From Fictibacillus arsenicus (GTDB lineage Bacteria > Bacillota > Bacilli > Bacillales > Fictibacillaceae), in the NCBI RefSeq assembly GCF_001642935.1, contig NZ_CP016761.1, forward strand, positions 3,968,001-4,032,000: a stretch of 64,000 nt of DNA, written 5' to 3'. Position numbers and translations under genes: made by a program. Each line of letters begins with the position of its first letter. Position 1 is the first letter of the stretch. The notes under the pieces were generated by a model. The model worked only from the letters and a program-made list of their open reading frames with translations, ran no database searches and had not been told where the DNA came from. Shown here one piece after another: positions 1-64,000 of the stretch.

Positions 1-1196
1 TGACGCCCAAAACCATCCCTTTGATTGTTATGAAACGGACAAACCGGACGATTGATTGGGAGTTCATGAAAATTCGGACCGCCAAGACGAAGTAATTGTG
101 TATCAGTATAGGAAAATAAACGCCCCTGAAGCAGAGGGTCATTTGAAAAATCGATACCCGGCACTACATGACCAGGATGGAAAGCAACCTGTTCCGTTTC
201 CGCAAATACATTATCTACGTTTCGGTTCAAGGTCATTTTCCCAACTATTTTTACCGGAACATCTTCTTCCGGCCATAATTTCGTAGGATCAAGAATATCA
301 AAATCAAAATTGAACTCATCTTCTTCCGCGATTATTTGCAGTCCTAATTCATACTCCGGATAATCACCGTTTTCAATCGATTCCCAGAGGTCACGTCGGT
401 GGAAGTCAGCATCCTTTCCTGATATTTTTTGAGCTTCATCCCATACCAGAGAATGTGTGCCTAGTACAGGCTTCCAGTGGAATTTTACAAAATGAGCTTT
501 TCCTTGATCGTTAACAAGACGGAACGTATGTACACCGAACCCTTCCATCATGCGAAAACTTCTCGGAATAGCGCGATCAGACATCGCCCACATAACCATA
601 TGTGCAGATTCTTGATTGTTCGCAACAAAATCCCAGAACGTGTCATGAGCGCTTGCTGCTTGCGGCATCTCATTATGCGGCTCTGGTTTTAACGCATGAA
701 CCAAATCTGGAAATTTTATAGCATCCTGTATAAAAAAGACTGGGATATTATTGCCGACAAGGTCATAATTCCCTTCTTCTGTATAAAATTTCGTTGCGAA
801 GCCGCGGGCATCACGCACTGTTTCAGCAGAGCCGCGTGAACCAGCAACAGTTGAAAAACGGACAAAAGTTGATGTCTTTTTAGAAGTATCCTGCAGAAAA
901 TTCGCCTTAGTAAATTCCTTTAAAGACTCATATAGTTCAAATTCTCCATGAGCTGCAAAGCCCCGCGCATGTACAATTCTTTCTGGAATTCGTTCATGGT
1001 CAAAGTGTGTCATTTTTTCCCGGAAGTGAAAATCCTCCATTAAAGTTGGTCCACGTTCACCCGCTTTAAGAGAAAACTCATCCTCCGATACTTTTAAACC
1101 TTGATTTGTCGTCAGCTTCTTGCCTTCATCATCTACACGAAATTGTTCCAGTTGTTCGTCCTTAGTGTTTCCACTCATTTTACTCTTTTCGCTCAT
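1..1196 (-). CDS. katE: Large haem catalase, KatE type (partial, C-terminus outside window)
   Basis: Breaks down hydrogen peroxide to water and oxygen. About 398 N-terminal residues are visible; the gene runs off the left edge. The segment [16 protein letters not shown], the catalytic-His motif [12 protein letters not shown] and the distal Asn motif [14 protein letters not shown] are intact, as is the downstream run up to [14 protein letters not shown]. The N-terminal extension before the catalase core matches the large-subunit class (full length usually near 680 residues), represented by B. subtilis KatE, a general-stress enzyme. The start is the ATG ending at 1196, preceded by AGAGAGGAAC. 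No sigma-B promoter was confirmed. Confidence 0.93.
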
Positions 1197-1278
1197 TCAA
1201 CTGTTCCTCTCTGTAAGTTTTTTAACTTCACATAAGAACCCTTCCCTTCAGAGACAGTTAACAAACTGAAATTTTCGC

Positions 1279-1309
1279 AAAAAAAACGCAGCTATAAGCT
1301 CAGCTGCGC
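1279..1309 (-). terminator. Rho-independent terminator of the parM-parR operon
   Basis: Seven-bp stem CGCAGCT/AGCTGCG (1287-1293 with 1302-1308) followed, on the minus strand, by a run of T. It lies just after the stop of the ParR-like gene and before katE. Confidence 0.8.
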
Positions 1310-1315
1310 CTTCCA

Positions 1316-1903
1316 TTACTTATTCATATGTGCTAGGAAATCTCCTAATAAATCTTCCATTTCTTTTTCAGGATCTTTTGGCTCCTCTTTTGGTTCGTCT
1401 TCCTCACGTTTAGCGTTATCCCAATCAAATTGACTTAAATCATCATCATCTAAATCATCAATTGTATCAAGATTAACTGTTTCATCATCATAAACATCTA
1501 AAGTAACCTCATCATTCTGCTCTTCTTCTTGGAGATATAAAGCTTGATCAATATCCGTAGAATTGCTGTTTAAGGCTGCGAGTAATGAAGAGGTTCTAAC
1601 AGGATTCGATATAAGCTGATACATAATATTGCCTAATAAGGCTTCAGAATGCTCATGCTTAAGCCAATCCCTTTGCATTTTACTAAGATTTTTTGGGAGC
1701 GGGATGGTGATTGTCTCTCTATCTTTTTGAATGGTTTGTCCAACACCCTGCATGACGAACTCTGAAATCCTGCTCGAAAAGTTGCGTCTTTCCGTCTCTT
1801 TAAGCTTTTGAAGCTGCTTTAAGACGTGATCAGGGGTATCAGAGGGTATACGAAAAGCAATCGTTTTGCCTCTGGTTATTTCATTGGCAGCTTTTTTATC
1901 CAT
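1316..1903 (-). CDS. ParR-like partner of the ParM actin (plasmid-type segregation adaptor)
   Basis: 195-residue protein encoded directly after the ParM-like gene (13-nt gap, RBS GTAGGGTGATG). I infer the ParR role (DNA-binding adaptor that couples centromere DNA to the ParM filament) from position and from a basic N-terminal half with a segment, around residues 15-50, that could form a ribbon-helix-helix fold (FRIPSDTPDHVLKQLQKLKE). The C-terminal third is strongly acidic, with D/E runs (LDDDDLSQFDWD and EEDEPKEEPKDPEKEM), and longer than in classical ParR proteins of about 120 residues. No catalytic motif is visible. Sequence identity to ParR cannot be judged by eye, so the assignment rests mostly on context. 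Confidence 0.6.
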   Translation of the reverse strand: MDKKAANEITRGKTIAFRIPSDTPDHVLKQLQKLKETERRNFSSRISEFVMQGVGQTIQKDRETITIPLPKNLSKMQRDWLKHEHSEALLGNIMYQLISNPVRTSSLLAALNSNSTDIDQALYLQEEEQNDEVTLDVYDDETVNLDTIDDLDDDDLSQFDWDNAKREEDEPKEEPKDPEKEMEDLLGDFLAHMNK

Positions 1904-1916
1904 TTCATCACCCTAC

Positions 1917-3107
1917 TTAAGCTTTAACGGCTTTTTTCTCTTTGTCCTCACTCTTTTGGTCTTTCGTTGTTCTCTTAAGGTGATCAGAAATCAGCTTATA
2001 ATAAGCATTTGCCATCATCCAGATGCTCTCTTTTTCATCCTCAAAAAAGTCGATGTTATATCCATCAAGGTTATTATTAAGCGTCTTAATATAATCCTTA
2101 AGGACTGCAGAACCTCCGCCTACAAAGTAGCAGATCTCAGTCTGAGAATTCTTTTGCCACACATTGCGAAGCAGACGGTACTGCTTTTTAGCTAAGTCTA
2201 CCAAAATACGGTCCGTAATATCGTGTACGCTTGTACGGCTACCGCGCACCATTATATGGTTCCGGTTTGTCTTCTTCGTAATAATGTCAACAACATCACG
2301 TCTGCTGTCGAGTTCTACACCATGTTTTGAACGGATTTCTTCTCTGATCTGTTCTAATGCTTCAGAAACTCCAAGGTTAAAGCCTTGTGCTTTGTCATCA
2401 TCAACATTTCTATTCTTAATTACTGCAATATCAGTTGATAATCCGCCGATATCCTGGATAAGAATAGGCTTGTCGATTAAATCCTTGTTTATGATGTTTA
2501 GGTCGTTGTCCATCACAAGGTTAATAAATGCAGCAAAACCTTCTGGATAAACCTTTACTTCTTCAAACTTTATATTTACTTTTAACCCTTGATATTTTGG
2601 TGTAATTAAAAACTCTATCTGGTGAACTGAGCCTAGTAATTTAGAGCGGTATCCAGCGTCTTTACCTTCTTTTACTTCACGAAGTGGCAATCCTGTACCT
2701 AAGATGTAGCTTGTATCAAGTACATTATTGTTTTTAGTGAAAGTTTTTGCGTTTTCGTCTCTAACAGCGTCGAGGGCAAGAGCTGCAAAAAGCATGATCA
2801 ATGTCTGATCTTCTTCAGACTTGCTGCTTCCTGGATCTAATTCTGTAGAGTTGTCACTTTTAGCTGCCAATTCTCCAACACGGTATATTACATTGTTTTC
2901 TTTAAGAGCAGGGGAGTGGACTTTAATATGTATTCCTTCTAAAGGATCTTTGCTGTCTAATTCTTCAATTCCAATAACAGGACGGTCTTCAATATCTCTT
3001 GCGATAACGTTTGGTATGTTCAGCTCATAATCTAATTTTCCAAATATCCCTTTTAATGAATCATTGCCTACATCAATTGCTGCAATTCTAGATTTACTCA
3101 CGGGCAT
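1917..3107 (-). CDS. ParM/StbA-family actin-like segregation ATPase
   Basis: 396-residue actin-fold ATPase. Phosphate-1 motif AAIDVGNDSLKG is at residues 9-20, phosphate-2 motif IQDIGGLSTDIAVI is in the middle, and the adenosine motif YFVGGGSAVLKDYI is near the C-terminus. ParM proteins polymerise to push plasmid copies apart. Here the gene is chromosomal, within about 60 kb of soj-spo0J. The first ATG has only 3-4 nt between AAAGGA and the start; a GTG two codons later (3101) has better spacing and may be the true start. It is co-transcribed with the ParR-like gene, and an iteron block lies upstream of its promoter. The C-terminus is a charged Lys/Glu tail. Confidence 0.85.
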   Translation of the reverse strand: MPVSKSRIAAIDVGNDSLKGIFGKLDYELNIPNVIARDIEDRPVIGIEELDSKDPLEGIHIKVHSPALKENNVIYRVGELAAKSDNSTELDPGSSKSEEDQTLIMLFAALALDAVRDENAKTFTKNNNVLDTSYILGTGLPLREVKEGKDAGYRSKLLGSVHQIEFLITPKYQGLKVNIKFEEVKVYPEGFAAFINLVMDNDLNIINKDLIDKPILIQDIGGLSTDIAVIKNRNVDDDKAQGFNLGVSEALEQIREEIRSKHGVELDSRRDVVDIITKKTNRNHIMVRGSRTSVHDITDRILVDLAKKQYRLLRNVWQKNSQTEICYFVGGGSAVLKDYIKTLNNNLDGYNIDFFEDEKESIWMMANAYYKLISDHLKRTTKDQKSEDKEKKAVKA

Positions 3108-3142
3108 TCTTCCTTTCTTATTTCAATTGTTATTTTGTTGCT

Positions 3143-3170
3143 ATATTAATAGATTAGAATGTATTGGCAA
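3143..3170 (-). promoter_or_regulatory. Putative sigma-A promoter of parM-parR
   Basis: TTGCCA (3165-3170) and TAATAT (3143-3148) with a 16-bp spacer on the minus strand, about 35 nt upstream of the parM start. The iteron block starts 35 bp further upstream, a layout that would allow autoregulation by ParR. Confidence 0.55.
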
Positions 3171-3205
3171 ATTAAACAATGCCTATTTTTCCTTTTAACA
3201 AAAAC

Positions 3206-3370
3206 GTAAACATGCAAACATTGTTGTAAACATCATCTCATTCTCCTAGAAAAACCTTACACAACAGCATGCAAACGTATTTGTAAACTTGTAAACTTCG
3301 TTGCAAACAAATGCAAACATTTCTGCAAACTTGTAAACTTGTTCGTTTACAAGTAAACGTTTTTGTTTGC
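3206..3370. repeat. G(T/C)AAAC iteron array, candidate parC centromere
   Basis: Thirteen hexamers GTAAAC or GCAAAC: eleven direct (starting 3206, 3214, 3226, 3271, 3283, 3291, 3303, 3313, 3325, 3333, 3353) and two inverted (3345, 3365). Spacings alternate mostly 8 and 12 bp, so many hexamers recur every 20 bp, about two helical turns. The array fills most of the 355-bp gap between divergent parM and the beta-helix gene. It fits a ParR-binding centromere; the alternative is an unrelated degenerate tandem repeat. Confidence 0.7.
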
Positions 3371-3462
3371 ATCCGTCTCCCCTACCCGATTTTTCTTTTC
3401 TGATTACAAATTAATTGAACGGGAATCATTAAAATAGACTCGTTATTTGAAGCTGAGGTGAG

Positions 3463-5019
3463 ATGCCTTTGATTTATTTAGATAAAAATCATGATCCTAA
3501 TAAAAATGCAAAGCTTATAAAAGAATATCAGCAAGAGGATTTTTCACTTAAGGAAGCTTTACATGAAACGGAAGCTTTATTTAATGAGAGCAGCCACAAT
3601 ACTAAAAGAAATGAAAACAAGAAAGCTCTATTTAATTGGATGAAATTAATTACTAAAAGAACGCTAGTTAAAAATATCGGTTATCAAAAAGTATCAACAA
3701 CACAAATATGCTGTGATTCAGAAGAATCTATCTATCCAAATTGGAAAAGCGAACTAGATGATCAATATACGAAACTATTCAAAGAAATAATAGAGGAAGT
3801 AAACGTAAAAGACTATGGAGCAATTGGTGATGGGCTCGCAGATGATACAGAAGCTTTTAAGAAGGCTATAGGCAATGGAAAAGTAATAGTACGCATTCCT
3901 GAGGGCACATATCTCACAAAAGGAATAAAACTGCCATCCTGGACATGCATAATAGGGGAAGGAAAGGGAAAGTCTGTTTTGAAATTGCATGACCAATCCC
4001 CAAAGAGTGAATGGCTTGTAACGAATAAGAACCATTTTTGGGGCAACCGCAACATTTTAGTAAAAGGCTTGAGTCTAAACTGGAACATTGAAAGACTTGG
4101 AAATGAAGAAAAAACAAGTGCTGGAAACAATCGTTCCAGCTGTCTTACTTTTGCAAACGTAAAATATGGGTGGATGCATGATATAGAAGCAATTAACCCT
4201 GGCCTGCATTGCTTTGACGTATCTTCTTCTATATATACCTATTTAGGGGATGGCACACTTTCAAGAGGAGGAAGTAAATATATCTGGCTTGATAATCTTA
4301 ATGGCTATGGTTTCGGAGATGATGGAATAACAACTCATCACAGCTCACATATTTTTATTTCTAACTCCCACATGTGTGATCCTAGCGGCAGGTCGCATAA
4401 AAAAGGATTTTCTAACTCTAATGGGATTGAGATAGATGATGGATCCCAGAACGTATGGCTTTTGAACAACTCAACAACACGATGCTTTGGAGGTCTAGAG
4501 ATTAAAGCGCATCATAATGCTTCTGCAGCTTCCAATGTCCATATTGTCGGCCACTTGTCTGTAAATGATAATAGAGCTTATAATTTCAGGCACATTGGCC
4601 ACCACAAGGAAATCGACCCAGAATCGAAAACTGCTTTTCATATCTCTGCAACGAATATATGTGCTATTGCACCGTTTTTTACTGATCTTTACAAGGATTC
4701 AACTCCACGAGGACTTGTCGTTTCAGGTTACAATCATGTATTGATTAATCATTTTACCCTTATTGGCGATCCTTCTTATGATTATAAGAAAAACCCTGTG
4801 ATCGCTATCCAATACCGCGCACGCAACGTTTTGTTGAATCATGTAACAATAAAAGACTTTAAGACGGCTGGTCCTGCGATTAAAATATATGGAGGCGGCC
4901 ACCGAGCCGATGACATAGTGATTCAAAATATCAGCTGCGATAAGTATTTTTCAACCCCTATCGAATTAGGTACAGATGTAAAAAATGCAGTGATTGATAA
5001 AGTTAGAGTATTTGCCTAA
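3463..5019 (+). CDS. Right-handed beta-helix protein with pectate-lyase-superfamily domain
   Basis: 518 residues. After a charged N-terminal region of about 115 residues comes the signature of the pectate lyase 3 / glycosyl hydrolase 28-related superfamily: VNVKDYGAIGDGLADDTEAF, then IPEGTYLTKGIKLPS, followed by parallel beta-helix turns to the end (for example NSNGIEIDDGSQNVWLLNNS). Such proteins bind or cleave polysaccharides and include phage tail spikes and B. subtilis YobO-type proteins. There is no signal peptide or membrane anchor, so location and substrate are unknown. ATG at 3463 sits only 2 nt after GAGGTG; a TTG at 3469 has better spacing. It is transcribed divergently from parM. 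Confidence 0.75.
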   Translation: MPLIYLDKNHDPNKNAKLIKEYQQEDFSLKEALHETEALFNESSHNTKRNENKKALFNWMKLITKRTLVKNIGYQKVSTTQICCDSEESIYPNWKSELDDQYTKLFKEIIEEVNVKDYGAIGDGLADDTEAFKKAIGNGKVIVRIPEGTYLTKGIKLPSWTCIIGEGKGKSVLKLHDQSPKSEWLVTNKNHFWGNRNILVKGLSLNWNIERLGNEEKTSAGNNRSSCLTFANVKYGWMHDIEAINPGLHCFDVSSSIYTYLGDGTLSRGGSKYIWLDNLNGYGFGDDGITTHHSSHIFISNSHMCDPSGRSHKKGFSNSNGIEIDDGSQNVWLLNNSTTRCFGGLEIKAHHNASAASNVHIVGHLSVNDNRAYNFRHIGHHKEIDPESKTAFHISATNICAIAPFFTDLYKDSTPRGLVVSGYNHVLINHFTLIGDPSYDYKKNPVIAIQYRARNVLLNHVTIKDFKTAGPAIKIYGGGHRADDIVIQNISCDKYFSTPIELGTDVKNAVIDKVRVFA

Positions 5020-5054
5020 AAAGAGCTCCTGTCAGGTGACAGGAGCTCTTTTTT
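5018..5054. terminator. Bidirectional terminator between convergent genes
   Basis: Perfect inverted repeat AAGAGCTCCTGTC / GACAGGAGCTCTT with A and T runs on both sides. It serves the beta-helix gene (+) and the GNAT gene (-). Confidence 0.93.
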
Positions 5055-5060
5055 ACTTAT

Positions 5061-5600
5061 TTACAAAATTTTTTCTAACTGAATATCAAGCGGTTCCCGA
5101 CTTAATATTTTTTCGTTAATTTCAACAGCCCCATCACATCCCATTGCTTTATAAAATCCCTGTGATTCGACGGATGGATGTGCAGCAATATAAAGCTTTC
5201 TTGCCCCTAGTTTCTTTGCTTCTTCACAGCATTTTTCAAATAGTATTTTTCCTATCCCACAGCCTCTTCGTTCTGATGAAATATGAATATAAGGAAGCTC
5301 TGCATATTCGGTTTTTGTCCCGAACAAGCAGCCATCTATATTTGCAAAACCAGCTAAACCAGATACGTCAAAAGCTCCTATTGCCCTGCCCCCTTGATCT
5401 ATACAAATGCGCAGATCATGAATGACTTGAGCTTTTTTGTTATCATCCCAGTCGTCAATAAAATGATCGTACTTCAATTTATATTGATGATTTTCCATAT
5501 ACAAAACTTGATTGGTTACTTGATAACGATTGAACTCACTTAAAAATGTATCATGTAAGTCATTTAAACTTAAAACCTTACAGATAATCGTGTTTTTCAT
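5061..5600 (-). CDS. GNAT-family N-acetyltransferase
   Basis: 179 residues. The C-terminal half has the acetyl-CoA-binding GNAT core: YIHISSERRGCGIGKILFE (motif A with the R/Q-x-x-G-x-G/A loop), then ARKLYIAAHPSVESQGFYKAMG (motif B). Transfers an acetyl group to an unknown amine. RBS AGGGGATC precedes the ATG. The start lies 15 nt after the stop of the upstream MutS2-like gene, so the two are probably co-transcribed. Substrate cannot be assigned. Confidence 0.85.
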   Translation of the reverse strand: MKNTIICKVLSLNDLHDTFLSEFNRYQVTNQVLYMENHQYKLKYDHFIDDWDDNKKAQVIHDLRICIDQGGRAIGAFDVSGLAGFANIDGCLFGTKTEYAELPYIHISSERRGCGIGKILFEKCCEEAKKLGARKLYIAAHPSVESQGFYKAMGCDGAVEINEKILSREPLDIQLEKIL

Positions 5601-5615
5601 GCATGATCCCCTGCT

Positions 5616-7571
5616 TTAGCTGTTCTCTCTTTCTATCGTCATTCCATCTATGTGACGCTTGTTCATCAGTTTATCTTTTTTTCGATTCTCTTTTGTTTCA
5701 AACACAATATCCATATCATAGTCCTCAGGATATAGCATCTCACTTCGAATATGAAGAATTAAGCGTTTTTTGTGAATGTGATGCTTGGTTTCCCCGGCAA
5801 GTACTCCATACTCTCCTTTTGAATTCTCTAACTCACAAATGATTCCTGCAGTTTTTAAACTTGTTACATATACTCGGTCTCCAATTTTGTATGTTTCTTC
5901 TTGTTCGTTTTGAACAGGAATCCGTTTTTCTTGCGGCTTTTTTACTGTGGATTGAGCCTTTTCTCTCGAAATCTGAAGCATTTCATTACTTGCTGTGGAT
6001 AAAGAAATCGAATTTTGTTTATCCACATGTGGATAAACTTCATCGCTGTAGGTGACCTCTTTTGCACGGTTAATAACCTCAGGGACCATTCCTAACTTAC
6101 GCGCTATTGATAGAGCCTGACTTTCACCTGCTTTTCCGATTATCAACCGATAAAGCGGCTGCAATGTTTCTAAATCAAATTCCATAGATCCGTTTTCAAA
6201 GCCTTTTGTTACATTTGCAAACTCTTTGATCTCACTATAGTGAGTGGTTGCTAAAATCATACTTCCCTGACTGTACAGTTTTTCAAGTATCGCTACTGCC
6301 AGGCCCATTCCTTCTGCAGGATCTGTTCCAGCTCCAAGCTCATCGAGTATGACTAAATCTTGAGGTCCCGCTTGATTCATTATTGAAATAATATTTGTTA
6401 TGTGCGAGGAGAAGGTACTTAACGATTGCTCAATACTTTGACCATCACCAATGTCTGCGTAGATCTCGCGAAATACTGCAAATTCGCTTCCTTCACCTAC
6501 GGGAACATGAAGTCCAGATTGAACCATCATTGTTAAAAGACCTACAGTCTTGATTGCAACGGTTTTCCCTCCGGTATTCGGTCCTGTTATTACAAGTGCT
6601 TGATAAGTTTCACCAAGGGTAAAATTTAAAGGTACACATTTTTCTCCCAATAAAGGGTGTTTGCCGTTAAAAATCTTTATTTTATTATCTAAATTTAGCT
6701 CCACATTTGTGGCATCTAAAGACCTGCTGTACTTCGCTTTAGCAAAGATAAAATCATATTGAGCCATACCTTCGATGTTTATTCCAAGTTCACGTTCATA
6801 TCCCGCTACCATACCAGTTAAAATACTTAAAACTTTAGAGATTTCAATCTCCTCTTCTGCTCGCAGCATACTAATCTCTGTTTGAAGCTTGCGGATATCA
6901 TTTGGCTCCATGTAAACTGTAGCACCACTCGATGAACTATCGAGAATCTGTCCATCTATATTTCTTTTGAATTTACTTTTAACCGGAATTACGTAACGGC
7001 CCTCCCTCATAGAAATGATCTGCTCCTGCATCATATCCCGGTAGGCGGCAGATTTTACTATGTTATCAAGCTTTGATTTAATTTTTTCTTCAATAACAGC
7101 AATCTTTTTTCTCGTTTTTAGCAGAGATTTACTGGCATGATCATCTACTCTTCCATTTCGAATGCACCGGTATATCTCCTCCTGTACATCTGGAAGATCA
7201 AACATAGAGTACGCATAACTCGACACAGCAGGTGCTAAAAATTGTTTATCCTTCATGAACCGCTGTATTCGGCTGACATTATCAAGAAGACCATAAACTA
7301 GTGTCAGCTGTTCAGGTGACAGGTTTAATCCTTTTTTCGGAATCTCAAGTATGTGCTCTAGTCCATTCAAGTTTGCTATTGGAACACTTGCACTTTTTTC
7401 TAATATAAGTCTGGCCTCTGTTGTGTCCACCATCCAGGATTGAATGATGGAGAGGTTTGTGGACGGTTCTAACGTTTCGATCACTTGTTTTGTTACAGCA
7501 TTAACTGCATAACCGCCTAGAATTTCTTTGATTTTTTTATATTCAAGCATGTTTATTGTTTGTGTATTCAA
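5616..7571 (-). CDS. MutS2-like ABC ATPase lacking the C-terminal Smr domain
   Basis: About 651 residues, shorter than MutS2 (near 785 in B. subtilis). Core and lever segments are followed by the MutS-family ATPase: Walker A GPNTGGKT, Walker B LVILDELGAGTDP and the following TTHYSEIK. After the ATPase there is only a charged tail with no Smr nuclease domain. The preferred start is TTG at 7571, 8 nt after GGAGG; a TTG at 7586 lies upstream of that RBS. MutS2 proteins are linked to recombination control and, in B. subtilis, to rescue of collided ribosomes; which applies here is unknown. Preceded by an elaborate leader (7677-7955). Confidence 0.88.
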   Translation of the reverse strand: MNTQTINMLEYKKIKEILGGYAVNAVTKQVIETLEPSTNLSIIQSWMVDTTEARLILEKSASVPIANLNGLEHILEIPKKGLNLSPEQLTLVYGLLDNVSRIQRFMKDKQFLAPAVSSYAYSMFDLPDVQEEIYRCIRNGRVDDHASKSLLKTRKKIAVIEEKIKSKLDNIVKSAAYRDMMQEQIISMREGRYVIPVKSKFKRNIDGQILDSSSSGATVYMEPNDIRKLQTEISMLRAEEEIEISKVLSILTGMVAGYERELGINIEGMAQYDFIFAKAKYSRSLDATNVELNLDNKIKIFNGKHPLLGEKCVPLNFTLGETYQALVITGPNTGGKTVAIKTVGLLTMMVQSGLHVPVGEGSEFAVFREIYADIGDGQSIEQSLSTFSSHITNIISIMNQAGPQDLVILDELGAGTDPAEGMGLAVAILEKLYSQGSMILATTHYSEIKEFANVTKGFENGSMEFDLETLQPLYRLIIGKAGESQALSIARKLGMVPEVINRAKEVTYSDEVYPHVDKQNSISLSTASNEMLQISREKAQSTVKKPQEKRIPVQNEQEETYKIGDRVYVTSLKTAGIICELENSKGEYGVLAGETKHHIHKKRLILHIRSEMLYPEDYDMDIVFETKENRKKDKLMNKRHIDGMTIERENS

Positions 7572-7676
7572 TGGAACTGCCTCCAATTTTTTTAGGATAA
7601 AAATTTCTTAAAATATACATTCATCTGTTTGAGCGAAAATCCCCTCCCCTAAAACAGAGGCCAGGAACATGCCAAA

Positions 7677-7731
7677 TAAAAAAAGACAGAAATGAACATG
7701 TCATTTCTGCCTCATAGATAGACTTCACCCT
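7677..7731 (-). promoter_or_regulatory. Second leader unit: short ORF overlapping a terminator
   Basis: On the minus strand AGGGTG is followed by a 5-codon ORF (7715-7701, M-R-Q-K-stop). Its stop codon lies in the 5' arm of a 9-bp hairpin CAGAAATGA/TCATTTCTG (7687-7695 with 7701-7709), followed by TCTTTTTTT. It repeats the plan of the upstream unit and lies between it and the MutS2-like gene. The terminator is clear; the peptide is inference. Confidence 0.55.
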
Positions 7732-7743
7732 GAAAAAATGCAC

Positions 7744-7955
7744 AAAAAAAATCGGCTCTTAAGAAGAGTCCGGCAGCATCAAGGATTTGCATATGATGGC
7801 TTGTATCTGACCGCTGTTCTTAACTAATGGCGGCAACAAAAGAGCATAACTAAATAAACGTAAAAAACGTTTAGATTTTCTTTCGCTTGCCTTTATCCAA
7901 ATTGTTTTAGTTAAGAACGCTCACGCTCACAAACACACCATCCTTTCCATTGATT
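7744..7955 (-). ncRNA. Structured leader or small RNA with short ORF and intrinsic terminator
   Basis: Predicted transcript starts near 7955. AAAGGATGG then GTG opens a 7-codon ORF (7930-7907, V-S-V-S-V-L-N). Its last codons GTTCTTAACTAA (7918-7907) are exactly complementary to TTAGTTAAGAAC at 7827-7816 (12 bp). Inside are GGCAA/TTGCC, CGAAAGA/TCTTTTG and AAACGT/ACGTTT stems. A second domain pairs CGG-U-CAG with CUGCCG. It ends in the hairpin 7754-7771 and eight T. The 3' arm can alternatively pair over 7 nt (TTAAGAA) with TTCTTAA in the terminator (7765-7759), giving a possible ribosome-sensing attenuator. It could instead be an independent sRNA. No match to a riboswitch class I recognise. 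Confidence 0.6.
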
Positions 7956-7961
7956 ACCCCT

Positions 7962-7991
7962 ATTATATGTAATTAATTTACAAAATGTCAA
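7962..7991 (-). promoter_or_regulatory. Consensus sigma-A promoter of the leader/sRNA
   Basis: TTGACA (7986-7991) and TATAAT (7962-7967), both perfect, separated by 18 bp on the minus strand, directly after the rlmN terminator. Confidence 0.85.
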
Positions 7992-7993
7992 TA

Positions 7994-8021
7994 TAAAAAA
8001 GGCCAATCTTAATGAATGGCC
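7994..8021 (-). terminator. rlmN terminator
   Basis: GGCCA/TGGCC stem with additional TC/GA pairs, then a T run on the minus strand, immediately after the rlmN stop. Confidence 0.75.
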
Positions 8022-8028
8022 GTTACTT

Positions 8029-9108
8029 TTATCGGCTGACTATATCGCCTTTTTCTTTCCTAATCTGCTTGCTTCTTAACTGTCCGCATGCAGCATCAAT
8101 GTCCGTGCCGTGCTCTTGGCGGATTTTACAGTTGATTCCGTTCTTTTTGAGTGTGTCATAGAAAGCTAAAACGGATTCTTGTGCACTTCGCTGATATTGA
8201 CTGTGCTCATCAACCGGGTTATATGGGATAAGGTTAATATAAACTTTTTTCTTTTTATCATGAAAAAGTGCTGCAAGTTCATTTGCTTCTTCTATATGAT
8301 CGTTCACATCTTTAAGTAAGATATATTCAATCGTTATACGGCGGTTTGTTTTCTCGATGTAATAATTGATCGAATCCATCAGTTTTTCTAGAGGGTATGC
8401 ACGGTTGATCTTCATGATTTTAGTACGCAGTTCATTGTTTGGTGCATGCAAGGAAATAGCTAAATTAACTGGGATATTTGTATCGGCAAATTCATAGATC
8501 TTGTTGACAATCCCACTAGTTGAAACAGTAATATGTCTGGATCCGATAGCAAGACCTTTTTGATCGATGATAATCTGTAAAAAGTTTACCATGTTCTCAA
8601 AGTTATCGAATGGCTCACCTATTCCCATTACTACGATATGACTTACTTTCTCACCGTTTCCTGCATCATCCAAATGATGCTGAACATTCATGATTTGTTC
8701 CACGATTTCACCACTGGTCAGATCACGAGTTTTCGTTAATAAGCCGCTTGCACAAAAACTGCAGCCAATGTTGCAGCCTACTTGAGTTGTTACACAAACA
8801 GATAGTCCATATTTATGCCTCATCAAAACTGTCTCGATTAAGTTTCCATCTTGAAGTTTAAATAAAAATTTAACCGTACCATCGGATGCTTCTTGTTTAA
8901 CATGATGCGATAACGTATGGATAACAAAATTTTCTTCTAAAAGAGCAGTGCAATCTTTGTTAACCTCTGTCATTTCAGAGAAATCTTTTACTCTCTTTCG
9001 GTAAAGATAATCCCACACTTGTGATGCCCGGTATTGTTTATGCCCATGTTCTAAAAGCCATGCCGCAAGCTGTTCAAATGTTAATCCATATATGGAATTA
9101 GTAATCAT
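8029..9108 (-). CDS. rlmN: RlmN-type 23S rRNA (adenine-C2) methyltransferase, radical SAM
   Basis: 359 residues. The radical-SAM cysteine motif reads [10 protein letters not shown] (CxxxCxxC), followed by [15 protein letters not shown] (SAM-binding GEP region) and, near the C-terminus, DIDAACGQL with the second catalytic cysteine. RlmN methylates A2503 of 23S rRNA and A37 of some tRNAs; Cfr-type relatives methylate C8 and give antibiotic resistance, and I cannot separate the two by eye. The ATG at 9108 has AGAGGT 6 nt upstream; a TTG at 9126 has none. It is not in the usual rsmB-rlmN-prpC setting, so it may be a second copy. Confidence 0.88.
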
Positions 9109-9362
9109 TAAAAGACCTCTTTTCAAAACATTAAACTTATTCTTTTATACTACTGAAAACTTATCATTCCCACAATGTTATCATGCCATTTCCAATACAT
9201 TCATATTAAAATCTTATCTTTTAAACCATACTATGTTTTGGGTCTTTCATAATCACTTGTTTAGCTCATATTTGCTGTTATATAAGCCTTTTAACCTATA
9301 TAGGCTGTAATTTCCATTTACGAATAAATAATAACCTGTAATAATAGATAAGCCAAAAACTT

Positions 9363-9392
9363 TTGACAATAATAAATATTTCAAAGTATTAT
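9363..9392 (+). promoter_or_regulatory. Sigma-A promoter of dtpT
   Basis: TTGACA (9363-9368) and TATTAT (9387-9392), spacer 18 bp, 28 bp before the start codon; strong RBS AAAGGAGGT at 9405. The remainder of the 311-bp rlmN-dtpT gap is AT-rich with no other feature that I can support. Confidence 0.7.
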
Positions 9393-9419
9393 ATTTAATG
9401 AAATAAAGGAGGTTGTCTT

Positions 9420-10910
9420 ATGTCAGACATCAATAGACAGAAAATTGTGGACAGTGTCCCTCAAAAAGGCTTCTTCGGACACCCTAAAGGTTTGTTCACA
9501 CTTTTCTTCACTGAGTTTTGGGAGCGCTTTTCTTACTATGGAATGAGAGCAATCCTGATTTATTACATGTATTACGAAGTTTCAAAAGGTGGATTAGGAA
9601 TTGAGGAATCCACAGCATTAGCAATCATGTCCATTTATGGTTCACTAGTATATATGTCTGGTGTTATCGGTGGTTGGTTAGCAGACAGAGTTTTTGGTAC
9701 ATCTAGAGCGTTATTCTATGGTGGTATTTTAATCATGATCGGTCATATTGTCTTATCATTACCGGGCGATCTGACGATGTTATTTATTTCTATGGTCTTT
9801 ATCGTAATTGGTACAGGTTTACTTAAGCCCAACGTATCAAGCGTTGTAGGGGATATGTATGCTCCTGAAGATAATCGCCGTGATGCAGGATTTAGTATTT
9901 TCTATATGGGTATCAACCTTGGTGCTTTCCTATCTCCGTTAATCGTAGGACAAGTTGCAAAAACGAGCTTCCATCTAGGATTCGGGATTGCCGCAGTTGG
10001 TATGCTATTAGGACTAATCGTATTTGTTGTTACAAAGAAAAAAAATCTTGGTCTTGCAGGTTCTTTTGTGCCAAACCCGCTTTCTCCGGCTGAGAAGAAA
10101 AAATATTCCTTAATTGTTGGAATTACAGTTGTTGCATTAGCAGTTATTCTAGGAACTACAATTCCTGCTGGGATTTTTACACTTAATGTGTTTATTACTC
10201 TTGTTGGTATTTTCGGTATTACGATTCCAACCATTTATTTCATCGTCATGTACCGCAGTCCAAAAACAACAGCTACAGAACGTTCAAGAATTTTGGCATA
10301 TATTCCATTGTTTATTGCGTCTGTTATGTTCTGGGCTATTCAAGAACAAGGTTCAACAATCCTTGCTGCTTATGCGGACAAGCGTACTGATTTAGAATTT
10401 GCTGGTCTTACGATTTCTCCAGCTTGGTTCCAATCGTTAAACCCATTATTCATCATCGTTCTAGCACCTGTATTCGCTTGGATGTGGGTGAAGCTTGGCG
10501 ACCGTCAGCCAACAGTACCAAAGAAATTTGCACTTAGTCTTTTCTTTGCTGGTTTATCATTTATGGTTATTCTTCTGCCTGCATACTTTGGCGGAGATAA
10601 CACATTGGTAAATCCTTTATGGCTAGTTCTTAGTTACTTTATCGTTGTACTTGGTGAGCTGCTATTATCACCAGTTGGACTTTCTGCAACAACTAAACTG
10701 GCTCCAGCTGCTTTCTCTGCACAAACAATGAGCTTATGGTTCTTATCAAGTGCTGCTGCACAAGCAATCAATGCACAAATCGTTAAGTTCTACTCTGCAG
10801 AAACAGAAATGATGTACTTTGGTACAATCGGTGGAGTTGCAATCCTGTTAAGTTTGATTCTTTTCGTGATTTCTCCAAAGATTCAGGAGTTCATGAAAGG
10901 TATTCGTTAA
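9420..10910 (+). CDS. dtpT: Di-/tripeptide:proton symporter, POT family
   Basis: 496-residue integral membrane protein with about 14 hydrophobic segments. The proton-coupling ExxER-type motif appears as FFTEFWERFSYYGMRAIL near residue 30-45, and the POT signature FSIFYMGINLGAFLSPLI is present near residue 160. Imports small peptides using the proton gradient. Own promoter and terminator; monocistronic. Length and motifs match DtpT/YclF proteins of Firmicutes. Confidence 0.92.
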   Translation: MSDINRQKIVDSVPQKGFFGHPKGLFTLFFTEFWERFSYYGMRAILIYYMYYEVSKGGLGIEESTALAIMSIYGSLVYMSGVIGGWLADRVFGTSRALFYGGILIMIGHIVLSLPGDLTMLFISMVFIVIGTGLLKPNVSSVVGDMYAPEDNRRDAGFSIFYMGINLGAFLSPLIVGQVAKTSFHLGFGIAAVGMLLGLIVFVVTKKKNLGLAGSFVPNPLSPAEKKKYSLIVGITVVALAVILGTTIPAGIFTLNVFITLVGIFGITIPTIYFIVMYRSPKTTATERSRILAYIPLFIASVMFWAIQEQGSTILAAYADKRTDLEFAGLTISPAWFQSLNPLFIIVLAPVFAWMWVKLGDRQPTVPKKFALSLFFAGLSFMVILLPAYFGGDNTLVNPLWLVLSYFIVVLGELLLSPVGLSATTKLAPAAFSAQTMSLWFLSSAAAQAINAQIVKFYSAETEMMYFGTIGGVAILLSLILFVISPKIQEFMKGIR

Positions 10911-10923
10911 TCGTTTGTAATTT

Positions 10924-10966
10924 AAGCCACTGGTGTAATGGAAAACCATTATGCCAGTGGTTTTTT
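10924..10966 (+). terminator. dtpT terminator
   Basis: Long stem CCACTGG-TGTAATGG / CCATTATG-CCAGTGG with loop AAAA, followed by TTTTTT. Confidence 0.93.
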
Positions 10967-11044
10967 ATGATAATTGTATTTAAAAAAAGAATCTCGCCTC
11001 TTCCGTTCCTCTCAACTGTCAGCGAACATCTTTAGAAAATAGTC

Positions 11045-11073
11045 AAAAAAAAAGAAACCTTACTCAAAGGCTT
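11045..11073 (-). terminator. Terminator of the AraC/DUF1761 operon
   Basis: AAGCCTT/AAGGTTT stem (one G-U pair) with a 5-nt loop, followed by a T run on the minus strand. Confidence 0.8.
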
Positions 11074-11087
11074 CCCAGCATAATCAT

Positions 11088-11468
11088 TTAGTTCATGAAC
11101 CCATGGAGCATACCAAGCAGGGTGAAAATAACGAAGTGATCCCCTATTGCTATGATGCAAGATTTTTTTGTTAACAATCCAAACAGTGAGTTTTTAATAT
11201 AAACCAATGAGATAAGCAAGCCGATCATAAATCCTATCGCTGTACCTGCTATAAAATTTTCAATCCCAGCAGCATTGATTAAAATGGATATTAAAAATGA
11301 ACTGATAAAAGCAGTAAGGACAGAAAAAATATATTTGAAAGAGCCCTGGCTTCCAGCTTCTTTTTTCTTTCCTAGCAGAATGGAATAGTAGATGCCCCCA
11401 TAGACCATATACAAAAGACCACCTAATAAAATGGCGATTCTGTTTAATTCATTTAATTCTAATAACAT
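11088..11468 (-). CDS. DUF1761-like membrane protein
   Basis: 126 residues with four predicted membrane helices (about residues 10-30, 45-65, 70-92, 102-124). Resembles the DUF1761 family, whose function is unknown. It starts 15 nt after the stop of the AraC/GyrI regulator, so the two form an operon; it is probably the regulator's target or partner, but that is inference. Confidence 0.65.
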   Translation of the reverse strand: MLLELNELNRIAILLGGLLYMVYGGIYYSILLGKKKEAGSQGSFKYIFSVLTAFISSFLISILINAAGIENFIAGTAIGFMIGLLISLVYIKNSLFGLLTKKSCIIAIGDHFVIFTLLGMLHGFMN

Positions 11469-11483
11469 AAAACTGTCCCCTTT

Positions 11484-12428
11484 TTATTTTGGTTCAATGG
11501 CTAGGGCAATAGCTTTTATTTTGCACTCAAGTGTTAAAGAGTTCTTATTTGGGACTATGCTTATAAGTTCAACCGGGTTACTTAAATATTTATAACCGCT
11601 TTTAGGGAGCCAATAGCTGTACAATTCAGAATAACATTCAATTAACATGCTTCTTCTACTGTAATCTACAGGTTCTTCAAACTCATAAACAACGTGTTTT
11701 CCGCCATAAAAAATAAAAGTATCCTCTTCACTTTCTACTCCACATCCTTCAGGGATCGCAATATGACAATCATACCTGCTCTTTTCAGGTGGAGTTATAT
11801 ATGGATTATTTCTTGGAATCCCTAGGAATATTGCACCTTCATCAAGAAGTTCCCTTGAATCACACCAGCGAAAGACCTCTTCCCACGCTGCAGGAATCCC
11901 TTTCGTATAAGAACCTATTATTTGATTTTTTACTGTTTTACATTTTGGCAAAACACGTGTTTCAACCTTAGCTAAGTCCAGCCATTTGAATTTATTATAG
12001 CGGGTATTCTCTTTGATCACTTTCGTCATTTTGCTTACTTGTTTAGAATTCTTGCTATCATCCTCATACTCACGGGGAAAACGTTCTAAATAGGCGCCTT
12101 CTCTCCATTTCTTTGGGTTCGTTTTAAAATAAGACTGAAAGGAATATGTAAAATACGACAAAGAAGAGAAACCGCACATTAATGCAACTTGGGTGACAGG
12201 AATATGAGGTTCATATATTAAAAGATGTGCCGCATTCTCCAAACGATTCCGTTTCACATAAGCAGATGGAGTTTCACCAACAATACTTTTAAACATTCTT
12301 TGAAAATGAAAAGGAGAGTATGTTGAGATCGCCGACAGCCTTTCAAGAGTGAGTGAATCTTCTAAATGTTCATCTATGTATTCCAGTACTTTAAAGATAT
12401 GCTTTCGCTGCTCTTTGTTAAAAATCAT
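11484..12428 (-). CDS. AraC-family regulator with GyrI-like effector domain
   Basis: 314 residues. The N-terminal AraC DNA-binding domain (about 8-108) has both helix-turn-helix units (LERLSAISTYSPFHFQRMF; VTQVALMCGFSSLSYFTYSF) and the conserved NPKKWR end. The C-terminal half (about 155-312) matches the GyrI-like/SOUL effector-binding fold found in BmrR- and Rob-type multidrug-responsive regulators (VETRVLPKCKTVKNQIIGSY). Typically senses hydrophobic small molecules. Autoregulation and control of the downstream membrane gene are likely but unproven. Confidence 0.88.
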   Translation of the reverse strand: MIFNKEQRKHIFKVLEYIDEHLEDSLTLERLSAISTYSPFHFQRMFKSIVGETPSAYVKRNRLENAAHLLIYEPHIPVTQVALMCGFSSLSYFTYSFQSYFKTNPKKWREGAYLERFPREYEDDSKNSKQVSKMTKVIKENTRYNKFKWLDLAKVETRVLPKCKTVKNQIIGSYTKGIPAAWEEVFRWCDSRELLDEGAIFLGIPRNNPYITPPEKSRYDCHIAIPEGCGVESEEDTFIFYGGKHVVYEFEEPVDYSRRSMLIECYSELYSYWLPKSGYKYLSNPVELISIVPNKNSLTLECKIKAIALAIEPK

Positions 12429-12610
12429 CGAATTTCCTCTTTCCCTTTCTCCATAAACCTGTTTCTAAATTATAAACTATAATTCCTATCGGCAAGTAAT
12501 AGAAATTGTACGCAGCCCATTAAAAAAAATTCAGTGTTTTTCCAAACCATTTAGACAAGCTTGCGTAAAATAAAATAGAAAAGAGAGAGGTTTTATGTTC
12601 TCTCGATAGG

Positions 12611-12851
12611 ATCGCAGGCTTTGTTAGTTACCGCTTTAGATTAGGTAATATGATTTTTGTAGATTATGGGGTGCTGGATACAAAGCAGCTAGGAAAAGGG
12701 ATCGCCGACTCTTTTCTTCCAGTCTTCGAAAACCATCTATTGAAACAGGGCATTCAAGTGGTTTATGGCAATGTAGATGAGGAAAGTTTTTAAACAACGG
12801 CTCAAGTATCGTCATCCAAAAAAATCTTACAGGTTCAAATCAGTAAAATAA
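12611..12851 (+). pseudogene. Decayed GNAT-like acetyltransferase fragment
   Basis: Open from 12611 without a start codon: 60 codons beginning IAGFVSYRFRLGNMIFVDYG, stopping at 12791. Removing one T in TTTTT at 12788-12792 restores the frame and continues FKQRLKYRHPKKSYRFKSVK to a stop at 12851. The pattern (GxxxYR...IFVDYG...LGKGIADSFLP) resembles the middle and end of a GNAT domain. The 5' half is missing. The rest of the 727-bp gap holds a terminator and a dispersed repeat. Confidence 0.5.
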
Positions 12852-12923
12852 TACTCGTTCTCTTTATGTAATAAAACTAAGTATACCACCGTCACAGGGT
12901 TAACCATGTAATTTTATAAATTA

Positions 12924-12958
12924 GCAGATCCATGTTAATCGTTGGGTCTGCTTTTTTT
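12924..12958 (+). terminator. Terminator-like hairpin after the GNAT remnant
   Basis: GCAGATCC / GGGTCTGC stem followed by seven T on the plus strand; probably the surviving terminator of the decayed gene. Confidence 0.75.
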
Positions 12959-13016
12959 ATGTGCTGTTTAATATTTAAAGCTGGCTCGTTATGTTAAGCC
13001 AGCTTGTCTGTTTTAC

Positions 13017-13127
13017 AAGTTGATTGGAGCGCAAGGTGCGAGACTCCTGCGGGAGCAGCGTGACAGGTGAGAATCCACAGGCTCAGAAGCTAGCTCACCT
13101 TACCCCTCGCGGAAATCAACCACTTCT
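13017..13127 (+). repeat. Dispersed repeat copy 1 (shorter variant)
   Basis: Begins AAGTTGATTGGAGCGCAAGG, contains GAGACTCCTGCGGGAGCAGC and GACAGGTGAGA, and ends GCGGAAATCAACCACTT. Terminal inverted GTTGATT/AATCAAC. The same unit recurs at 51657, 57357 and 63656. No transposase. Confidence 0.85.
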
Positions 13128-13155
13128 AATACCAACAAAGAATAAAAAGAGAAAA

Positions 13156-13980
13156 TTATTTTGAAGCAGTTTTCTTATTCATCCATTCAGGTTTATGGAA
13201 TTGTTCAAACTCACTATTGATCACTTTTTTAAATTCTTCAGATTCAACAGCTGCTTTAAGATCTTTAGCCAACTTTGAATTCTTATCTTCTTCTAAAACA
13301 ACGATTCGATTAATGATATCTTCTGGAAGCTTGTCCTTTACAATGGCGTCCTCTAAGTTTAAACCTGATGAGATCGCAAAGTTTCCATTGACCGCGGCTA
13401 AATCAACAGATTCCAATGTTCGGGGAGTTTGAGCCGCCTCTACTGGCTGAAATTTAAGCTTCTTCGGATTTTTTATGACGTCTTTTTCTGATACTCGCAG
13501 CGGATTTGCTTTACCGTCAATCTCAATTAATCCGTTATCTCTTAAAACCGTTAAACCGCGAGCTAGATTTGTTGGGTCATTTGCTAGTGCGACCGTGCTC
13601 CCAGGCTTGATTTCTTCGAGCGATTTAAATTTGTTGGAGTATATGCCGATAGGTGCTGTTGGAACCGTCACTACACTTGATAATTTCATATTATTTTCTT
13701 TTGAAAAAGCGTCCATATACACCTTATGCTGAAACAGATTTGCATCCAGCGAACCGCTTTTAAGTGATATATTCGGCTGTACATAGTCATTGAATTCCTT
13801 AACCTCGACTTTGTATCCCTTTTTCTCTAAATATGGCTTAACGCCTTTTTCAAGCATATCGCTATATGGAACGGTAGCTCCGAGTGTGATATCCTTCTTT
13901 TCCCCTTCTCCTGAAGCTCCACATCCAGCTAAAGCTATGATGGCTGTGAGCCCTATGATTAAACGAGTTATTTTTTTCAT
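13156..13980 (-). CDS. MetQ-like substrate-binding lipoprotein
   Basis: 274 residues, NlpA/MetQ family. Lipoprotein signal ending in the lipobox LAGC; the mature protein has the family pattern DITLGATVPYSDMLEKGVKP and FNDYVQPNISLKSGSLDANL. Binds methionine or a related sulfur compound for an ABC importer; no ATPase or permease gene is next to it. Start ATG at 13980 (13988-13996 holds AAGGAGTGG); a GTG 4 codons upstream overlaps that RBS. It lies 19 nt downstream of the flavin monooxygenase gene, under the same SAM riboswitch. Confidence 0.87.
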   Translation of the reverse strand: MKKITRLIIGLTAIIALAGCGASGEGEKKDITLGATVPYSDMLEKGVKPYLEKKGYKVEVKEFNDYVQPNISLKSGSLDANLFQHKVYMDAFSKENNMKLSSVVTVPTAPIGIYSNKFKSLEEIKPGSTVALANDPTNLARGLTVLRDNGLIEIDGKANPLRVSEKDVIKNPKKLKFQPVEAAQTPRTLESVDLAAVNGNFAISSGLNLEDAIVKDKLPEDIINRIVVLEEDKNSKLAKDLKAAVESEEFKKVINSEFEQFHKPEWMNKKTASK

Positions 13981-13999
13981 TCTTATCTCCACTCCTTTT

Positions 14000-15394
14000 C
14001 TATTGGTTAGTTTCCGCTAGAACTCTTCGATACTTTGCTGCTGGATGGTCACTTGGCAATAAGCTCTCTCCATGCGGAAATAATTTTTCCCTCAACGTTC
14101 CTTTGCTGTACTCTTTTTTATACAGTCCTCTTTCTTGAAGTACCGGTACGACCATTTCCACAAAAGCTTCCAGATCACCCGGAGTTACAAGGTGATTTAA
14201 GTTAAATCCATCAACACCAGACTCCTCAAACTGAGCTTGAATCCCGTCTGCTACTTGTTCTGGACTGCCAACAATATAGCTTCCCCTGTCAGGTGACTCA
14301 AACCGGTTAAGCACTTCTCCTACAGTAAGTTTTTTTGGTGCATCCTTTGTAAGTGTGGCAGCTTTGTAATGACCGCCTTCCGTAGACTTTGTATATTCAA
14401 ATGGAAGGCCAGGATCAAGTTCTTCGTATTCAGCAATATCATATCCGCTTGCACCATACTGTGCTTTTGCAGCATCAGAGCTCCAAACCTTTGAATATTC
14501 CTCAAACTTCTGCTCTGCTTCCTCTGTCGTTTCTCCAACTACAACATTTAGGAAAGAAAAGATTTTTATATCTTCAGGGTTCCGTCCATGTTTTTTCGCT
14601 CGCTCTCTAATATCATCTGCATAGAAGCGAATTCTTTTTGCTGTTGGACCTCCCACAAAAATACACTCAGCATGTTTTGCCGCAAAATCACGCCCTCTTT
14701 CTGAGGTGCCTGCCTGATAAATAACAGGTGTTCTTTGGAGGGATGGCTCGCTTAAATGAGGTCCCTCCACTTTAAAATACTGTCCTTCGTGGTTAATCTC
14801 ATGTACTTTTTCAGGATCGACTAGAGTGTCCGTCCCGATATCTTCAACAACCGCACCATCTTCCCAGCTGTTTTCCCAAAGTTTATAAGACACTTCTAGA
14901 TACTCATCAGCAATGTTATAACGCTCATCGTGTTTAATCATATCCTCCAGGCCAAAATTTCTGGCTGCATTAGGAAGATAGGAAGTAACGACATTCCAGG
15001 CAATCCTTCCTTTCGTTAAATGATCGAGTGTAGAAAAACGGCGTGCATTTCCAAAAGGCTGTTCATATGTGGTACTAACCGTAATTGCAAACGATAAATT
15101 TTCAGTTACACTAGCCATCGCTGAGATAAGCAAAGCGGGATCATTTAACGGAACCTGCAGTCCATCCCTGATTGAAGGGGCTTTACTCTTTTGATAAACG
15201 TCATAGACACCTAGAACATCTGCAAAAAATATGGCATCAAACTTCCCTTTCTCCAGCAGCTTGGCATAATCAATCCAATAATCTAAGTCTTTATAACCCT
15301 TATGCCGTTTATTTTCCGGGTGCTTCCAAAGTCCATGAGAGTTATGCATGGCACTTGTCATCTCAAATGCGTTTAACAAAATTTCTTTACTCAA
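14000..15394 (-). CDS. LLM-class flavin-dependent monooxygenase (NtaA/SnaA/DszA family)
   Basis: 464 residues. Bacterial-luciferase-like fold of the nitrilotriacetate/dibenzothiophene monooxygenase family: LDYWIDYAKLLEKGKFDAIF near the N-terminus, TVSTTYEQPFGNARRFSTLD, and GRIAWNVVTSYLPNAARNFG, the family FMN/substrate region. Uses FMNH2 and oxygen, usually to open organosulfur or related compounds. A SAM riboswitch upstream and a MetQ-like lipoprotein downstream point to sulfur scavenging. Closest functional analogue is likely YtnJ. Flavin reductase must be supplied elsewhere. Confidence 0.88.
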   Translation of the reverse strand: MSKEILLNAFEMTSAMHNSHGLWKHPENKRHKGYKDLDYWIDYAKLLEKGKFDAIFFADVLGVYDVYQKSKAPSIRDGLQVPLNDPALLISAMASVTENLSFAITVSTTYEQPFGNARRFSTLDHLTKGRIAWNVVTSYLPNAARNFGLEDMIKHDERYNIADEYLEVSYKLWENSWEDGAVVEDIGTDTLVDPEKVHEINHEGQYFKVEGPHLSEPSLQRTPVIYQAGTSERGRDFAAKHAECIFVGGPTAKRIRFYADDIRERAKKHGRNPEDIKIFSFLNVVVGETTEEAEQKFEEYSKVWSSDAAKAQYGASGYDIAEYEELDPGLPFEYTKSTEGGHYKAATLTKDAPKKLTVGEVLNRFESPDRGSYIVGSPEQVADGIQAQFEESGVDGFNLNHLVTPGDLEAFVEMVVPVLQERGLYKKEYSKGTLREKLFPHGESLLPSDHPAAKYRRVLAETNQ

Positions 15395-15441
15395 AATGAT
15401 TTCCTCCGTAACGTTTGAATTTTTTGTACCGCTCCCAAGAG

Positions 15442-15616
15442 AAAAAATAAAAACCTCTTCATGAATAAGAAGAGGTTAATAAAATACGTGAAATGGAAAA
15501 AACGCATTTGATCTCTCCTTATCTATCAAGCTTGTAAGCTTGCTGGAATTGGCACAGTTCTAAAATAGTTGTTGCCGAGGCTTCAAAGGGCCAGTCCCTC
15601 CACCTCTCTCGATAAG
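15442..15616 (-). promoter_or_regulatory. SAM-I (S-box) riboswitch with terminator, upstream of the monooxygenase-metQ operon
   Basis: Minus strand: P1 CTTATC at 15616, then GAGAGGTGGAGGGACTGGCC, GAAGCCTCGGCAACA and GTGCCAATTCCAGCAA, closing with GATAAG near 15518. These are the conserved S-box blocks. The downstream hairpin AACCTCTTC/GAAGAGGTT (15452-15477) with T run is the terminator. High SAM should stop transcription. Confidence 0.95.
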
Positions 15617-15644
15617 AAATCGATAGTATTCAATTTATCAACAG

Positions 15645-15673
15645 AATATACAGGAATAAAAATAGCCTGTCAA
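15645..15673 (-). promoter_or_regulatory. Sigma-A promoter of the minus-strand S-box transcript
   Basis: TTGACA (15668-15673) and TATATT (15645-15650), 17-bp spacer, about 30 nt before the riboswitch. Confidence 0.75.
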
Positions 15674-15720
15674 CGCACTTTCCCAAAATAATATAAAAAT
15701 TTTAAGTTTTCAGTTTTTCA

Positions 15721-15750
15721 TTGACAATATACTACCTAGTATCTTATAGT
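15721..15750 (+). promoter_or_regulatory. Sigma-A promoter of the plus-strand S-box transcript
   Basis: TTGACA (15721-15726) and TATAGT (15745-15750), 18-bp spacer, about 30 nt before the second riboswitch. Confidence 0.7.
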
Positions 15751-15779
15751 GATGACAATTAAAATTTATAATCTATTAT

Positions 15780-15944
15780 TCTTATCACGAGTCAGGGGAG
15801 GAACTGGTCCTATGATCCTGCAGCAACCGCTTATCTTTACTAGATAAGAAAGGTGCTAATTCCAGCAGACATGCTATGTCTGAGAGATGAGAAAGAGTTC
15901 TTTAACAACGTCCTCTTTCGTCATTTTGAAAGGAGGATTTTTTT
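15780..15944 (+). promoter_or_regulatory. SAM-I (S-box) riboswitch with terminator, upstream of the dehydrogenase-family gene
   Basis: CTTATCACGAGTCAGGGGAG, AACTGGTCCTATGATCCTGC-AGCAACC, AGGTGCTAATTCCAGCAGAC and GAGATGAG are the S-box blocks. Terminator CCTCTTTC/GAAAGGAGG (15912-15936) with seven T; an upstream GAGAAAGAG can pair with CTCTTTC as antiterminator. Confidence 0.95.
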
Positions 15945-15980
15945 ATGTCCTCTGAAAAATAATTGCAGGAGGAAAATTTC

Positions 15981-17162
15981 ATGTCAAGAACTTATGTGGA
16001 AACAGAACAAGATAAGATACAAACAAACGTAAAAGAAATCTTAAAACAAGCAGAAGAGCTAAAAGAAGTTTTCAGCAGAAGAGCCGATGTGATTGATTCA
16101 GAAGGGATATTCCCTTATGAAAATTTTGCGGATCTAAAAAAAATGAACTTCCTATCTCTGACGATACCAAAAGAGTTTGGCGGCCAAGGCCTCAACCTTC
16201 TTGAATATTTACAAGTCCAAGAAATTTTAGCTCAAGGCGATGCCCCTACTGCTCTATCTTTGGGATGGCACTTAGGTGTAATGCTTGAAGCGGCTGAAAA
16301 CAGGCATTGGCAAGGTTCAGCTTTTGAAAAGGTCAGCTCATTAATTGTTCAGGAAAGGTTACTCTTTAATTTGGCTCAGACAGAGCGAGCTACTGGAAGT
16401 CCTTCAAGAGGCGGAACCCCAGGCACAATTGCCAAAAAAGAAGAAAACGGCTGGCGTTTGAACGGAATTAAAGCATTTACTTCTATGGCTGAAGCTCTCG
16501 ATTATTCCATTATTACAGCAGATCTTAATCACACCGGTAAAAAGGGTTTTATTTTAGTTGATCATAAACGAGAGGGTGTTTCTGTAAAAGAAACCTGGGA
16601 CAGTATATCTATGAGAGGTACTAAAAGTGATGACCTTGTACTAGAAGATGTACTTGTTGATGAAGAAGACCTCTTATTTGTAGAAGATGGCCGTTCAGCC
16701 ACAACAAGAGGATGGTATCTTCAAGTACCTGCCGTTTATATTGGGATTGCCGCCGCTGCAAAGAATTATGCGATAAAATTCGCTTCAGAATACAGTCCGA
16801 GCACCCTGCCAGGTCCAATAATAGAAGTCCCGGAAGTGAGAAGGAAAATTGGAAAGATTGAACTGGAACTTTTTAATGCACGCCAGGTGTTATATGCTGT
16901 TGCAAGGAAATGGGTCGATCAGCCAGAGCAGCGAATAAATATGGCTTCAGAGCTTGCTGCTGTTAAGCATATTGCGACGAACAGTGCGAACAAAGTAGTT
17001 GATTTAGCGATGAAGATCGTCGGGGCTAGAAGTCTTTCTGCTTCCAACCCGCTGCAAAGGCATTTTCGTGATGTGCGTGCAGGACTTCATAATCCTCCGA
17101 CAGATGATGCAATCGTCTACTCATTAGCAGATGCAGTACTTTCTCAGGAGGAACATATATAA
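15981..17162 (+). CDS. Acyl-CoA-dehydrogenase-family flavoprotein for sulfur metabolism
   Basis: 393 residues with the three-part acyl-CoA dehydrogenase fold: helical N-terminus (LTIPKEFGGQGLNLLEYLQ), middle beta domain (LAQTERATGSPSRGGTP ... GFILVDHKREGVSVKETWD) and C-terminal helices. Members such as SfnB, DszC and B. subtilis YdbM act on organosulfur compounds or respond to sulfur supply rather than in fatty-acid oxidation. Regulation by its own SAM riboswitch supports that here. Start ATG 15981 has GCAGGAGG 8 nt upstream; a TTG at 15963 precedes the RBS. Exact substrate unknown. Confidence 0.85.
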   Translation: MSRTYVETEQDKIQTNVKEILKQAEELKEVFSRRADVIDSEGIFPYENFADLKKMNFLSLTIPKEFGGQGLNLLEYLQVQEILAQGDAPTALSLGWHLGVMLEAAENRHWQGSAFEKVSSLIVQERLLFNLAQTERATGSPSRGGTPGTIAKKEENGWRLNGIKAFTSMAEALDYSIITADLNHTGKKGFILVDHKREGVSVKETWDSISMRGTKSDDLVLEDVLVDEEDLLFVEDGRSATTRGWYLQVPAVYIGIAAAAKNYAIKFASEYSPSTLPGPIIEVPEVRRKIGKIELELFNARQVLYAVARKWVDQPEQRINMASELAAVKHIATNSANKVVDLAMKIVGARSLSASNPLQRHFRDVRAGLHNPPTDDAIVYSLADAVLSQEEHI

Positions 17163-17321
17163 ATAAATGAATAGAAATCTGTGTCGACTGACAGATTCAT
17201 GTCAAAATAAGCAGATTTTTGTGAAATGAGATTACGGCCATCATACGTTAAAATGGATACAATATATTCGTTTATTACAAGATAGATAAGAACACCTATA
17301 AAATGCCTAAGTAATGAATAG

Positions 17322-17354
17322 AAAAAGAAGGTGACCTTTTATCACCTTCTTTTA
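17322..17354. terminator. Bidirectional terminator between convergent genes
   Basis: AGAAGGTGA/TCACCTTCT stem with A and T runs on either side; serves the dehydrogenase-family gene (+) and the PTS gene (-). Confidence 0.9.
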
Positions 17355-19265
17355 CTAATTAATATTTTCTAAAAGCTTATAAGCTTCCTCTTTTGTCTGA
17401 ACGGCTAATAATTGTTCTCGATAGTTTTCATCCATCAGCTTACGAGAAAGCATCTGAAGAATTTTTAAATGTTCGTTTCCTTCATTATGTTTAGGAACGG
17501 CTATCATAAAAATTAATTTAGCTGCAGATCCATCAAGACTATTCCAGTCTACTCCATCACGTTTTAGTCCAAACACAACCCTTGGAGTTTTAACTGATTC
17601 TGATTTTCCATGAGGAATAGCTATATTCATACCGATCCCTGTTGTACTCTCTTTCTCACGGCTTACAATAGCTTGTTTAAATTCTCCTTTTGATGAAAGT
17701 GTTCCTGAATAATCAAGTTTGTTTATCATCTCTTCAATGACTTCATTCCTCGTAGAACCCTCTAAATCCAGATCAATTAGATCAAGATCCATAATATCTG
17801 TCAGCTTATTGATTGAAGTTTCTTTTTGAATTGTTTCATGTGGAACATTTTTGGTTTCTTCAACAGTTAACTGATTTTCAGTCTCTATATCTTTTTTTAA
17901 GAAGTTAACTAAAATGGCCGTTACAAATACTCCAGCAATAACAGCCACAAAGAACATTAGCACATTATCTACCGCTCCAAGCACTGCAACGATAGGTCCG
18001 CCATGTGCTACCCGGTCTCCGACATTTCCAAGCATTGCAATAACGGATCCTGTCATAGATCCTGCCATAATACTTGGTATTACACGCAAAGGATCTTGTG
18101 CTGCAAATGGAATAGCCCCTTCAGTAATTCCGAAGAGCCCCATTGTAAATGCTGCTTTTCCTGCTTCCCGTTCTGCAGCCCGGAATTTTCTTTTGTTCAA
18201 TAATGTAGCTACACCCATTCCAATAGGAGGTATACAGATTGCAACTGCAATGGGACCCATAATTTCATAGTTTCCTTCACCAATCATGGCTGATCCGAAT
18301 AAGAACGCAACTTTATTTACGGGTCCCCCCATATCAAACGAGATCATCGCACCTAAGATTAGTGCTAATAGCAATGAGCTCGTCCCTTGCATACCTGCCA
18401 GCCACGCTGTTAAGCCTTCAAATATACCCGCAACTGGAGCTCCAATTAGGAATACAAACGCTAATCCTACAATTAATGATGCTAGTACCGGAATAATGAT
18501 GATAGGCATAATTGGCTGAATCGCTTTTGGAACATTTATTTTTTTGATAGCTAACGCTACATAACCAGCCAGGAAACCGGCGATTATTCCTCCAAGAAAT
18601 CCAGCACCCGCTTCACTGCCGTAAAAACTTCCGTTAGCCGCTATAAACCCGCCAATGATACCTGGAGCAAGTCCAGGACGATCAGCGATACTGTAGGCAA
18701 TATAACCTGCTAATATTGGAACCATGAAAGTAAACGATGCACCGCCAATCTGCTCTATCGTTTTCCAAAAGGAGTCCTCTGGAATCACAATTCCTCCAGG
18801 TGTTTTTTCTCCCCCTAGCGTTAAAGCAATCGCGATTAACAGACCACCGACTACAATGAAAGGAACCATAAAGGATACACCATTCATTAAATGGCGATAA
18901 ATCGGATTCTCTTTCTTCTCTTTCTTATTGTTGTCTATTTTGCTGCCGGCTTTATAAACAGGAACATCACCATTTTTCAACTTCCTGATTAATTGCTCTG
19001 GTTTACGAATACCCTCCTGTACACCTGTGACCAATACCTTTTTACCGATAAACCGTTCTTTGTCTACAGTTTTATCAGCGGCAATGATAATGCCATCTGC
19101 TTCTAGAATATCTTGATCTGTTAATTCGTTCTCCACCCCGATGGAACCTTGTGTTTCAATTTTTATTTCAACTCCCATTTGATCAGCTGCTTTTTGTAAA
19201 TTTTCGGCGGCCATATACGTATGGGCTATTCCGTTGGGGCATGAAGTAATAGCTAAGATTTTCAA
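17355..19265 (-). CDS. manP: Mannose/fructose-family PTS permease EIIBCA (ManP-like)
   Basis: 636 residues in the order EIIB (1-100, phospho-Cys9 in ITSCPNGIAHTYMAAE), EIIC (about 125-460, 8-10 membrane segments, MISFDMGGPVNKVAF, GITEGAIPFAAQDPLR) and EIIA (about 490-636, phospho-His in IGMNIAIPHGKSE). Transports and phosphorylates a hexose. The B-C-A order and overall sequence match ManP of B. subtilis rather than FruA (A-B-C). manA and a manR-type regulator are not next to it, so the operon is reduced and the sugar should be regarded as mannose or fructose. Confidence 0.85.
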   Translation of the reverse strand: MKILAITSCPNGIAHTYMAAENLQKAADQMGVEIKIETQGSIGVENELTDQDILEADGIIIAADKTVDKERFIGKKVLVTGVQEGIRKPEQLIRKLKNGDVPVYKAGSKIDNNKKEKKENPIYRHLMNGVSFMVPFIVVGGLLIAIALTLGGEKTPGGIVIPEDSFWKTIEQIGGASFTFMVPILAGYIAYSIADRPGLAPGIIGGFIAANGSFYGSEAGAGFLGGIIAGFLAGYVALAIKKINVPKAIQPIMPIIIIPVLASLIVGLAFVFLIGAPVAGIFEGLTAWLAGMQGTSSLLLALILGAMISFDMGGPVNKVAFLFGSAMIGEGNYEIMGPIAVAICIPPIGMGVATLLNKRKFRAAEREAGKAAFTMGLFGITEGAIPFAAQDPLRVIPSIMAGSMTGSVIAMLGNVGDRVAHGGPIVAVLGAVDNVLMFFVAVIAGVFVTAILVNFLKKDIETENQLTVEETKNVPHETIQKETSINKLTDIMDLDLIDLDLEGSTRNEVIEEMINKLDYSGTLSSKGEFKQAIVSREKESTTGIGMNIAIPHGKSESVKTPRVVFGLKRDGVDWNSLDGSAAKLIFMIAVPKHNEGNEHLKILQMLSRKLMDENYREQLLAVQTKEEAYKLLENIN

Positions 19266-19347
19266 ATTTAAATTCCTCCTGCAAATATGCCTTATTAAAG
19301 TAATCGCTTCCAGGTTTCTTAAAGTGTAGGTAATTGATATAAATAGA

Positions 19348-19375
19348 AGCGAGATAGAATAATCTCTATACTCGC
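19348..19375 (-). terminator. Possible terminator of the betaine transporter gene
   Basis: Imperfect stem GCGAG-ATAGA / TCTAT-CTCGC downstream of the stop, followed by a weak T-rich tract. Confidence 0.45.
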
Positions 19376-19391
19376 CATAAAATAAATTCTT

Positions 19392-20939
19392 CTATTCTTT
19401 CTTCTTTGCCAGCTTTTCAATTCTTTTAAAACGTCTTAAATCAGCTTTTCGGATTGGAAGCGGCTCTCTTTTTAGAAGCTTTATGGTTGAGAATAAGAGC
19501 AGCAGCAAAATAACTATAAAAGGCAATGCTGCAATTAATGAAGCTGTCTGCAGCGCTTCAAGTCCTCCTGCATACAGCAGAACTGCTGCGATGGCAGCCA
19601 TCAGTATTCCCCATACAAATTTTGCGAACTGCGGCGGGTTCAAGCTTCCATGCGAGGTCATGCTTGCAAGAATATATGTCGCTGAATCCGCCGAAGTAAC
19701 TAGGAAAGTAAAAATAAGTAAAAGTGAAATAACTGATAGCATATCCGTCATAGGTAAGCCTTCGTACACTTGAAAAAGAGCTGAAGTTAAATCAGCATCC
19801 ACCGCTTCTGCAATTTGAGTGCCGTTATGTAAGTCATTCCATAGGGCTGTTCCACCGAAAGTAGCAATCCAAAGACAAGCAATTGCAGGGGGAATAACCA
19901 TGACACCTATAATAAATTCCCTTATCGTTCTTCCTCTCGAAACTCTCGCCACAAAAGCTCCAACAAATGGAGACCATGCGATTACCCAAGCCCAATAAAA
20001 AATTGTCCAGTCTCTGATCCAAGTACCACCTTTATATGGCTGCACTCTTAAACTGTTTTGAACAAAGTTGGTAATATAATCTCCAATAGCCAAAGTAAAG
20101 GACTCTAGAATAAAGACTTTCGGACCTGCTGCAAAGACAAATAAAAGAAGACCAATCGCAAGACCTAAATTCAAATTACTTAAGTATTTGATTCCTTTCT
20201 TTAACCCTGTTGTGGAAGAAAGCATATAAGCTATAAACATGAACAGAATGATTGTCAGCTGAATACCAATGGAGTTACCCGTTTTAAATACGATATTTAA
20301 TCCGCCGTTCATTTGAAGAACGCCAAGTCCTACGGATGTTGCTATACCCATTACTGTTGCAATAACCGCAAAAGAATCAATGGTATTTTTCACAGCTCGT
20401 CTGCTCCCAATTACTGGTTCTAAAGCAGTAGAAACGAGTCCGTCTTTTTGCTTTCTAAATTGCAAAAAACCAATTACAAGCCCAACCAGCGCAAAAACAG
20501 ACCATTGGCTGATTCCCCAATGGAAAAAAGAATAACCCATAGCTAGTCTAGCAGCTTCTTCTGTTTGTCCTTTAACGGCAGAGAATGGCGGAGAAAAGAA
20601 ATGACTCATTGGTTCTGCTACTCCCCAAAATACAAGACCAGCACCGAATCCGGCAGAAAATAGCATGCCGATCCATGTGAAAAATGAGAATTCTGGGCTT
20701 TCATTTTCCCCTCCTAGACGAATTGCACCGTACTTGCTGAATGCGAGTCCAACTAAGAAAATAATAATAATGAAAACAGAAAATAAATAGAACCAACCAA
20801 AATTGATCGTGGTAAAATCAAATAATTTACCAGCAACTTTCCCGAATTTTTTTGGCATGACTGCTCCAATCAAAACGAATAACATGATGACCGCAGCTGA
20901 CACATAAAATACAGGATTTTTCCAAACCTCACTTTTCAT
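19392..20939 (-). CDS. opuD: BCCT-family glycine betaine/choline transporter (OpuD-like)
   Basis: 515 residues, 12 predicted membrane helices. BCCT signatures: FSFFTWIGMLFSAGFGAGLV with the glycine stretch of TM3, WGVAEPMSHFFSPP, and the aromatic betaine box WTIFYWAWVIAWSPFVGAFV in TM8. A sodium-coupled importer of glycine betaine or a related trimethylammonium osmolyte; length and sequence are closest to OpuD. Monocistronic. The exact osmolyte is inferred. Confidence 0.88.
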   Translation of the reverse strand: MKSEVWKNPVFYVSAAVIMLFVLIGAVMPKKFGKVAGKLFDFTTINFGWFYLFSVFIIIIFLVGLAFSKYGAIRLGGENESPEFSFFTWIGMLFSAGFGAGLVFWGVAEPMSHFFSPPFSAVKGQTEEAARLAMGYSFFHWGISQWSVFALVGLVIGFLQFRKQKDGLVSTALEPVIGSRRAVKNTIDSFAVIATVMGIATSVGLGVLQMNGGLNIVFKTGNSIGIQLTIILFMFIAYMLSSTTGLKKGIKYLSNLNLGLAIGLLLFVFAAGPKVFILESFTLAIGDYITNFVQNSLRVQPYKGGTWIRDWTIFYWAWVIAWSPFVGAFVARVSRGRTIREFIIGVMVIPPAIACLWIATFGGTALWNDLHNGTQIAEAVDADLTSALFQVYEGLPMTDMLSVISLLLIFTFLVTSADSATYILASMTSHGSLNPPQFAKFVWGILMAAIAAVLLYAGGLEALQTASLIAALPFIVILLLLLFSTIKLLKREPLPIRKADLRRFKRIEKLAKKKE

Positions 20940-21012
20940 GTCGTGCCCCCTTAAAAATAATTTACTTATTTACTATTACCTATCAATTGGTTCGTAAACA
21001 TGTGTATATAAA

Positions 21013-21044
21013 CAAAAAAACCTCAGCACAAGTTTGCCGAGGTT
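21013..21044 (-). terminator. Terminator of the truncated hydroxybutyrate dehydrogenase gene
   Basis: AACCTCGGC/GCTGAGGTT stem followed by seven T on the minus strand. It outlived most of its gene. Confidence 0.85.
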
Positions 21045-21055
21045 AAATAAATCAA

Positions 21056-21305
21056 TTATTGAGCTGTATAACCGCCATCAATGACAATTGCTTGTCCTGT
21101 TACACTCTTCGCTTTGTCACTGGATAAGAACATAGCATAGTCAGCAATTTCACTTACTTCCATAAGACGTTTTTGCGGAACTAGCGGATAAATTACTTCT
21201 TCAAGCACTTTATCTAAAGATACATTTTTTGTTTTCGCCAAGTCTTCTAATTGACCGCGAACAAGGGGAGTATCTACACATCCAGGGCAAAGTGCGTTAC
21301 ATTTT
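21056..21305 (-). pseudogene. 3-hydroxybutyrate dehydrogenase remnant (C-terminal third)
   Basis: About 82 codons encoding the C-terminal end of an SDR close to BdhA: ALCPGCVDTPLVRGQLEDLA, YPLVPQKRLMEVSEIADYAM and TGQAIVIDGGYTAQ with normal stop. Roughly the first 170 residues (Rossmann and catalytic Ser/Tyr/Lys part) are absent; upstream DNA is AT-rich and unrelated. It lies beside a fatty-acid degradation cluster, where an intact bdh would fit. The following 288-bp gap holds only the CaiB gene terminator. Confidence 0.82.
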
Positions 21306-21520
21306 TTCATCTGAAATATATAGAATATCAATTTAAATAAGAGTTTTAATGACGTACTTAAACAAACCGAAGTAAATCTTTTTATACAAAACGAAATTCA
21401 TAGTAACAAATAATTTTTGAACATTAGCAGTGTGATTTTACTCGATAAGGCTGGTTTTTATGAGTTTATCGTGGTGATGATAGACATGTCTATATTATTA
21501 GTTTAGTGGATTTGAAAATT

Positions 21521-21556
21521 TAATAAAAATAACCGATATCCTTAAAAGATACGGTT
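21521..21556 (-). terminator. Terminator of the acyl-CoA ligase/CaiB operon
   Basis: AACCG-TATC / GATA-T-CGGTT stem followed by ATTTTTATT on the minus strand, 38 nt after the stop. Confidence 0.7.
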
Positions 21557-21593
21557 AAAGTAACAAATATTAATGATATTGTTTAGAGCCTGT

Positions 21594-22757
21594 TTATATA
21601 ATACCCGTACTTCTCCATGCCAAAAGCTCACTTTCAGATATATGAAGCAACTTTTTAAGTACTTCGTCAGTATGTTCTCCCTTTTCTGGTGCAGACGGCA
21701 GATCTTCTGTTCTCAGCCCGCTGTGCATCTTAACCTGACCGCCTGCATGCACGGCTTCTTTTTCTAAAAAATATGGGTGCTTAGCGATTTCGTGCCCCTC
21801 AAGAACAGGAGCAAGACAGCAGTCCGTATCCATACCGAACTTACTCCACTCATCCATTGTTCTGCTCTTAAAGAGTTCTATCATTTTCTTATAGATAGAA
21901 CAGTCTGGCGTAGTTCTTGAAAACTGCAGCGGTATCCAATCCGGACGATCTACTCCCAGGCAAAAGTTGTTCCAGAACTTTGATTCCAGTGCTCCGAGAC
22001 TTACAAAACGGCCGTCCTTTGTCTCATACAGTGCATAAGAAACAATACTACCGTTTAATACACCGAACCCGTTTCTTGTTCCGGTTTCCTTTTCTATCAA
22101 AACATGATTGACCATAAAGGAAGCCATGACCTCTGTGATGGAGATAGAATGATAGCTCCCCTTGCCTGTTATTGATCGGGAAACGAGTCCTGCTAAAATC
22201 CCTTCGTTGGCTGCCATCCCTCCAATAAAGTCTGCAAACGTATTAGATGGGTGGACTGGACGGCCATGATCATCCTTAAGCTGAGCGAGTGCCCCGCTGA
22301 GTGCCATGTAATTGATATCATGGCTGCCAAGAGTGCTTAAAATGCCGTCCTGTCCATATCCGGATATGGAACAGTAGATGATTTTCGGATTTACTTTGGA
22401 TACTTCTTCAAAACTGAGACCGAGTTTTGCCATTTTGCCAGGACGGAAACTTTCAATAAGTACATCCGCTTCTTGTATAAGACGAAGGGCTATTTCCCTC
22501 CCTGATGCATGTTTCAGGTTCAATGTGATACCCTTTTTCCCCCGGTTATTCGCCTTAAATCCAATTCCTTCTCCATTACTTTTTGGACCTGTAGTACGGG
22601 CAGGGTCGCCTGAAGGGGGTTCCACCTTAATAACTTCTGCTCCCATTTCAGCAAGCCTTAATGTTGCAAATGGCCCGGGTAAGTACTGGCTGAAATCAAG
22701 AACTCGGACATCTTCCAGCAGCTTGCTTGAAAGGTGTTCTGTTTTTTCCTTCAGCAT
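21594..22757 (-). CDS. CaiB/BaiF family III CoA-transferase
   Basis: 387 residues. N-terminal VLDFSQYLPGPFATLRLAEM and GAEVIKVEPPSGDPAR, then NRGKKGITLNLKHASGREI and ADVLIESFRPGKMAKLG are the family III signature blocks; the catalytic aspartate should be in DHG-P-HPSNTFADFIGG. Transfers CoA between acyl-CoA and a free carboxylic acid; racemases of the same family (AMACR) are a second possibility. The ATG lies 3 nt after the stop of the upstream ligase gene, so the two are translationally coupled. Confidence 0.88.
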   Translation of the reverse strand: MLKEKTEHLSSKLLEDVRVLDFSQYLPGPFATLRLAEMGAEVIKVEPPSGDPARTTGPKSNGEGIGFKANNRGKKGITLNLKHASGREIALRLIQEADVLIESFRPGKMAKLGLSFEEVSKVNPKIIYCSISGYGQDGILSTLGSHDINYMALSGALAQLKDDHGRPVHPSNTFADFIGGMAANEGILAGLVSRSITGKGSYHSISITEVMASFMVNHVLIEKETGTRNGFGVLNGSIVSYALYETKDGRFVSLGALESKFWNNFCLGVDRPDWIPLQFSRTTPDCSIYKKMIELFKSRTMDEWSKFGMDTDCCLAPVLEGHEIAKHPYFLEKEAVHAGGQVKMHSGLRTEDLPSAPEKGEHTDEVLKKLLHISESELLAWRSTGII

Positions 22758-22760
22758 TTC

Positions 22761-24335
22761 TTACAATGCTCCCCTGTTCGTTATGAACAGATCCTCTAAT
22801 TGTTTACGGAGTACGAATTTTTGAATTTTGCCGCTCGCATTTCTTGGCAGAGCTTCACAGAAAATGTACTTACGCGGACGTTTATAATTGGCGATTTGAT
22901 CACTGCTTTTACACCATCCATCAAGGTCTTCTTCTGTTACAGCATGATCCTTCTTTACAACAAAAGCTGTTACCGTTTCGCCCCAGCGGTCATCCGGCTG
23001 CCCGACAACAGCGGCATCAAGCACCCCTTTATGGGCATGAAGTACATCTTCAACCTCTCTTGGATATATGTTTTCTCCGCCGGAAATAATCATGTCATCA
23101 ACTCGGTCCTTTACCCACAAGTACCCTTCTTCATCTAGGTAGCCGATATCGCCTGAATGGTACCATCCCTTATATAAAGCTTTTTCCGTCGCCTCTTCCC
23201 TTTGAAAGTAACCGGACATCATGCAAGGACCTTTGACAAGGATCTCACCGGTTTCTCCAGGCGGCATAACATCATTAGGGTCAGACGGTCCATTTTCATT
23301 CGGGCGGACAATGCGAATCTCATGATTAAGACATGCCTGTCCTGCCGATCCGGCTTTTCTGAGCTGATCTTGTTCACCAAGAAACGTAATAGCAGGACCC
23401 ATCTCGGTCATTCCATATGCTTGGACGAGCGTTAGACCTAGTCGTTCATGGCAAGCATGGACAAGGGAAGGAGCCATTGGCGCTGCCCCATACAAACCGG
23501 TCTTTAAACTCGATATATCAAATTGTTGCAAATCTTCTTGAAGGAGCATATTCCACATGGTGGGCGCTGCAAAAAATTTCGTGATTTTCTCTTCTTCAAT
23601 CAAGCTAAGCACCTTTTTCGGATCAAACTGATGAAGAATGACATTGCTTGCTCCGACGTGTAATCTTGGTAAAAATGCGCAATGGAGTTCCGCACAATGA
23701 AACATGGGCGCCGTTACAAGTCCTGCATCAGAAGAATCAAGCTTCGTTGCACCTATAACGATTAAACTTTGTTCTACGATTTCACGGTGGGAGTGGAGCA
23801 CCCCTTTAGGTCTTCCCGTCGTCCCGCTGGTATACATGATGGCGTACAGGTCATTTTCATCTACAGGTAATTCTGCCAGCTCTGAAGAGGCTCCCGACAC
23901 TTTTTCATGATAGCTCGCCGCATATTCAGGATACTCTCCGTCAATCTGCCAAAATAAAGCTCTCGTAAATCGATCCTTGATACTAGTTACGGTTGGCTCA
24001 AGAGCTTTTTCAAAGAGTACAACCTTAGGGGCTGCATCATGAAGGATAAACGCCACTTCTTCAGCCGTCAGACGGAAGTTGATGGGGTTAAAGACAGCCC
24101 CGATTTTTGTGCAGGCAAGGAATGCAGTAGCGAGTTCTTCCGTATTGAATAAAAAGGTTGAAACTCGGTCACCCTTTGTCACTCCTTCTTTCATGAGTGC
24201 ATTGGCCAGTTTATTTACCTGGACGTTCCATTCGCTGTAGGATAAGCGCTGATTCTTCCTGACATCATAAATCGCCTCTTTGTTTGGAAACTTTTGCACG
24301 GTCAAATCAAATATTCTGCCAATCGTTGTCCCCAT
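22761..24335 (-). CDS. Fatty-acid-type acyl-CoA ligase (ANL family)
   Basis: 524 residues. AMP-binding P-loop YAIMYTSGTTGRPKG, YGMTEMGP (A5-type motif), GWYHSGDIGYLDEEGYLWV and the C-terminal catalytic lysine region RNASGKIQKFVLRKQL. Activates a carboxylic acid to the CoA thioester with ATP. First gene of a two-gene operon with the CaiB-type transferase, behind RBS GGAGGG. Substrate chain length not predictable. The upstream gap (24336-24527) carries 21-bp tandem repeats. Confidence 0.88.
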   Translation of the reverse strand: MGTTIGRIFDLTVQKFPNKEAIYDVRKNQRLSYSEWNVQVNKLANALMKEGVTKGDRVSTFLFNTEELATAFLACTKIGAVFNPINFRLTAEEVAFILHDAAPKVVLFEKALEPTVTSIKDRFTRALFWQIDGEYPEYAASYHEKVSGASSELAELPVDENDLYAIMYTSGTTGRPKGVLHSHREIVEQSLIVIGATKLDSSDAGLVTAPMFHCAELHCAFLPRLHVGASNVILHQFDPKKVLSLIEEEKITKFFAAPTMWNMLLQEDLQQFDISSLKTGLYGAAPMAPSLVHACHERLGLTLVQAYGMTEMGPAITFLGEQDQLRKAGSAGQACLNHEIRIVRPNENGPSDPNDVMPPGETGEILVKGPCMMSGYFQREEATEKALYKGWYHSGDIGYLDEEGYLWVKDRVDDMIISGGENIYPREVEDVLHAHKGVLDAAVVGQPDDRWGETVTAFVVKKDHAVTEEDLDGWCKSSDQIANYKRPRKYIFCEALPRNASGKIQKFVLRKQLEDLFITNRGAL

Positions 24336-24441
24336 CTTAATCCCTCCGTTATCATTAGATTCAGCTTATTTCTAAAGGCTGTTTTCGCAAATTTTGTTGC
24401 TCTTGAAAGTCGTTGATTTCCTCCTTTCTATGAATTTATTT

Positions 24442-24504
24442 TTACCGTTGATAAAATTCAAATTACCGTTCATAAAAATCGAATTACCTTGCATAAAATC
24501 CATC
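24442..24504. repeat. Three tandem 21-bp repeats
   Basis: Three consecutive 21-bp units starting 24442, 24463 and 24484, consensus TTACCGTT-ATAAAAATC-AA. Between the thiolase and ligase genes. A short stretch at 24370-24421 also resembles the flank and end of the dispersed repeat seen at 63.6 kb. Confidence 0.8.
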
Positions 24505-24527
24505 ACTGCTGAAACTAACCCTTTAAG

Positions 24528-25667
24528 CTAATCAAGCCTTTCTATAATTGTGGCATTCGCCATTCCGTGCCCTTCACACATCGTTTGCAGCCCATACCTT
24601 CCTCCAGTCCTTTCAAGCTCATGCATTAACGTAACCATTAAGCGGGCACCACTTCCGCCGAGTGGGTGTCCTAGGGCAATCGCACCGCCATTCGGGTTGA
24701 GCTTCTTAGGATTGGCACCTGTCTCTTTTAACCACGCAAGTGTGACAGATGCAAAGGCTTCATTCACTTCAAAAATGTCAATGTCATCAATGGTAAGACC
24801 TGATTTTTCCAATGCTTTTTGTGTTGCTGGAATCGGACCTGTCAGCATGAGAGTTGGATCCGATCCAACCACAACACGGGTATGGACTTTAAACCGGGGT
24901 TTAAGCCCGAGTTCTTCTGCTTTTTCCCGGCTCATTAAGAGCATAGCGGCAGTTCCATCACTGATCTGGCTTGCATTTCCGGCATGGATGACGCCATTTT
25001 CTATAAAAGCTGGTTTCAAGCTTTCCAATGCTTCAAGTGATGTTTCCTCGCGCGGTCCAGAATCCTTGGAAAACACCGTTCCATCTGAAAGCTGTACAGG
25101 AACGATCTCCCTATTAAAATAGCCTTCAGCTTGCGCACGAAGTGCTTTTTTATGGCTTTCGAGTGAATAGCGGTCGAGATCTTCTCTCGTAAACTCGTAT
25201 TTTTCAGCGATTCGTTCCGCCGACAATCCCTGATGAATCACTTCATAACGTTCCTTTAGAGCCGGACTGAAACCCGTTCCCTGATAATTCGATCCCATCG
25301 GCACACGGGACATGCTCTCAACACCGCCTGCGATCACAACATCCATATCCCCGGACAGAATCGCTTGGGCTGCAAAATGTACAGCCTGCTGACTCGAACC
25401 GCATTGGCGGTCAATCGTTGTACCAGGAACCTCGATCGGCAGACCCGCAATCAGTGCGGACACTCTTGCAATATCCCCCGCCTGTTCACCTGATTGAGTG
25501 ACACAGCCTAAGATGACATCTTCTATTAAATGTGCATCTATGCCTGTTCGATCTACCAGTTCCTTTAGAACAATAGCTGCCAGATCATCCGGGCGGATAT
25601 CCTTCAGACCGCCATTTCTTCTTCCAACTGCTGTTCTTATTCCTTCTACAATTACAGCTTCTCTCAT
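24528..25667 (-). CDS. Acetyl-CoA acyltransferase (thiolase)
   Basis: 379 residues. The N-terminal nucleophile Cys is in TTIDRQCGSSQQAVHFAAQA; ISDGTAAMLLMSREKAEEL and the C-terminal catalytic pair in NPNGGAIALGHPLGGSGARL and MCEGHGMANATIIERL are intact. Cleaves 3-ketoacyl-CoA with CoA (or condenses acetyl-CoA). It lies 34 nt downstream of the acyl-CoA dehydrogenase in the operon that starts at 28.4 kb behind a sigma-54 promoter. Confidence 0.93.
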   Translation of the reverse strand: MREAVIVEGIRTAVGRRNGGLKDIRPDDLAAIVLKELVDRTGIDAHLIEDVILGCVTQSGEQAGDIARVSALIAGLPIEVPGTTIDRQCGSSQQAVHFAAQAILSGDMDVVIAGGVESMSRVPMGSNYQGTGFSPALKERYEVIHQGLSAERIAEKYEFTREDLDRYSLESHKKALRAQAEGYFNREIVPVQLSDGTVFSKDSGPREETSLEALESLKPAFIENGVIHAGNASQISDGTAAMLLMSREKAEELGLKPRFKVHTRVVVGSDPTLMLTGPIPATQKALEKSGLTIDDIDIFEVNEAFASVTLAWLKETGANPKKLNPNGGAIALGHPLGGSGARLMVTLMHELERTGGRYGLQTMCEGHGMANATIIERLD

Positions 25668-25701
25668 CTCTTCTCCCTCACTTTTCTATGTGTAAGACGT
25701 T

Positions 25702-26847
25702 CTATAAACCTAAGTTTTTAGCAATAATAACTTTCATAATTTCGTTTGTACCGGCGTAAATGCTTGCGACCGGAATGTCTCTGTATCTTCTGGCAATCTC
25801 GTATTCTTCCATATACCCATAGCCGCCGTGCAGCTGCATGCATTCCCCCGCAATCCGCTTTGCTGTATCGGTAAGCCTCCATTTAGCCATCGACACCTTT
25901 GTTACGATATTTTCGCCAGCCATATGCTCGGCGATAAGCGCATCAAGGAATGCCCTGCCCATCTCAATATCTGTCGCCATCTCTGCTAGCTTGAACTGTG
26001 TATTTTGAAACTGACTGACAGGACGGCCAAAAGCCTCTCTGTTCTTTACATAATTGAGGGTCTGCTTAAACATTTCCTCAGCTGCTGCCTGTGCGCCAAT
26101 CGCCACTACGAGCCTTTCCTGCTGCAGTTTTTTCATCAAATATGTGAAACCTTTTCCTTCTTCACCAAGAAGGTTATCTTTATGAACGCGGCAGCCCTCG
26201 AAAATAAGTTCTGCTGTATCCTGACAATGAAGGCCGACCTTATCCAGTTTCCTTCCCCTTGTAAACCCGGGTGTATCTCTTTCAACTACAAATAAGCTTA
26301 CGCCCTTATGTTTTGGTTTTGCATGAAGATCTGTTTTACAAGCTACAATGACCAGATCTGCATGGATTCCGTTCGTTATAAATGTCTTTTGTCCGTTAAT
26401 GATGTAATGGCTGCCTTCAAGCTTTGCAGTTGTTTTGATACCCGCAAGATCAGACCCTGTTCCGGGCTCAGTCATGGCAATCGCAGTGATGATTTCTCCT
26501 GTCACACAGCGCGGCAGCCAGCGTTGTTTTTGCTCTTCTGTACCGTAGGCTGTGATATATGGTACGACAATATCATTATGAAGCCCGATTCCAATTAGAC
26601 CTGAGCCTACTCGCTCGAGCTCTTCATTAATGACAGCAGCAAAACCCCAGTCAACACCGCTCCCGCCATATTTTTCTTCAACATCCGGGCAAAGAAAGCC
26701 TTGATCGCCCATTTTGGTCCAAAAAGAACGGGGGATTATCCGATCTTTTTCCCATTGATCATAAAAAGGATAAGCCTCTTTTTCTAAAAACTTTCTTAAT
26801 GATTTACGGAACATCTCATGATCATCATTCAAAAAAGAACGCTTCAT
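25702..26847 (-). CDS. Acyl-CoA dehydrogenase
   Basis: 381 residues with the full fold: ITAIAMTEPGTGSDLAGIKT (signature 1), FITNGIHADLVIVACKT, and QLHGGYGYMEEYEIARRYRD (signature 2) with YAGTNEIMK. Catalyses FAD-dependent alpha,beta-desaturation of an acyl-CoA. Start ATG at 26847 has AAGAGGT 8 nt upstream; a TTG three codons earlier overlaps the RBS. Middle gene of the ligase - dehydrogenase - thiolase operon. Chain-length preference unknown. Confidence 0.92.
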   Translation of the reverse strand: MKRSFLNDDHEMFRKSLRKFLEKEAYPFYDQWEKDRIIPRSFWTKMGDQGFLCPDVEEKYGGSGVDWGFAAVINEELERVGSGLIGIGLHNDIVVPYITAYGTEEQKQRWLPRCVTGEIITAIAMTEPGTGSDLAGIKTTAKLEGSHYIINGQKTFITNGIHADLVIVACKTDLHAKPKHKGVSLFVVERDTPGFTRGRKLDKVGLHCQDTAELIFEGCRVHKDNLLGEEGKGFTYLMKKLQQERLVVAIGAQAAAEEMFKQTLNYVKNREAFGRPVSQFQNTQFKLAEMATDIEMGRAFLDALIAEHMAGENIVTKVSMAKWRLTDTAKRIAGECMQLHGGYGYMEEYEIARRYRDIPVASIYAGTNEIMKVIIAKNLGL

Positions 26848-26884
26848 TTTCTGCAACCTCTTTCCATTGATGTTATTTAGGTTA

Positions 26885-28423
26885 TTACTTCACACTATGC
26901 TCTTCATTAGTAAGGGCATTCATTTTTTGACGAAGCTGGTATTTCAGAATTTTTCCGGAAGCATTGCGAGGAAGCTGCTTTTCGATAAATATTCGCCGCG
27001 GCACTTTATAGCCGGCAAGCTTTTGACGGCAGAAGTTGATCAGTTCCTGCTCATCTAAAAGAGCACCTTCCTTCAGAACTACAACAGCTGTTACGGCTTC
27101 TCCCCACACTTCATCCGGTAAACCGATGATGGCAGCATCAAGAATAGCAGGATGCTCATACAGAATCACTTCAACCTCTGCTGAATACACATTTTCCCCA
27201 CCAGAAATAATCATGTCTTTTTTCCGGTCGACAAGCGTAATGTATCCTTCTTCGTCCATCGACGCCAGATCACCCGTATAGAGCCAGCCATTCTTTAGAG
27301 CTGCTTTCGTCTCTTCAGGCTTCTTATAATATTCCTTCATGATCGTTTCACCTCGTAGGATGAACTCCCCAACTGTACCGGGACTTACATCCTCACCGTT
27401 TTCATAAACTACACGCGCTTCTGTAAGGAATCCGGCCTTGCCGCTCTTTCCCAGATGAAGCTCATGCCCTTCTGGATCAAGAAAAATGCCTCCTGGTCCC
27501 GCTTCTGTCAGTCCGCACAGATTATAAAACTGGTCTGTTTTAAAAGCTGTGATGCTCTTGCGGACAAGTTCAGGCGGCATCGGAGCCGCTCCATAACCGC
27601 AGCGCCTGATCGATGACAGATCATATTCCGTTACATTTGGTACTTGCAGCATGAAATTATACATTGCAGGAACAGCAAACAGATGTGTTATTTTGTGTTC
27701 CTGGATAGCTTGAAGCGCTGTTACAGGATGAAAATCACGATGGATATAGTGCCTACCGCCAAGTATAACGCCTGCGATCATAAATAAATTCAGCTGGGCT
27801 GAGTGAAAAAGAGGGGCTAGGTGCAGAAAGCGTTCATCCTTTTTCAGCTCCATATTAACGAGCATGGTCAGGCTTACTTTGAAAATCTTGTTATGATCGA
27901 ACAGGGCACCTTTTGGCCGTCCTGTCGTTCCTGATGTATAAAGAATTTCGAGATCATCCTGTTCAAATACTTCTACATCCGGCTCGTTTTCATTGTGGGA
28001 AAGAATGTTGTTATACAGGAGATTACCTTGGCCAGCAGTGTTTCCGAAAATAATGGCTTGGACGTCTGTTCCATTTCTTGCTTTGTATACAGTGTCTTCA
28101 AATTCACTGTCACACAATACGAGGACAGCATCGGACTGAGTGAATATATACTGAACTTCATCAGGCGTCAGCCTAAAGTTCACCGGCACCACAACGGCAC
28201 CAATTTTCGCGATGGCAAAAAAGGAAATCATAAAGTAATCGGAATTCTTCATGAAGAGAGCAACTTTCTCTCCTTTTTTAACACCTAAGCTAATTAATCC
28301 ATTTGCCAGCCTGTTTACAGCCCTGTTCAGTTCTCCATACGTGTAGGTCCGTCCTTCACAATCAACCGCAAACCTTTCAGGAAAATTTCGTGCGTTCTGA
28401 GCCAGAAAACCGCCAATATGCAT
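26885..28423 (-). CDS. Acyl-CoA ligase, fatty-acid type (first gene of the sigma-54 operon)
   Basis: 512 residues. ANL motifs LEILYTSGTTGRPKGALFDH, YNLCGLTEAGPGG, WLYTGDLASMDEEGYITLVD and PRNASGKILKYQLRQK. Forms acyl-CoA from a carboxylic acid and ATP. RBS GGAGGAAGG. A -24/-12 element lies 41-57 nt upstream of the ATG, and the enhancer-binding activator is encoded immediately upstream, so expression is most likely sigma-54 dependent. Paralogous to the ligase at 22.8-24.3 kb. Confidence 0.9.
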   Translation of the reverse strand: MHIGGFLAQNARNFPERFAVDCEGRTYTYGELNRAVNRLANGLISLGVKKGEKVALFMKNSDYFMISFFAIAKIGAVVVPVNFRLTPDEVQYIFTQSDAVLVLCDSEFEDTVYKARNGTDVQAIIFGNTAGQGNLLYNNILSHNENEPDVEVFEQDDLEILYTSGTTGRPKGALFDHNKIFKVSLTMLVNMELKKDERFLHLAPLFHSAQLNLFMIAGVILGGRHYIHRDFHPVTALQAIQEHKITHLFAVPAMYNFMLQVPNVTEYDLSSIRRCGYGAAPMPPELVRKSITAFKTDQFYNLCGLTEAGPGGIFLDPEGHELHLGKSGKAGFLTEARVVYENGEDVSPGTVGEFILRGETIMKEYYKKPEETKAALKNGWLYTGDLASMDEEGYITLVDRKKDMIISGGENVYSAEVEVILYEHPAILDAAIIGLPDEVWGEAVTAVVVLKEGALLDEQELINFCRQKLAGYKVPRRIFIEKQLPRNASGKILKYQLRQKMNALTNEEHSVK

Positions 28424-28463
28424 GTGCCTTCCTCCTCACTATTCATTCGTTCATTACTTCATA

Positions 28464-28480
28464 TGCAATATTTATGCCAA
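28464..28480 (-). promoter_or_regulatory. Sigma-54 (-24/-12) promoter of the ligase-dehydrogenase-thiolase operon
   Basis: Minus strand TTGGCATAAATATTGCA: GG and GC doublets separated by 10 nt, as required for SigL. Confidence 0.85.
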
Positions 28481-28552
28481 CATGAAGATAAACCAAGATA
28501 ATTAAAAGCTGTACGTTTATCAGGATTACATTGTTTGATAGTTTGACAGGCA

Positions 28553-28584
28553 AATAAAAAAGTGTCCCGAAAATGGACACTTTA
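28553..28584 (-). terminator. Terminator of the sigma-54 activator gene
   Basis: AAAGTGTCC/GGACACTTT stem and TTTATTT on the minus strand. Confidence 0.9.
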
Positions 28585-28590
28585 AAACAC

Positions 28591-30330
28591 TTATTGAAGC
28601 TGATATTTTCTAATTTTTTCGTATAAACCTGATCGGCTAATCCCTAGCATTCTAGCAGCTTTGGCTTTGTTTCCATTCATCTCAGAGAGCGCTTTTTTAA
28701 TCGTTTCAAGCTCTGCATTTTCAACCAGTGAAATCGACCGATCTTGTCTTTTTTCAGGCATTGCTTTTAACATATAATCCGGCAGGTCCTCAAGCTGAAT
28801 CTTTCCATGCTCGGCAAAGGTCATGGCTCGCTCTAGGATATTCTTTAATTCCCGTACATTACCTGGCCAATGATAATGGAAGAGCGCCTCCTTAGTATCC
28901 TTCTCCATCCCCGTTATAGTTGTACCCAGCATTTTGTTCAGTTCTTCAGTCAGTTTTTGTGTTAAATAAGGAATATCTTCACGTCTTTCCCTGAGCGGTG
29001 GCACTTGAAGTGAAATCACATTCAAACGGTAATACAAGTCTTCTCTGAATGTCCCGTTCTTCACCATTTCCTCGAGATCACGGTTCGTTGCTGCAACAAT
29101 CCTTACATCAACATGGATCTTCTTCGTCCCGCCAACCCGGTAAAACTCCCGTTCCTGCAGCACCCTTAACAGCTTCGCCTGAAGTGCAACAGACATGTCG
29201 CCTATCTCATCGAGAAAAAGAGTTCCCCCGTTAGCAAGGTCGAACTTTCCGATCTTCCCCTTTTGTCTGGCACCAGTAAAAGCGCCTTCCTCATATCCAA
29301 AAAACTCCGATTCTAGCAGTTCTTCTGGTATCGCAGCACAGTTTACAATGACAAACTTTCCTTTGCTTCTCGCACTGCTGTTATGAAGGGCATGGGCAAA
29401 AAGCTCCTTGCCTGTTCCGCTTTCTCCCCTTATTAAGACGGTAGAACGGCCTTTGGCAGCTTTTGCAGCACTTGACTTTAGCTTTTCCATATACGAATTG
29501 ACACTCCATATATGCTCCCATGTAAATCGGGCAGATTCTGCCTCATTGTACTGCTGGTGATAAAAGCTTGCTTTGCTTTCGGCCCGCTGCAGCTTTTTAA
29601 ACAGTTCGCTGACTTCATTCAGCTGCCTGAACATGACTTTTCCAATCGCGCCAATAACCTTTCCATCTTCTAGGATAGGTATCCGCTGGACGATATAGTT
29701 GATACCGTTGATCTCCATCATATCGCTGACTTCTGCTGTCTGTGTTTTATACACCTTTTTAAGATCAATCTTCGGCAAAACTTTATCAACGGGTTTATTT
29801 AATAATTCGTCTTGCTGAAGGTTGAACAAATCTAAAAAAGGCGGACTTACCATTTGAATACGCTCCTTTTCATCCGCCATAATAATACCGTCATACGCAT
29901 ACTTAAGTGTCGTTTCCAGTGTTTTTTTGAGTGCTTTAACCGTCTGCAAGGAATTAACCGATTTAAACAGAGACATCACCATATCCGTTTTGGTTAAAAT
30001 GCCAGCTACTGTCCCATCATCATTCAGAACAACCCCGGTCCCAACCTTGCTTGATTTTACTCTCTTCTCAATTTGTTCAAATGGTGTATGAATTTCAATC
30101 GTTTCAACATGGTGATTTATGTACTTTTCAATAGATGTTGATAATGGACAGCCATCAGAAATCATCCGGTAAAGACTGCTCCTTGTAAAAACGCCAACCG
30201 GCAGTCTTTTCTCATCTGTCACAGGAAGTAAGTTCCACTTTTTTTGATACATCAGCTCCATCGCTTTATTCATAGACATTTCCTCTGTGACCACAAAGTC
30301 CATTTCCGTCATGATCTCTCTAAGTTCCAT
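28591..30330 (-). CDS. Sigma-54 enhancer-binding activator with CBS and PAS input domains
   Basis: 579 residues: tandem CBS domains (1-120, MTEMDFVVTEEMSMNKAMEL; GILTKTDMVMSLF), PAS domain (about 135-235), AAA+ domain (Walker A GESGTGKE 302-309; sigma-54-contact GAFTGA 349-354; DEIGDMSVALQAKLLRVLQE) and a C-terminal Fis-type HTH (NKAKAARMLGISRSGLYEKI). Activates SigL-RNA polymerase in response to a ligand sensed by the CBS and/or PAS modules, possibly adenylate or CoA-related. The sigma-54 promoters at 28464 and 31513 on either side are the obvious targets. Confidence 0.92.
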   Translation of the reverse strand: MELREIMTEMDFVVTEEMSMNKAMELMYQKKWNLLPVTDEKRLPVGVFTRSSLYRMISDGCPLSTSIEKYINHHVETIEIHTPFEQIEKRVKSSKVGTGVVLNDDGTVAGILTKTDMVMSLFKSVNSLQTVKALKKTLETTLKYAYDGIIMADEKERIQMVSPPFLDLFNLQQDELLNKPVDKVLPKIDLKKVYKTQTAEVSDMMEINGINYIVQRIPILEDGKVIGAIGKVMFRQLNEVSELFKKLQRAESKASFYHQQYNEAESARFTWEHIWSVNSYMEKLKSSAAKAAKGRSTVLIRGESGTGKELFAHALHNSSARSKGKFVIVNCAAIPEELLESEFFGYEEGAFTGARQKGKIGKFDLANGGTLFLDEIGDMSVALQAKLLRVLQEREFYRVGGTKKIHVDVRIVAATNRDLEEMVKNGTFREDLYYRLNVISLQVPPLRERREDIPYLTQKLTEELNKMLGTTITGMEKDTKEALFHYHWPGNVRELKNILERAMTFAEHGKIQLEDLPDYMLKAMPEKRQDRSISLVENAELETIKKALSEMNGNKAKAARMLGISRSGLYEKIRKYQLQ

Positions 30331-30445
30331 TCATCCACCTCCATTTCACTCTATTCTTATTTTAACAGTTTTCGTTATGTTTTTTGAATTTTCTAACTAA
30401 ACAAACCAGGAGCTTTTACGGCACGTGTTCTTTTATTTATTACAC

Positions 30446-30568
30446 GTTCGCCCGTTAGAAAGGCCGTTACACCCGTTTGACACTTCGTTTCACCCCTAGA
30501 TCACCGCGTTACACCCCAGAACCAAGCTGTTTCACCCACTTCACCCACTTCACCCTCATTTTCACCCC
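30446..30568. repeat. About five 21-bp tandem repeats with GTT(A/T)CACCC core
   Basis: Units starting 30446, 30466, 30487, 30508 and 30529 share GTT(A/T)CACCC followed by variable bases, then a shorter CACCC-rich tail. They fill the centre of the 388-bp gap upstream of the activator gene. Could be activator (UAS) sites or an unrelated intergenic repeat class. Confidence 0.7.
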
Positions 30569-30627
30569 ATAACCATTATTCAGATCAAAACTCTTATAAA
30601 AAAGTGTGCAAATTAAGCTGAATTTGA

Positions 30628-30686
30628 TAAAAAAATAAAAGCTGACACCATATAGGACATAAAATATGTTCCTTTTGGTCAGCTTT
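30628..30686 (-). terminator. Terminator of the SDR gene
   Basis: AAAGCTGAC/GTCAGCTTT stem with a long partly paired loop, then TTATTTTTTT on the minus strand. Confidence 0.75.
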
Positions 30687-30718
30687 CTTCTTAAAATAGC
30701 TTCATTTTTGTTGATTTT

Positions 30719-31486
30719 TTATTTAGGCTGCATTCGTATAGCTCCATCGAGACGTATCGTTTCTCCATTCAGCATCGTATTCTCAACAATGCTTTGTACA
30801 AGCTGCGCATACTCTTCTGGAAGACCGAGCCTGGACGGGAACGGAACCATTTTTCCAAGTGCTGTCCGTGCTTCTTCCGGAAGCATTTCAAACATCGGTG
30901 TATGGAAAAGTCCCGGTGCAATTGTCATCACACGTATACCAAATCTAGCAAACTCCCTTGCAAGAGGAAGTGTCATTCCAACCACTCCGCCTTTTGAAGC
31001 GCTGTATGCAGCCTGGCCGATTTGCCCCTCAAATGCTGCAACAGAAGCCGTATTAATAATTACGCCTCTTTCACCTGCCGCATTTTCCACATTTTTAACC
31101 ACACTCTCAGCTGCCAGACGGCATACGTTAAACGTACCAATCAGATTAACGGAAATTACTTTGGTGAAAAGATCCAAACTATGCGTTCCCTTTTTTCCAA
31201 ACACTTTTTCAGCTATACCAATGCCGGCACAATTGACAACTGTATTAACGGAACCCATTCGATTTACTGCTGAAGCAACGGCTGCCTTGACTTCCTCTTC
31301 ACTCGTTACATCTGTTTTAACAAAAGAAACAGATGAACCAAGTTCTTTAACAAGCCGATCCCCCTGTTCCACAGAAAGGTCGAGAATCACAGCCTGACCT
31401 CCGTTTTCAACAATCTTCCTTACCGTTGCCTCACCAAGACCTGAAGCCCCGCCTGTTACAAGCGCTCTAGACTCTTGAATATTCAT
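30719..31486 (-). CDS. Short-chain dehydrogenase, 3-hydroxyacyl-CoA dehydrogenase type II-like
   Basis: 255 residues. NAD-binding [24 protein letters not shown], catalytic Ser in [23 protein letters not shown] (Tyr-x-x-x-Lys) and [15 protein letters not shown], the pattern of HSD17B10-type 3-hydroxyacyl-CoA dehydrogenases. Would supply the hydroxyacyl oxidation step missing from the neighbouring ligase, dehydrogenase and thiolase set. Of three consecutive ATGs the last (31486) is best spaced from GGGAGGG. Own sigma-54 promoter. Confidence 0.88.
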
Positions 31487-31512
31487 CATCATCCCTCCCG
31501 CTTGTGAAGAGA

Positions 31513-31529
31513 TGCAAGATTTATGCCAA
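31513..31529 (-). promoter_or_regulatory. Sigma-54 (-24/-12) promoter of the SDR gene
   Basis: Minus strand TTGGCATAAATCTTGCA, GG-N10-GC spacing; differs from the element at 28464 by a single base. Confidence 0.87.
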
Positions 31530-31639
31530 CAAATAAACAGGGATATGCCCTGCTTCAATGTCTGCTATGTGTACATACTGTTTTAATTCTGGTCAGAATT
31601 TGCACATCATGATATTTAATCACTTGTGAAAAGCTCCTC

Positions 31640-31710
31640 CCAATAAATCTGCTCAACCGGCACAAGCTCATCAGCTGATGAAGATACGTGATCTTACCAA
31701 ATGAAGCATG
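31640..31710 (-). pseudogene. Fragment of a divergent rlmH gene
   Basis: Minus strand encodes SFGKITYLHQLM and then, after a 1-nt deletion, VPVEQIYW, aligning with [12 protein letters not shown]...VLVEQIY of the intact RlmH at 36965-37444. By eye about 70% nucleotide identity, so not a recent copy. Both ends are lost. It sits in the 438-bp gap (31487-31925) together with a sigma-54 promoter and the next gene's promoter. Confidence 0.75.
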
Positions 31711-31848
31711 GGGACGGTTCTACTTCTTCCTTTAAAAACCAAGAATTAATACGTTCCCGTGTTTTCCCTCGATTTAATTTAAAGATAGTCAGACACCTTT
31801 TGTTGAATTTTCAAATCTATTTTATTTTATGCTTGAATTTACATTATT

Positions 31849-31878
31849 TTGAATTTGTTCCCTGCTATCCCTTACAAT
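31849..31878 (+). promoter_or_regulatory. Putative sigma-A promoter of the nuclease-helicase gene
   Basis: TTGAAT (31849-31854) and TACAAT (31873-31878) with 18-bp spacer, 47 bp before the start. Confidence 0.5.
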
Positions 31879-31925
31879 AAGTGATAAAATATATCCAATA
31901 GACTCTCCAAAGAGGTGAAAACGAC

Positions 31926-33857
31926 TTGATCATTTACGAAGCCACAAAAACTGAATTTATATCTGATGTTACGAACGAGCTTCTCGTAGAACGTCTTTAC
32001 GAGTCATACCAAAATAAAATAGGTAGGACTACTAAAAGTGAAATCAACTCATGGGAGAATTCGCTGCAGCGTATGTCAAATGTTATGCAGGATGAAGAGA
32101 TTCCTGATGATACATCGGTGGCAATAGAATTTAAGATTCCGAATACATCTAAACGAGTAGATTTCTTAGTGGCTGGTCACGATGGTATGCAGGATCATGT
32201 TGTGATTGTAGAATTGAAGCAGTGGTCAGAGGTTGAAAAGGTAACATCCAAAGATGCGCTTGTGTCTACCTATCTTGGGGGAAGTAACCGGACTGTGACG
32301 CATCCTTCTTATCAGGCATGGTCATACGCTACTTTAATTCAAGATTTTAATCAGAACGTGCAAGATCAGCATATTGTGTTGAAACCATGTGCCTATCTAC
32401 ATAATTACCGAAAGACAGAAAATGATCCGTTGATGGATCCTCACTATTCTGATCATCTAGCTAAAGCACCTGTTTTTGCAAAAGGTGAGATACAGAGATT
32501 AAGAGATTTTATTAAGAAGTACGTGCGTTACGGAGATCGTAACCAATTGATTTATCAGATAGAGCACGGCAAAATCCGACCATCCAAGTCATTACAAGAT
32601 TCTCTTGCGAGTTTGCTGAAAGGGAATCAGGAATTCGTGCTTATTGATGAACAAAAAGTTTTTTATGAAGAGGCCTATCATTTAGCGCTCGAGAGTATTA
32701 AAAATAACCATAAGAGAGTAATGGTAATTGAAGGTGGACCAGGAACTGGAAAATCTGTAATGGCTGTAAACCTTCTAGTAAATCATATCAACCAGGGTTT
32801 AACAGCACTTTATGTATCAAAGAATTCAGCCCCTCGTAATGTTTATGCTTCCAAACTGAAAGGGACAATCAAGAAAACACAGATTGATAACCTGTTTAAA
32901 GGATCTGGCAGCTTTTATGAATCCGAAAAAAGTGAATTTGACGTGCTCATTATTGATGAAGCACACCGTTTGAATGAAAAGTCAGGACTATTCAGCAATC
33001 TAGGTGAAAATCAAATAAAGGAAGTAATTCGCTCATCTAAATTTACGATTTTCTTTATTGATGAAAATCAAAGAGTTACGCTAAAAGACATCGGAAGTAT
33101 TGATTTAATCAAAACGTATGCAGAAGAGTTAGATGCCGAACTGATTCAGGGCAAACTCATTTCACAATTTCGCTGTGATGGATCTGATGCGTATATTGCC
33201 TGGTTGGATGACGTGCTTCAAATCAGGGAAACTGCGAACGCAAACGACCGTGGTGTAGATTATGACTTCAGGGTATATGATGACCCAAATGCTATGCTGA
33301 AGGAAATTGAAGAGCTGAATAAGAAAAATAACAAGTCACGTATTCTTGCTGGTTACTGCTGGGAGTGGCCGAAAAATGGCCGGACTAATACCCTTCATAA
33401 AGACATCGAAATACCCGAGCACAATTTTAGTATCAGCTGGAACCTCTCTGACAGCATTTGGGCAATCGAACAGGATTCTGTCTCTGAAGCAGGATGCATT
33501 CATACATCCCAAGGACTTGAATTTGATTACGTCGGTGTTATCATTGGACCTGACCTTAGCCTTAAGGATGACCTGGTGATTACAGACTATACAAAACGTG
33601 CTAAAACTGATCAGTCTCTTAAAGGAATTAAAACAATTGCAAAAGGAAATCCAGAAAAAGCTCATGCTCTTGCGGACCAAATTATTAGGAATACATACAG
33701 AACGCTTATGACTAGAGGACAGAAGGGATGCTTTATCTTCTGTACGGATTCAGCATTAAATAAGTATTTCAGAGAGCGGCTAAACAAATCTGTAGTTTAT
33801 GATGATTTGTCACCAAGGCAGATAGTTGTGGCTGCGGAGGATCGAAGTAAGTATTAA
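31926..33857 (+). CDS. PD-(D/E)XK-like nuclease fused to DUF2075 superfamily I-type helicase
   Basis: 643 residues. N-terminal segment RVDFLV ... HVVIVELKQW (Asp79, Glu96, Lys98) fits a PD-(D/E)XK nuclease core. The ATPase follows: Walker A EGGPGTGKS (269-277), Walker B DVLIIDEAH (339-347), SQFRCDGSDAYIAWLDDVL (motif IV region), CIHTSQGLEFDYVGVIIG (motif V) and TYRTLMTRGQKGCFIF (motif VI). DUF2075 proteins are putative DNA/RNA helicases; the fused nuclease suggests nucleic-acid surveillance. Start is TTG with AGAGGTG 8 nt upstream. A MazG-like gene follows 57 nt later. A defence role is inference. Confidence 0.87.
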   Translation: MIIYEATKTEFISDVTNELLVERLYESYQNKIGRTTKSEINSWENSLQRMSNVMQDEEIPDDTSVAIEFKIPNTSKRVDFLVAGHDGMQDHVVIVELKQWSEVEKVTSKDALVSTYLGGSNRTVTHPSYQAWSYATLIQDFNQNVQDQHIVLKPCAYLHNYRKTENDPLMDPHYSDHLAKAPVFAKGEIQRLRDFIKKYVRYGDRNQLIYQIEHGKIRPSKSLQDSLASLLKGNQEFVLIDEQKVFYEEAYHLALESIKNNHKRVMVIEGGPGTGKSVMAVNLLVNHINQGLTALYVSKNSAPRNVYASKLKGTIKKTQIDNLFKGSGSFYESEKSEFDVLIIDEAHRLNEKSGLFSNLGENQIKEVIRSSKFTIFFIDENQRVTLKDIGSIDLIKTYAEELDAELIQGKLISQFRCDGSDAYIAWLDDVLQIRETANANDRGVDYDFRVYDDPNAMLKEIEELNKKNNKSRILAGYCWEWPKNGRTNTLHKDIEIPEHNFSISWNLSDSIWAIEQDSVSEAGCIHTSQGLEFDYVGVIIGPDLSLKDDLVITDYTKRAKTDQSLKGIKTIAKGNPEKAHALADQIIRNTYRTLMTRGQKGCFIFCTDSALNKYFRERLNKSVVYDDLSPRQIVVAAEDRSKY

Positions 33858-33914
33858 AGCAGGCTTTTTAAGATTTAAACTTAGAAAATGACAACAATAT
33901 TAAGGATGGTTAAC

Positions 33915-34223
33915 ATGAATGAAATTAAGCAAATAATGAACTTAATCAATGAATTTAGAGAGGCTAGAGATTGGGGACTATATCACAACCCAAAAGACCT
34001 TGCCATTTCGCTCTCTATTGAAGCTGCTGAACTGTTAGAAGATTTTCAGTGGAAAAGCAGTGACGAAGCTGTAGACCAAAACATTGAAAACATCAAAGAA
34101 GAAATCGCTGATGTATTCATTTACGGACTTATGCTCTGTAGTGAATTAGATTTAGATGTTGAGACAATTATTAAAGATAAGATTGAAAAGAATGGGTTGA
34201 AGTATCCTATTTCCAGTAAATAG
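33915..34223 (+). CDS. MazG-like nucleoside triphosphate pyrophosphohydrolase
   Basis: 102 residues. The all-alpha NTP pyrophosphatase motif is intact: SLSIEAAELLEDFQW (ExxE) and KEEIADVFIYGLMLCSEL (ExxD) provide the four acidic metal ligands. Hydrolyses (d)NTPs to monophosphates and PPi. The ATG at 33915 follows AAGGATGGTTAAC; in-frame ATGs upstream lack an RBS. Same strand and 57 nt after the nuclease-helicase gene, so likely one transcript. Could limit nucleotides during phage infection or clean damaged nucleotides. Confidence 0.88.
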   Translation: MNEIKQIMNLINEFREARDWGLYHNPKDLAISLSIEAAELLEDFQWKSSDEAVDQNIENIKEEIADVFIYGLMLCSELDLDVETIIKDKIEKNGLKYPISSK

Positions 34224-34266
34224 TATAGATCAGGGATAGATATTTTATTTTTTTTTAAACATAAAG

Positions 34267-34293
34267 GAAGCACGAGACTCTTTCCCGTGCTTC
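34267..34293. terminator. Hairpin between MazG-like and DUF488 genes
   Basis: GAAGCACG/CGTGCTTC, 8 bp, weak T tracts on both sides. Immediately after it (34296-34378, plus) an open frame with no start ends EVMAEAYETFFETLIKSYSDL-stop; it looks protein-like but I do not recognise it. Confidence 0.55.
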
Positions 34294-34418
34294 TCGTGAA
34301 CAGTTTTCATTTGAGGTAATGGCAGAAGCTTATGAAACATTTTTTGAGACTTTAATTAAATCCTATTCAGATCTCTAAGAGAAAGTGTTTAGGCACCTGT
34401 GTTTCTCGTTTTTTATTT

Positions 34419-34966
34419 TTATAGTTTCGGATACACGACGGTCCCATCTTCTTCAATGATTGGCATGGCTCCCCACTTCCCCAATTCATGAGGGACTATC
34501 CCAGAATTCCCCTTGGAATCAGGTATGAGATGGAGCACATCCCATCCATTTGCCTGCAGCCAGTTGCTGATGAGAAGACAGTGGCATCTTGCCGGATGAT
34601 GTTCTGAACACATATAGATGAGAGTATTTTTTTTGGCCTGTTCCTTTAGTAGTTCTAAAGCATACTGAAAATCATCCGTCTTGTATAATCCGCATAGTTG
34701 TGAAATGAGCGGTTATTCCCTCCTTCGTTCAATTGTTCCCCTACCTGTCCCGACATTTCCCTTCTCCCGCCAAGACCGGGAAAATGGCGATAATGAATCC
34801 CCGCTTCTTTCAGCCACTGGTCCATTTTTTCTTTTTTAAAGTGTAAACTTCTGCGACTTGCAGGAAATGCCCGGACATTTGCCACAAAGCTAATTTCAGT
34901 TGATTCCAACAACTTCAAAAATTGTTCTTTTGAATGGTTATAATGTCCAATCGTATAGACTTTCAT
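34419..34966 (-). pseudogene. DUF488 family gene broken by a frameshift
   Basis: First part (from 34966) has the DUF488 start KVYTIGHYNHSKEQFLKLLE, VANVRAFPASRRS and HFPGLGGRRE; the second part has the CxxxxxxCHR-type motif as CSEHHPARCHCLLISNWL. They are in different frames; the shift lies near 34680-34690, where one missing base would join HNYADY to KTDDFQYALELL. DUF488 function is unknown. Recent mutation or sequencing error are both possible. ATG at 34966 has GGGGAG 6 nt upstream. Confidence 0.8.
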
Positions 34967-34978
34967 AATCATCTCCCC

Positions 34979-35045
34979 TTATACCAAAGACTTTCTTAAC
35001 TCCTTGGCACTCGCTGGTCCTTCGCTGCAATAAACCGGTGTCAAT
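34979..35045 (-). pseudogene. Possible rhodanese C-terminal remnant
   Basis: Open frame reading TPVYCSEGPASAKELRKSLV-stop, ending just before the DUF488 RBS. VYCSEGPASA resembles a rhodanese active-site loop. No start or upstream domain. The rest of the 34982-35564 gap is AT-rich with no recognised gene. Confidence 0.3.
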
Positions 35046-35447
35046 ATGTATCATTAAACATAGTCAAAACTAAATCGGCCACAACTTAAATTGGCACCTG
35101 TGTTCATATTAATGTAACAGGTAGTTATCAATCTCTTACCTATGAATATGGCTGCACGCTGAGAGCAAAGTACATGTTGCCTCAGCAAAATTTCTTCTGA
35201 TGCTCTTTTTTTGCTTAAGATATCCTCATCCTCTCGCTCGAGCTGCCTTTTTCTATAAAGATGGACGATTCTGCATTCTCCGAATAAAAGAAAAATGAAC
35301 TTACCGTTCTGCTAGTTCATCCGATTTATAAGGTATTCCACCAGATGTTGTTTGGAAATTGGAAGATTTCGTTCAAGTATACCTGTAGTGTTCTATATAA
35401 AAGCTACCCAACAGCTTTAAAAACGTAAAATAACACTTTTTTTGACT

Positions 35448-35467
35448 CTATTTATGATACGGTTCAT
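35448..35467 (-). repeat. rlmH 3'-end-like sequence (candidate attachment site)
   Basis: Minus strand ATGAACCGTATCATAAATAG encodes the last RlmH residues EPYHK-stop and matches 18 of 20 bases of the true rlmH end at 36965-36984, same orientation, 1,517 bp away. Both differences are third-position changes. The layout resembles SCC attachment sites at rlmH/orfX. Confidence 0.65.
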
Positions 35468-35564
35468 ACAAAATCATTGGTAATATATTTGAACAACTTA
35501 AAATTCTATTATTATGTATAATATTACTATGGAAAAATAAGTTATCTACTATGGAGATTGTATT

Positions 35565-36428
35565 ATGACAAAAAATGAATCTACCAATTTCGTGTTGCAT
35601 GCAAAAAGTGAACAGTTTTACTGGGAAGGGATTGGTCAATTGTCTCTTAAAACATTCTTTAATGGTAAAGCCCATTATAAGACTAACAAAGGCTTTTTTG
35701 CTGTTGAAGAGAATAGATACCTTCTCCTCAATGAGGGTGAATACACTATATCAATTGATGAACCTAAAGTTGTAGAATCCTTTTGTCTTTTCTTTAAAGA
35801 TGGGTTTGCAGAAGAAGTCTTTCATTCCTTAAAAGAAACAAATGATCGTCTTCTAAGCGATCCGTTTAAGGATACAAGTTCTATTGGTTTTTTTGAAAAA
35901 ACCTATCATAAAAATAATACTCTATCTTCTCAACTGGAAAATTTTATGCAGATATTACCAAGTCTTGAGATTGATTCCGTTGGTTATGAGGAACAATTTC
36001 ATAAGATAATGTATTCTATTTTGAATGAACACTTTAATACATATAAAGAAATTGAATCATTACATGCAATTCGTAATTCTACACGTGAAGAATTATATAG
36101 AAGGGTAAGTATTGCACATGATTATATTAGATCATATTTTAATCAACCTATAAAACTAGATGAAGTTGCTAGAGTTGCTTGTTTATCACCTAACCATTTA
36201 TTAAGAACTTACAATCAAATATACGGTAGAACACCTCATCAGCATATTTCAGAATTTAGAATACAAAAAGCAAAGCAACTATTATCAAAAGCAGATAAAA
36301 ATATGACTGATATAACCTTTATACTTGGATTTCAAAACCCTGTGTCCTTTAGTAAAATGTTTAAACAACATGTTGGTATATCTCCTATAGAATATCGAAA
36401 AAAGGTGATATTGGATAAGAAAAATTAG
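35565..36428 (+). CDS. AraC-family transcriptional regulator
   Basis: 287 residues. N-terminal cupin-like ligand domain (about 1-150) and C-terminal AraC HTH pair (about 185-283: LDEVARVACLSPNHLLRTYN; MTDITFILGFQNPVSFSKMF; GISPIEYRK). Probably controls the VOC gene 52 nt downstream on the same strand. The two genes are noticeably more AT-rich than the core genes around them and lie between two rlmH-end sequences, suggesting acquisition. Effector unknown. Confidence 0.87.
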   Translation: MTKNESTNFVLHAKSEQFYWEGIGQLSLKTFFNGKAHYKTNKGFFAVEENRYLLLNEGEYTISIDEPKVVESFCLFFKDGFAEEVFHSLKETNDRLLSDPFKDTSSIGFFEKTYHKNNTLSSQLENFMQILPSLEIDSVGYEEQFHKIMYSILNEHFNTYKEIESLHAIRNSTREELYRRVSIAHDYIRSYFNQPIKLDEVARVACLSPNHLLRTYNQIYGRTPHQHISEFRIQKAKQLLSKADKNMTDITFILGFQNPVSFSKMFKQHVGISPIEYRKKVILDKKN

Positions 36429-36480
36429 AGGAAATTATTTATGCTTATAATGAATAGATATTTGAAAGGAGAATTGTAAT

Positions 36481-36858
36481 ATGGAAATGACAATGGTTCA
36501 AAAAGTTGGACAGATTGGTGTACCTGTTAAAGACTTGAATAGAGCATTAGATTTTTATAAAGAGAAATTAGGTCTATCCCTTTTATTTAACACTGATAGT
36601 ATGGCATTCTTTGAATGTAACGGGTTGCGGCTAATGTTATCACTACCTGAAAAAGATGAATTCGCCCATTCAAGTTCAGTTATTTATTTTCATGTAACTA
36701 ATATTAAAGATACTTATGAACACTTAGTAGCTAAAGAAGTTATCTTTATTGATGAACCACATGTTGTAGCGAAAATGGGACAAACAGAAACATGGATGGT
36801 ATTTTTTAAAGATACAGAAGATAATACTCATGCATTTATGAGTGAAGTACAAGTTTAA
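36481..36858 (+). CDS. VOC (glyoxalase/bleomycin-resistance) family protein
   Basis: 125 residues, two beta-alpha-beta-beta-beta modules: QIGVPVKDLNRALDFYKEKL GL start, SVIYFHVTNIKDTYEHL and the end TWMVFFKDTEDNTHAFMSEV. Metal-dependent lyase, dioxygenase or ligand-binding protein; no substrate can be given. RBS AAAGGAG 9 nt before the ATG. Pairs with the AraC regulator; followed by a good terminator. Confidence 0.85.
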   Translation: MEMTMVQKVGQIGVPVKDLNRALDFYKEKLGLSLLFNTDSMAFFECNGLRLMLSLPEKDEFAHSSSVIYFHVTNIKDTYEHLVAKEVIFIDEPHVVAKMGQTETWMVFFKDTEDNTHAFMSEVQV

Positions 36859-36866
36859 GAAAACCA

Positions 36867-36907
36867 AAAGGAGACCTTCTAAATAACACGAACGGTCTCC
36901 TTAATTT
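36867..36907 (+). terminator. Terminator of the AraC/VOC unit
   Basis: GGAGACC/GGTCTCC stem with 17-nt loop, followed by TTAATTT. Confidence 0.75.
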
Positions 36908-36964
36908 AAATTAGCCTTTTTAATACTTCTTTATCCAGAGTTACTTCTACTCTCTGGTTTACCA

Positions 36965-37444
36965 CTATTTGTGGTACGGTTCATTCCGATTAATCCGAAA
37001 TGCCCTGTAAATCTGCTCAACTAAAACAAGTTTCATAAGCTGGTGCGGATACGTAATTTTTCCGAATGAAATTTTCTCATTAGCCCGCTTCATCACGGCT
37101 TCACTAAGTCCTAGAGAACCTCCGATAACGAATGCCACTTTACTCTTCCCGTACGTCGCCAGCTTATCTAGGTTTTCGGCAAGATCTTCTGAAGAAACTG
37201 CTTTTCCCTCAATTGCCATTGCAATGACATGAACATCTTGCCCGATTTTTGCTAAGATCCGTTCACCTTCTGCATTTTTCACCATGATCATTTCCTGGTC
37301 ACTTAATGTTTCAGGTGCTTTTTCATCGGGAACTTCTATAATATCTATCTTTGCGTATGGTCCAAGCCTTTTTAAGTATTCGTCTATTCCTTGTTTTAAG
37401 TATTTTTCTTTTAGCTTCCCTACGGAAACAATTGATATATTCAC
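36965..37444 (-). CDS. rlmH: 23S rRNA pseudouridine-1915 N3-methyltransferase
   Basis: 159 residues, full length for RlmH. SPOUT-knot features: [20 protein letters not shown] (SAM site), [20 protein letters not shown] and the ending [15 protein letters not shown]. Methylates m3-pseudouridine 1915 in helix 69. In Staphylococcus the 3' end of this gene is the SCC integration site; an 18/20 copy of the last 20 bases lies 1.5 kb downstream here. Confidence 0.96.
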
Positions 37445-37525
37445 TTGTTGAAAACTCCTTTTCGCAATAAGTTATCCCCAGAACTTATCCACATATGCAC
37501 AATTAAGCCCATATATTGTAGGCGT

Positions 37526-37690
37526 TCATATGTTCGATACTTTATATACACCTGGTTCATTACAGTATTCACACGTTGTTGATAACTCATCTTTTCCTGT
37601 TAATAACGCGACAACTGGTGCTGTTTCAAACTCATCCACAATGATGTCAATCGCAAGCTCAGCATGCTCTCTGCAACAAATAATATTCAT
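37526..37690 (-). CDS. Small CxxH/CxxC protein (YyzF-like)
   Basis: 54 residues with a CREH motif near the N-terminus and CEYC near residue 40, a probable zinc-binding pair. B. subtilis has a similar small gene (yyzF) between htrC and rlmH, in the same context. Function unknown. Start ATG 37690 has AAGGAG 9 nt upstream; an in-frame upstream codon precedes the RBS. Confidence 0.78.
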   Translation of the reverse strand: MNIICCREHAELAIDIIVDEFETAPVVALLTGKDELSTTCEYCNEPGVYKVSNI

Positions 37691-37802
37691 TTCACCATTC
37701 TCCTTACTTATCCACAATTCTCTATCTTACACTACCGAATTCTTTGTCTTCTGTAAACGAAATACATGTAAAAAGTTGTCCACATATAGCGCTTTGTGTT
37801 CA

Positions 37803-37838
37803 AAATAAAAACAGGGGGTAGTTCACCCCCTGTTTTTA
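37803..37838 (-). terminator. htrC terminator
   Basis: AAACAGGGGGTGAA / CCCCCTGTTTTT hairpin overlapping the last bases of htrC. Confidence 0.9.
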
Positions 37839-39044
37839 TGTTTGCTTACCTAATTCAACTTTAGCTGATTGTTTTTTACCATCTCGATAGAAGACGACTT
37901 CGACTTCTTCGCCGATTTTAGTCTTTGTATAAAGGAATTTACGAAGTGCTATAGGATCATTGATCTTTTCGCCGTCCATTTCAACGATAACATCCATTTC
38001 TTTTATACCAGCCCGAGCTGCAGGAGATGTTGGTGTGATCTCCATGACTACGATGCCGCCTTTAACACTCTCTGGAATCTTTAATGTCTGTTCACGATGA
38101 TAGGTGTTAACTTGAGAAAGAGGGATAATATTTACTCCTAAGAATGGTCTTCGGACTTCTCCATACTTTTCAAGATCTTCAATAATGGGCCTTGCTACAT
38201 CAGACGGGATCGCAAAACCAATTCCTTCTACTTCCTGCTGAGCAATTTTTGAGGAATTAATCCCAATTACCTGTCCAGCTATATTGATCAGCGCTCCTCC
38301 GCTGTTTCCGGGGTTAATCGCTGCATCAGTCTGAATAACTTCTGCCTGCCAGTCAGGGTTCCCATCTTGGTCTAAGTCTACAGGAATCGATCGGTCGGCA
38401 CTTGAGACAATTCCTTGGGTGACTGAACCAGGGAAGTTGCCTAGAGGGTTTCCGATTGCAATTGCCGGTTCCCCTCGTTTTAAGTCACCAGATGTACCAA
38501 ACTCAGCTACATCCTTGATCTTGCTTCCATCGATTTCTACAACCGCTAAGTCCATTAAAGGATCTGTACCGCGAAGTGTTCCTTTAAGCTTTGTTCCATT
38601 GCTTAAAGTGATTTCGATCTGGCTTGCATCAGCTACCACATGGTCGTTCGTTACAACATATGCTTTATTGCCTTCTTTTTTATAAATAACTCCTGACCCA
38701 GTACCGGCTGGCTGCTGGCTCCAAAAATCGGTTTGCTGAATGTTCACCACTTCTACCACTGCATCTGATGCTTTGTCTACCGCATCGGTTACGTTTGTAG
38801 TAAGATCAACATCCATGTTTCTCTCAATCGCGTTTTCATTAGCACCAAGACCGTTTTCCTCTTCATTTGAAGGATACAGGTTATCCGGAAGCAAACCGGC
38901 GCCTCCCAATGCTGGCACTGTAAATAATACAAGCAAACCGCCTAGAATCGCTCCTAGCAAAGCTGGTAGAAACTTTCCTCCACGGTTTCCCTTTTGTCGA
39001 GATGAGGATTCATGATCTCCATCATAATAACCCATGTAAGTCAT
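37836..39044 (-). CDS. htrC: HtrA-like membrane serine protease with PDZ domain
   Basis: 402 residues. Cytoplasmic N-terminus, one membrane anchor (PALLGAILGGLLVLFTVPAL), trypsin-like domain with His (VVTNDHVV), Asp (DLAVVEI) and Ser (INPGNSGGALI), then one PDZ domain (GIVVMEITPTSPAARAGI). Quality-control protease on the outer face of the membrane; the gene regularly follows walJ in Bacillus. Start ATG 39044 follows AAAGGAACGGTG; an upstream ATG at 39080 has no RBS. Confidence 0.94.
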   Translation of the reverse strand: MTYMGYYDGDHESSSRQKGNRGGKFLPALLGAILGGLLVLFTVPALGGAGLLPDNLYPSNEEENGLGANENAIERNMDVDLTTNVTDAVDKASDAVVEVVNIQQTDFWSQQPAGTGSGVIYKKEGNKAYVVTNDHVVADASQIEITLSNGTKLKGTLRGTDPLMDLAVVEIDGSKIKDVAEFGTSGDLKRGEPAIAIGNPLGNFPGSVTQGIVSSADRSIPVDLDQDGNPDWQAEVIQTDAAINPGNSGGALINIAGQVIGINSSKIAQQEVEGIGFAIPSDVARPIIEDLEKYGEVRRPFLGVNIIPLSQVNTYHREQTLKIPESVKGGIVVMEITPTSPAARAGIKEMDVIVEMDGEKINDPIALRKFLYTKTKIGEEVEVVFYRDGKKQSAKVELGKQT

Positions 39045-39192
39045 CACCGTTCCTTTCAACAATGAAGTGTTCGAATTCATAACCCATTATAAGTAATAAG
39101 TCCTTAAATTATGGACATTTTGGGTTATTTTTCATAATTTCCCACACTTATTGTTATTTCCTGAAACGGTTTACTTTAAACAAGTAAGTTAT

Positions 39193-39990
39193 TTAAACGA
39201 CTGCCAGCTTTGTTGGCTGACTGGCATCTGTATCATGTAAAAAGACTTGATCTCCAGTCAAGATATCATGGGTTTTCAATGTTTGTTCAACTGCAAGTCG
39301 TGCGATGTCTTTCATGTTGTTATCTTTGCTTAGATGAGCTAAATATATATGTTTAGTGCCGTCACCAATTACATCAGCTAGAGCATGTCCGCAATCTTCG
39401 TTCGAGATATGTCCATGGTCTCCTAGAATACGGCGCTTAATGTTCCATGGGTATCTCCCCATCATAAGCATATTAATATCGTGATTGGATTCGATAACAA
39501 GAGAATGACTGTCGCGGATAATGCCTTTCATACGGTCGCTTACATACCCTGTATCCGTCATAAGAGCAAGCTTCCTGCCGTTATGATGAAAAACATAGAA
39601 CATCGGCTCCGCAGCGTCATGAGACACGCCAAATGACTCTACCTCGAGGTCATTAAACGTTTTGACCGTTTCCATCTCAAACTCAAACTTCTGTTCCGTA
39701 TTCACTTCCCCAATTAATCCGTTCATCGCGTTCCAAGTATTTTTATTTGCATAGATTGGAAGCTTAAACTTTCTGGCCAGGACACCCAGCCCTTTTATAT
39801 GGTCGCTGTGTTCATGAGTGACTAAAATACCGTCAATATCTCCTACTTCTCCACAAGCGGCTTTTTCAAAAAGAATCTGTATCTGCTTGGCGCTCAGTCC
39901 AGCGTCAACAAGCAGTCTTGTTTTCTCTGTTTCTACGTAAATCGCATTCCCCGAGCTCCCGCTGGCGAGAACACTGAATTTTAAACTCAT
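39193..39990 (-). CDS. walJ: WalJ metallo-beta-lactamase-fold hydrolase
   Basis: 265 residues. Metal-binding [22 protein letters not shown] and [13 protein letters not shown]. Last gene of the walRKHIJ operon; a 5'-to-3' exonuclease-type MBL protein implicated in coordinating replication with division. Start ATG 39990 has AAAGGAAC; the longer frame overlaps walI and has no RBS. Confidence 0.93.
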
Positions 39991-40006
39991 AACCGCATGT
40001 TCCTTT

Positions 40007-40852
40007 CTACTCCTCTTTTTCAGATAAAACTTGAATGGAACTGTCAGTTGCATTGACTAAATATTGTCCTTTTTCGGTTTCAATAAACCATGTTGGGGCA
40101 TACACTTGAAGGTCGCCGATTGCTACAAGACTGTAATATCCAAGCTGAATATCATGAATTTTATGACCCTTTTTTAAATGTGAAGTATCCAAAATGCGTT
40201 CTAATGCTTTTTTAGGAGTAATGATTTCTTGATATCCTCCCTGACGCATAATATTTAGATAGGTTTGGGTGAATTTAGATAAATTTCCTTTTTCATCGAG
40301 TTCAAATTTTATCATTCCATTCGGAGCTTGATAATCTAGCTCTGAGCCTTCAAGTTTTTCAAAATTAGAAGAATTGTAAAATATCGGTTTCTCAAAATAG
40401 TTCTGATTGAACCAAATGATATTTTGCTCTTTATCCCATTTAAAGTACGTATAATCCTTACCGCGTGTAACGTTCTCTTCTAAAAACTTTTCCAGCTCTG
40501 CAATCAGATCTTTTGTATCTTTTTTAGGCAGATTAAGCGGTTTGGTTAACGCATAATGAAGTGTAATATCTGTACTAACTTCCTCTTCAAGGCTAATGGC
40601 TTTCGAATCCAGTTCCTTTTCTTCCTCAGTAAACTCATAACGCTGTGCACTGATTAAGGTTTGTTTATCTTTATACTTAGGAATTTTATCCTGATAAGCT
40701 ATGTTACTAATCGCGAGCTTTTCCTCAATCGGTTGTTCTGATAGGTACTCAATATTGTTTAAATCATTTTTTAAATAAAGCTGATACCCCAAAAACAAAT
40801 TCAAGACAAGGAAGGTTAGGATAAAGATGCTTTTTGTTTTCTTCCAATCCAA
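40007..40852 (-). CDS. walI: WalI regulator of WalK
   Basis: 281 residues: one N-terminal membrane helix ([20 protein letters not shown]) and an extracellular YycI domain. Works with WalH to restrain the WalK kinase at the membrane. Start is TTG immediately after the walH stop TAA, with AGGAAGGG 6 nt upstream, so translation is coupled. Confidence 0.92.
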
Positions 40853-42232
40853 TTAAAACCCTTCCTCTCTGTCTTCTTTAAATGTTAATTGAACCCAGCC
40901 CGTTGTTTCATAGTTTATGAACCAGCGTGGAACGAGCGTATAAAGGGTTTCATGCTTTTCCATTGTATATCCGATGCGTATATCGTAAACGTTATTCGTG
41001 TTAAATTCTGACTCAATCAGTTCTTTGACCTCTTTTCCCGATGGAAGCGTGACTTCTGCCTCGGAAGAAGGTATTTCGTTTAAATAAAGCTGGATCATGG
41101 ACCGGTTATATTCTTGAAGTTCACTATAATTCCACTTCAGACTCATGTGCATGTTTGAATCAAGGACAGGCAAATTCTCCACAAACAGCCAAAACTTCGT
41201 CTCTGTCCCTATTACATCTGATAGGATGTATGGATTTCCCCATCCTGCATGTGTATTGATGTATTTAATTGATTGTGAAAGGGGAGATGTTACCGTTGGA
41301 TTTGTATTGGACAAACCTGCAAAGCTTTTATATGAAAAGCGGTTTTGCTGGGTATTGACTACCATCGCTGCTGTTCCATCTGCATAAGTTATTTGATTGT
41401 CAGTGGTAGCACTTTTTACCGCTAAAGGGTCTTTAAAAAGTGCTTTTTTATACTTTTCATAAGTATCTTGGTTAGGAGCATTAGAGATATAGTTATACTT
41501 GTTAAGCTGAATTCTTTCAGACGGAAAATAAAATCTCTTCTTAATCTCACTTTGGCCATTATCTTTTCGTTCTTCGATATCATAGGTGATATAAGGAACG
41601 AGTTCACCTTTTTCAATGTTGCTATTCATCCCTTTTATAAATGGGATGAGAGCATTATTTAATGCTTTAATTTTTTGTATTTTTTTTGGATAATAAGATA
41701 CGAGATATCCTTCTATTCCATCTGTATCTTTATCTTGGTATAGAAAAACTCTGTCTACATTTTGAGGTCCTTTAGCGGAATCAAATTTGAATACACCTTT
41801 ATAGATTACCTGAGACATGCGTGCGGGATAAATAACTTCAATGTAAGTATTATTTACGCCAATCTTTTCATCCGGATCAAAAGTGTCCTTTTTGTCTGTA
41901 ACGATCGTAAATTTTGTATCCTTCAAACCTCTATGAAATTCCTCTATGATCGAACTCGCTTCAGCTCCATATAACTGACTGCCCTTATGATAAATAACTT
42001 GAGTAGGTCTAACTACGTCTGTAAGTTCTTTCTCGTCTGCTACTTCTTGTTTTTTAACCGTTCTGGCATCTTCTATAATGGAGTAGCTTGGCTTGAACGT
42101 CCAGAGACTCCAAGTCAGGACAAGACTTAATAAAATTAACACTGTTAACGTGATAGATTTAATAAGTTCATAGTTTTCACGGAAAAAATTTATGATTTTT
42201 CTGGCATGTGTAATCCATTTCAACCAGTTCAT
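40853..42232 (-). CDS. walH: WalH regulator of WalK
   Basis: 459 residues: N-terminal membrane helix (SITLTVLILLSLVLTWSLW) then a large extracellular YycH domain. Inhibits WalK together with WalI. ATG overlaps the walK stop by 4 nt. Confidence 0.92.
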   Translation of the reverse strand: MNWLKWITHARKIINFFRENYELIKSITLTVLILLSLVLTWSLWTFKPSYSIIEDARTVKKQEVADEKELTDVVRPTQVIYHKGSQLYGAEASSIIEEFHRGLKDTKFTIVTDKKDTFDPDEKIGVNNTYIEVIYPARMSQVIYKGVFKFDSAKGPQNVDRVFLYQDKDTDGIEGYLVSYYPKKIQKIKALNNALIPFIKGMNSNIEKGELVPYITYDIEERKDNGQSEIKKRFYFPSERIQLNKYNYISNAPNQDTYEKYKKALFKDPLAVKSATTDNQITYADGTAAMVVNTQQNRFSYKSFAGLSNTNPTVTSPLSQSIKYINTHAGWGNPYILSDVIGTETKFWLFVENLPVLDSNMHMSLKWNYSELQEYNRSMIQLYLNEIPSSEAEVTLPSGKEVKELIESEFNTNNVYDIRIGYTMEKHETLYTLVPRWFINYETTGWVQLTFKEDREEGF

Positions 42233-44067
42233 CGCTGCCCCTCCTTAACTTTTCTTAAAGGAAGAGTAAAATGTATTGTCGTTCCTTGTCCCCATTCACT
42301 CTCAGCCCAAATGTCTCCTCCATGTGCTAAAACAATTTCTTTTGCGATCGCAAGACCGAGTCCCGTACCACCAAGGTCTCTAGAACGAGCTCGGTCGACA
42401 CGGAAAAAACGGTCAAAGATTTTCGATACATTATTCTTCGGAATTCCAACACCCTCGTCAGAAATGCTTACTTTTACTTTTCTGCCGATGATAGTCACAG
42501 ATGCGGTTATCGTACCCCCTTCAGGAGAGTACTTCATTGCATTAGAAATAATATTATCCAGAACCTGAGTCATTTTATCAGTATCTAACTGAACAGGTAT
42601 CACACTGTCAGGAAAGGAGCGAGATAATACAATGTTCTCTTTTTCAAGCATCTCAAAACGCTCAATAATACCATCAAGGAATTCTACTAAATCAATTTCA
42701 CGGAAGTTAAAACGATAGTCTTTACTGTCCATTTTTGATAACTGAAGCAAATCTGTAACGAGACGGATCATACGCTCTGTTTCGTTTTGAGTCACCTCTA
42801 AAAAGCGCGGTGCGATGTTTTCATCCTGCCATGCACCATCCGCAAGAGCTTCCAGATAACTCCTCATCGTAGTAAGCGGTGTTCTTAATTCATGTGATAC
42901 GTTAAAAACGAACTCTCTTCTTTCATTATCAATCTGCTCTTGTTCCGTAACATCATGCAATACACAAATTAGACCGTTAATCGGCCCATCGTCTTTTTGA
43001 ATGGTTGAAAAGTTTGCCCGGACAACATAATGAAGATCCTCTGTACTGAAATCGAGAAGCATGGATTCATATTCGTTATAGAGCTCTTCCCACGTGTAAT
43101 TTGTATTTAATCGCAATAGCTCCATTAGTGATGTGCCAAGAGCGTTTTGTCTTGAAATATTCAACATTTCTTCTGCACGGTCATTCATTAGAATGATTGC
43201 TCCATCTCGGTCGGTTGCAATTACTCCATCTGTCATATAGGTTAGGACCGAACGAAGCTTTCTTCTTTCACTCTCTGTAATAGCTGTCGCTTCCTGAAGC
43301 TTTTTCGTTAGGTTATTGAACGTCATGGCCAGCTGGCCGATTTCATCATCTCCGTAGAGCTGTACTTTACGAGAAAAGTCGCCTCTTGCCATCACGAGGG
43401 CTTGTTTTCTCATATCTGCCATCGGACGCGTAATCGTGCGCGCCAAAAAGACACCGAGAAGTCCCGTAATAATAAGTGCGATTACAGTTCCGGTAACCAA
43501 AATATTATTAATTCGCTGGATTTGTTTAAAAATACTCTCTATGGAAGCTTCTAAGTAAATCGCGCCAATTGTTGACCCGGTATCATCATTTATTATCGGC
43601 TTGGCTAAGACCATCACACGCTCTCCTCCAGAAAGCATGATCTCGTCATCCATGGTTCCTTCAAGTGCTAATTTAATTTTTGGGTTGAAGCTGATCTGTC
43701 CAACTAATCTTTGATTGCTACTTGCAAGGACAACTCCTTCTTTATTTAAAACCTGGACTTCTTTCTCCTCAAATTCCTCGTCAATTAACGCTTGAATATC
43801 CTGTTCAAGCGTTTTGACATCTTCTTCATTCTCTTCATTTTCCGCTTTCAAATCTTCGTAGCTCTTTTCGTCCTTCATTTTCTGCTCAATATTAAACTCC
43901 AGCAAATTCACTCTGTCATAAAGTGATTTTGTGAAGTTCTGCCGCAGATCAGTCTCTAAATTGTTAATAAAATAGACGCTGATCACCTGCATGGCTATTA
44001 ATATAAGCAAAACATAAATCAATACGAATTTAACATGTATTGATTTAAAAAAATTGACTTTATCCAT
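42229..44067 (-). CDS. walK: WalK cell-wall sensor histidine kinase
   Basis: 612 residues: TM1 (13-34), extracytoplasmic PAS-like domain (35-180), TM2 (187-209), HAMP (210-262), cytoplasmic PAS (265-375), HisKA with His392 in NVSHELRTPL, HATPase with DEGVGIPKNNVSKIF and GGTGLGLAIAKEI. Essential kinase that senses peptidoglycan turnover and phosphorylates WalR. Starts 5 nt after walR. Confidence 0.97.
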   Translation of the reverse strand: MDKVNFFKSIHVKFVLIYVLLILIAMQVISVYFINNLETDLRQNFTKSLYDRVNLLEFNIEQKMKDEKSYEDLKAENEENEEDVKTLEQDIQALIDEEFEEKEVQVLNKEGVVLASSNQRLVGQISFNPKIKLALEGTMDDEIMLSGGERVMVLAKPIINDDTGSTIGAIYLEASIESIFKQIQRINNILVTGTVIALIITGLLGVFLARTITRPMADMRKQALVMARGDFSRKVQLYGDDEIGQLAMTFNNLTKKLQEATAITESERRKLRSVLTYMTDGVIATDRDGAIILMNDRAEEMLNISRQNALGTSLMELLRLNTNYTWEELYNEYESMLLDFSTEDLHYVVRANFSTIQKDDGPINGLICVLHDVTEQEQIDNERREFVFNVSHELRTPLTTMRSYLEALADGAWQDENIAPRFLEVTQNETERMIRLVTDLLQLSKMDSKDYRFNFREIDLVEFLDGIIERFEMLEKENIVLSRSFPDSVIPVQLDTDKMTQVLDNIISNAMKYSPEGGTITASVTIIGRKVKVSISDEGVGIPKNNVSKIFDRFFRVDRARSRDLGGTGLGLAIAKEIVLAHGGDIWAESEWGQGTTIHFTLPLRKVKEGQR

Positions 44068-44072
44068 GATGA

Positions 44073-44777
44073 TTACTCCTGGTCAGGATTTCTTAGGTAA
44101 TACCCCACTCCGCGTCTAGTAATGATCCATAATGGGTGACTCGGATTGTCTTCCACTTTTTCACGCAGACGTCGAACCGTAACGTCCACAGTACGAACAT
44201 CACCAAAATAATCGTAGCCCCATACTGTCTGCAGCAAGTGTTCACGTGTCATTACTTGTCCGATATGTTTAGCTAAATAATGAAGCAGTTCAAACTCCCG
44301 GTGTGTCAGTTCGATCGTTTCTCCGCGCTTTGTAACAATATAAGCGTCAGGATGAATCGTAAGAGAACCAATGGTAATTTCGTTGTTCTCATCTACCTCG
44401 CGCTCAGATTCCTGCTGGTGCCGGCGAAGATTGGCTTTAACACGCGCGATCAGCTCTCGTGTACTGAATGGCTTCGTCACGTAATCGTCTGCACCAAGCT
44501 CAAGCCCAAGTACTTTATCTATTTCTGAATCTTTTGCAGTCAGCATAATAATCGGCATATCGTGTTTTTTGCGTATCTCACGGCATACTTCCATACCATC
44601 CTTTAATGGAAGCATGATATCGAGCAGAATCATGTCTGGCTTCTCTTTTTCAACCTTTTCCAGCGCATTGATGCCATCGTATGCACACATAACCGTGAAG
44701 CCTTCTTTTTCAAGATTAAACTGCAGAATATCTGCAATCGGTTTTTCATCATCCACAACGAGAATTTTCTTATCCAT
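44073..44777 (-). CDS. walR: WalR response regulator
   Basis: 234 residues: receiver domain with phospho-acceptor Asp53 ([12 protein letters not shown]) and OmpR-type winged helix ([31 protein letters not shown]). Controls autolysins and wall hydrolases at TGTWAH-N5-TGTWAH boxes; a box occurs at 46552. First gene of walRKHIJ. Confidence 0.97.
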
Positions 44778-44922
44778 GGGAACGCTCCTTTTTCGGAAAC
44801 TCTATTTAATGTAAGCCTGATTGAATTTTGACTTTTAGTATTATATAAATTGCTGTATCTCTACTATTTTATCATAAGTGAAACTTTCTCCATAATACCG
44901 GGAAAACCTTTTAATTCAAATA

Positions 44923-44959
44923 AGAAAAACCTCCCAGGAAAAAATCTTTCCCAGGAGGC
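44923..44959 (-). terminator. Terminator of the M23 peptidase gene
   Basis: GCCTCCTGGGAAA/TTTCCTGGGAGG stem, then TTTTTCTT on the minus strand. Confidence 0.9.
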
Positions 44960-44971
44960 AATGCCTTATTT

Positions 44972-46423
44972 TTACAAATAGTCTTCAGGATTTTGCAGCA
45001 CTCCGTTTTTGTATACTTCAAAGTGCAGATGAACACCTGTTGACTGGCCTGTTGATCCCATAACACCAATTTTAGAACCTTTTTGCACAACATCCCCGGT
45101 TGATACAGAAAGTGAACTTAAATGTGCATAGATCGTTCTCATCCCATTATTATGGTTGATGATGATTTTGTTGCCGTAATCCCCATCCCATCCTGCAAAC
45201 GCAACGGTTCCGTTATCTGCTGCAAGGATAGAACGATTCGATGGACGGGCAATATCCATCCCTTTATGCTGGCGTCCCCAGCGTGAACCCATATGACTGG
45301 AGATATAACCCCCAACAGCTGGCCACGATAAGCTGCCTGTCCCTTTAGAAGGGATTACTTTCGTTCCGATCTTCTGAATCTCTGTTATAGGCGCTTTCAC
45401 TTGTTCTTGGTTCAAAATATCTTTTTGGATCGTTTTTCCGTTCGTTTTTCTAACGGTATACGTTATATCCTCTAATCCTTTTTGACCTTTTTGAACGGTT
45501 TTAGTTTCGCCTTTTTCAAGCGTATTATCATCTTGTTTTTCTATTTTAAAAGGAATCTCATTTTGAGTCCTGCTTGCTTCATAAACGAGAACTTCTGTAA
45601 AAGGTTTCTTCTCTGTAACCGTTACTTTCTCTGCGATACGGATAACAGGTACTAATACAAGACGCGGATTTAACGTGAAAAACTGATCCATTGTCAGATG
45701 ATACTTTTCTGTTATGGATTCCACCGTTTCGCCTTCTTGGATGATGTGGTCCTTTTTCTGAAGCGTTCCTTCCTTAATTCGAGTAATCGCTTCATCGACA
45801 GAAATCAATTCACTTAAAGAAGTTTGAGCTTTTCTAACTAAAATAGGCGATGAAAAGTCTATGTCTACTACTTTACTTTCACCTGGCTGTAGTTCAGGAA
45901 TTTCAACTTCCTTATTTTCAGCCTTGCTTTTTTCAATCGCGTCAAGTTCCTCTTTTGAAACATGCTCCAGTTTCATTTTCAACAGAATATCTTCCGTTTC
46001 TTTCTCACTGGAAACATAAGCTACAGTTTGCCCATCTATCACGAGGCGATAAGCTTCTAATGAAACTGACAGCGCTTTCGATAACGCTTCTCTTACCGCT
46101 TCATTATCAAACTGCGGTCTAAACATCTTTTCTGGCTTAAGTTCAATAGATTCATTTAATGTAAAAGCAAAATCACCTTTTTTGCCTTTTGCATTTTGAA
46201 TAAATTGTTCTACAGCGCGGTCCACGACGCTTTTTTCACGAACTGTCCCGATTTTCTTCCCATCTACATAGACATGAAAGACTGTTTTAATTAATTGGTT
46301 ATCGTCATGGTGTGCATATGTTACCGATGAATTCATCGTAAAAGTTGTTAGTAATAAGATAACCGCCACAAAAAATGGCACTGTCTTTTTTATAAATCTT
46401 TCAGTGGTTTTTCGATTTCGCAC
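44972..46423 (-). CDS. Secreted/anchored M23 endopeptidase with LysM and G5 domains
   Basis: 483 residues: N-terminal membrane/signal segment (TVPFFVAVILLLTTFTMNSS), coiled N-domain, LysM (HIIQEGETVESITEKYHLTM, about 245-290), G5 domain (VLVYEASRTQNEIPF, about 300-365), M23 metallopeptidase with zinc ligands in HKGMDIA and HLHFE (about 380-483). Cuts peptidoglycan cross-bridges during growth. It is encoded next to walRK and a consensus WalR box lies 129 nt upstream, so WalR control is likely. Confidence 0.92.
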   Translation of the reverse strand: MRNRKTTERFIKKTVPFFVAVILLLTTFTMNSSVTYAHHDDNQLIKTVFHVYVDGKKIGTVREKSVVDRAVEQFIQNAKGKKGDFAFTLNESIELKPEKMFRPQFDNEAVREALSKALSVSLEAYRLVIDGQTVAYVSSEKETEDILLKMKLEHVSKEELDAIEKSKAENKEVEIPELQPGESKVVDIDFSSPILVRKAQTSLSELISVDEAITRIKEGTLQKKDHIIQEGETVESITEKYHLTMDQFFTLNPRLVLVPVIRIAEKVTVTEKKPFTEVLVYEASRTQNEIPFKIEKQDDNTLEKGETKTVQKGQKGLEDITYTVRKTNGKTIQKDILNQEQVKAPITEIQKIGTKVIPSKGTGSLSWPAVGGYISSHMGSRWGRQHKGMDIARPSNRSILAADNGTVAFAGWDGDYGNKIIINHNNGMRTIYAHLSSLSVSTGDVVQKGSKIGVMGSTGQSTGVHLHFEVYKNGVLQNPEDYL

Positions 46424-46551
46424 CCTTCTAGTTCCCCCTAAAGATCCTCTGCTATATCTCAGCTAAGTCTATTGTCCTATGACAAACTTCTCCTTAATCC
46501 CTTTTGTATCCTATCATACTAAAATTCCATTTGTCAGATTTTCACGGATTT

Positions 46552-46568
46552 TGTAATGCAACTGTAAA
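46552..46568 (+). promoter_or_regulatory. Consensus WalR binding site
   Basis: TGTAATGCAACTGTAAA fits TGTWAH-N5-TGTWAH exactly. It is 129 bp upstream of the M23 peptidase ATG but in inverted orientation relative to that gene. Confidence 0.55.
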
Positions 46569-46613
46569 AAACCGGATGTTTAAAAAGGAAAAAGACCGGG
46601 TATTTAATTTTCT

Positions 46614-46654
46614 CCAAAAAAAAGAGCAATAGTGATTTTCTCCTATTGCTCTTA
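46614..46654 (-). terminator. Terminator of the PlsY-like gene
   Basis: AAGAGCAATAG/CTATTGCTCTT stem followed by eight T on the minus strand. Confidence 0.92.
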
Positions 46655-46660
46655 ACTATT

Positions 46661-47248
46661 TTATTCCCTTAACATGAGCCGTTCTTTAATATCATCCTTT
46701 TGTACATATACAACTAGCAGACTGATTGGAATGAGGATAAGAGTTTCTAGCCATTGCTTTTCTAACAGCCAATAAAAAAATGGAGCAAGTGCAAATGCAA
46801 AAAGACCAGCTACTGTAAGACTCCTTTTAATGGAATAGAACAGCAGGAACGCAACTCCCACTAGTACGGCAGACAGCCAATTAAAAACTAGCAATCCCCC
46901 TATAAACGAAGCTACTCCTTTTCCTCCTTTAAATCGAAGGAATATTGGATAAAGGTGTCCTATGACTACTGCCAAAAATCCAAGCAACTGAATATTGGGT
47001 GGAAAACCTAATTCAATTCCTGCCCAGACTACCGCAGCTGCTTTAAGAATATCACCGGCTAATGTTAGTACAAAACCAGATGGTCCAAGAACACGTCCAG
47101 CATTTCTTGCACCTATGTTGCCGCTGCCCATCACTCTTAGATCGTGGCCTCTTAACAATTTCGCTACAAGAAATCCTGTCATCAAACCACCGACAAGATA
47201 ACTTGCGATTAAATACAACACCCATTGGAATTCCATTTGTATGATCAT
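46661..47248 (-). CDS. PlsY-family glycerol-3-phosphate acyltransferase paralogue
   Basis: 195 residues, five to six membrane helices. Motif 1 GSGNIGARNAGR and motif 2 RFKGGKGVASFIGG of PlsY are recognisable; motif 1 has Arg where PlsY usually has Thr, and the usual C-terminal motif is replaced by KDDIKERLMLRE. PlsY transfers acyl from acyl-phosphate to glycerol-3-phosphate; this is probably a side paralogue rather than the essential enzyme. RBS GAGGAAGG precedes ATG 47248. Confidence 0.8.
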   Translation of the reverse strand: MIIQMEFQWVLYLIASYLVGGLMTGFLVAKLLRGHDLRVMGSGNIGARNAGRVLGPSGFVLTLAGDILKAAAVVWAGIELGFPPNIQLLGFLAVVIGHLYPIFLRFKGGKGVASFIGGLLVFNWLSAVLVGVAFLLFYSIKRSLTVAGLFAFALAPFFYWLLEKQWLETLILIPISLLVVYVQKDDIKERLMLRE

Positions 47249-47365
47249 CTGCCTTCCTCATCCCAGTTTGATAACAATATATTCGAAGCAAGACGCGTAT
47301 AAACCTGTTGGTAAAAGAAAAAGTCCTGCTTTCATTTGTATGCTTTTAAAACAAGCTTTAGTATA

Positions 47366-47393
47366 TAAAAAAAGCATGCCTCTAGAGGCATGC
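47366..47393 (-). terminator. tRNA operon terminator
   Basis: Perfect GCATGCCTC-TA-GAGGCATGC hairpin then seven T on the minus strand, 33 nt after tRNA-Phe. Confidence 0.93.
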
Positions 47394-47425
47394 CGCATGA
47401 TTTAGGATATAAAGTAAAAGTAAAA

Positions 47426-47501
<76 letters not shown>

Positions 47502-47579
47502 AAGTTATTATACTGTCCGTTGGTACCCTGTCTCTTCCTCTAAAAGCGAAGTGTTAAGGCGTATCCGTCGAGACAACTC

Positions 47580-47618
47580 GCAGCTAAATCGTGCTGTAGC
47601 ACTCGTAGCTACCGAGCC
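47580..47618 (-). other. Hairpin with tRNA-like 5' end between tRNA-Asp and tRNA-Phe
   Basis: Minus strand starts GGCTCGGTAGCT, 11 of 12 bases of the tRNA-Phe 5' end, then folds GTAGCT/AGCTGC and GTGCT/AGCAC. It sits in an unusually long 138-nt intertRNA spacer; perhaps a lost tRNA or a processing hairpin. Confidence 0.4.
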
Positions 47619-47639
47619 AAAAATTTACTGAAGAAAAAA

Positions 47640-47715
47640 TGGCGGACCCGACCGGGGTCGAACCGGCGATCTCCTGCGTGACAGGCAGGCATGTTAACCA
47701 CTACACCACGAGTCC
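47640..47715 (-). tRNA. tRNA-Asp (GTC)
   Basis: GGACTCG/CGGGTCC acceptor, CCA encoded, anticodon loop CTGTCAC, T-arm CCGGTTCGACCCCGG. Confidence 0.97.
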
Positions 47716-47746
47716 ATTTGAAGCTGAAAATTATTAATATAAAAAA

Positions 47747-47821
47747 TGGTGACCCGTACGGGATTCGAACCCGTGTTACCGCCGTGAAAGGGCGGTGTCT
47801 TAACCGCTTGACCAACGGGCC
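47747..47821 (-). tRNA. tRNA-Glu (TTC)
   Basis: GGCCCGT/ACGGGTC acceptor, CCA encoded, anticodon loop CTTTCAC, T-arm CGGGTTCGAATCCCG. Confidence 0.97.
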
Positions 47822-47836
47822 ACTTTTGAAAAAAAG

Positions 47837-47912
47837 TGGTGAGCCATGAAGGACTCGAACCTTCGACCCTCTGATTAAAAGTCAGATGCTCTACCGACTG
47901 AGCTAATGGCTC
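47837..47912 (-). tRNA. tRNA-Lys (TTT)
   Basis: GAGCCAT/ATGGCTC acceptor, CCA encoded, anticodon loop CTTTTAA, T-arm GAAGGTTCGAGTCCTTC. First gene of the operon. Confidence 0.97.
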
Positions 47913-47948
47913 TTAGAATAACAATGTCGTTTTTTCACGACAAGTGTT

Positions 47949-47977
47949 ACTTTATCACGATATTGAGGGTTTGACAA
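47949..47977 (-). promoter_or_regulatory. tRNA operon promoter
   Basis: TTGTCA (47972-47977) and TAAAGT (47949-47954), 17-bp spacer, on the minus strand. Confidence 0.65.
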
Positions 47978-48084
47978 TATGTTTTTGTTTTATTTTTCAT
48001 AAAAACTTTCAAGGTTGCTGTTTTTATATACAAACAGCTCTAGGAGGGTTGCTATCAAATGTCTATTTGGCAAATAATGTCGAA

Positions 48085-48183
48085 AATCGTGTTTATTGAA
48101 ATTAACGTGAGATTTTTTAATTTAACGTGGGAATAAACTGGATTATCGTGGGATTTTCTCGTTTAACGTGGGATTAATTTCTT
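48085..48183. repeat. Five 18-21-bp tandem repeats with AACGTGGGA core
   Basis: Units start 48085, 48103, 48123, 48144 and 48164, consensus TAACGTGGGATTTT. In the 395-bp gap between the tRNA operon promoter and purA. Nothing else is seen in that gap except the purA terminator. Confidence 0.75.
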
Positions 48184-48261
48184 ATGTCCGCTTCACAAGG
48201 TCATTGTCTTGATTAATCCTCTCTATATATACACCTACAAAGAATAAAGCCCCTGTAAAAC

Positions 48262-48292
48262 AAAAAAAGAAGCTCCTTGCAAACAAGGAGCC
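48262..48292 (-). terminator. purA terminator
   Basis: GGCTCCTTG/CAAGGAGCTT stem and a T run on the minus strand. Confidence 0.92.
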
Positions 48293-48308
48293 TCGATTTT
48301 GTATATTT

Positions 48309-49613
<1,305 letters not shown>

Positions 49614-49657
49614 TTAACGACCGGCGATATTATCACCTAATCTTGAAAACCATGCTT

Positions 49658-49686
49658 AGTTTAGCAATAACTTTCGCGAAAGTCAA
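49658..49686 (-). promoter_or_regulatory. purA promoter
   Basis: TTGACT (49681-49686), 17-bp spacer, TAAACT (49658-49663) on the minus strand. Confidence 0.7.
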
Positions 49687-49690
49687 CGAA

Positions 49691-49737
49691 AAACACGAAC
49701 ATTAAATCAATAATTAATATATTTGTTCGTAAAATTT
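49691..49737. promoter_or_regulatory. Candidate inverted PurR boxes
   Basis: Two inverted ACGAACA cores (plus-strand CGAAC at 49696, GTTCG at 49725) flanked by A/T, separated much like B. subtilis PurBox pairs and placed just upstream of the purA -35. Each deviates by 2-3 bases from AWWWCCGAACWWT. Confidence 0.5.
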
Positions 49738-49813
49738 TCACATTCCCATAGTCAAAAGATGATAAACTCTAACGTATTCTTTAGTATTCACCTTGTCTAG
49801 GAGGTATGATTCT

Positions 49814-50218
49814 TTGTTTATTGAAAAATTAATGGTTGCTTATATGGATAACGCTGCTGACCACATTTACTATTTAGATAAAAATGAACAAGTAATTCTT
49901 CTCGATGCGATAGAACCAGGAGGATTGCCTAATTTAGAGTTTTTAGATGCTGATGAGCCAGAACGTTTTATTGAGATCCCAAAAGTGATGAACGTTGAGT
50001 CCTTTAGCTGGATGGTCGAATTTGAAAGTCAAAATCAAAATAATGAATTATTGCATGCACTTAATGAAAATAATCCGTTTGAACGATTTAATGAAACGAT
50101 CGAACAGCTCAGTTTAACGGAAAAATGGCATGCCTTTCAAAAAGAAAAAGTGAAAAGCCGCATCGAAAGTTGGCTATCCGAAAAGCAGATTACAGAATTG
50201 GAAAAGCAGCTGGACTAA
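49814..50218 (+). CDS. UPF0158-like protein of unknown function
   Basis: 134 residues, acidic. Contains the UPF0158-type pattern: AYMDNAADHIYYLDKNEQVI near the start, RFIEIPKVMNVESFSWMVEF in the middle and KWHAFQKEKVKSRIESWL at the end. No catalytic motif. TTG at 49814 is the likely start (AGGAGGT 8 nt upstream); the frame extends 21 nt further upstream through the RBS. It is the only plus-strand gene in this core region. Confidence 0.75.
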   Translation: MFIEKLMVAYMDNAADHIYYLDKNEQVILLDAIEPGGLPNLEFLDADEPERFIEIPKVMNVESFSWMVEFESQNQNNELLHALNENNPFERFNETIEQLSLTEKWHAFQKEKVKSRIESWLSEKQITELEKQLD

Positions 50219-50237
50219 AAATCCAGCTGCTTTCTTT
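50203..50237. terminator. Terminator overlapping the UPF0158-like stop codon
   Basis: AGCAGCTGGA/TCCAGCTGCT (50205-50231) then TTCTTT; the stop codon is in the loop. Also lies at the end of dnaB on the other strand. Confidence 0.85.
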
Positions 50238-51600
50238 ATGCGCCTGGCGGAATGGCACTTTCATCGTGCCGCCGGTCCAGGTTAACGAATTTATTATATT
50301 CTTTTACGAATGCTAGCTCTACCGTTCCAGTTGGACCATTACGCTGCTTCGCAATAATGATTTCAATGATGTTCTTGCTCTCAGATTCTTTATCATAATA
50401 GTCATCACGATACAGGAAGGCTACGATATCGGCATCCTGCTCGATGGAACCTGATTCACGGATATCAGACATCATCGGGCGCTTATCCTGACGGGATTCA
50501 ACACCACGGGATAGCTGAGACAAGGCAATAACAGGCACTTCCAGCTCACGCGCAAGTGCTTTTAGTGAACGGGAGATTTCAGAAACTTCCTGCTGACGGT
50601 TCTCACCGGATTTCCCGCTTCCCATAATAAGCTGCAAGTAATCGATAAGAATCATCCCTAAGCCTTTTTCCTGCTTCAAGCGGCGGCATTTTGCACGGAT
50701 GTCATTGATTCTGATTCCCGGTGTATCGTCGATATAGATACCAGCAGCTGAAAGACTTCCCATCGCCATCGTAAGCTTTTGCCAGTCCTCCGGAATCAGT
50801 GCACCTGTACGCAGACGCTGTGCATCGATATTTCCTTCCGCACAAAGCATACGCATGACAAGCTGCTCAGCACCCATCTCAAGACTGAATATCGCAACGT
50901 TTTCTTCTGTTTTGGTAGCAACATTTTGAGCAATATTCAAGGCAAAGGCGGTTTTACCAACTGAAGGACGTGCTGCAACGATAATCAGATCGTTTCTCTG
51001 GAAACCAGCAGTCATCCTGTCCAGATCATTAAAGCCTGTCGGAACCCCAGTGATATCCCCTTTACGGTTATGAAGAGCTTCAATGTTGTCATAAGCATGT
51101 ACTAAAACATCTTTAATCTGAGTAAACGCGCTCGTATTTTTTCGGTTCGCAACCTCTAATATGGATTTCTCCGCTTCATTCAAGATCGCTTCTACTTCTT
51201 CTTCACGGGCATAACTGTTCGCTGTTATATCAGTAGCAGTTCGAATCAAACGACGCAGCAAGGACTTCTCTTCTACAATTTTGCTGTAGTATTCAATGTT
51301 TGCCGCAGTTGGAGCACTGTCGGCAAGTTCTGTTAAAAAGGATAAGCCGCCTACTTCATCCAGCTGATTATTATCGGAAAGCTCAGAAGTTACTGTGATG
51401 AGGTCAACGGGTTCTCCTTTTGCGTTTAAGTCCAGCATGACACGATATATTCTTTGATGTGTAGCTCGGTAGAAATCTTCTGGAAGCAAAATTTCAGAAG
51501 CAGTAATCAGAGCTTCGGGCTCCAGAAAGATAGCACCCAGCACCGCCTGTTCCGCTTCAATATTCTGCGGCGGTATGCGATCGGCAAATAAATCACTCAT
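50236..51600 (-). CDS. dnaB: Replicative DNA helicase (DnaB; B. subtilis DnaC)
   Basis: 454 residues: N-terminal helical domain (PPQNIEAEQAVLGAIFLEPE), linker, RecA-like domain with Walker A ARPSVGKTAFALN, Walker B GLGMILIDYLQLI and RESGSIEQDADIVAFLYRDD. Hexameric 5'-to-3' helicase at the fork. Gene order gdpP-rplI-dnaB is conserved in Bacillaceae; a dispersed repeat separates it from rplI here. Confidence 0.96.
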   Translation of the reverse strand: MSDLFADRIPPQNIEAEQAVLGAIFLEPEALITASEILLPEDFYRATHQRIYRVMLDLNAKGEPVDLITVTSELSDNNQLDEVGGLSFLTELADSAPTAANIEYYSKIVEEKSLLRRLIRTATDITANSYAREEEVEAILNEAEKSILEVANRKNTSAFTQIKDVLVHAYDNIEALHNRKGDITGVPTGFNDLDRMTAGFQRNDLIIVAARPSVGKTAFALNIAQNVATKTEENVAIFSLEMGAEQLVMRMLCAEGNIDAQRLRTGALIPEDWQKLTMAMGSLSAAGIYIDDTPGIRINDIRAKCRRLKQEKGLGMILIDYLQLIMGSGKSGENRQQEVSEISRSLKALARELEVPVIALSQLSRGVESRQDKRPMMSDIRESGSIEQDADIVAFLYRDDYYDKESESKNIIEIIIAKQRNGPTGTVELAFVKEYNKFVNLDRRHDESAIPPGA

Positions 51601-51656
51601 TCTTTTTTCCTCCTCTCCTCTTTTTTTATGGCTGTTTTTGTAAACATTGCCGCCAT

Positions 51657-51797
51657 TAGAAGATGTTGATTTCCGCTCCAGGATACTCGCTTTCCGCGGG
51701 GCGTGCGGTGAGCCCCTAGGCTAATTAAGCCTGCCGTGGTCTCACCTGTCCCGCTGATCCCGCAGGAGTCTCGCACCTTGCGCTCCAATCAACTAGT
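51657..51797 (-). repeat. Dispersed repeat copy 2
   Basis: Same unit as at 57357 in reverse: GTTGATTGGAGCGCAAGGTG at the right end, GAGACTCCTGCGGGATCAGC, GGACAGGTGAGACC, then GTGCGGTGAGCC-type and GGAGCGGAAATCAAC end. Lies in the 287-bp rplI-dnaB gap. Confidence 0.9.
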
Positions 51798-51861
51798 CGA
51801 AGTAGCGTACTCAACAAAAGGTTAAGCAATAAACGTTTAGAAAGTCTTTTTATAAACACCG

Positions 51862-51888
51862 AAAAAACCGGGGAAGCCCGGCTTTTTT
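51862..51888 (-). terminator. rplI terminator
   Basis: AGCCGGG-CTTC-CCCGGTT stem then T run on the minus strand. Confidence 0.85.
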
Positions 51889-52331
51889 TATTCTTCCGTT
51901 ACGTGTACTTTAACTGTTCCTGTTACTTGCGAATGAATTTTAATAGGTACATTCGTGTAGCCTAGTGATTTAATCGGGTCAGCAAGCTCGATTTTACGCT
52001 TGTCGATTTTAATGCCTTGTTCTTTTAATCCGTCAGCAATCTGTTTGCTTGTGACAGAACCAAATACTCGGCCGCCTTCACCTGTTTTTGTTTTAATGGT
52101 GATGGTCATTTCAGCTAGCTTCGCTTTAAGTGCTTCAGCCTCTTCTAGCTGTGCCTGCTGCTTTTTCTCTTCACTCTTCTGCTGCCCTTGAAGTGCTGCC
52201 ATCGCACCTGCCGTTGCTTCTGAAGCTAAGTTTTTAGGAAAAAGAAAGTTTCGTGCGTACCCCTCAGAAACGTTCTTTACTTCCCCTTTTTTACCTTTGC
52301 CTTTTACATCTTGAAGAAAAATTACTTTCAT
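51888..52331 (-). CDS. rplI: Ribosomal protein bL9
   Basis: 147 residues. N-terminal bL9 signature [20 protein letters not shown] and [13 protein letters not shown], long connecting helix ([20 protein letters not shown]), C-terminal rRNA-binding domain ([19 protein letters not shown]). ATG overlaps the gdpP stop by 4 nt. Confidence 0.97.
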
Positions 52332-54301
52332 TCCTCTTCTCCCCCTTCAATATACTCATCAATGATCTGCTTTAAATGTCTTTCAGCTTCATCAATCGTG
52401 CTGTTTTCGATCTGGCAAGCGGCATTTGTCAGATGCCCTCCGCCTTCTAATCGTTCCATGATCATCTGCACGTTGATATCCCCAAGTGAGCGTGCACTGA
52501 TGCTTACTTTCCCATCAATGCGGTTTGAAATAACAAAGGACGCCTGAATACCGTTCATCGATAATAAAATATCTGCTGCTTGAGCGATAACTACCTGATT
52601 ATAAGCATCCTCAGGTGTACTTTTTGCGATTACAATACCTTTTTTATAAACTTCAGCGCTCTCAATGAGCTTCGAGCGTCTTGTGTACGTATTTAAATCT
52701 TCTTTTAAAAACTTTTGTACGAGAATCGTATCGGCTCCGTGCGCCCTTAAATAAGAAGCAGCATCAAACGTGCGAGAACCGGTTCTAAGCGTAAAACTCT
52801 TCGTATCTACAATAATCCCTGCAAGAAGGGCTGTCGCCTCAAGCATGCGCATTTTCAGCCTCTTAGGCTGATATTCTAAAAGCTCTGTTACAAGCTCAGC
52901 CGTTGAGGAAGCATAAGGCTCCATGTAAACGAGTACAGGGTCTTTAATAAACTCTTCACCGCGGCGGTGATGGTCGATAACAACGACATGATCGAGCTTG
53001 GTTAACAGTTTTTCTTCAATAACCATCGATGGTTTGTGTGTATCGACTACAACAAGGAGCGTATCTCGTGAAGCAATCTCGAGTGCCTCTTCAGGCGTGA
53101 TAAAGAACTTCCAGACGGATTCCGTTTCTTTGATCTCATCCATCAGGCGCTGAACACCAATATCGATATCTGACTGATCCAGTACAACATAACCGTCTTT
53201 CCCGTTGACTTGAGCCACTTTTAAAATACCGATAGCAGACCCGATAGAATCCATATCCGGGTTCTTATGCCCCATGATCATCACTTTATCGCTGTCAGCT
53301 ACTAATTCGCTCAGCGCATGGGAAATAACCCTAGCACGAACACGAGTCCGTTTTTCTACAGGATTCGTTTTGCCTCCATAGAAACGCACCTTTCCGTTCG
53401 TCTGCTTGATTGCAACCTGGTCGCCTCCGCGTCCAAGAGCTAGATCAAGACTGGATTGGGAAAGCTGGCCCAGTTCAGGAAGCGAAGATGTTCCGGCTGC
53501 GACACCGATACTTAACGTAAGAGAAACATTCTGCTTTGCCGTTGATTCTCTGACTTCATCTAGAACACTAAATTTATTCTTTTCTAATTCATATAAAATC
53601 CGCTGGTTAAAAACAGCTAAAAAACGCTCTGATGACGTTCGTTTAAGGAAGATGCCATGTTCGTTCGCCCACGCATTCAAAACAGAAGTTACTTTTGAGT
53701 TGATCGTCGAGCGGAATTGATCGTCCAACCCTTGTGTAACTTCATCATAATTATCAAGATAGATAATCGCCATAACCGTTTGTTCTTCATCATATAAACG
53801 CTCAAGATCAAGCTGCTCGGTTACGTCAAAAAAGTACAGGAGCCGGTCTTCCTTCTTGAAATTCACTTGGAATTTATGTGTATTAATCTTAATAACTTCT
53901 TCCTTAGCATCACTTTTTAAATAAGGAATAAGTTCTTCTGAAACATGGTTTAGAGAATGCCCGATAAAGGATTCTTCTTCAATCAGTGCCCCCATGTATG
54001 GGTTCGCCCACTCAATCTTGAAATCCTCATCATACAAAATAATCCCGATCGGCATTTCCATCAGCGCTTCTTCGCCCACTTTCTTTAAGCGATGCGAAAG
54101 CGTAGAAATATAGTCACCTAGTTCCTCCTGAAAACTTGCTTCGGCTCTCATGGCATAATAAAATAAGCCGCCTAATAGCACGAAGCCTGCCATTCCGATC
54201 ATCCATTGAAAATATGTGATGATGCTCACCAGTACAACAGAAGTAACAAATAAGGCGATGACGGGATAACCATGCCACCGTTTTAACAAAAACTTTGGCA
54301 T
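52328..54301 (-). CDS. gdpP: c-di-AMP phosphodiesterase GdpP
   Basis: 657 residues: two membrane helices (about 10-55), PAS-like haem-binding domain (about 85-160), degenerate GGDEF domain (about 170-300; [16 protein letters not shown]), DHH ([35 protein letters not shown]) and DHHA1 ([13 protein letters not shown]). Degrades c-di-AMP to pApA, controlling potassium/osmotic and wall homeostasis. Confidence 0.95.
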
Positions 54302-54312
54302 ATTTTCAGCTC

Positions 54313-55257
54313 CTACTGTTTTGGTTTCAACCGTTTTTTTATCATAAAGCCTAAATCAATTATACCTAAGAATTTCACGACTTCCAGAGGAATTGGCAGG
54401 AAAGAGTTCAGCAAAAATAATAGTATAATCAACAATATGATTCTTTTTCTCTTCCAATTCTTTATCCAGGCATAATAAAAAATGACTGTAAAACCTTGTA
54501 TAATTAGTACAAACGATAATATCATATACAAATTTATCGTTACAATATATAAAGCAGTGCCTTTGTCAGGCGTACTGAATGTTAAAACAATCGCTACAAT
54601 ATAATACCACAAAAATGATTTCGGCAGGTTCCACTCCCGAAATGGAGGAAACGAAGGGATATCATACCTGAGCCTCTTCATCAGCATTCTTGCTGCGAGA
54701 TGTGTTAAAAAGGCAAGAATGACTGCTCCCCCTATAATATAAGTAGGCAGCATCATCGGAATCAATTCCGCTTGTTCTTTAAACTTTTCAATTTGTGAAG
54801 GATCTTGTCCGCTCGATCTATAGAAATCTTCTGCAGTCCCTATGGCACTCTGAAACTGAGTCTCTAGCTCTTTAACAAAATTAATGCCCATCACTACTTG
54901 TGCAATTATAATTGTACCCAGCATGTTTAAAAGGTTCGCTAAACTGGCACCAAGCAGAACAGCAAAAGCAGATTTTTTTCTTCTATAAAGTTCCCCCATC
55001 ACAATTCCGGTCAATCCAGAAAAGAGGGTTACAATAATACCGTTGATCCCCCCAAACGCAAGGGATACACCAAACGTTACTGCCCAAAGAAGCAGGCCGG
55101 CTTTCAGATTGTGCCGGTAAAGATAGATAATAAAAGGCAGGGGCAGAATAAATAAAGAAAACAGGCTAAAAAACGGTATGTACATACTCATTAAAAAAAG
55201 AAGAGTGTAAATGCCTGAAACGACAGCACCCTCTACCAACACTTTAGTATTGCGCAT
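54313..55257 (-). CDS. yybS: DUF2232 membrane protein (YybS-like)
   Basis: 314 residues with about eight membrane helices, the hydrophobic DUF2232 pattern (GAVVSGIYTLLFLMSMYIPF; GIVMGELYRRKKSAF; FLAARMLMKRLRYDIPSFPP region). Unknown function, conserved upstream of gdpP; 11-nt gap to gdpP implies one operon. Confidence 0.85.
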   Translation of the reverse strand: MRNTKVLVEGAVVSGIYTLLFLMSMYIPFFSLFSLFILPLPFIIYLYRHNLKAGLLLWAVTFGVSLAFGGINGIIVTLFSGLTGIVMGELYRRKKSAFAVLLGASLANLLNMLGTIIIAQVVMGINFVKELETQFQSAIGTAEDFYRSSGQDPSQIEKFKEQAELIPMMLPTYIIGGAVILAFLTHLAARMLMKRLRYDIPSFPPFREWNLPKSFLWYYIVAIVLTFSTPDKGTALYIVTINLYMILSFVLIIQGFTVIFYYAWIKNWKRKRIILLIILLFLLNSFLPIPLEVVKFLGIIDLGFMIKKRLKPKQ

Positions 55258-55389
55258 GATTCACCTCATAAAATTCTTCATATGCTTTAATTGTAGTAAC
55301 ATAACCGCAGTAATTCAACTTTAACGATAATTCTAGCATAGACGTACTTTAATAGATGTAAACAGAAAGTGACATTGTACACATGTATA

Positions 55390-55420
55390 AAAGAAAAAAC
55401 AGCTTTTAGCTGTTTTTTTG
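55390..55420. terminator. Terminator between VOC gene and yybS
   Basis: AAAACAGC-TTTTA-GCTGTTTTTTT hairpin with A and T tracts on both sides. Confidence 0.85.
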
Positions 55421-55426
55421 GAAAAA

Positions 55427-55837
55427 TTATTTAACTTCCTCTGGCCATCCGCCCCATACGTGTGAAGCATGCCCATCTGGGTCTCTGACGATAAAGTTAT
55501 AACCCCCGTCAGGCTTAAATGTCATTTCTTCCGTTTCAATTCCCTGAGTTTGAAGTTCTTTATAAAATGTGTGGATATCATTTATTTCAAACGTAAGAAC
55601 TGCCTGCCGCTCGCCTTTTTTATTCATAAAATCAAAGCTTGGAATTTCTACGCATTCGATTAAACCAACAGCAACATTATCACGATACATCATATATGCT
55701 GCACCGTCTTCAGGATTATAAGGAAAAGAAAATTCCATCCCGAATATTTTTTGGTAAAATTCAGCAGATCGAACAGGATCTTTTACCGGCAATTGAAGAT
55801 ATGGAATTTGAAAAGGCGTTACTTTCGTTTGCTGCAT
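55427..55837 (-). CDS. VOC family protein
   Basis: 136 residues, glyoxalase-like fold: IPYLQLPVKDPVRSAEFYQK, VLTFEINDIHTFYKELQTQG, NFIVRDPDGHASHVWGGWPE. Metal-ligand His/Glu positions are plausible, substrate unknown. RBS AAAGGAG. Its own terminators on both sides suggest a monocistronic insertion into the otherwise conserved yybS/rpsR neighbourhood. Confidence 0.85.
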   Translation of the reverse strand: MQQTKVTPFQIPYLQLPVKDPVRSAEFYQKIFGMEFSFPYNPEDGAAYMMYRDNVAVGLIECVEIPSFDFMNKKGERQAVLTFEINDIHTFYKELQTQGIETEEMTFKPDGGYNFIVRDPDGHASHVWGGWPEEVK

Positions 55838-55905
55838 TAAGAAATCGCTCCTTTATACATAATCTCCCATAAACTCTTCTCGAAAACAATGCAGGTATCC
55901 TTCAA

Positions 55906-55943
55906 AAGCAAAAAAGAAGCAGCGAGAAATTCCCGCTGCTCCT
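55906..55943 (-). terminator. rpsF-ssbA-rpsR operon terminator
   Basis: GAGCAGCG/CGCTGCTTC stem followed by TTTTTT on the minus strand. Confidence 0.92.
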
Positions 55944-55954
55944 TTTATTCGATC

Positions 55955-56188
55955 TTATTCAGATACATATGGTAACAAAGCCATGTAACGCGAGCGTTTG
56001 ATCGCACGAGTCAATTGACGTTGATATTTAGCAGATGTACCAGTTACACGACGAGGAAGAATCTTACCGCGCTCAGAAATGAAACGCTTCAAAAGATCAG
56101 TGTCCTTGTAGTCGATGTAAGTGATCTTGTTTACAGTGAAGAAACAAACCTTACGACGCTTTTGGCGTCCACCACGACGTCCAGCCAT
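55955..56188 (-). CDS. rpsR: Ribosomal protein bS18
   Basis: 77 residues. [40 protein letters not shown] and YMALLPYV are bS18 hallmarks. Binds with bS6 to 16S rRNA. Third gene of the rpsF-ssbA-rpsR operon. Cys in [12 protein letters not shown]. Confidence 0.97.
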
Positions 56189-56252
56189 TGATGGTCCCCT
56201 CCTTTAATTTTTTATTTTTTATATATACCGATTCATAGTTTACGTTAGTTGT

Positions 56253-56798
56253 TTAGAATGGCAGATCGTCATCAGAAATGTCGATCGGCGTGCCATCATT
56301 TGCAAACGGGTCATCGTTGAAGTTATTACGTTTTGGGTTCTGCTGCTGTTGCTGCTGTCCGCCAAATCCGTTGTCACTTCCATAGCTGCGGTTCTGATTT
56401 TGCTGCCCAAATCCGCGGTCATTTGATGGTCCACCAAAGTTGCTGCCGCCTTGATATTGCTGGCCGCCTGCGTTAGCGTTTTTAGGTTCAAGGAATTGAA
56501 CACTTTCTGCCATTACTTCAGTAACATAGACTCTTTGACCCTGCTGGTTATCGTAAGAACGTGTTTGTACACGTCCATCCACTCCGGCAAGAGAACCTTT
56601 TTTCAGGTAGTTTGCCACGTTTTCAGCGGGCTTCCGCCAAACGACACAGTTAATAAAATCTGCTTCACGCTCACCTTGCTGATTCGAAAAAGGACGATTT
56701 ACAGCAAGTGTGAAATTAGCTACTGCCACACCGTTTGGAGTGTACTTTAATTCTGGGTCTTTCGTTAAACGTCCCACCAGTACTACACGATTTAGCAT
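56253..56798 (-). CDS. ssbA: Single-stranded DNA-binding protein SsbA
   Basis: 181 residues: OB fold ([54 protein letters not shown]) then a Gln/Asn/Gly-rich linker and the acidic tip ISDDDLPF that recruits replication and repair partners. Position between rpsF and rpsR is conserved. Confidence 0.97.
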
Positions 56799-56819
56799 TC
56801 AGAACCACTCCTTAAAGGA

Positions 56820-57110
56820 TTAATTTCTTTCGTCTACGATTGTCATAAAACGAAGAACATCTTCGTTGATCTTCATAAGACGGTCAAATTCATTAATCGC
56901 TTCGTTTGGAGCTACAACATCTAAAAGTGTGTAGTATCCATCGCGGAAGTCATTGATTTCGTAAGCTAAACGCTTCTTACCCATTTCCTTTTCGTTCGCG
57001 ATTTCCGCACCGTTATCAGTTAGGATGCTTTTCGCACGCTCTTTTGTTGCTTTAAGAGCTTCCTCTTCAATATTCGGACGGACGATGTACATGATTTCGT
57101 ACTTTTTCAT
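56820..57110 (-). CDS. rpsF: Ribosomal protein bS6
   Basis: 96 residues: [19 protein letters not shown] and [16 protein letters not shown] are bS6 hallmarks. Start ATG 57110 follows AAAGGAGGTGAACGGA; the longer open frame upstream is leader. First gene of the operon. Confidence 0.97.
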
Positions 57111-57122
57111 TCCGTTCACCTC

Positions 57123-57160
57123 CTTTTGGTCTAAGCGGCCCAAAACATTCATTCCGGGCA
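57123..57160 (-). promoter_or_regulatory. Possible S6:S18 autoregulatory leader
   Basis: Minus strand GCCCGGAATGAATGTTTTGG-GCCGCTTAGACCAAAAG just before the rpsF RBS can form TTGG/CCAA and CCC/GGG pairings with an exposed GCCG, reminiscent of the CCG-containing S6:S18 binding motif. Not verified by covariance. Confidence 0.4.
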
Positions 57161-57356
57161 AGGAGAAAATCATCAAAAACAATATTTGTTGACAATTAAC
57201 TCACAATAAAGAATTATATCAAAACATATTGCATAAAACAAGCTTACTTTAAAATAAAGCATAAAAAAGAGAAAAAGCGACTGCTTTTCCTCCGTTTTTC
57301 ACTATTTTATTTTGATTAAATGCTTTTGAATTGTTTTTTAAAGAAACTTCGTTGAT

Positions 57357-57493
57357 AAGTTGATTGGAGCGGAAGGTGCGAGACTCCTGCGGGATCAGCG
57401 GGACAGGTGAGACTTCTAATGGCGCAAAGCGCCAAGAAGGCTCACCGCACGCCCCGCGGAAAGGGAGCACCTGGAGCGGAAATCAACACTTTC
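57357..57493 (+). repeat. Dispersed repeat copy 3
   Basis: GTTGATTGGAGCGGAAGGTG, GAGACTCCTGCGGGATCAGC, GGACAGGTGAGAC, internal GGCGCAAAGCGCC hairpin, GGCTCACCGCACGCCCCGCG and GGAGCGGAAATCAAC. Terminal inverted GTTGATT/AATCAAC. Fills most of the rpsF-ychF gap (57111-57507); the rest is AT-rich. Confidence 0.9.
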
Positions 57494-57507
57494 TAAAGCC
57501 TTTTTTA

Positions 57508-58605
57508 TTAAACATTAAAACGGAAATGAACAACATCTCCATCTTTCATCTCGTATTCTTTACCTTCTAGACGAACTTTCCCTTTTTCTTTAGCAGCAGC
57601 CATGTTGCCTGCAGCCATAAGGTCGTCATAAGCTACAACCTCTGCACGGATAAATCCTCTTTCAAAGTCAGTATGGATGATTCCAGCACATGCAGGAGCT
57701 TTCATTCCTTTACGGAACGTCCAGGCACGTACTTCCTGTACACCTGCTGTAAAGTAAGTTGCTAACCCTAATAGTGAATAAGAAGCACGAATCAGCTTAT
57801 CAAGTCCCGCTTCTTCAATACCAAGCTCACCAAGGAATGCCATTTTTTCATCCCCATCAAGCTCAGCGATCTCTTCTTCAACTTTTGCACAGATCACAAT
57901 AACTTCCGCATTTTCACGAGCAGCATATTCTTTTACCGCTTCAACGTGCTCGTTTGTTCCTTCAAGAAGCTCATCTTCACTAACATTTGCGACATATAAG
58001 ATCGGCTTCATTGTCAGCAAGTGCATCGCATGAACAATCTTTTTCTCTTCAGCTGTTAAGTCCACACTTCTTGCAGGAAGCTCTTGCATTAGTGCTTCTT
58101 TAACTTTTGAAAGAACAGCAAATTCAGCTACCGCTTCTTTGTCCTTCGATTTTGCCAATTTCTCAACACGTGCAATGCGCTTATCGATAGACTCTAAATC
58201 AGCAAAGATTAACTCAAGGTTAATAACTTCAATATCATCGATCGGATTTACTTTTCCGTGAACGTGTGTGATGTTTTCATCATCAAAACAGCGAACAACT
58301 TGTAAAATTGCATCTGTTTGACGGATATGGGATAAGAATTTGTTTCCAAGTCCTTCCCCTTTACTTGCCCCTTTTACGATACCTGCAATATCGGTAAATT
58401 CAAAAGTTGTCGGAACAACTTTTTTAGGCTGCACAAGTTCCGTTAACTTTTGAAGTCTGTGATCCGGTACTTCTACGATCCCTACGTTAGGGTCGATCGT
58501 ACAGAATGGATAGTTGGCAGATTCCGCACCTGCCTGAGTAATAGCGTTAAACAATGTTGATTTACCAACGTTCGGCAAACCAACGATTCCAGTTGTAAGA
58601 GCCAC
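57508..58605 (-). CDS. ychF: Ribosome-binding ATPase YchF
   Basis: 365 residues. Obg-family G domain specific for ATP: GIVGLPNVGKSTLFNAI, FTDIAGIVKGASKGEGLGNK, followed by coiled-coil and TGS domain (RAWTFRKGMKAPACAGIIH ... GDVVHFRFNV). Binds ribosomes; role in translation and stress. GTG at 58605 with AGAGGAGTG 8 nt upstream is the start; the frame is open further upstream without an RBS. Confidence 0.96.
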   Translation of the reverse strand: MALTTGIVGLPNVGKSTLFNAITQAGAESANYPFCTIDPNVGIVEVPDHRLQKLTELVQPKKVVPTTFEFTDIAGIVKGASKGEGLGNKFLSHIRQTDAILQVVRCFDDENITHVHGKVNPIDDIEVINLELIFADLESIDKRIARVEKLAKSKDKEAVAEFAVLSKVKEALMQELPARSVDLTAEEKKIVHAMHLLTMKPILYVANVSEDELLEGTNEHVEAVKEYAARENAEVIVICAKVEEEIAELDGDEKMAFLGELGIEEAGLDKLIRASYSLLGLATYFTAGVQEVRAWTFRKGMKAPACAGIIHTDFERGFIRAEVVAYDDLMAAGNMAAAKEKGKVRLEGKEYEMKDGDVVHFRFNV

Positions 58606-58815
58606 TGTTATTTCACTCCTCTGTTTTATATGAAGCTCGGGAAGCCGAGACTTTTCAGTTAAAAAAATATCCTTCCCAATTATAGGTTTTATCACTTTAA
58701 AAAACAAGAAGAACCGGGACATGATATACCCGGTTCATTGTCTGCTGATTTTTTCAAATCAACCTTACAATCATAAAATGTACTTTCTTCCAGAAGACGG
58801 ACCCTTTCCAATACT

Positions 58816-59013
58816 TTACTCTCCTGGTGATGCTAATACTTTCTTTATTTTCTTCGCAAATTCGGATCTAGGCAGCATTACACTGTGCTGACAACCCATA
58901 CACTTAATCCGGATATCTGCACCCATGCGAATAACCTTCCATCGATTCGTTCCACATGGGTGCTGTTTCTTCATTTCTACTTCATCATGAAGGTAAAATT
59001 CTTTTTGCTGCAT
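58816..59013 (-). CDS. DUF951 small zinc-ribbon-like protein
   Basis: 65 residues. HPCGTNRWKVIRMGADIRIK and CMGCQHSVMLPRSEF are the DUF951 signature; Cys residues suggest metal binding. Unknown function; in Bacillus it sits beside ychF and a mechanosensitive channel. Starts 2 nt after the channel gene stop. Confidence 0.88.
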   Translation of the reverse strand: MQQKEFYLHDEVEMKKQHPCGTNRWKVIRMGADIRIKCMGCQHSVMLPRSEFAKKIKKVLASPGE

Positions 59014-59015
59014 TG

Positions 59016-59924
59016 TCAGCCCTCCATTTTGTTCTTGTTTTCTTTCGAATTTGCCTCTTTATGATACGTGACCATTTTCGGATATGGAATTTCGATACCC
59101 GCTTTTTCTAGTTCAAGTTTTAATGTTTTTCTAAGCTCTCTTGCTATCTTAAAATGAGTCATCGGGAGTACTTCAGACGTTACACGAATGATCACTTCAG
59201 AAGCCCCGAGCATTTGAACGCCGAGCACTTCAGGATCTTTCACCATTTCAGGATAATCAGGTTTTACTCGTTTAACAACATCTTCAATGATTCTTTGTGC
59301 TTTATCGATATCTTCTTCATACGCAATGCTTAAATCGACTACGGCAATGCTGTTATGAACGGAAAAGTTTGTTACTTCTGTGATAGACGAATTCGGCAGG
59401 ATATGCAATTCTCCTGTCCAGCTCTTAATTTTTGTTGTCCGAAGACCAATTTCTTCTACCGTTCCTTCAAAACTAGCAATCCGTACCGTATCCCCGACAG
59501 AAAACTGATTTTCAAAAATGATAAAAAACCCTGTAATGATATCTCTTACGAGGTTTTGAGCACCAAAACCGATTGCGAGGCCTAAAACCCCTGCTCCTGC
59601 CAGTATGCCTCTGACATCCATAAATTCACCTAATATCGCTAAGATGGCTATAAAATATATCACATAAGTAGCTACGTTATTTAAGAGCCTAAACAATGTG
59701 TTTTCTCTTTTTTCACTAAGCCGTAAAGGCGATTTTAATCTGACCTTAAAAATATTAGCGACTGCAGCTTTAATGATGTATTTAAAGATGACTGCAATAA
59801 CGATGATTGCTACAATTTTCAGTCCGGTAGCACCAATCCCAGCCCACCATTCTTTATCTGAAAATATAGTAACTGCTTGTTCTGCTGTTTTAGGTAAATC
59901 TGTACCTGCCAATGAAGTCTCCAT
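59016..59924 (-). CDS. Small-conductance mechanosensitive channel, MscS family
   Basis: 302 residues: three N-terminal membrane helices, pore-lining helix with Gly/Ala pattern (GILAGAGVLGLAIGFGAQNL), beta domain (FSVGDTVRIASFEGTVEEIG) and C-terminal alpha/beta domain. Releases solutes on hypo-osmotic shock. First ATG directly abuts GAGAGG; a TTG four codons later has better spacing from GGATGGAG. Two-gene operon with the DUF951 gene. Confidence 0.9.
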   Translation of the reverse strand: METSLAGTDLPKTAEQAVTIFSDKEWWAGIGATGLKIVAIIVIAVIFKYIIKAAVANIFKVRLKSPLRLSEKRENTLFRLLNNVATYVIYFIAILAILGEFMDVRGILAGAGVLGLAIGFGAQNLVRDIITGFFIIFENQFSVGDTVRIASFEGTVEEIGLRTTKIKSWTGELHILPNSSITEVTNFSVHNSIAVVDLSIAYEEDIDKAQRIIEDVVKRVKPDYPEMVKDPEVLGVQMLGASEVIIRVTSEVLPMTHFKIARELRKTLKLELEKAGIEIPYPKMVTYHKEANSKENKNKMEG

Positions 59925-60134
59925 CCTCTCATTGATTATGAAATTATTTAATCAGCTTTTACATAGAATTACAATGTCATTCATAGAAAAGCGGTATGAA
60001 AAATTTATTCGGTTACGAGCATGGCTTAAACGGGTATAGTCCATAAACAAAAGTCTGATTATTCTATTCTACCATGTATAGGAAAAGGAATTCTTCCGTA
60101 TACTAAGTAGTACCATAATAAAGGAGAGGATGTC

Positions 60135-60767
60135 ATGTTCCTCAAACGGAAGCTAGGACTAGGTAAACCCATTCAATATAAATTGCACCACGAAGAAAAG
60201 GAAGCCACACTAAGAATTACAGAACAAATTTTACCTATGCTTCCGGAATCGAGCCGCCAGCCAGTCGTTATCGTATGCATTGGTACAGACAGATCAACCG
60301 GCGACGCACTTGGCCCCCTTGTTGGCACTAAGCTATACAATAAAGATACTTTTCCCTTTCATGTGTATGGAACCCTGGATGATCCCGTTCATGCGGTGAA
60401 TCTCGAAGAAAAACTTAAAATGATTGAAGCTGAACATCCAGGAGCATTTATCATTGGAATTGATGCTTGTCTGGGACGGTTGAATCATGTTGGAATGGTT
60501 TCCATTAATGAAGGTCCTGTCAAACCTGGAGCAGGAGTGAACAAACAGCTTCCGCCTGTCGGAGATATGCATATTACCGGAATTGTAAACGTGAGCGGTT
60601 TTATGGAATATTTCGTTCTGCAGAATACGAGACTCAGCATCGTAATGAAAATGGCCGATTTAATTGCAGACTCGCTGCACATGGCTTGCCTGAGAAAAAA
60701 AATTCAGCAAAAAAACATGATGCACCAAACAGAATCTCGTTCACAAGACATCTATAAAATTCAATAA
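60135..60767 (+). CDS. yyaC: Sporulation protein YyaC (DUF1256, GPR-like fold)
   Basis: 210 residues. VVIVCIGTDRSTGDALGPLV, IGIDACLGRLNHVGMVSINE, PGAGVNKQLPPVGDMHITGI. DUF1256 family related to the germination protease GPR; known in B. subtilis as a forespore-expressed gene near spo0J. RBS AAAGGAGAGG. Only plus-strand gene near here; no sigma-F promoter was convincingly seen. Confidence 0.92.
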   Translation: MFLKRKLGLGKPIQYKLHHEEKEATLRITEQILPMLPESSRQPVVIVCIGTDRSTGDALGPLVGTKLYNKDTFPFHVYGTLDDPVHAVNLEEKLKMIEAEHPGAFIIGIDACLGRLNHVGMVSINEGPVKPGAGVNKQLPPVGDMHITGIVNVSGFMEYFVLQNTRLSIVMKMADLIADSLHMACLRKKIQQKNMMHQTESRSQDIYKIQ

Positions 60768-60770
60768 GAA

Positions 60771-60810
60771 ACAAAGCCGCTCATATCGATTGATACCAGC
60801 GGCTTTTCTT
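60771..60810. terminator. Bidirectional terminator between yyaC and the DUF554 gene
   Basis: AAAGCCGCT/AGCGGCTTT stem, 16-nt loop, T tracts on both strands. Confidence 0.88.
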
Positions 60811-61543
60811 ATAGAATTCCCTGTGAAAAAGCTAGAATGCTATCCCATTTTTCTACAATAAAAACAAGTATCCCTGCGATTAAAAGTCCAGGAAGCAGGT
60901 TAGCTACCCGGATTTTTGCTACTCCGAGCAAGTTCAGACCTATTGCGACGATCATAATTCCACCTGTGCCAGTAATTTCAACAATCAGCGCGTCCATGAG
61001 CTCTTGTGGCACAAACCGGTCGATTTGTGTGGCTAATAACGTAATGGCACCCTGATATAAGACAACCGGGATCGCAGAGAACATCACACCTATGCCAAGT
61101 GCTGAAGTAAATAAAATGGCACAGAATCCGTCAATCAAAGCCTTTGTGTAAAGGACATCATGTTCTTGTCTCAATCCACTGTCTAAAGCGCCGACAATAG
61201 ACATTGCTCCAACAACGAAAACGAGTGTAGCTGTAACAAACCCTGTTGCAACAGATCCTTTATCCTGTTTGCCCACTTTTGTCTCCAGCCATTTCCCAAC
61301 TGAGTTCAGTTTTTCTTCAAGATTCCACCACTCGCCTAACGCTCCTCCAACAGCCAGGCTGGCGATTACGATAAGAAATTGTTCGCTTTTAAGCCCCATG
61401 CCTATTCCTAAAATCGTGACTGCTAGTGCCATTGCCTGAAGAATGGTGTCTTTTATTCGATCTGGTATAGCTGTCCAAAATAAACCTAAAAAGCTTCCAG
61501 AGATGATTGCGATACCGTTAACCAATGTTCCTAAAAGTGACAT
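60809..61543 (-). CDS. DUF554 membrane protein
   Basis: 244 residues, six to seven membrane helices. GTLVNGIAIISGSFLGLFW, FVVGAMSIVGALDSGLRQEH and GTGGIMIVAIGLNLLGVAKI are DUF554 hallmarks. Possible transporter, function unknown. The gap to spo0J (61544-61907) has no feature beyond the spo0J terminator; a weak 37-codon remnant-like frame is not assignable. Confidence 0.87.
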   Translation of the reverse strand: MSLLGTLVNGIAIISGSFLGLFWTAIPDRIKDTILQAMALAVTILGIGMGLKSEQFLIVIASLAVGGALGEWWNLEEKLNSVGKWLETKVGKQDKGSVATGFVTATLVFVVGAMSIVGALDSGLRQEHDVLYTKALIDGFCAILFTSALGIGVMFSAIPVVLYQGAITLLATQIDRFVPQELMDALIVEITGTGGIMIVAIGLNLLGVAKIRVANLLPGLLIAGILVFIVEKWDSILAFSQGIL

Positions 61544-61875
61544 ATCTTTTATCTCCTATCCAAGTAGACCTTCGATGATTTCCCTATAGCTCTGATCTTT
61601 ACTTCTTCGGTATAACCGAAGCTGATCCGCAGAGTTCCTTCATTGTTTTTATTTGTCCGGCTGCTTCGTAAATATGACAGACTTAGCAGACTTACAGCCA
61701 AAGATGGAAGGAATCTCATATCCTGCATCAGTTACAACTGTCGAGGCTTTTTTGACAAGAAACAGCCGCTCCGTTCAAGAGTTTCCTATGTAACCGGATG
61801 TACAACAGGTTCGATGTTCAAATATTCTCCCTCTTTGTAGGTTGAGAGAACTACTTTTCAGATAACCCATAGTGT

Positions 61876-61904
61876 AAAAAAGAAACCACCTCATCGATGG
61901 TTTC
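61876..61904 (-). terminator. soj-spo0J terminator
   Basis: GAAACCA/TGGTTTC stem then TTTTTT on the minus strand. Confidence 0.88.
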
Positions 61905-61907
61905 ATG

Positions 61908-62744
61908 CTACTTTTCTAATAGATCTAAAATCCGTTCTAAATCATCCTGAGAAAAGAATTCTATTTCAATTTTCCCTTTGCGTTTAGACTTTTTGATAGA
62001 AACGCTCGTACCAAAACGATCTCGTAATGATGATTCTTTCTCTTTAAAAAACACGTCCGTTTGTGCAGTTTTCTTTTTTGTTCCACGTGAAACATTCATA
62101 TTGATGTCTTGAATGAGCTTCTCGAGTTGTCTTACATTTAAACCGTCATCTGTAATCCGCTGAACAACCTGCTGCATTTTTGATTTCTTCTTAAGTCCGA
62201 GTAATGCACGGCCGTGTCCCATCGTAATCATGCCATTGGACAAAAGCTCTAAAACGGGTTTTGGCAGCTGCAAGAGACGGATATGGTTCGCAATATGCGG
62301 ACGGCTTTTTCCGACTCTGGAAGCCAGTTCTTCTTGTGTAAGTTTAAGATGGTCTATTAGCTTCTGGTAAGCCTGAGCCTCTTCCACAGGATTTAAGTCT
62401 TCCCGCTGAAGGTTTTCGATCAGCGCTACTTCCATCATTTTTTCTTCTGAATAATCTTTTATGATAACCGGAATATTCTTAAGTCCTGCTTCTGATGCAG
62501 CTCGGAACCTTCGTTCTCCAAGGATAATCTCATAGCCCTTTATGCTTTTTCTAGCCAAGATCGGCTGCAGTATTCCATGTTCCTGAATCGATTCCTTCAG
62601 CTCGTCAATCGCTTTTTGGTCGAAAACTTTTCGGGGCTGATACGGATTCGGCCTGAGCTCTTTTACACTGACTTCTTGGACTTGTTCTTCTTCATTTTGT
62701 ATTAACGCTCCAAGCCCTTTACCTAACCCTTTCGCCAATGCCAA
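61908..62744 (-). CDS. spo0J: Chromosome partitioning CTPase Spo0J (ParB)
   Basis: 278 residues: LRPNPYQPRKVFD, the CTP/clamp motif GERRFRAASEAGL, HTH (LASRVGKSRPHIANHIRLL; MGHGRALLGL) and C-terminal dimerisation domain (KIEIEFFSQDDLERILDLL). Loads on parS, slides as a clamp and recruits SMC. TTG start at 62744 overlaps the soj end by 26 nt. Contains a parS site within its own gene. Confidence 0.96.
   Translation of the reverse strand: MALAKGLGKGLGALIQNEEEQVQEVSVKELRPNPYQPRKVFDQKAIDELKESIQEHGILQPILARKSIKGYEIILGERRFRAASEAGLKNIPVIIKDYSEEKMMEVALIENLQREDLNPVEEAQAYQKLIDHLKLTQEELASRVGKSRPHIANHIRLLQLPKPVLELLSNGMITMGHGRALLGLKKKSKMQQVVQRITDDGLNVRQLEKLIQDINMNVSRGTKKKTAQTDVFFKEKESSLRDRFGTSVSIKKSKRKGKIEIEFFSQDDLERILDLLEK
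62079..62094. promoter_or_regulatory. parS site
   Basis: TGTTCCACGTGAAACA, exact match to TGTTNCACGTGAAACA, inside spo0J as in B. subtilis. Confidence 0.97.
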
Positions 62745-63492
62745 TCACTTCCTTCGCAAAATCTAAATAAACATCTGCACCCCGGGATTTCGGATCATAA
62801 ATAATAATCGGTTTTCCATGACTTGGCGCTTCTGATAGTCTAACATTTCTTGGTATGATCGTTTCATACACTTTATCTTGGAAATACTTTTTCACTTCTT
62901 CGATTACTTGAATGCCTAAATTCGTTCGTGCATCAAGCATTGTAAGCAATACACCGTCAATCATAAGATCAGTATTTAAATGCTTTTGCACAAGACGTAC
63001 CGTGTTTAACAGCTGGCTAAGCCCTTCAAGTGCGTAATATTCACATTGAACCGGTATTATGACAGATTCTGATGCCGTTAAAGAGTTGATCGTAAGCAGA
63101 CCAAGAGATGGAGGACAATCGATAATGATATAATCATAAATCGGACTTACCTTCTCTAATGCTCTTTTTAATCTGACTTCTCGAGAGATAGTCGGTACAA
63201 GTTCGATCTCCGCTCCTGCCAGCTGGATAGTAGAAGGGAGAATATGTAATCCTTCACAGATCGTTTCCACAATTACATCTTTAACTTCCACATCCTCAAC
63301 TAAGACATTGTAGATACATTGATCAATATCTCCTTTGTCTACTCCTACACCGCTTGTCGCGTTACCTTGAGGATCTATATCTACTAACAATACTTTTTTT
63401 CCGAAATATGCTAAGCATGCACCAAGGTTGACTGACGTAGTCGTTTTTCCGACTCCGCCTTTCTGGTTGGCTACTGCAATGATCTTCGCCAC
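62719..63492 (-). CDS. soj: Chromosome partitioning ATPase Soj (ParA)
   Basis: 257 residues: deviant Walker A QKGGVGKTTTSVNLG (9-23), VLLVDIDPQGNATSGVG, Walker B YDYIIIDCPPSLGLL. Works with Spo0J and regulates DnaA. Start ATG with upstream TAGGTGACAACGTGG-type RBS. Precedes spo0J in the operon. Confidence 0.97.
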   Translation of the reverse strand: MAKIIAVANQKGGVGKTTTSVNLGACLAYFGKKVLLVDIDPQGNATSGVGVDKGDIDQCIYNVLVEDVEVKDVIVETICEGLHILPSTIQLAGAEIELVPTISREVRLKRALEKVSPIYDYIIIDCPPSLGLLTINSLTASESVIIPVQCEYYALEGLSQLLNTVRLVQKHLNTDLMIDGVLLTMLDARTNLGIQVIEEVKKYFQDKVYETIIPRNVRLSEAPSHGKPIIIYDPKSRGADVYLDFAKEVIGIGERVR

Positions 63493-63655
63493 GTTGTCAC
63501 CTACCTCACTTAATGAACAATCAATTATCTATTATTCTATCATGAAGATTTTAAAATAACTTATTGAAATAATAAAAAAAAGATTTTTTCTGAGGCATTA
63601 TTTTTTAAATGTAAAATTTTTTTAGAAAGGCTGTTTGAGTAAACTTCGCTGCTCT

Positions 63656-63797
63656 TGGAAGTGGTTGATTTCCGTTTCAGGTGCTCGCTTTCCGCGGGGC
63701 GTGCGGTGAGCCTCCCTATCGCTTCGTGCTGGCGGGGTCTCACCTGTCCCGCTGATCCCGCAGGAGTCTCGCACCTTACACTCCAATCAACCTGTCA
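63656..63797 (-). repeat. Dispersed repeat copy 4
   Basis: Reverse copy of the 57357 unit: GTTGATTTCCGTTTCAGG left end, GGCGTGCGGTGAGCC, GGTCTCACCTGTCCCGCTGA, TCCCGCAGGAGTCTCGCACC, CCAATCAAC right end. Occupies the centre of the 423-bp noc-soj gap; the rest of the gap is AT-rich. Confidence 0.9.
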
Positions 63798-63875
63798 ATG
63801 AAGATAATGAACAAAATAGGTAAAAGCAACAAGCTTTTAGAAAAAATCAGCACCGATATTTTTGAGGAAATAATA

Positions 63876-63911
63876 CAAAAAACCACCAGCTTTAAACAGC
63901 TGATGGTTTTA
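63876..63911 (-). terminator. noc terminator
   Basis: AACCATCAGCT/AGCTGGTGGTT stem then TTTTTTG on the minus strand. Confidence 0.92.
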
Positions 63912-63915
63912 ACTC

Positions 63916-64000
63916 TTAATTTTTAGGAATTCGAATGGTAAACTGATAGAATTCTTCGTGCTCTTCTTCTTCCGTATCAATAGAAAGTCCGCTTTGAACG
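63916..64000 (-). CDS. noc: Nucleoid occlusion protein Noc (C-terminal 27 residues only)
   Basis: The visible end reads SGLSIDTEEEEHEEFYQFTI-RIPKN-stop, like the end of ParB-family Noc, and noc is the expected neighbour of soj. Too short to be certain from sequence alone. Confidence 0.72.
   Translation of the reverse strand, partial: VQSGLSIDTEEEEHEEFYQFTIRIPKN

Follow-up and report, generated by a model that had tools for sequence, protein, structure and literature searches.

The window, that is the whole stretch of 64,000 nucleotides analysed here, carried on its minus strand a gene for a MutS2-like protein of 651 aa (5616..7571), which started with TTG behind the Shine-Dalgarno sequence GGAGG (7584-7580) and encoded an ATPase and a KOW-like domain but no Smr domain. 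A GNAT acetyltransferase gene (5061..5600, minus strand; Pfam PF00583) followed. It is probably co-transcribed with the mutS2-like gene and had a counterpart in 16 of 24 loci of the same family, which extended 1.5 kb past the gene. Directly upstream of the leader of the mutS2-like gene lay a second RlmN-family methyltransferase gene (8029-9108, minus strand) with 54% identity to the other copy in the genome (G000:C1:1809768-1810802); it adjoined the leader in 16 of the 24 family loci. Farther away in the window we noticed a divergent pair of SAM riboswitches (RF00162) with some 160 nt between them, at 15516-15618 (minus strand) and 15779-15893 (plus strand).

The leader, which like its gene is read from the minus strand, began with a sigma-A-type promoter (7962..7991) composed of TTGACA (7991-7986), a spacer of 18 nt and TATAAT (7967-7962). 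The first-pass annotation had called this promoter perfect and the leader roughly 385 nt long. Both statements were accurate: the promoter matched the consensus at 12 of 12 positions, and about 385 nt separate the transcription start predicted near 7955 from the TTG at 7571. Promoter-like sites as such were not enriched in the 4 kb scanned (16 against 14.1 expected), and this was the single 12/12 match among them. By eye, other leaders, for example L004, L007 and L021, had a similar promoter pair in the corresponding position. The first short open reading frame, uORF1 (7907..7930, GTG AGC GTG AGC GTT CTT AAC TAA), encodes the seven-codon peptide MSVSVLN*. Codons 5-7 and the stop codon make up GTTCTTAACTAA (7907..7918), the 5' arm of a putative anti-antiterminator which we call P1. 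In agreement with the perfect 12-bp stem described before, all 12 positions pair with the 3' arm TTAGTTAAGAAC (7816..7827). The Shine-Dalgarno region of uORF1, GGAAAGGATGG (7938..7948), was complementary in the predicted fold to a CCATC which follows the 3' arm. The core of this arm and an adjoining AGCGGTC... stretch constitute the candidate antiterminator strand (7780..7824, ends approximate), which can pair with terminator 1. Terminator 1 (7744..7772) is a bulged hairpin (7772-7753) of the form CGGaCTCTT-CTT-AAGAGCCG followed by T8. Farther downstream uORF2 (7701..7715, ATG AGG CAG AAA TGA, MRQK*), four sense codons and a stop behind the Shine-Dalgarno sequence AGGGTGA (7731-7725), ends within the 5' arm of terminator 2 (7676..7713), a hairpin GAGGCAGAAATGACATGTTCATTTCTGTCTT of 13 pairs (7713-7683) with a T tract. 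The predicted fold of the leader RNA was more stable than 200 of 200 shuffles (z -3.85). A simple terminator scan found two sites against 2.5 expected, terminator 2 among them, and missed the bulged terminator 1. The terminators are therefore not proven by composition alone, but conservation does prove them, as described below.

With 611 bits against TIGR01069 (cut-off 400) the protein was clearly a relative of MutS2, as had been said of it before, with MutS2 core and ATPase. The best stretch covered positions 2-514 of 790 of that model, and a second stretch, given without a position, was also counted. An identity as KamC (NF052383) was rejected at 193 bits, below the cut-off of 300. A Pfam scan of the protein returned MutS domain V only and no Smr domain, the chain ending a little beyond the KOW-like domain. 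Built from 56 homologues, an AlphaFold model (mean pLDDT 83.8, pTM 0.70) predicted a MutS2 core, a five-stranded stretch (566-608) at the place of the KOW domain of MutS2 and a final helix. Its best PDB matches were MutS2 structures, including 9kce and 7qv3, the collided-disome complex of B. subtilis. The P-loop GPNTGGKT was identical in 56 of 56 sequences. Elsewhere the same genome encodes a full-length MutS2 (open frame of 798 aa) as well as MutS. In a tree of 41 proteins a branch of its own set apart each of three groups: class A, the Smr-less group of the window, with 23 rows (support only 69/96); class B, a further Smr-less group with 8 rows; and the 9 rows of canonical MutS2. The two classes were set by score gaps: a protein search of 299 genomes of the order gave 93 class A proteins with at least 530 bits and 28 class B proteins with 460-493 bits, and canonical MutS2 stayed below 430 bits among the matches listed. 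A tail motif LY[PE]xxYD was present in 31 of 31 rows of classes A and B and in none of the 9 canonical rows. Four of the 93 class A frames had a stop within the aligned stretch. Broken class A frames were also seen at L111 and L125, where the leader still has uORF1.

A search of the family covered 34 genomes, 24 of them with a class A gene, and in all 24 the upstream frame was exactly seven codons long, encoding MSV[S/V/I/H/C]VLN* or MLL[R/G]VLN*. Thus a short frame with conserved start and length was found together with a visible ribosome-binding site. A pattern made from the leader only (GTTCTTAACTAA, 76-106 nt, GTTAAGAAC), which used no protein information, had matches in 73 of the 299 genomes, spread over 25 of the 116 genera of the order sample, while a reversed control pattern gave no match in the same 299 genomes. 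All 30 loci kept from this search had a seven-codon uORF and a MutS2-like frame downstream. When the genes were chosen by their protein instead, 70 of the 93 class A genes stood behind the exact pattern, and 22 of the other 23 had a seven-codon uORF but an altered P1 region or spacing. The exception, in genome G222, is a nine-codon frame whose altered arm by eye matches an altered 3' strand, followed by the usual terminators. A recount with one locus per genome over the 299 genomes accordingly placed a seven-codon uORF ending in [VIA][LI][ND]-stop before 92 of 93 class A genes, whereas a Shine-Dalgarno-preceded seven-codon frame was present in none of the 12 upstream regions of canonical mutS2 examined. 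Three further pattern-positive genomes had broken class A frames (G043, G149) or a BpsA gene (G040).

The last 12 nt of uORF1 in the 92 leaders chosen by protein were GTTCTTAACTAA in 86 cases, ATTCTTAACTAA in five and GTTCTTGACTAA in one, and each of the six departures alters an amino acid. Because codons 5-7 showed no synonymous change among these 92 leaders, the nucleotides themselves seem to be held; codons 2-4 are variable. The corresponding counts were 193, 5 and 2, the last with TAG, when the set was enlarged to 200 leaders, of which 172 were distinct; this set is biased because many were fetched with the pattern itself. A motif AATT(GG/TC/CC)ATA was located about 1-9 nt past the stop codon of uORF1 in 66 of 121 less redundant leaders, and by eye it is often the loop of a small hairpin. 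The viral contigs scanned for the leader contained no match. A phylum-wide sample searched with a slightly looser pattern gave 7 matches in 398 genomes, one of the seven outside the class, which shows only that the leader pattern is rare outside Bacilli.

The pairings were compared in these 121 less redundant leaders, 105 of the mutS2 type and 16 of the BpsA type. The end of the uORF lay in an arm of P1 throughout: the best P1 score (G-T counted as half) was 9-12 of 12 in 121 of 121 leaders with a mean of 10.8, as against a mean of 8.2 in shuffled regions that kept base composition only, 17 of 121 of which reached 9. The GTTAAGAAC core of the 3' arm was invariant in an alignment of the 24 family members, and since P1 hardly varies it offered little co-variation. 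P1 is probably longer than 12 pairs, because the stretch from the Shine-Dalgarno sequence to codon 4 paired better with the 40 nt after its own 3' arm (-15.6) than with those of other leaders (-13.1); the values for a control region were -9.7 and -10.5. At least two terminators were found in 97 of 105 mutS2-type and 12 of 16 BpsA-type leaders but in 0 of 61 shuffles. The second terminator, found in 109 of the 121 leaders, contained TGTTC in 76 of the 109, a word for which GAACA in the 3' strand of P1 is a possible partner. A usual terminator 1 was not found in a clade represented by L024-L026.

That the region of the P1 3' arm can pair alternatively with the terminator, as first proposed for the window, was borne out by co-variation in most leaders with a recognisable motif. 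In counts that ignore phylogeny, antiterminator strands of the CGG type went together with terminator 1 arms of the CCG type in 37 of 43 leaders, and those of the CATAGC type with GCT[AG]TG arms in 23 of 31 and with CCG in 2; 47 of the 121 leaders had neither antiterminator motif. A cruder first table had given GCTGTG arms to 7 of 22 CGGAT-type strands because CCGTGCTGTG arms contain both words, and in the refined count CCG was given precedence. Swapping of partners between leaders made a modest difference (own -9.21, swapped -8.05 kcal/mol), partly because the partners are alike, and the own partner was among the best 10% in 29 of 121 leaders, compared to 17 of 121 for a control stretch. The covariance analysis of homologues that the first-pass annotation had suggested thus supports the mutually exclusive pairing of antiterminator and terminator 1 and adds little for P1.

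The second short frame fared differently. It is present in the window and ends where it had been said to end, but ATG AGG C[AG]G AAA TGA was found in 15 of the 24 family members, all from the genus of the window. Among 104 leaders with a usable second terminator, nine had a Shine-Dalgarno-preceded frame ending in the 5' arm of that terminator, five of them uORF2 itself, and the same was true of 14 of 520 shuffles that kept base composition only. Therefore uORF2 was rejected as a general part of the leader. The conservation of the short frames, which had been named as a test of the attenuator idea, holds for uORF1 and is confined to one genus for uORF2.

A sister leader precedes the class B genes. 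All 28 had a Shine-Dalgarno-preceded uORF of seven codons and of other sequence, with peptides such as MSGVVSK, MSAVGSK and MSGVGIN; shuffled upstream regions contained a mean of 0.09 such frames per region. At least one terminator followed the uORF in 28 of 28 loci, compared to 3 of 28 shuffles, base composition being all that was kept in both controls. In 26 of the 28 the class B uORF was predicted to pair (-7 kcal/mol or better) with a central strand that lies about 105-124 nt further on, and a further GTAGGT copy lay near the gene in 12 of 28. Because two unlike peptides share the same length, the comparison suggests that the leader reads the dwell of one ribosome rather than a particular arrest peptide.

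Not only mutS2-like genes were found behind the leader. Many bacteria of soil type carry the leader. A genome-wide scan gave at least 118 loci, among them loci of Bacillus, Neobacillus, Paenibacillus, Brevibacillus and Clostridia. Among the loci listed a MutS2-like gene was downstream in 87 and a BpsA-like gene in 15; of the other 16, 11 end at the edge of the locus, 3 were matches on the reverse strand only, and the last two were L162 and L185. L162 has a GNAT gene after a six-codon frame. L185 (2716-5146, from a Clostridiales MAG) has a leader of the VLN type followed by genes for a SAM methyltransferase and a TetA(P)-like MFS pump, the latter with 440 bits below the cut-off of 750 for the tetracycline-efflux family. 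The BpsA identity was based on PF01861, with 142-150 bits in the four proteins scanned. Of the 16 BpsA loci, some of them cut short, at least 2 had a SpeD gene next; in one of the loci, L187 (2555-4075), the order was leader, BpsA gene, SpeD gene and a gene for an RsgA-like GTPase. Genome G206 possessed a second copy of the leader (L109 / L287), whose frame encodes MKVVVLN* from a TTG start codon. Behind this copy lay a GNAT gene (34.5 bits with PF13527, cut-off 25) and a frame that matched a kinase below threshold. Two leaders per genome were seen in Paenibacillus senegalensis and in an uncultured Brevibacillus, one ahead of a mutS2-type gene and the other ahead of bpsA. In family f48, which is probably Paenibacillaceae judging by the resemblance of its leaders to those of Paenibacillus, the pattern occurred in 85 of 245 genomes, and the 30 loci kept had a MutS2-like gene (25), a BpsA gene (3) or neither (2) downstream of the matched strand. 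A ZMP-ZTP riboswitch was seen near a class A leader of Petroclostridium (L204:2996-3078, plus strand). No description of the leader, of its peptides or of attenuation at a mutS2 or bpsA gene was found in a literature search which judged papers by title, beginning of the abstract and term counts, with many subscription papers and all preprints outside its reach.

Comparison among homologues establishes uORF1, P1, the co-variation of the antiterminator, the tandem terminators and the association with the gene as features of the sequence. We consider it very likely that together they form a ribosome-controlled transcription attenuator ahead of a Smr-less MutS2 paralogue; the occurrence of uORF1 before class A but not canonical genes and of the tandem terminators in leaders but not shuffles has strengthened this logic since it was first suggested for the window. 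While RNA polymerase makes the leader, a ribosome would translate uORF1. If it finishes and leaves, or if none ever loads, the end of uORF1 would pair with the strand about 80 nt downstream, so that P1 holds the adjoining antiterminator strand and transcription would stop at terminator 1, backed by terminator 2. A ribosome dwelling on uORF1, for example on the last codons or the stop codon because of a drug or another fault, would cover the 5' arm of P1. The freed strand could then pair with the 5' arm of terminator 1, and the polymerase would read into the gene. If the Smr-less paralogue splits drug-stalled ribosomes it would in this way turn off its own leader. Outside the genus that has uORF2, this model does not account for read-through of terminator 2.

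Judging by known ribosome footprints, only one ribosome would fit on a frame of seven codons, so what the leader reports would be a stalled ribosome rather than a collision. We infer that ribosome stalling is the signal, and translation inhibitors are reasonably likely to be its natural inducers. For the BpsA genes a connection to antibiotics is not obvious, which counts against this drug-stall reading. The first-pass annotation had supposed that translation stress could induce its own sensor. The word sensor fits poorly because the collision-recruiting Smr domain is missing, though the splitting ATPase and the KOW-like domain are kept. According to PMC10897456, Smr and KOW promote the binding of B. 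subtilis MutS2 to collided ribosomes. Mutants in either domain, including a deletion of Smr, partly retained activity and showed a very modest sensitivity to erythromycin, and a Walker B mutant was like a knockout. In the light of these results a Smr-less MutS2 with ATPase and KOW would be a sensible splitter of stalled ribosomes, and we are slightly inclined to believe that the protein of the window acts as one.

Other explanations of the leader have to be weighed against ribosome-controlled attenuation. The nearly fixed GTT CTT AAC of the class A leaders would suit an amino-acid attenuator of the trp type which senses a shortage of Val, Leu or Asn tRNA, but there is no run of a single codon, the genes seen downstream are not biosynthetic for these amino acids, and the codons of class B are different. 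On this last ground trp-type attenuation was rejected; it is the least credible of the alternatives. Nor is it at all likely that the leader is a riboswitch which binds a ligand and contains the short frame only by chance. The motif after the stop codon could be a binding loop, but the Shine-Dalgarno sequence, the start and the length of seven codons are kept though codons 2-4 vary. Known riboswitches were rejected since no Rfam leader family matched at gathering score in the window or in 19 loci. The strength of both hairpins in many leaders might also be thought to indicate that the two terminators are constitutive and do no more than insulate the gene or set free a small RNA; a very improbable explanation in our view, as it leaves uORF1, P1 and the co-varying antiterminator without a purpose.

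More attention is due to the idea that the leader senses the state of termination or of polyamines rather than drugs, with a low polyamine level slowing release at the seventh codon, so that one leader would drive polyamine synthesis (BpsA, sometimes SpeD) together with a ribosome rescue factor. This agrees with the BpsA genes behind 15 of the at least 118 loci and 3 of 30 loci in family f48, with SpeD next to some of them and with a stop codon that was TAA or TAG in 228 of 228 leaders (the 200 of the larger set and the 28 of class B). It agrees less well with the mutS2-type genes behind most leaders and with the single leader copies before GNAT genes and before the pair of methyltransferase and TetA(P)-like pump. 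We also know of no branched polyamine production in these bacilli, which we count against it. Such sensing of termination or of polyamines appears unlikely, if less so than the other alternatives.

Ribosome-controlled attenuation could be extended to a hitherto undescribed translation-stall regulon of Bacillota in which one seven-codon dwell detector without a specific arrest peptide controls several remedies. We put this forward tentatively. The remedies would be a Smr-less MutS2 for splitting single stalled ribosomes rather than collided ones, polyamine synthesis, drug efflux and acetylation, and each would relieve the stall that induced it; polyamine synthesis would then be tied to ribosome stalling through one leader. 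If these readings are correct, 93 of the 299 genomes sampled from the order, or roughly one in three, possess an undescribed inducible factor for ribosome rescue or drug tolerance, which profile-based annotation would label endonuclease MutS2. Such a factor would reveal which parts of MutS2 are sufficient once collision sensing is dropped, and it would be the second splitting factor, after HflXr, under attenuator control.

The known systems to which the locus can be compared each share a part of it. The modelled protein resembles canonical MutS2 of B. subtilis in its core/lever, clamp, Walker ATPase and KOW-like domain, but it has no Smr domain, and the canonical genes examined have no leader of this kind. 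The second type of gene behind the leader shares the BpsA_C domain with BpsA, which PMC12979288 describes as an enzyme of thermophiles, whereas here it is a putative enzyme found also, for example, in Paenibacillus and Brevibacillus. The vmlR leader of B. subtilis, as described in PMC9226507, is induced by lincomycin and likewise combines a short uORF in an anti-antiterminator hairpin, an antiterminator and an intrinsic terminator ahead of a gene whose product protects translation. Its uORF variants MIN, MDN, MDK and MRK end in N or K, as do most leaders here. It differs in having three codons instead of seven, one terminator instead of two and an ABC-F protein instead of a MutS2-like one. Listeria hflXr (lmo0762/rli80), as described in PMC6310831, encodes an HflX protein instead of a MutS-type ATPase under a 14-aa peptide with an RLR motif, a motif absent from the peptides listed here. 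HflXr is thought to split drug-stalled ribosomes, and hflXr, as perhaps the mutS2-like gene too, is a uORF-attenuated paralogue of a splitting factor that serves in resistance, the other copy being elsewhere in the genome. The protein of the window has kept its ATPase residues and can be regarded as a putative factor of the HflXr type for ribosome splitting and drug tolerance.
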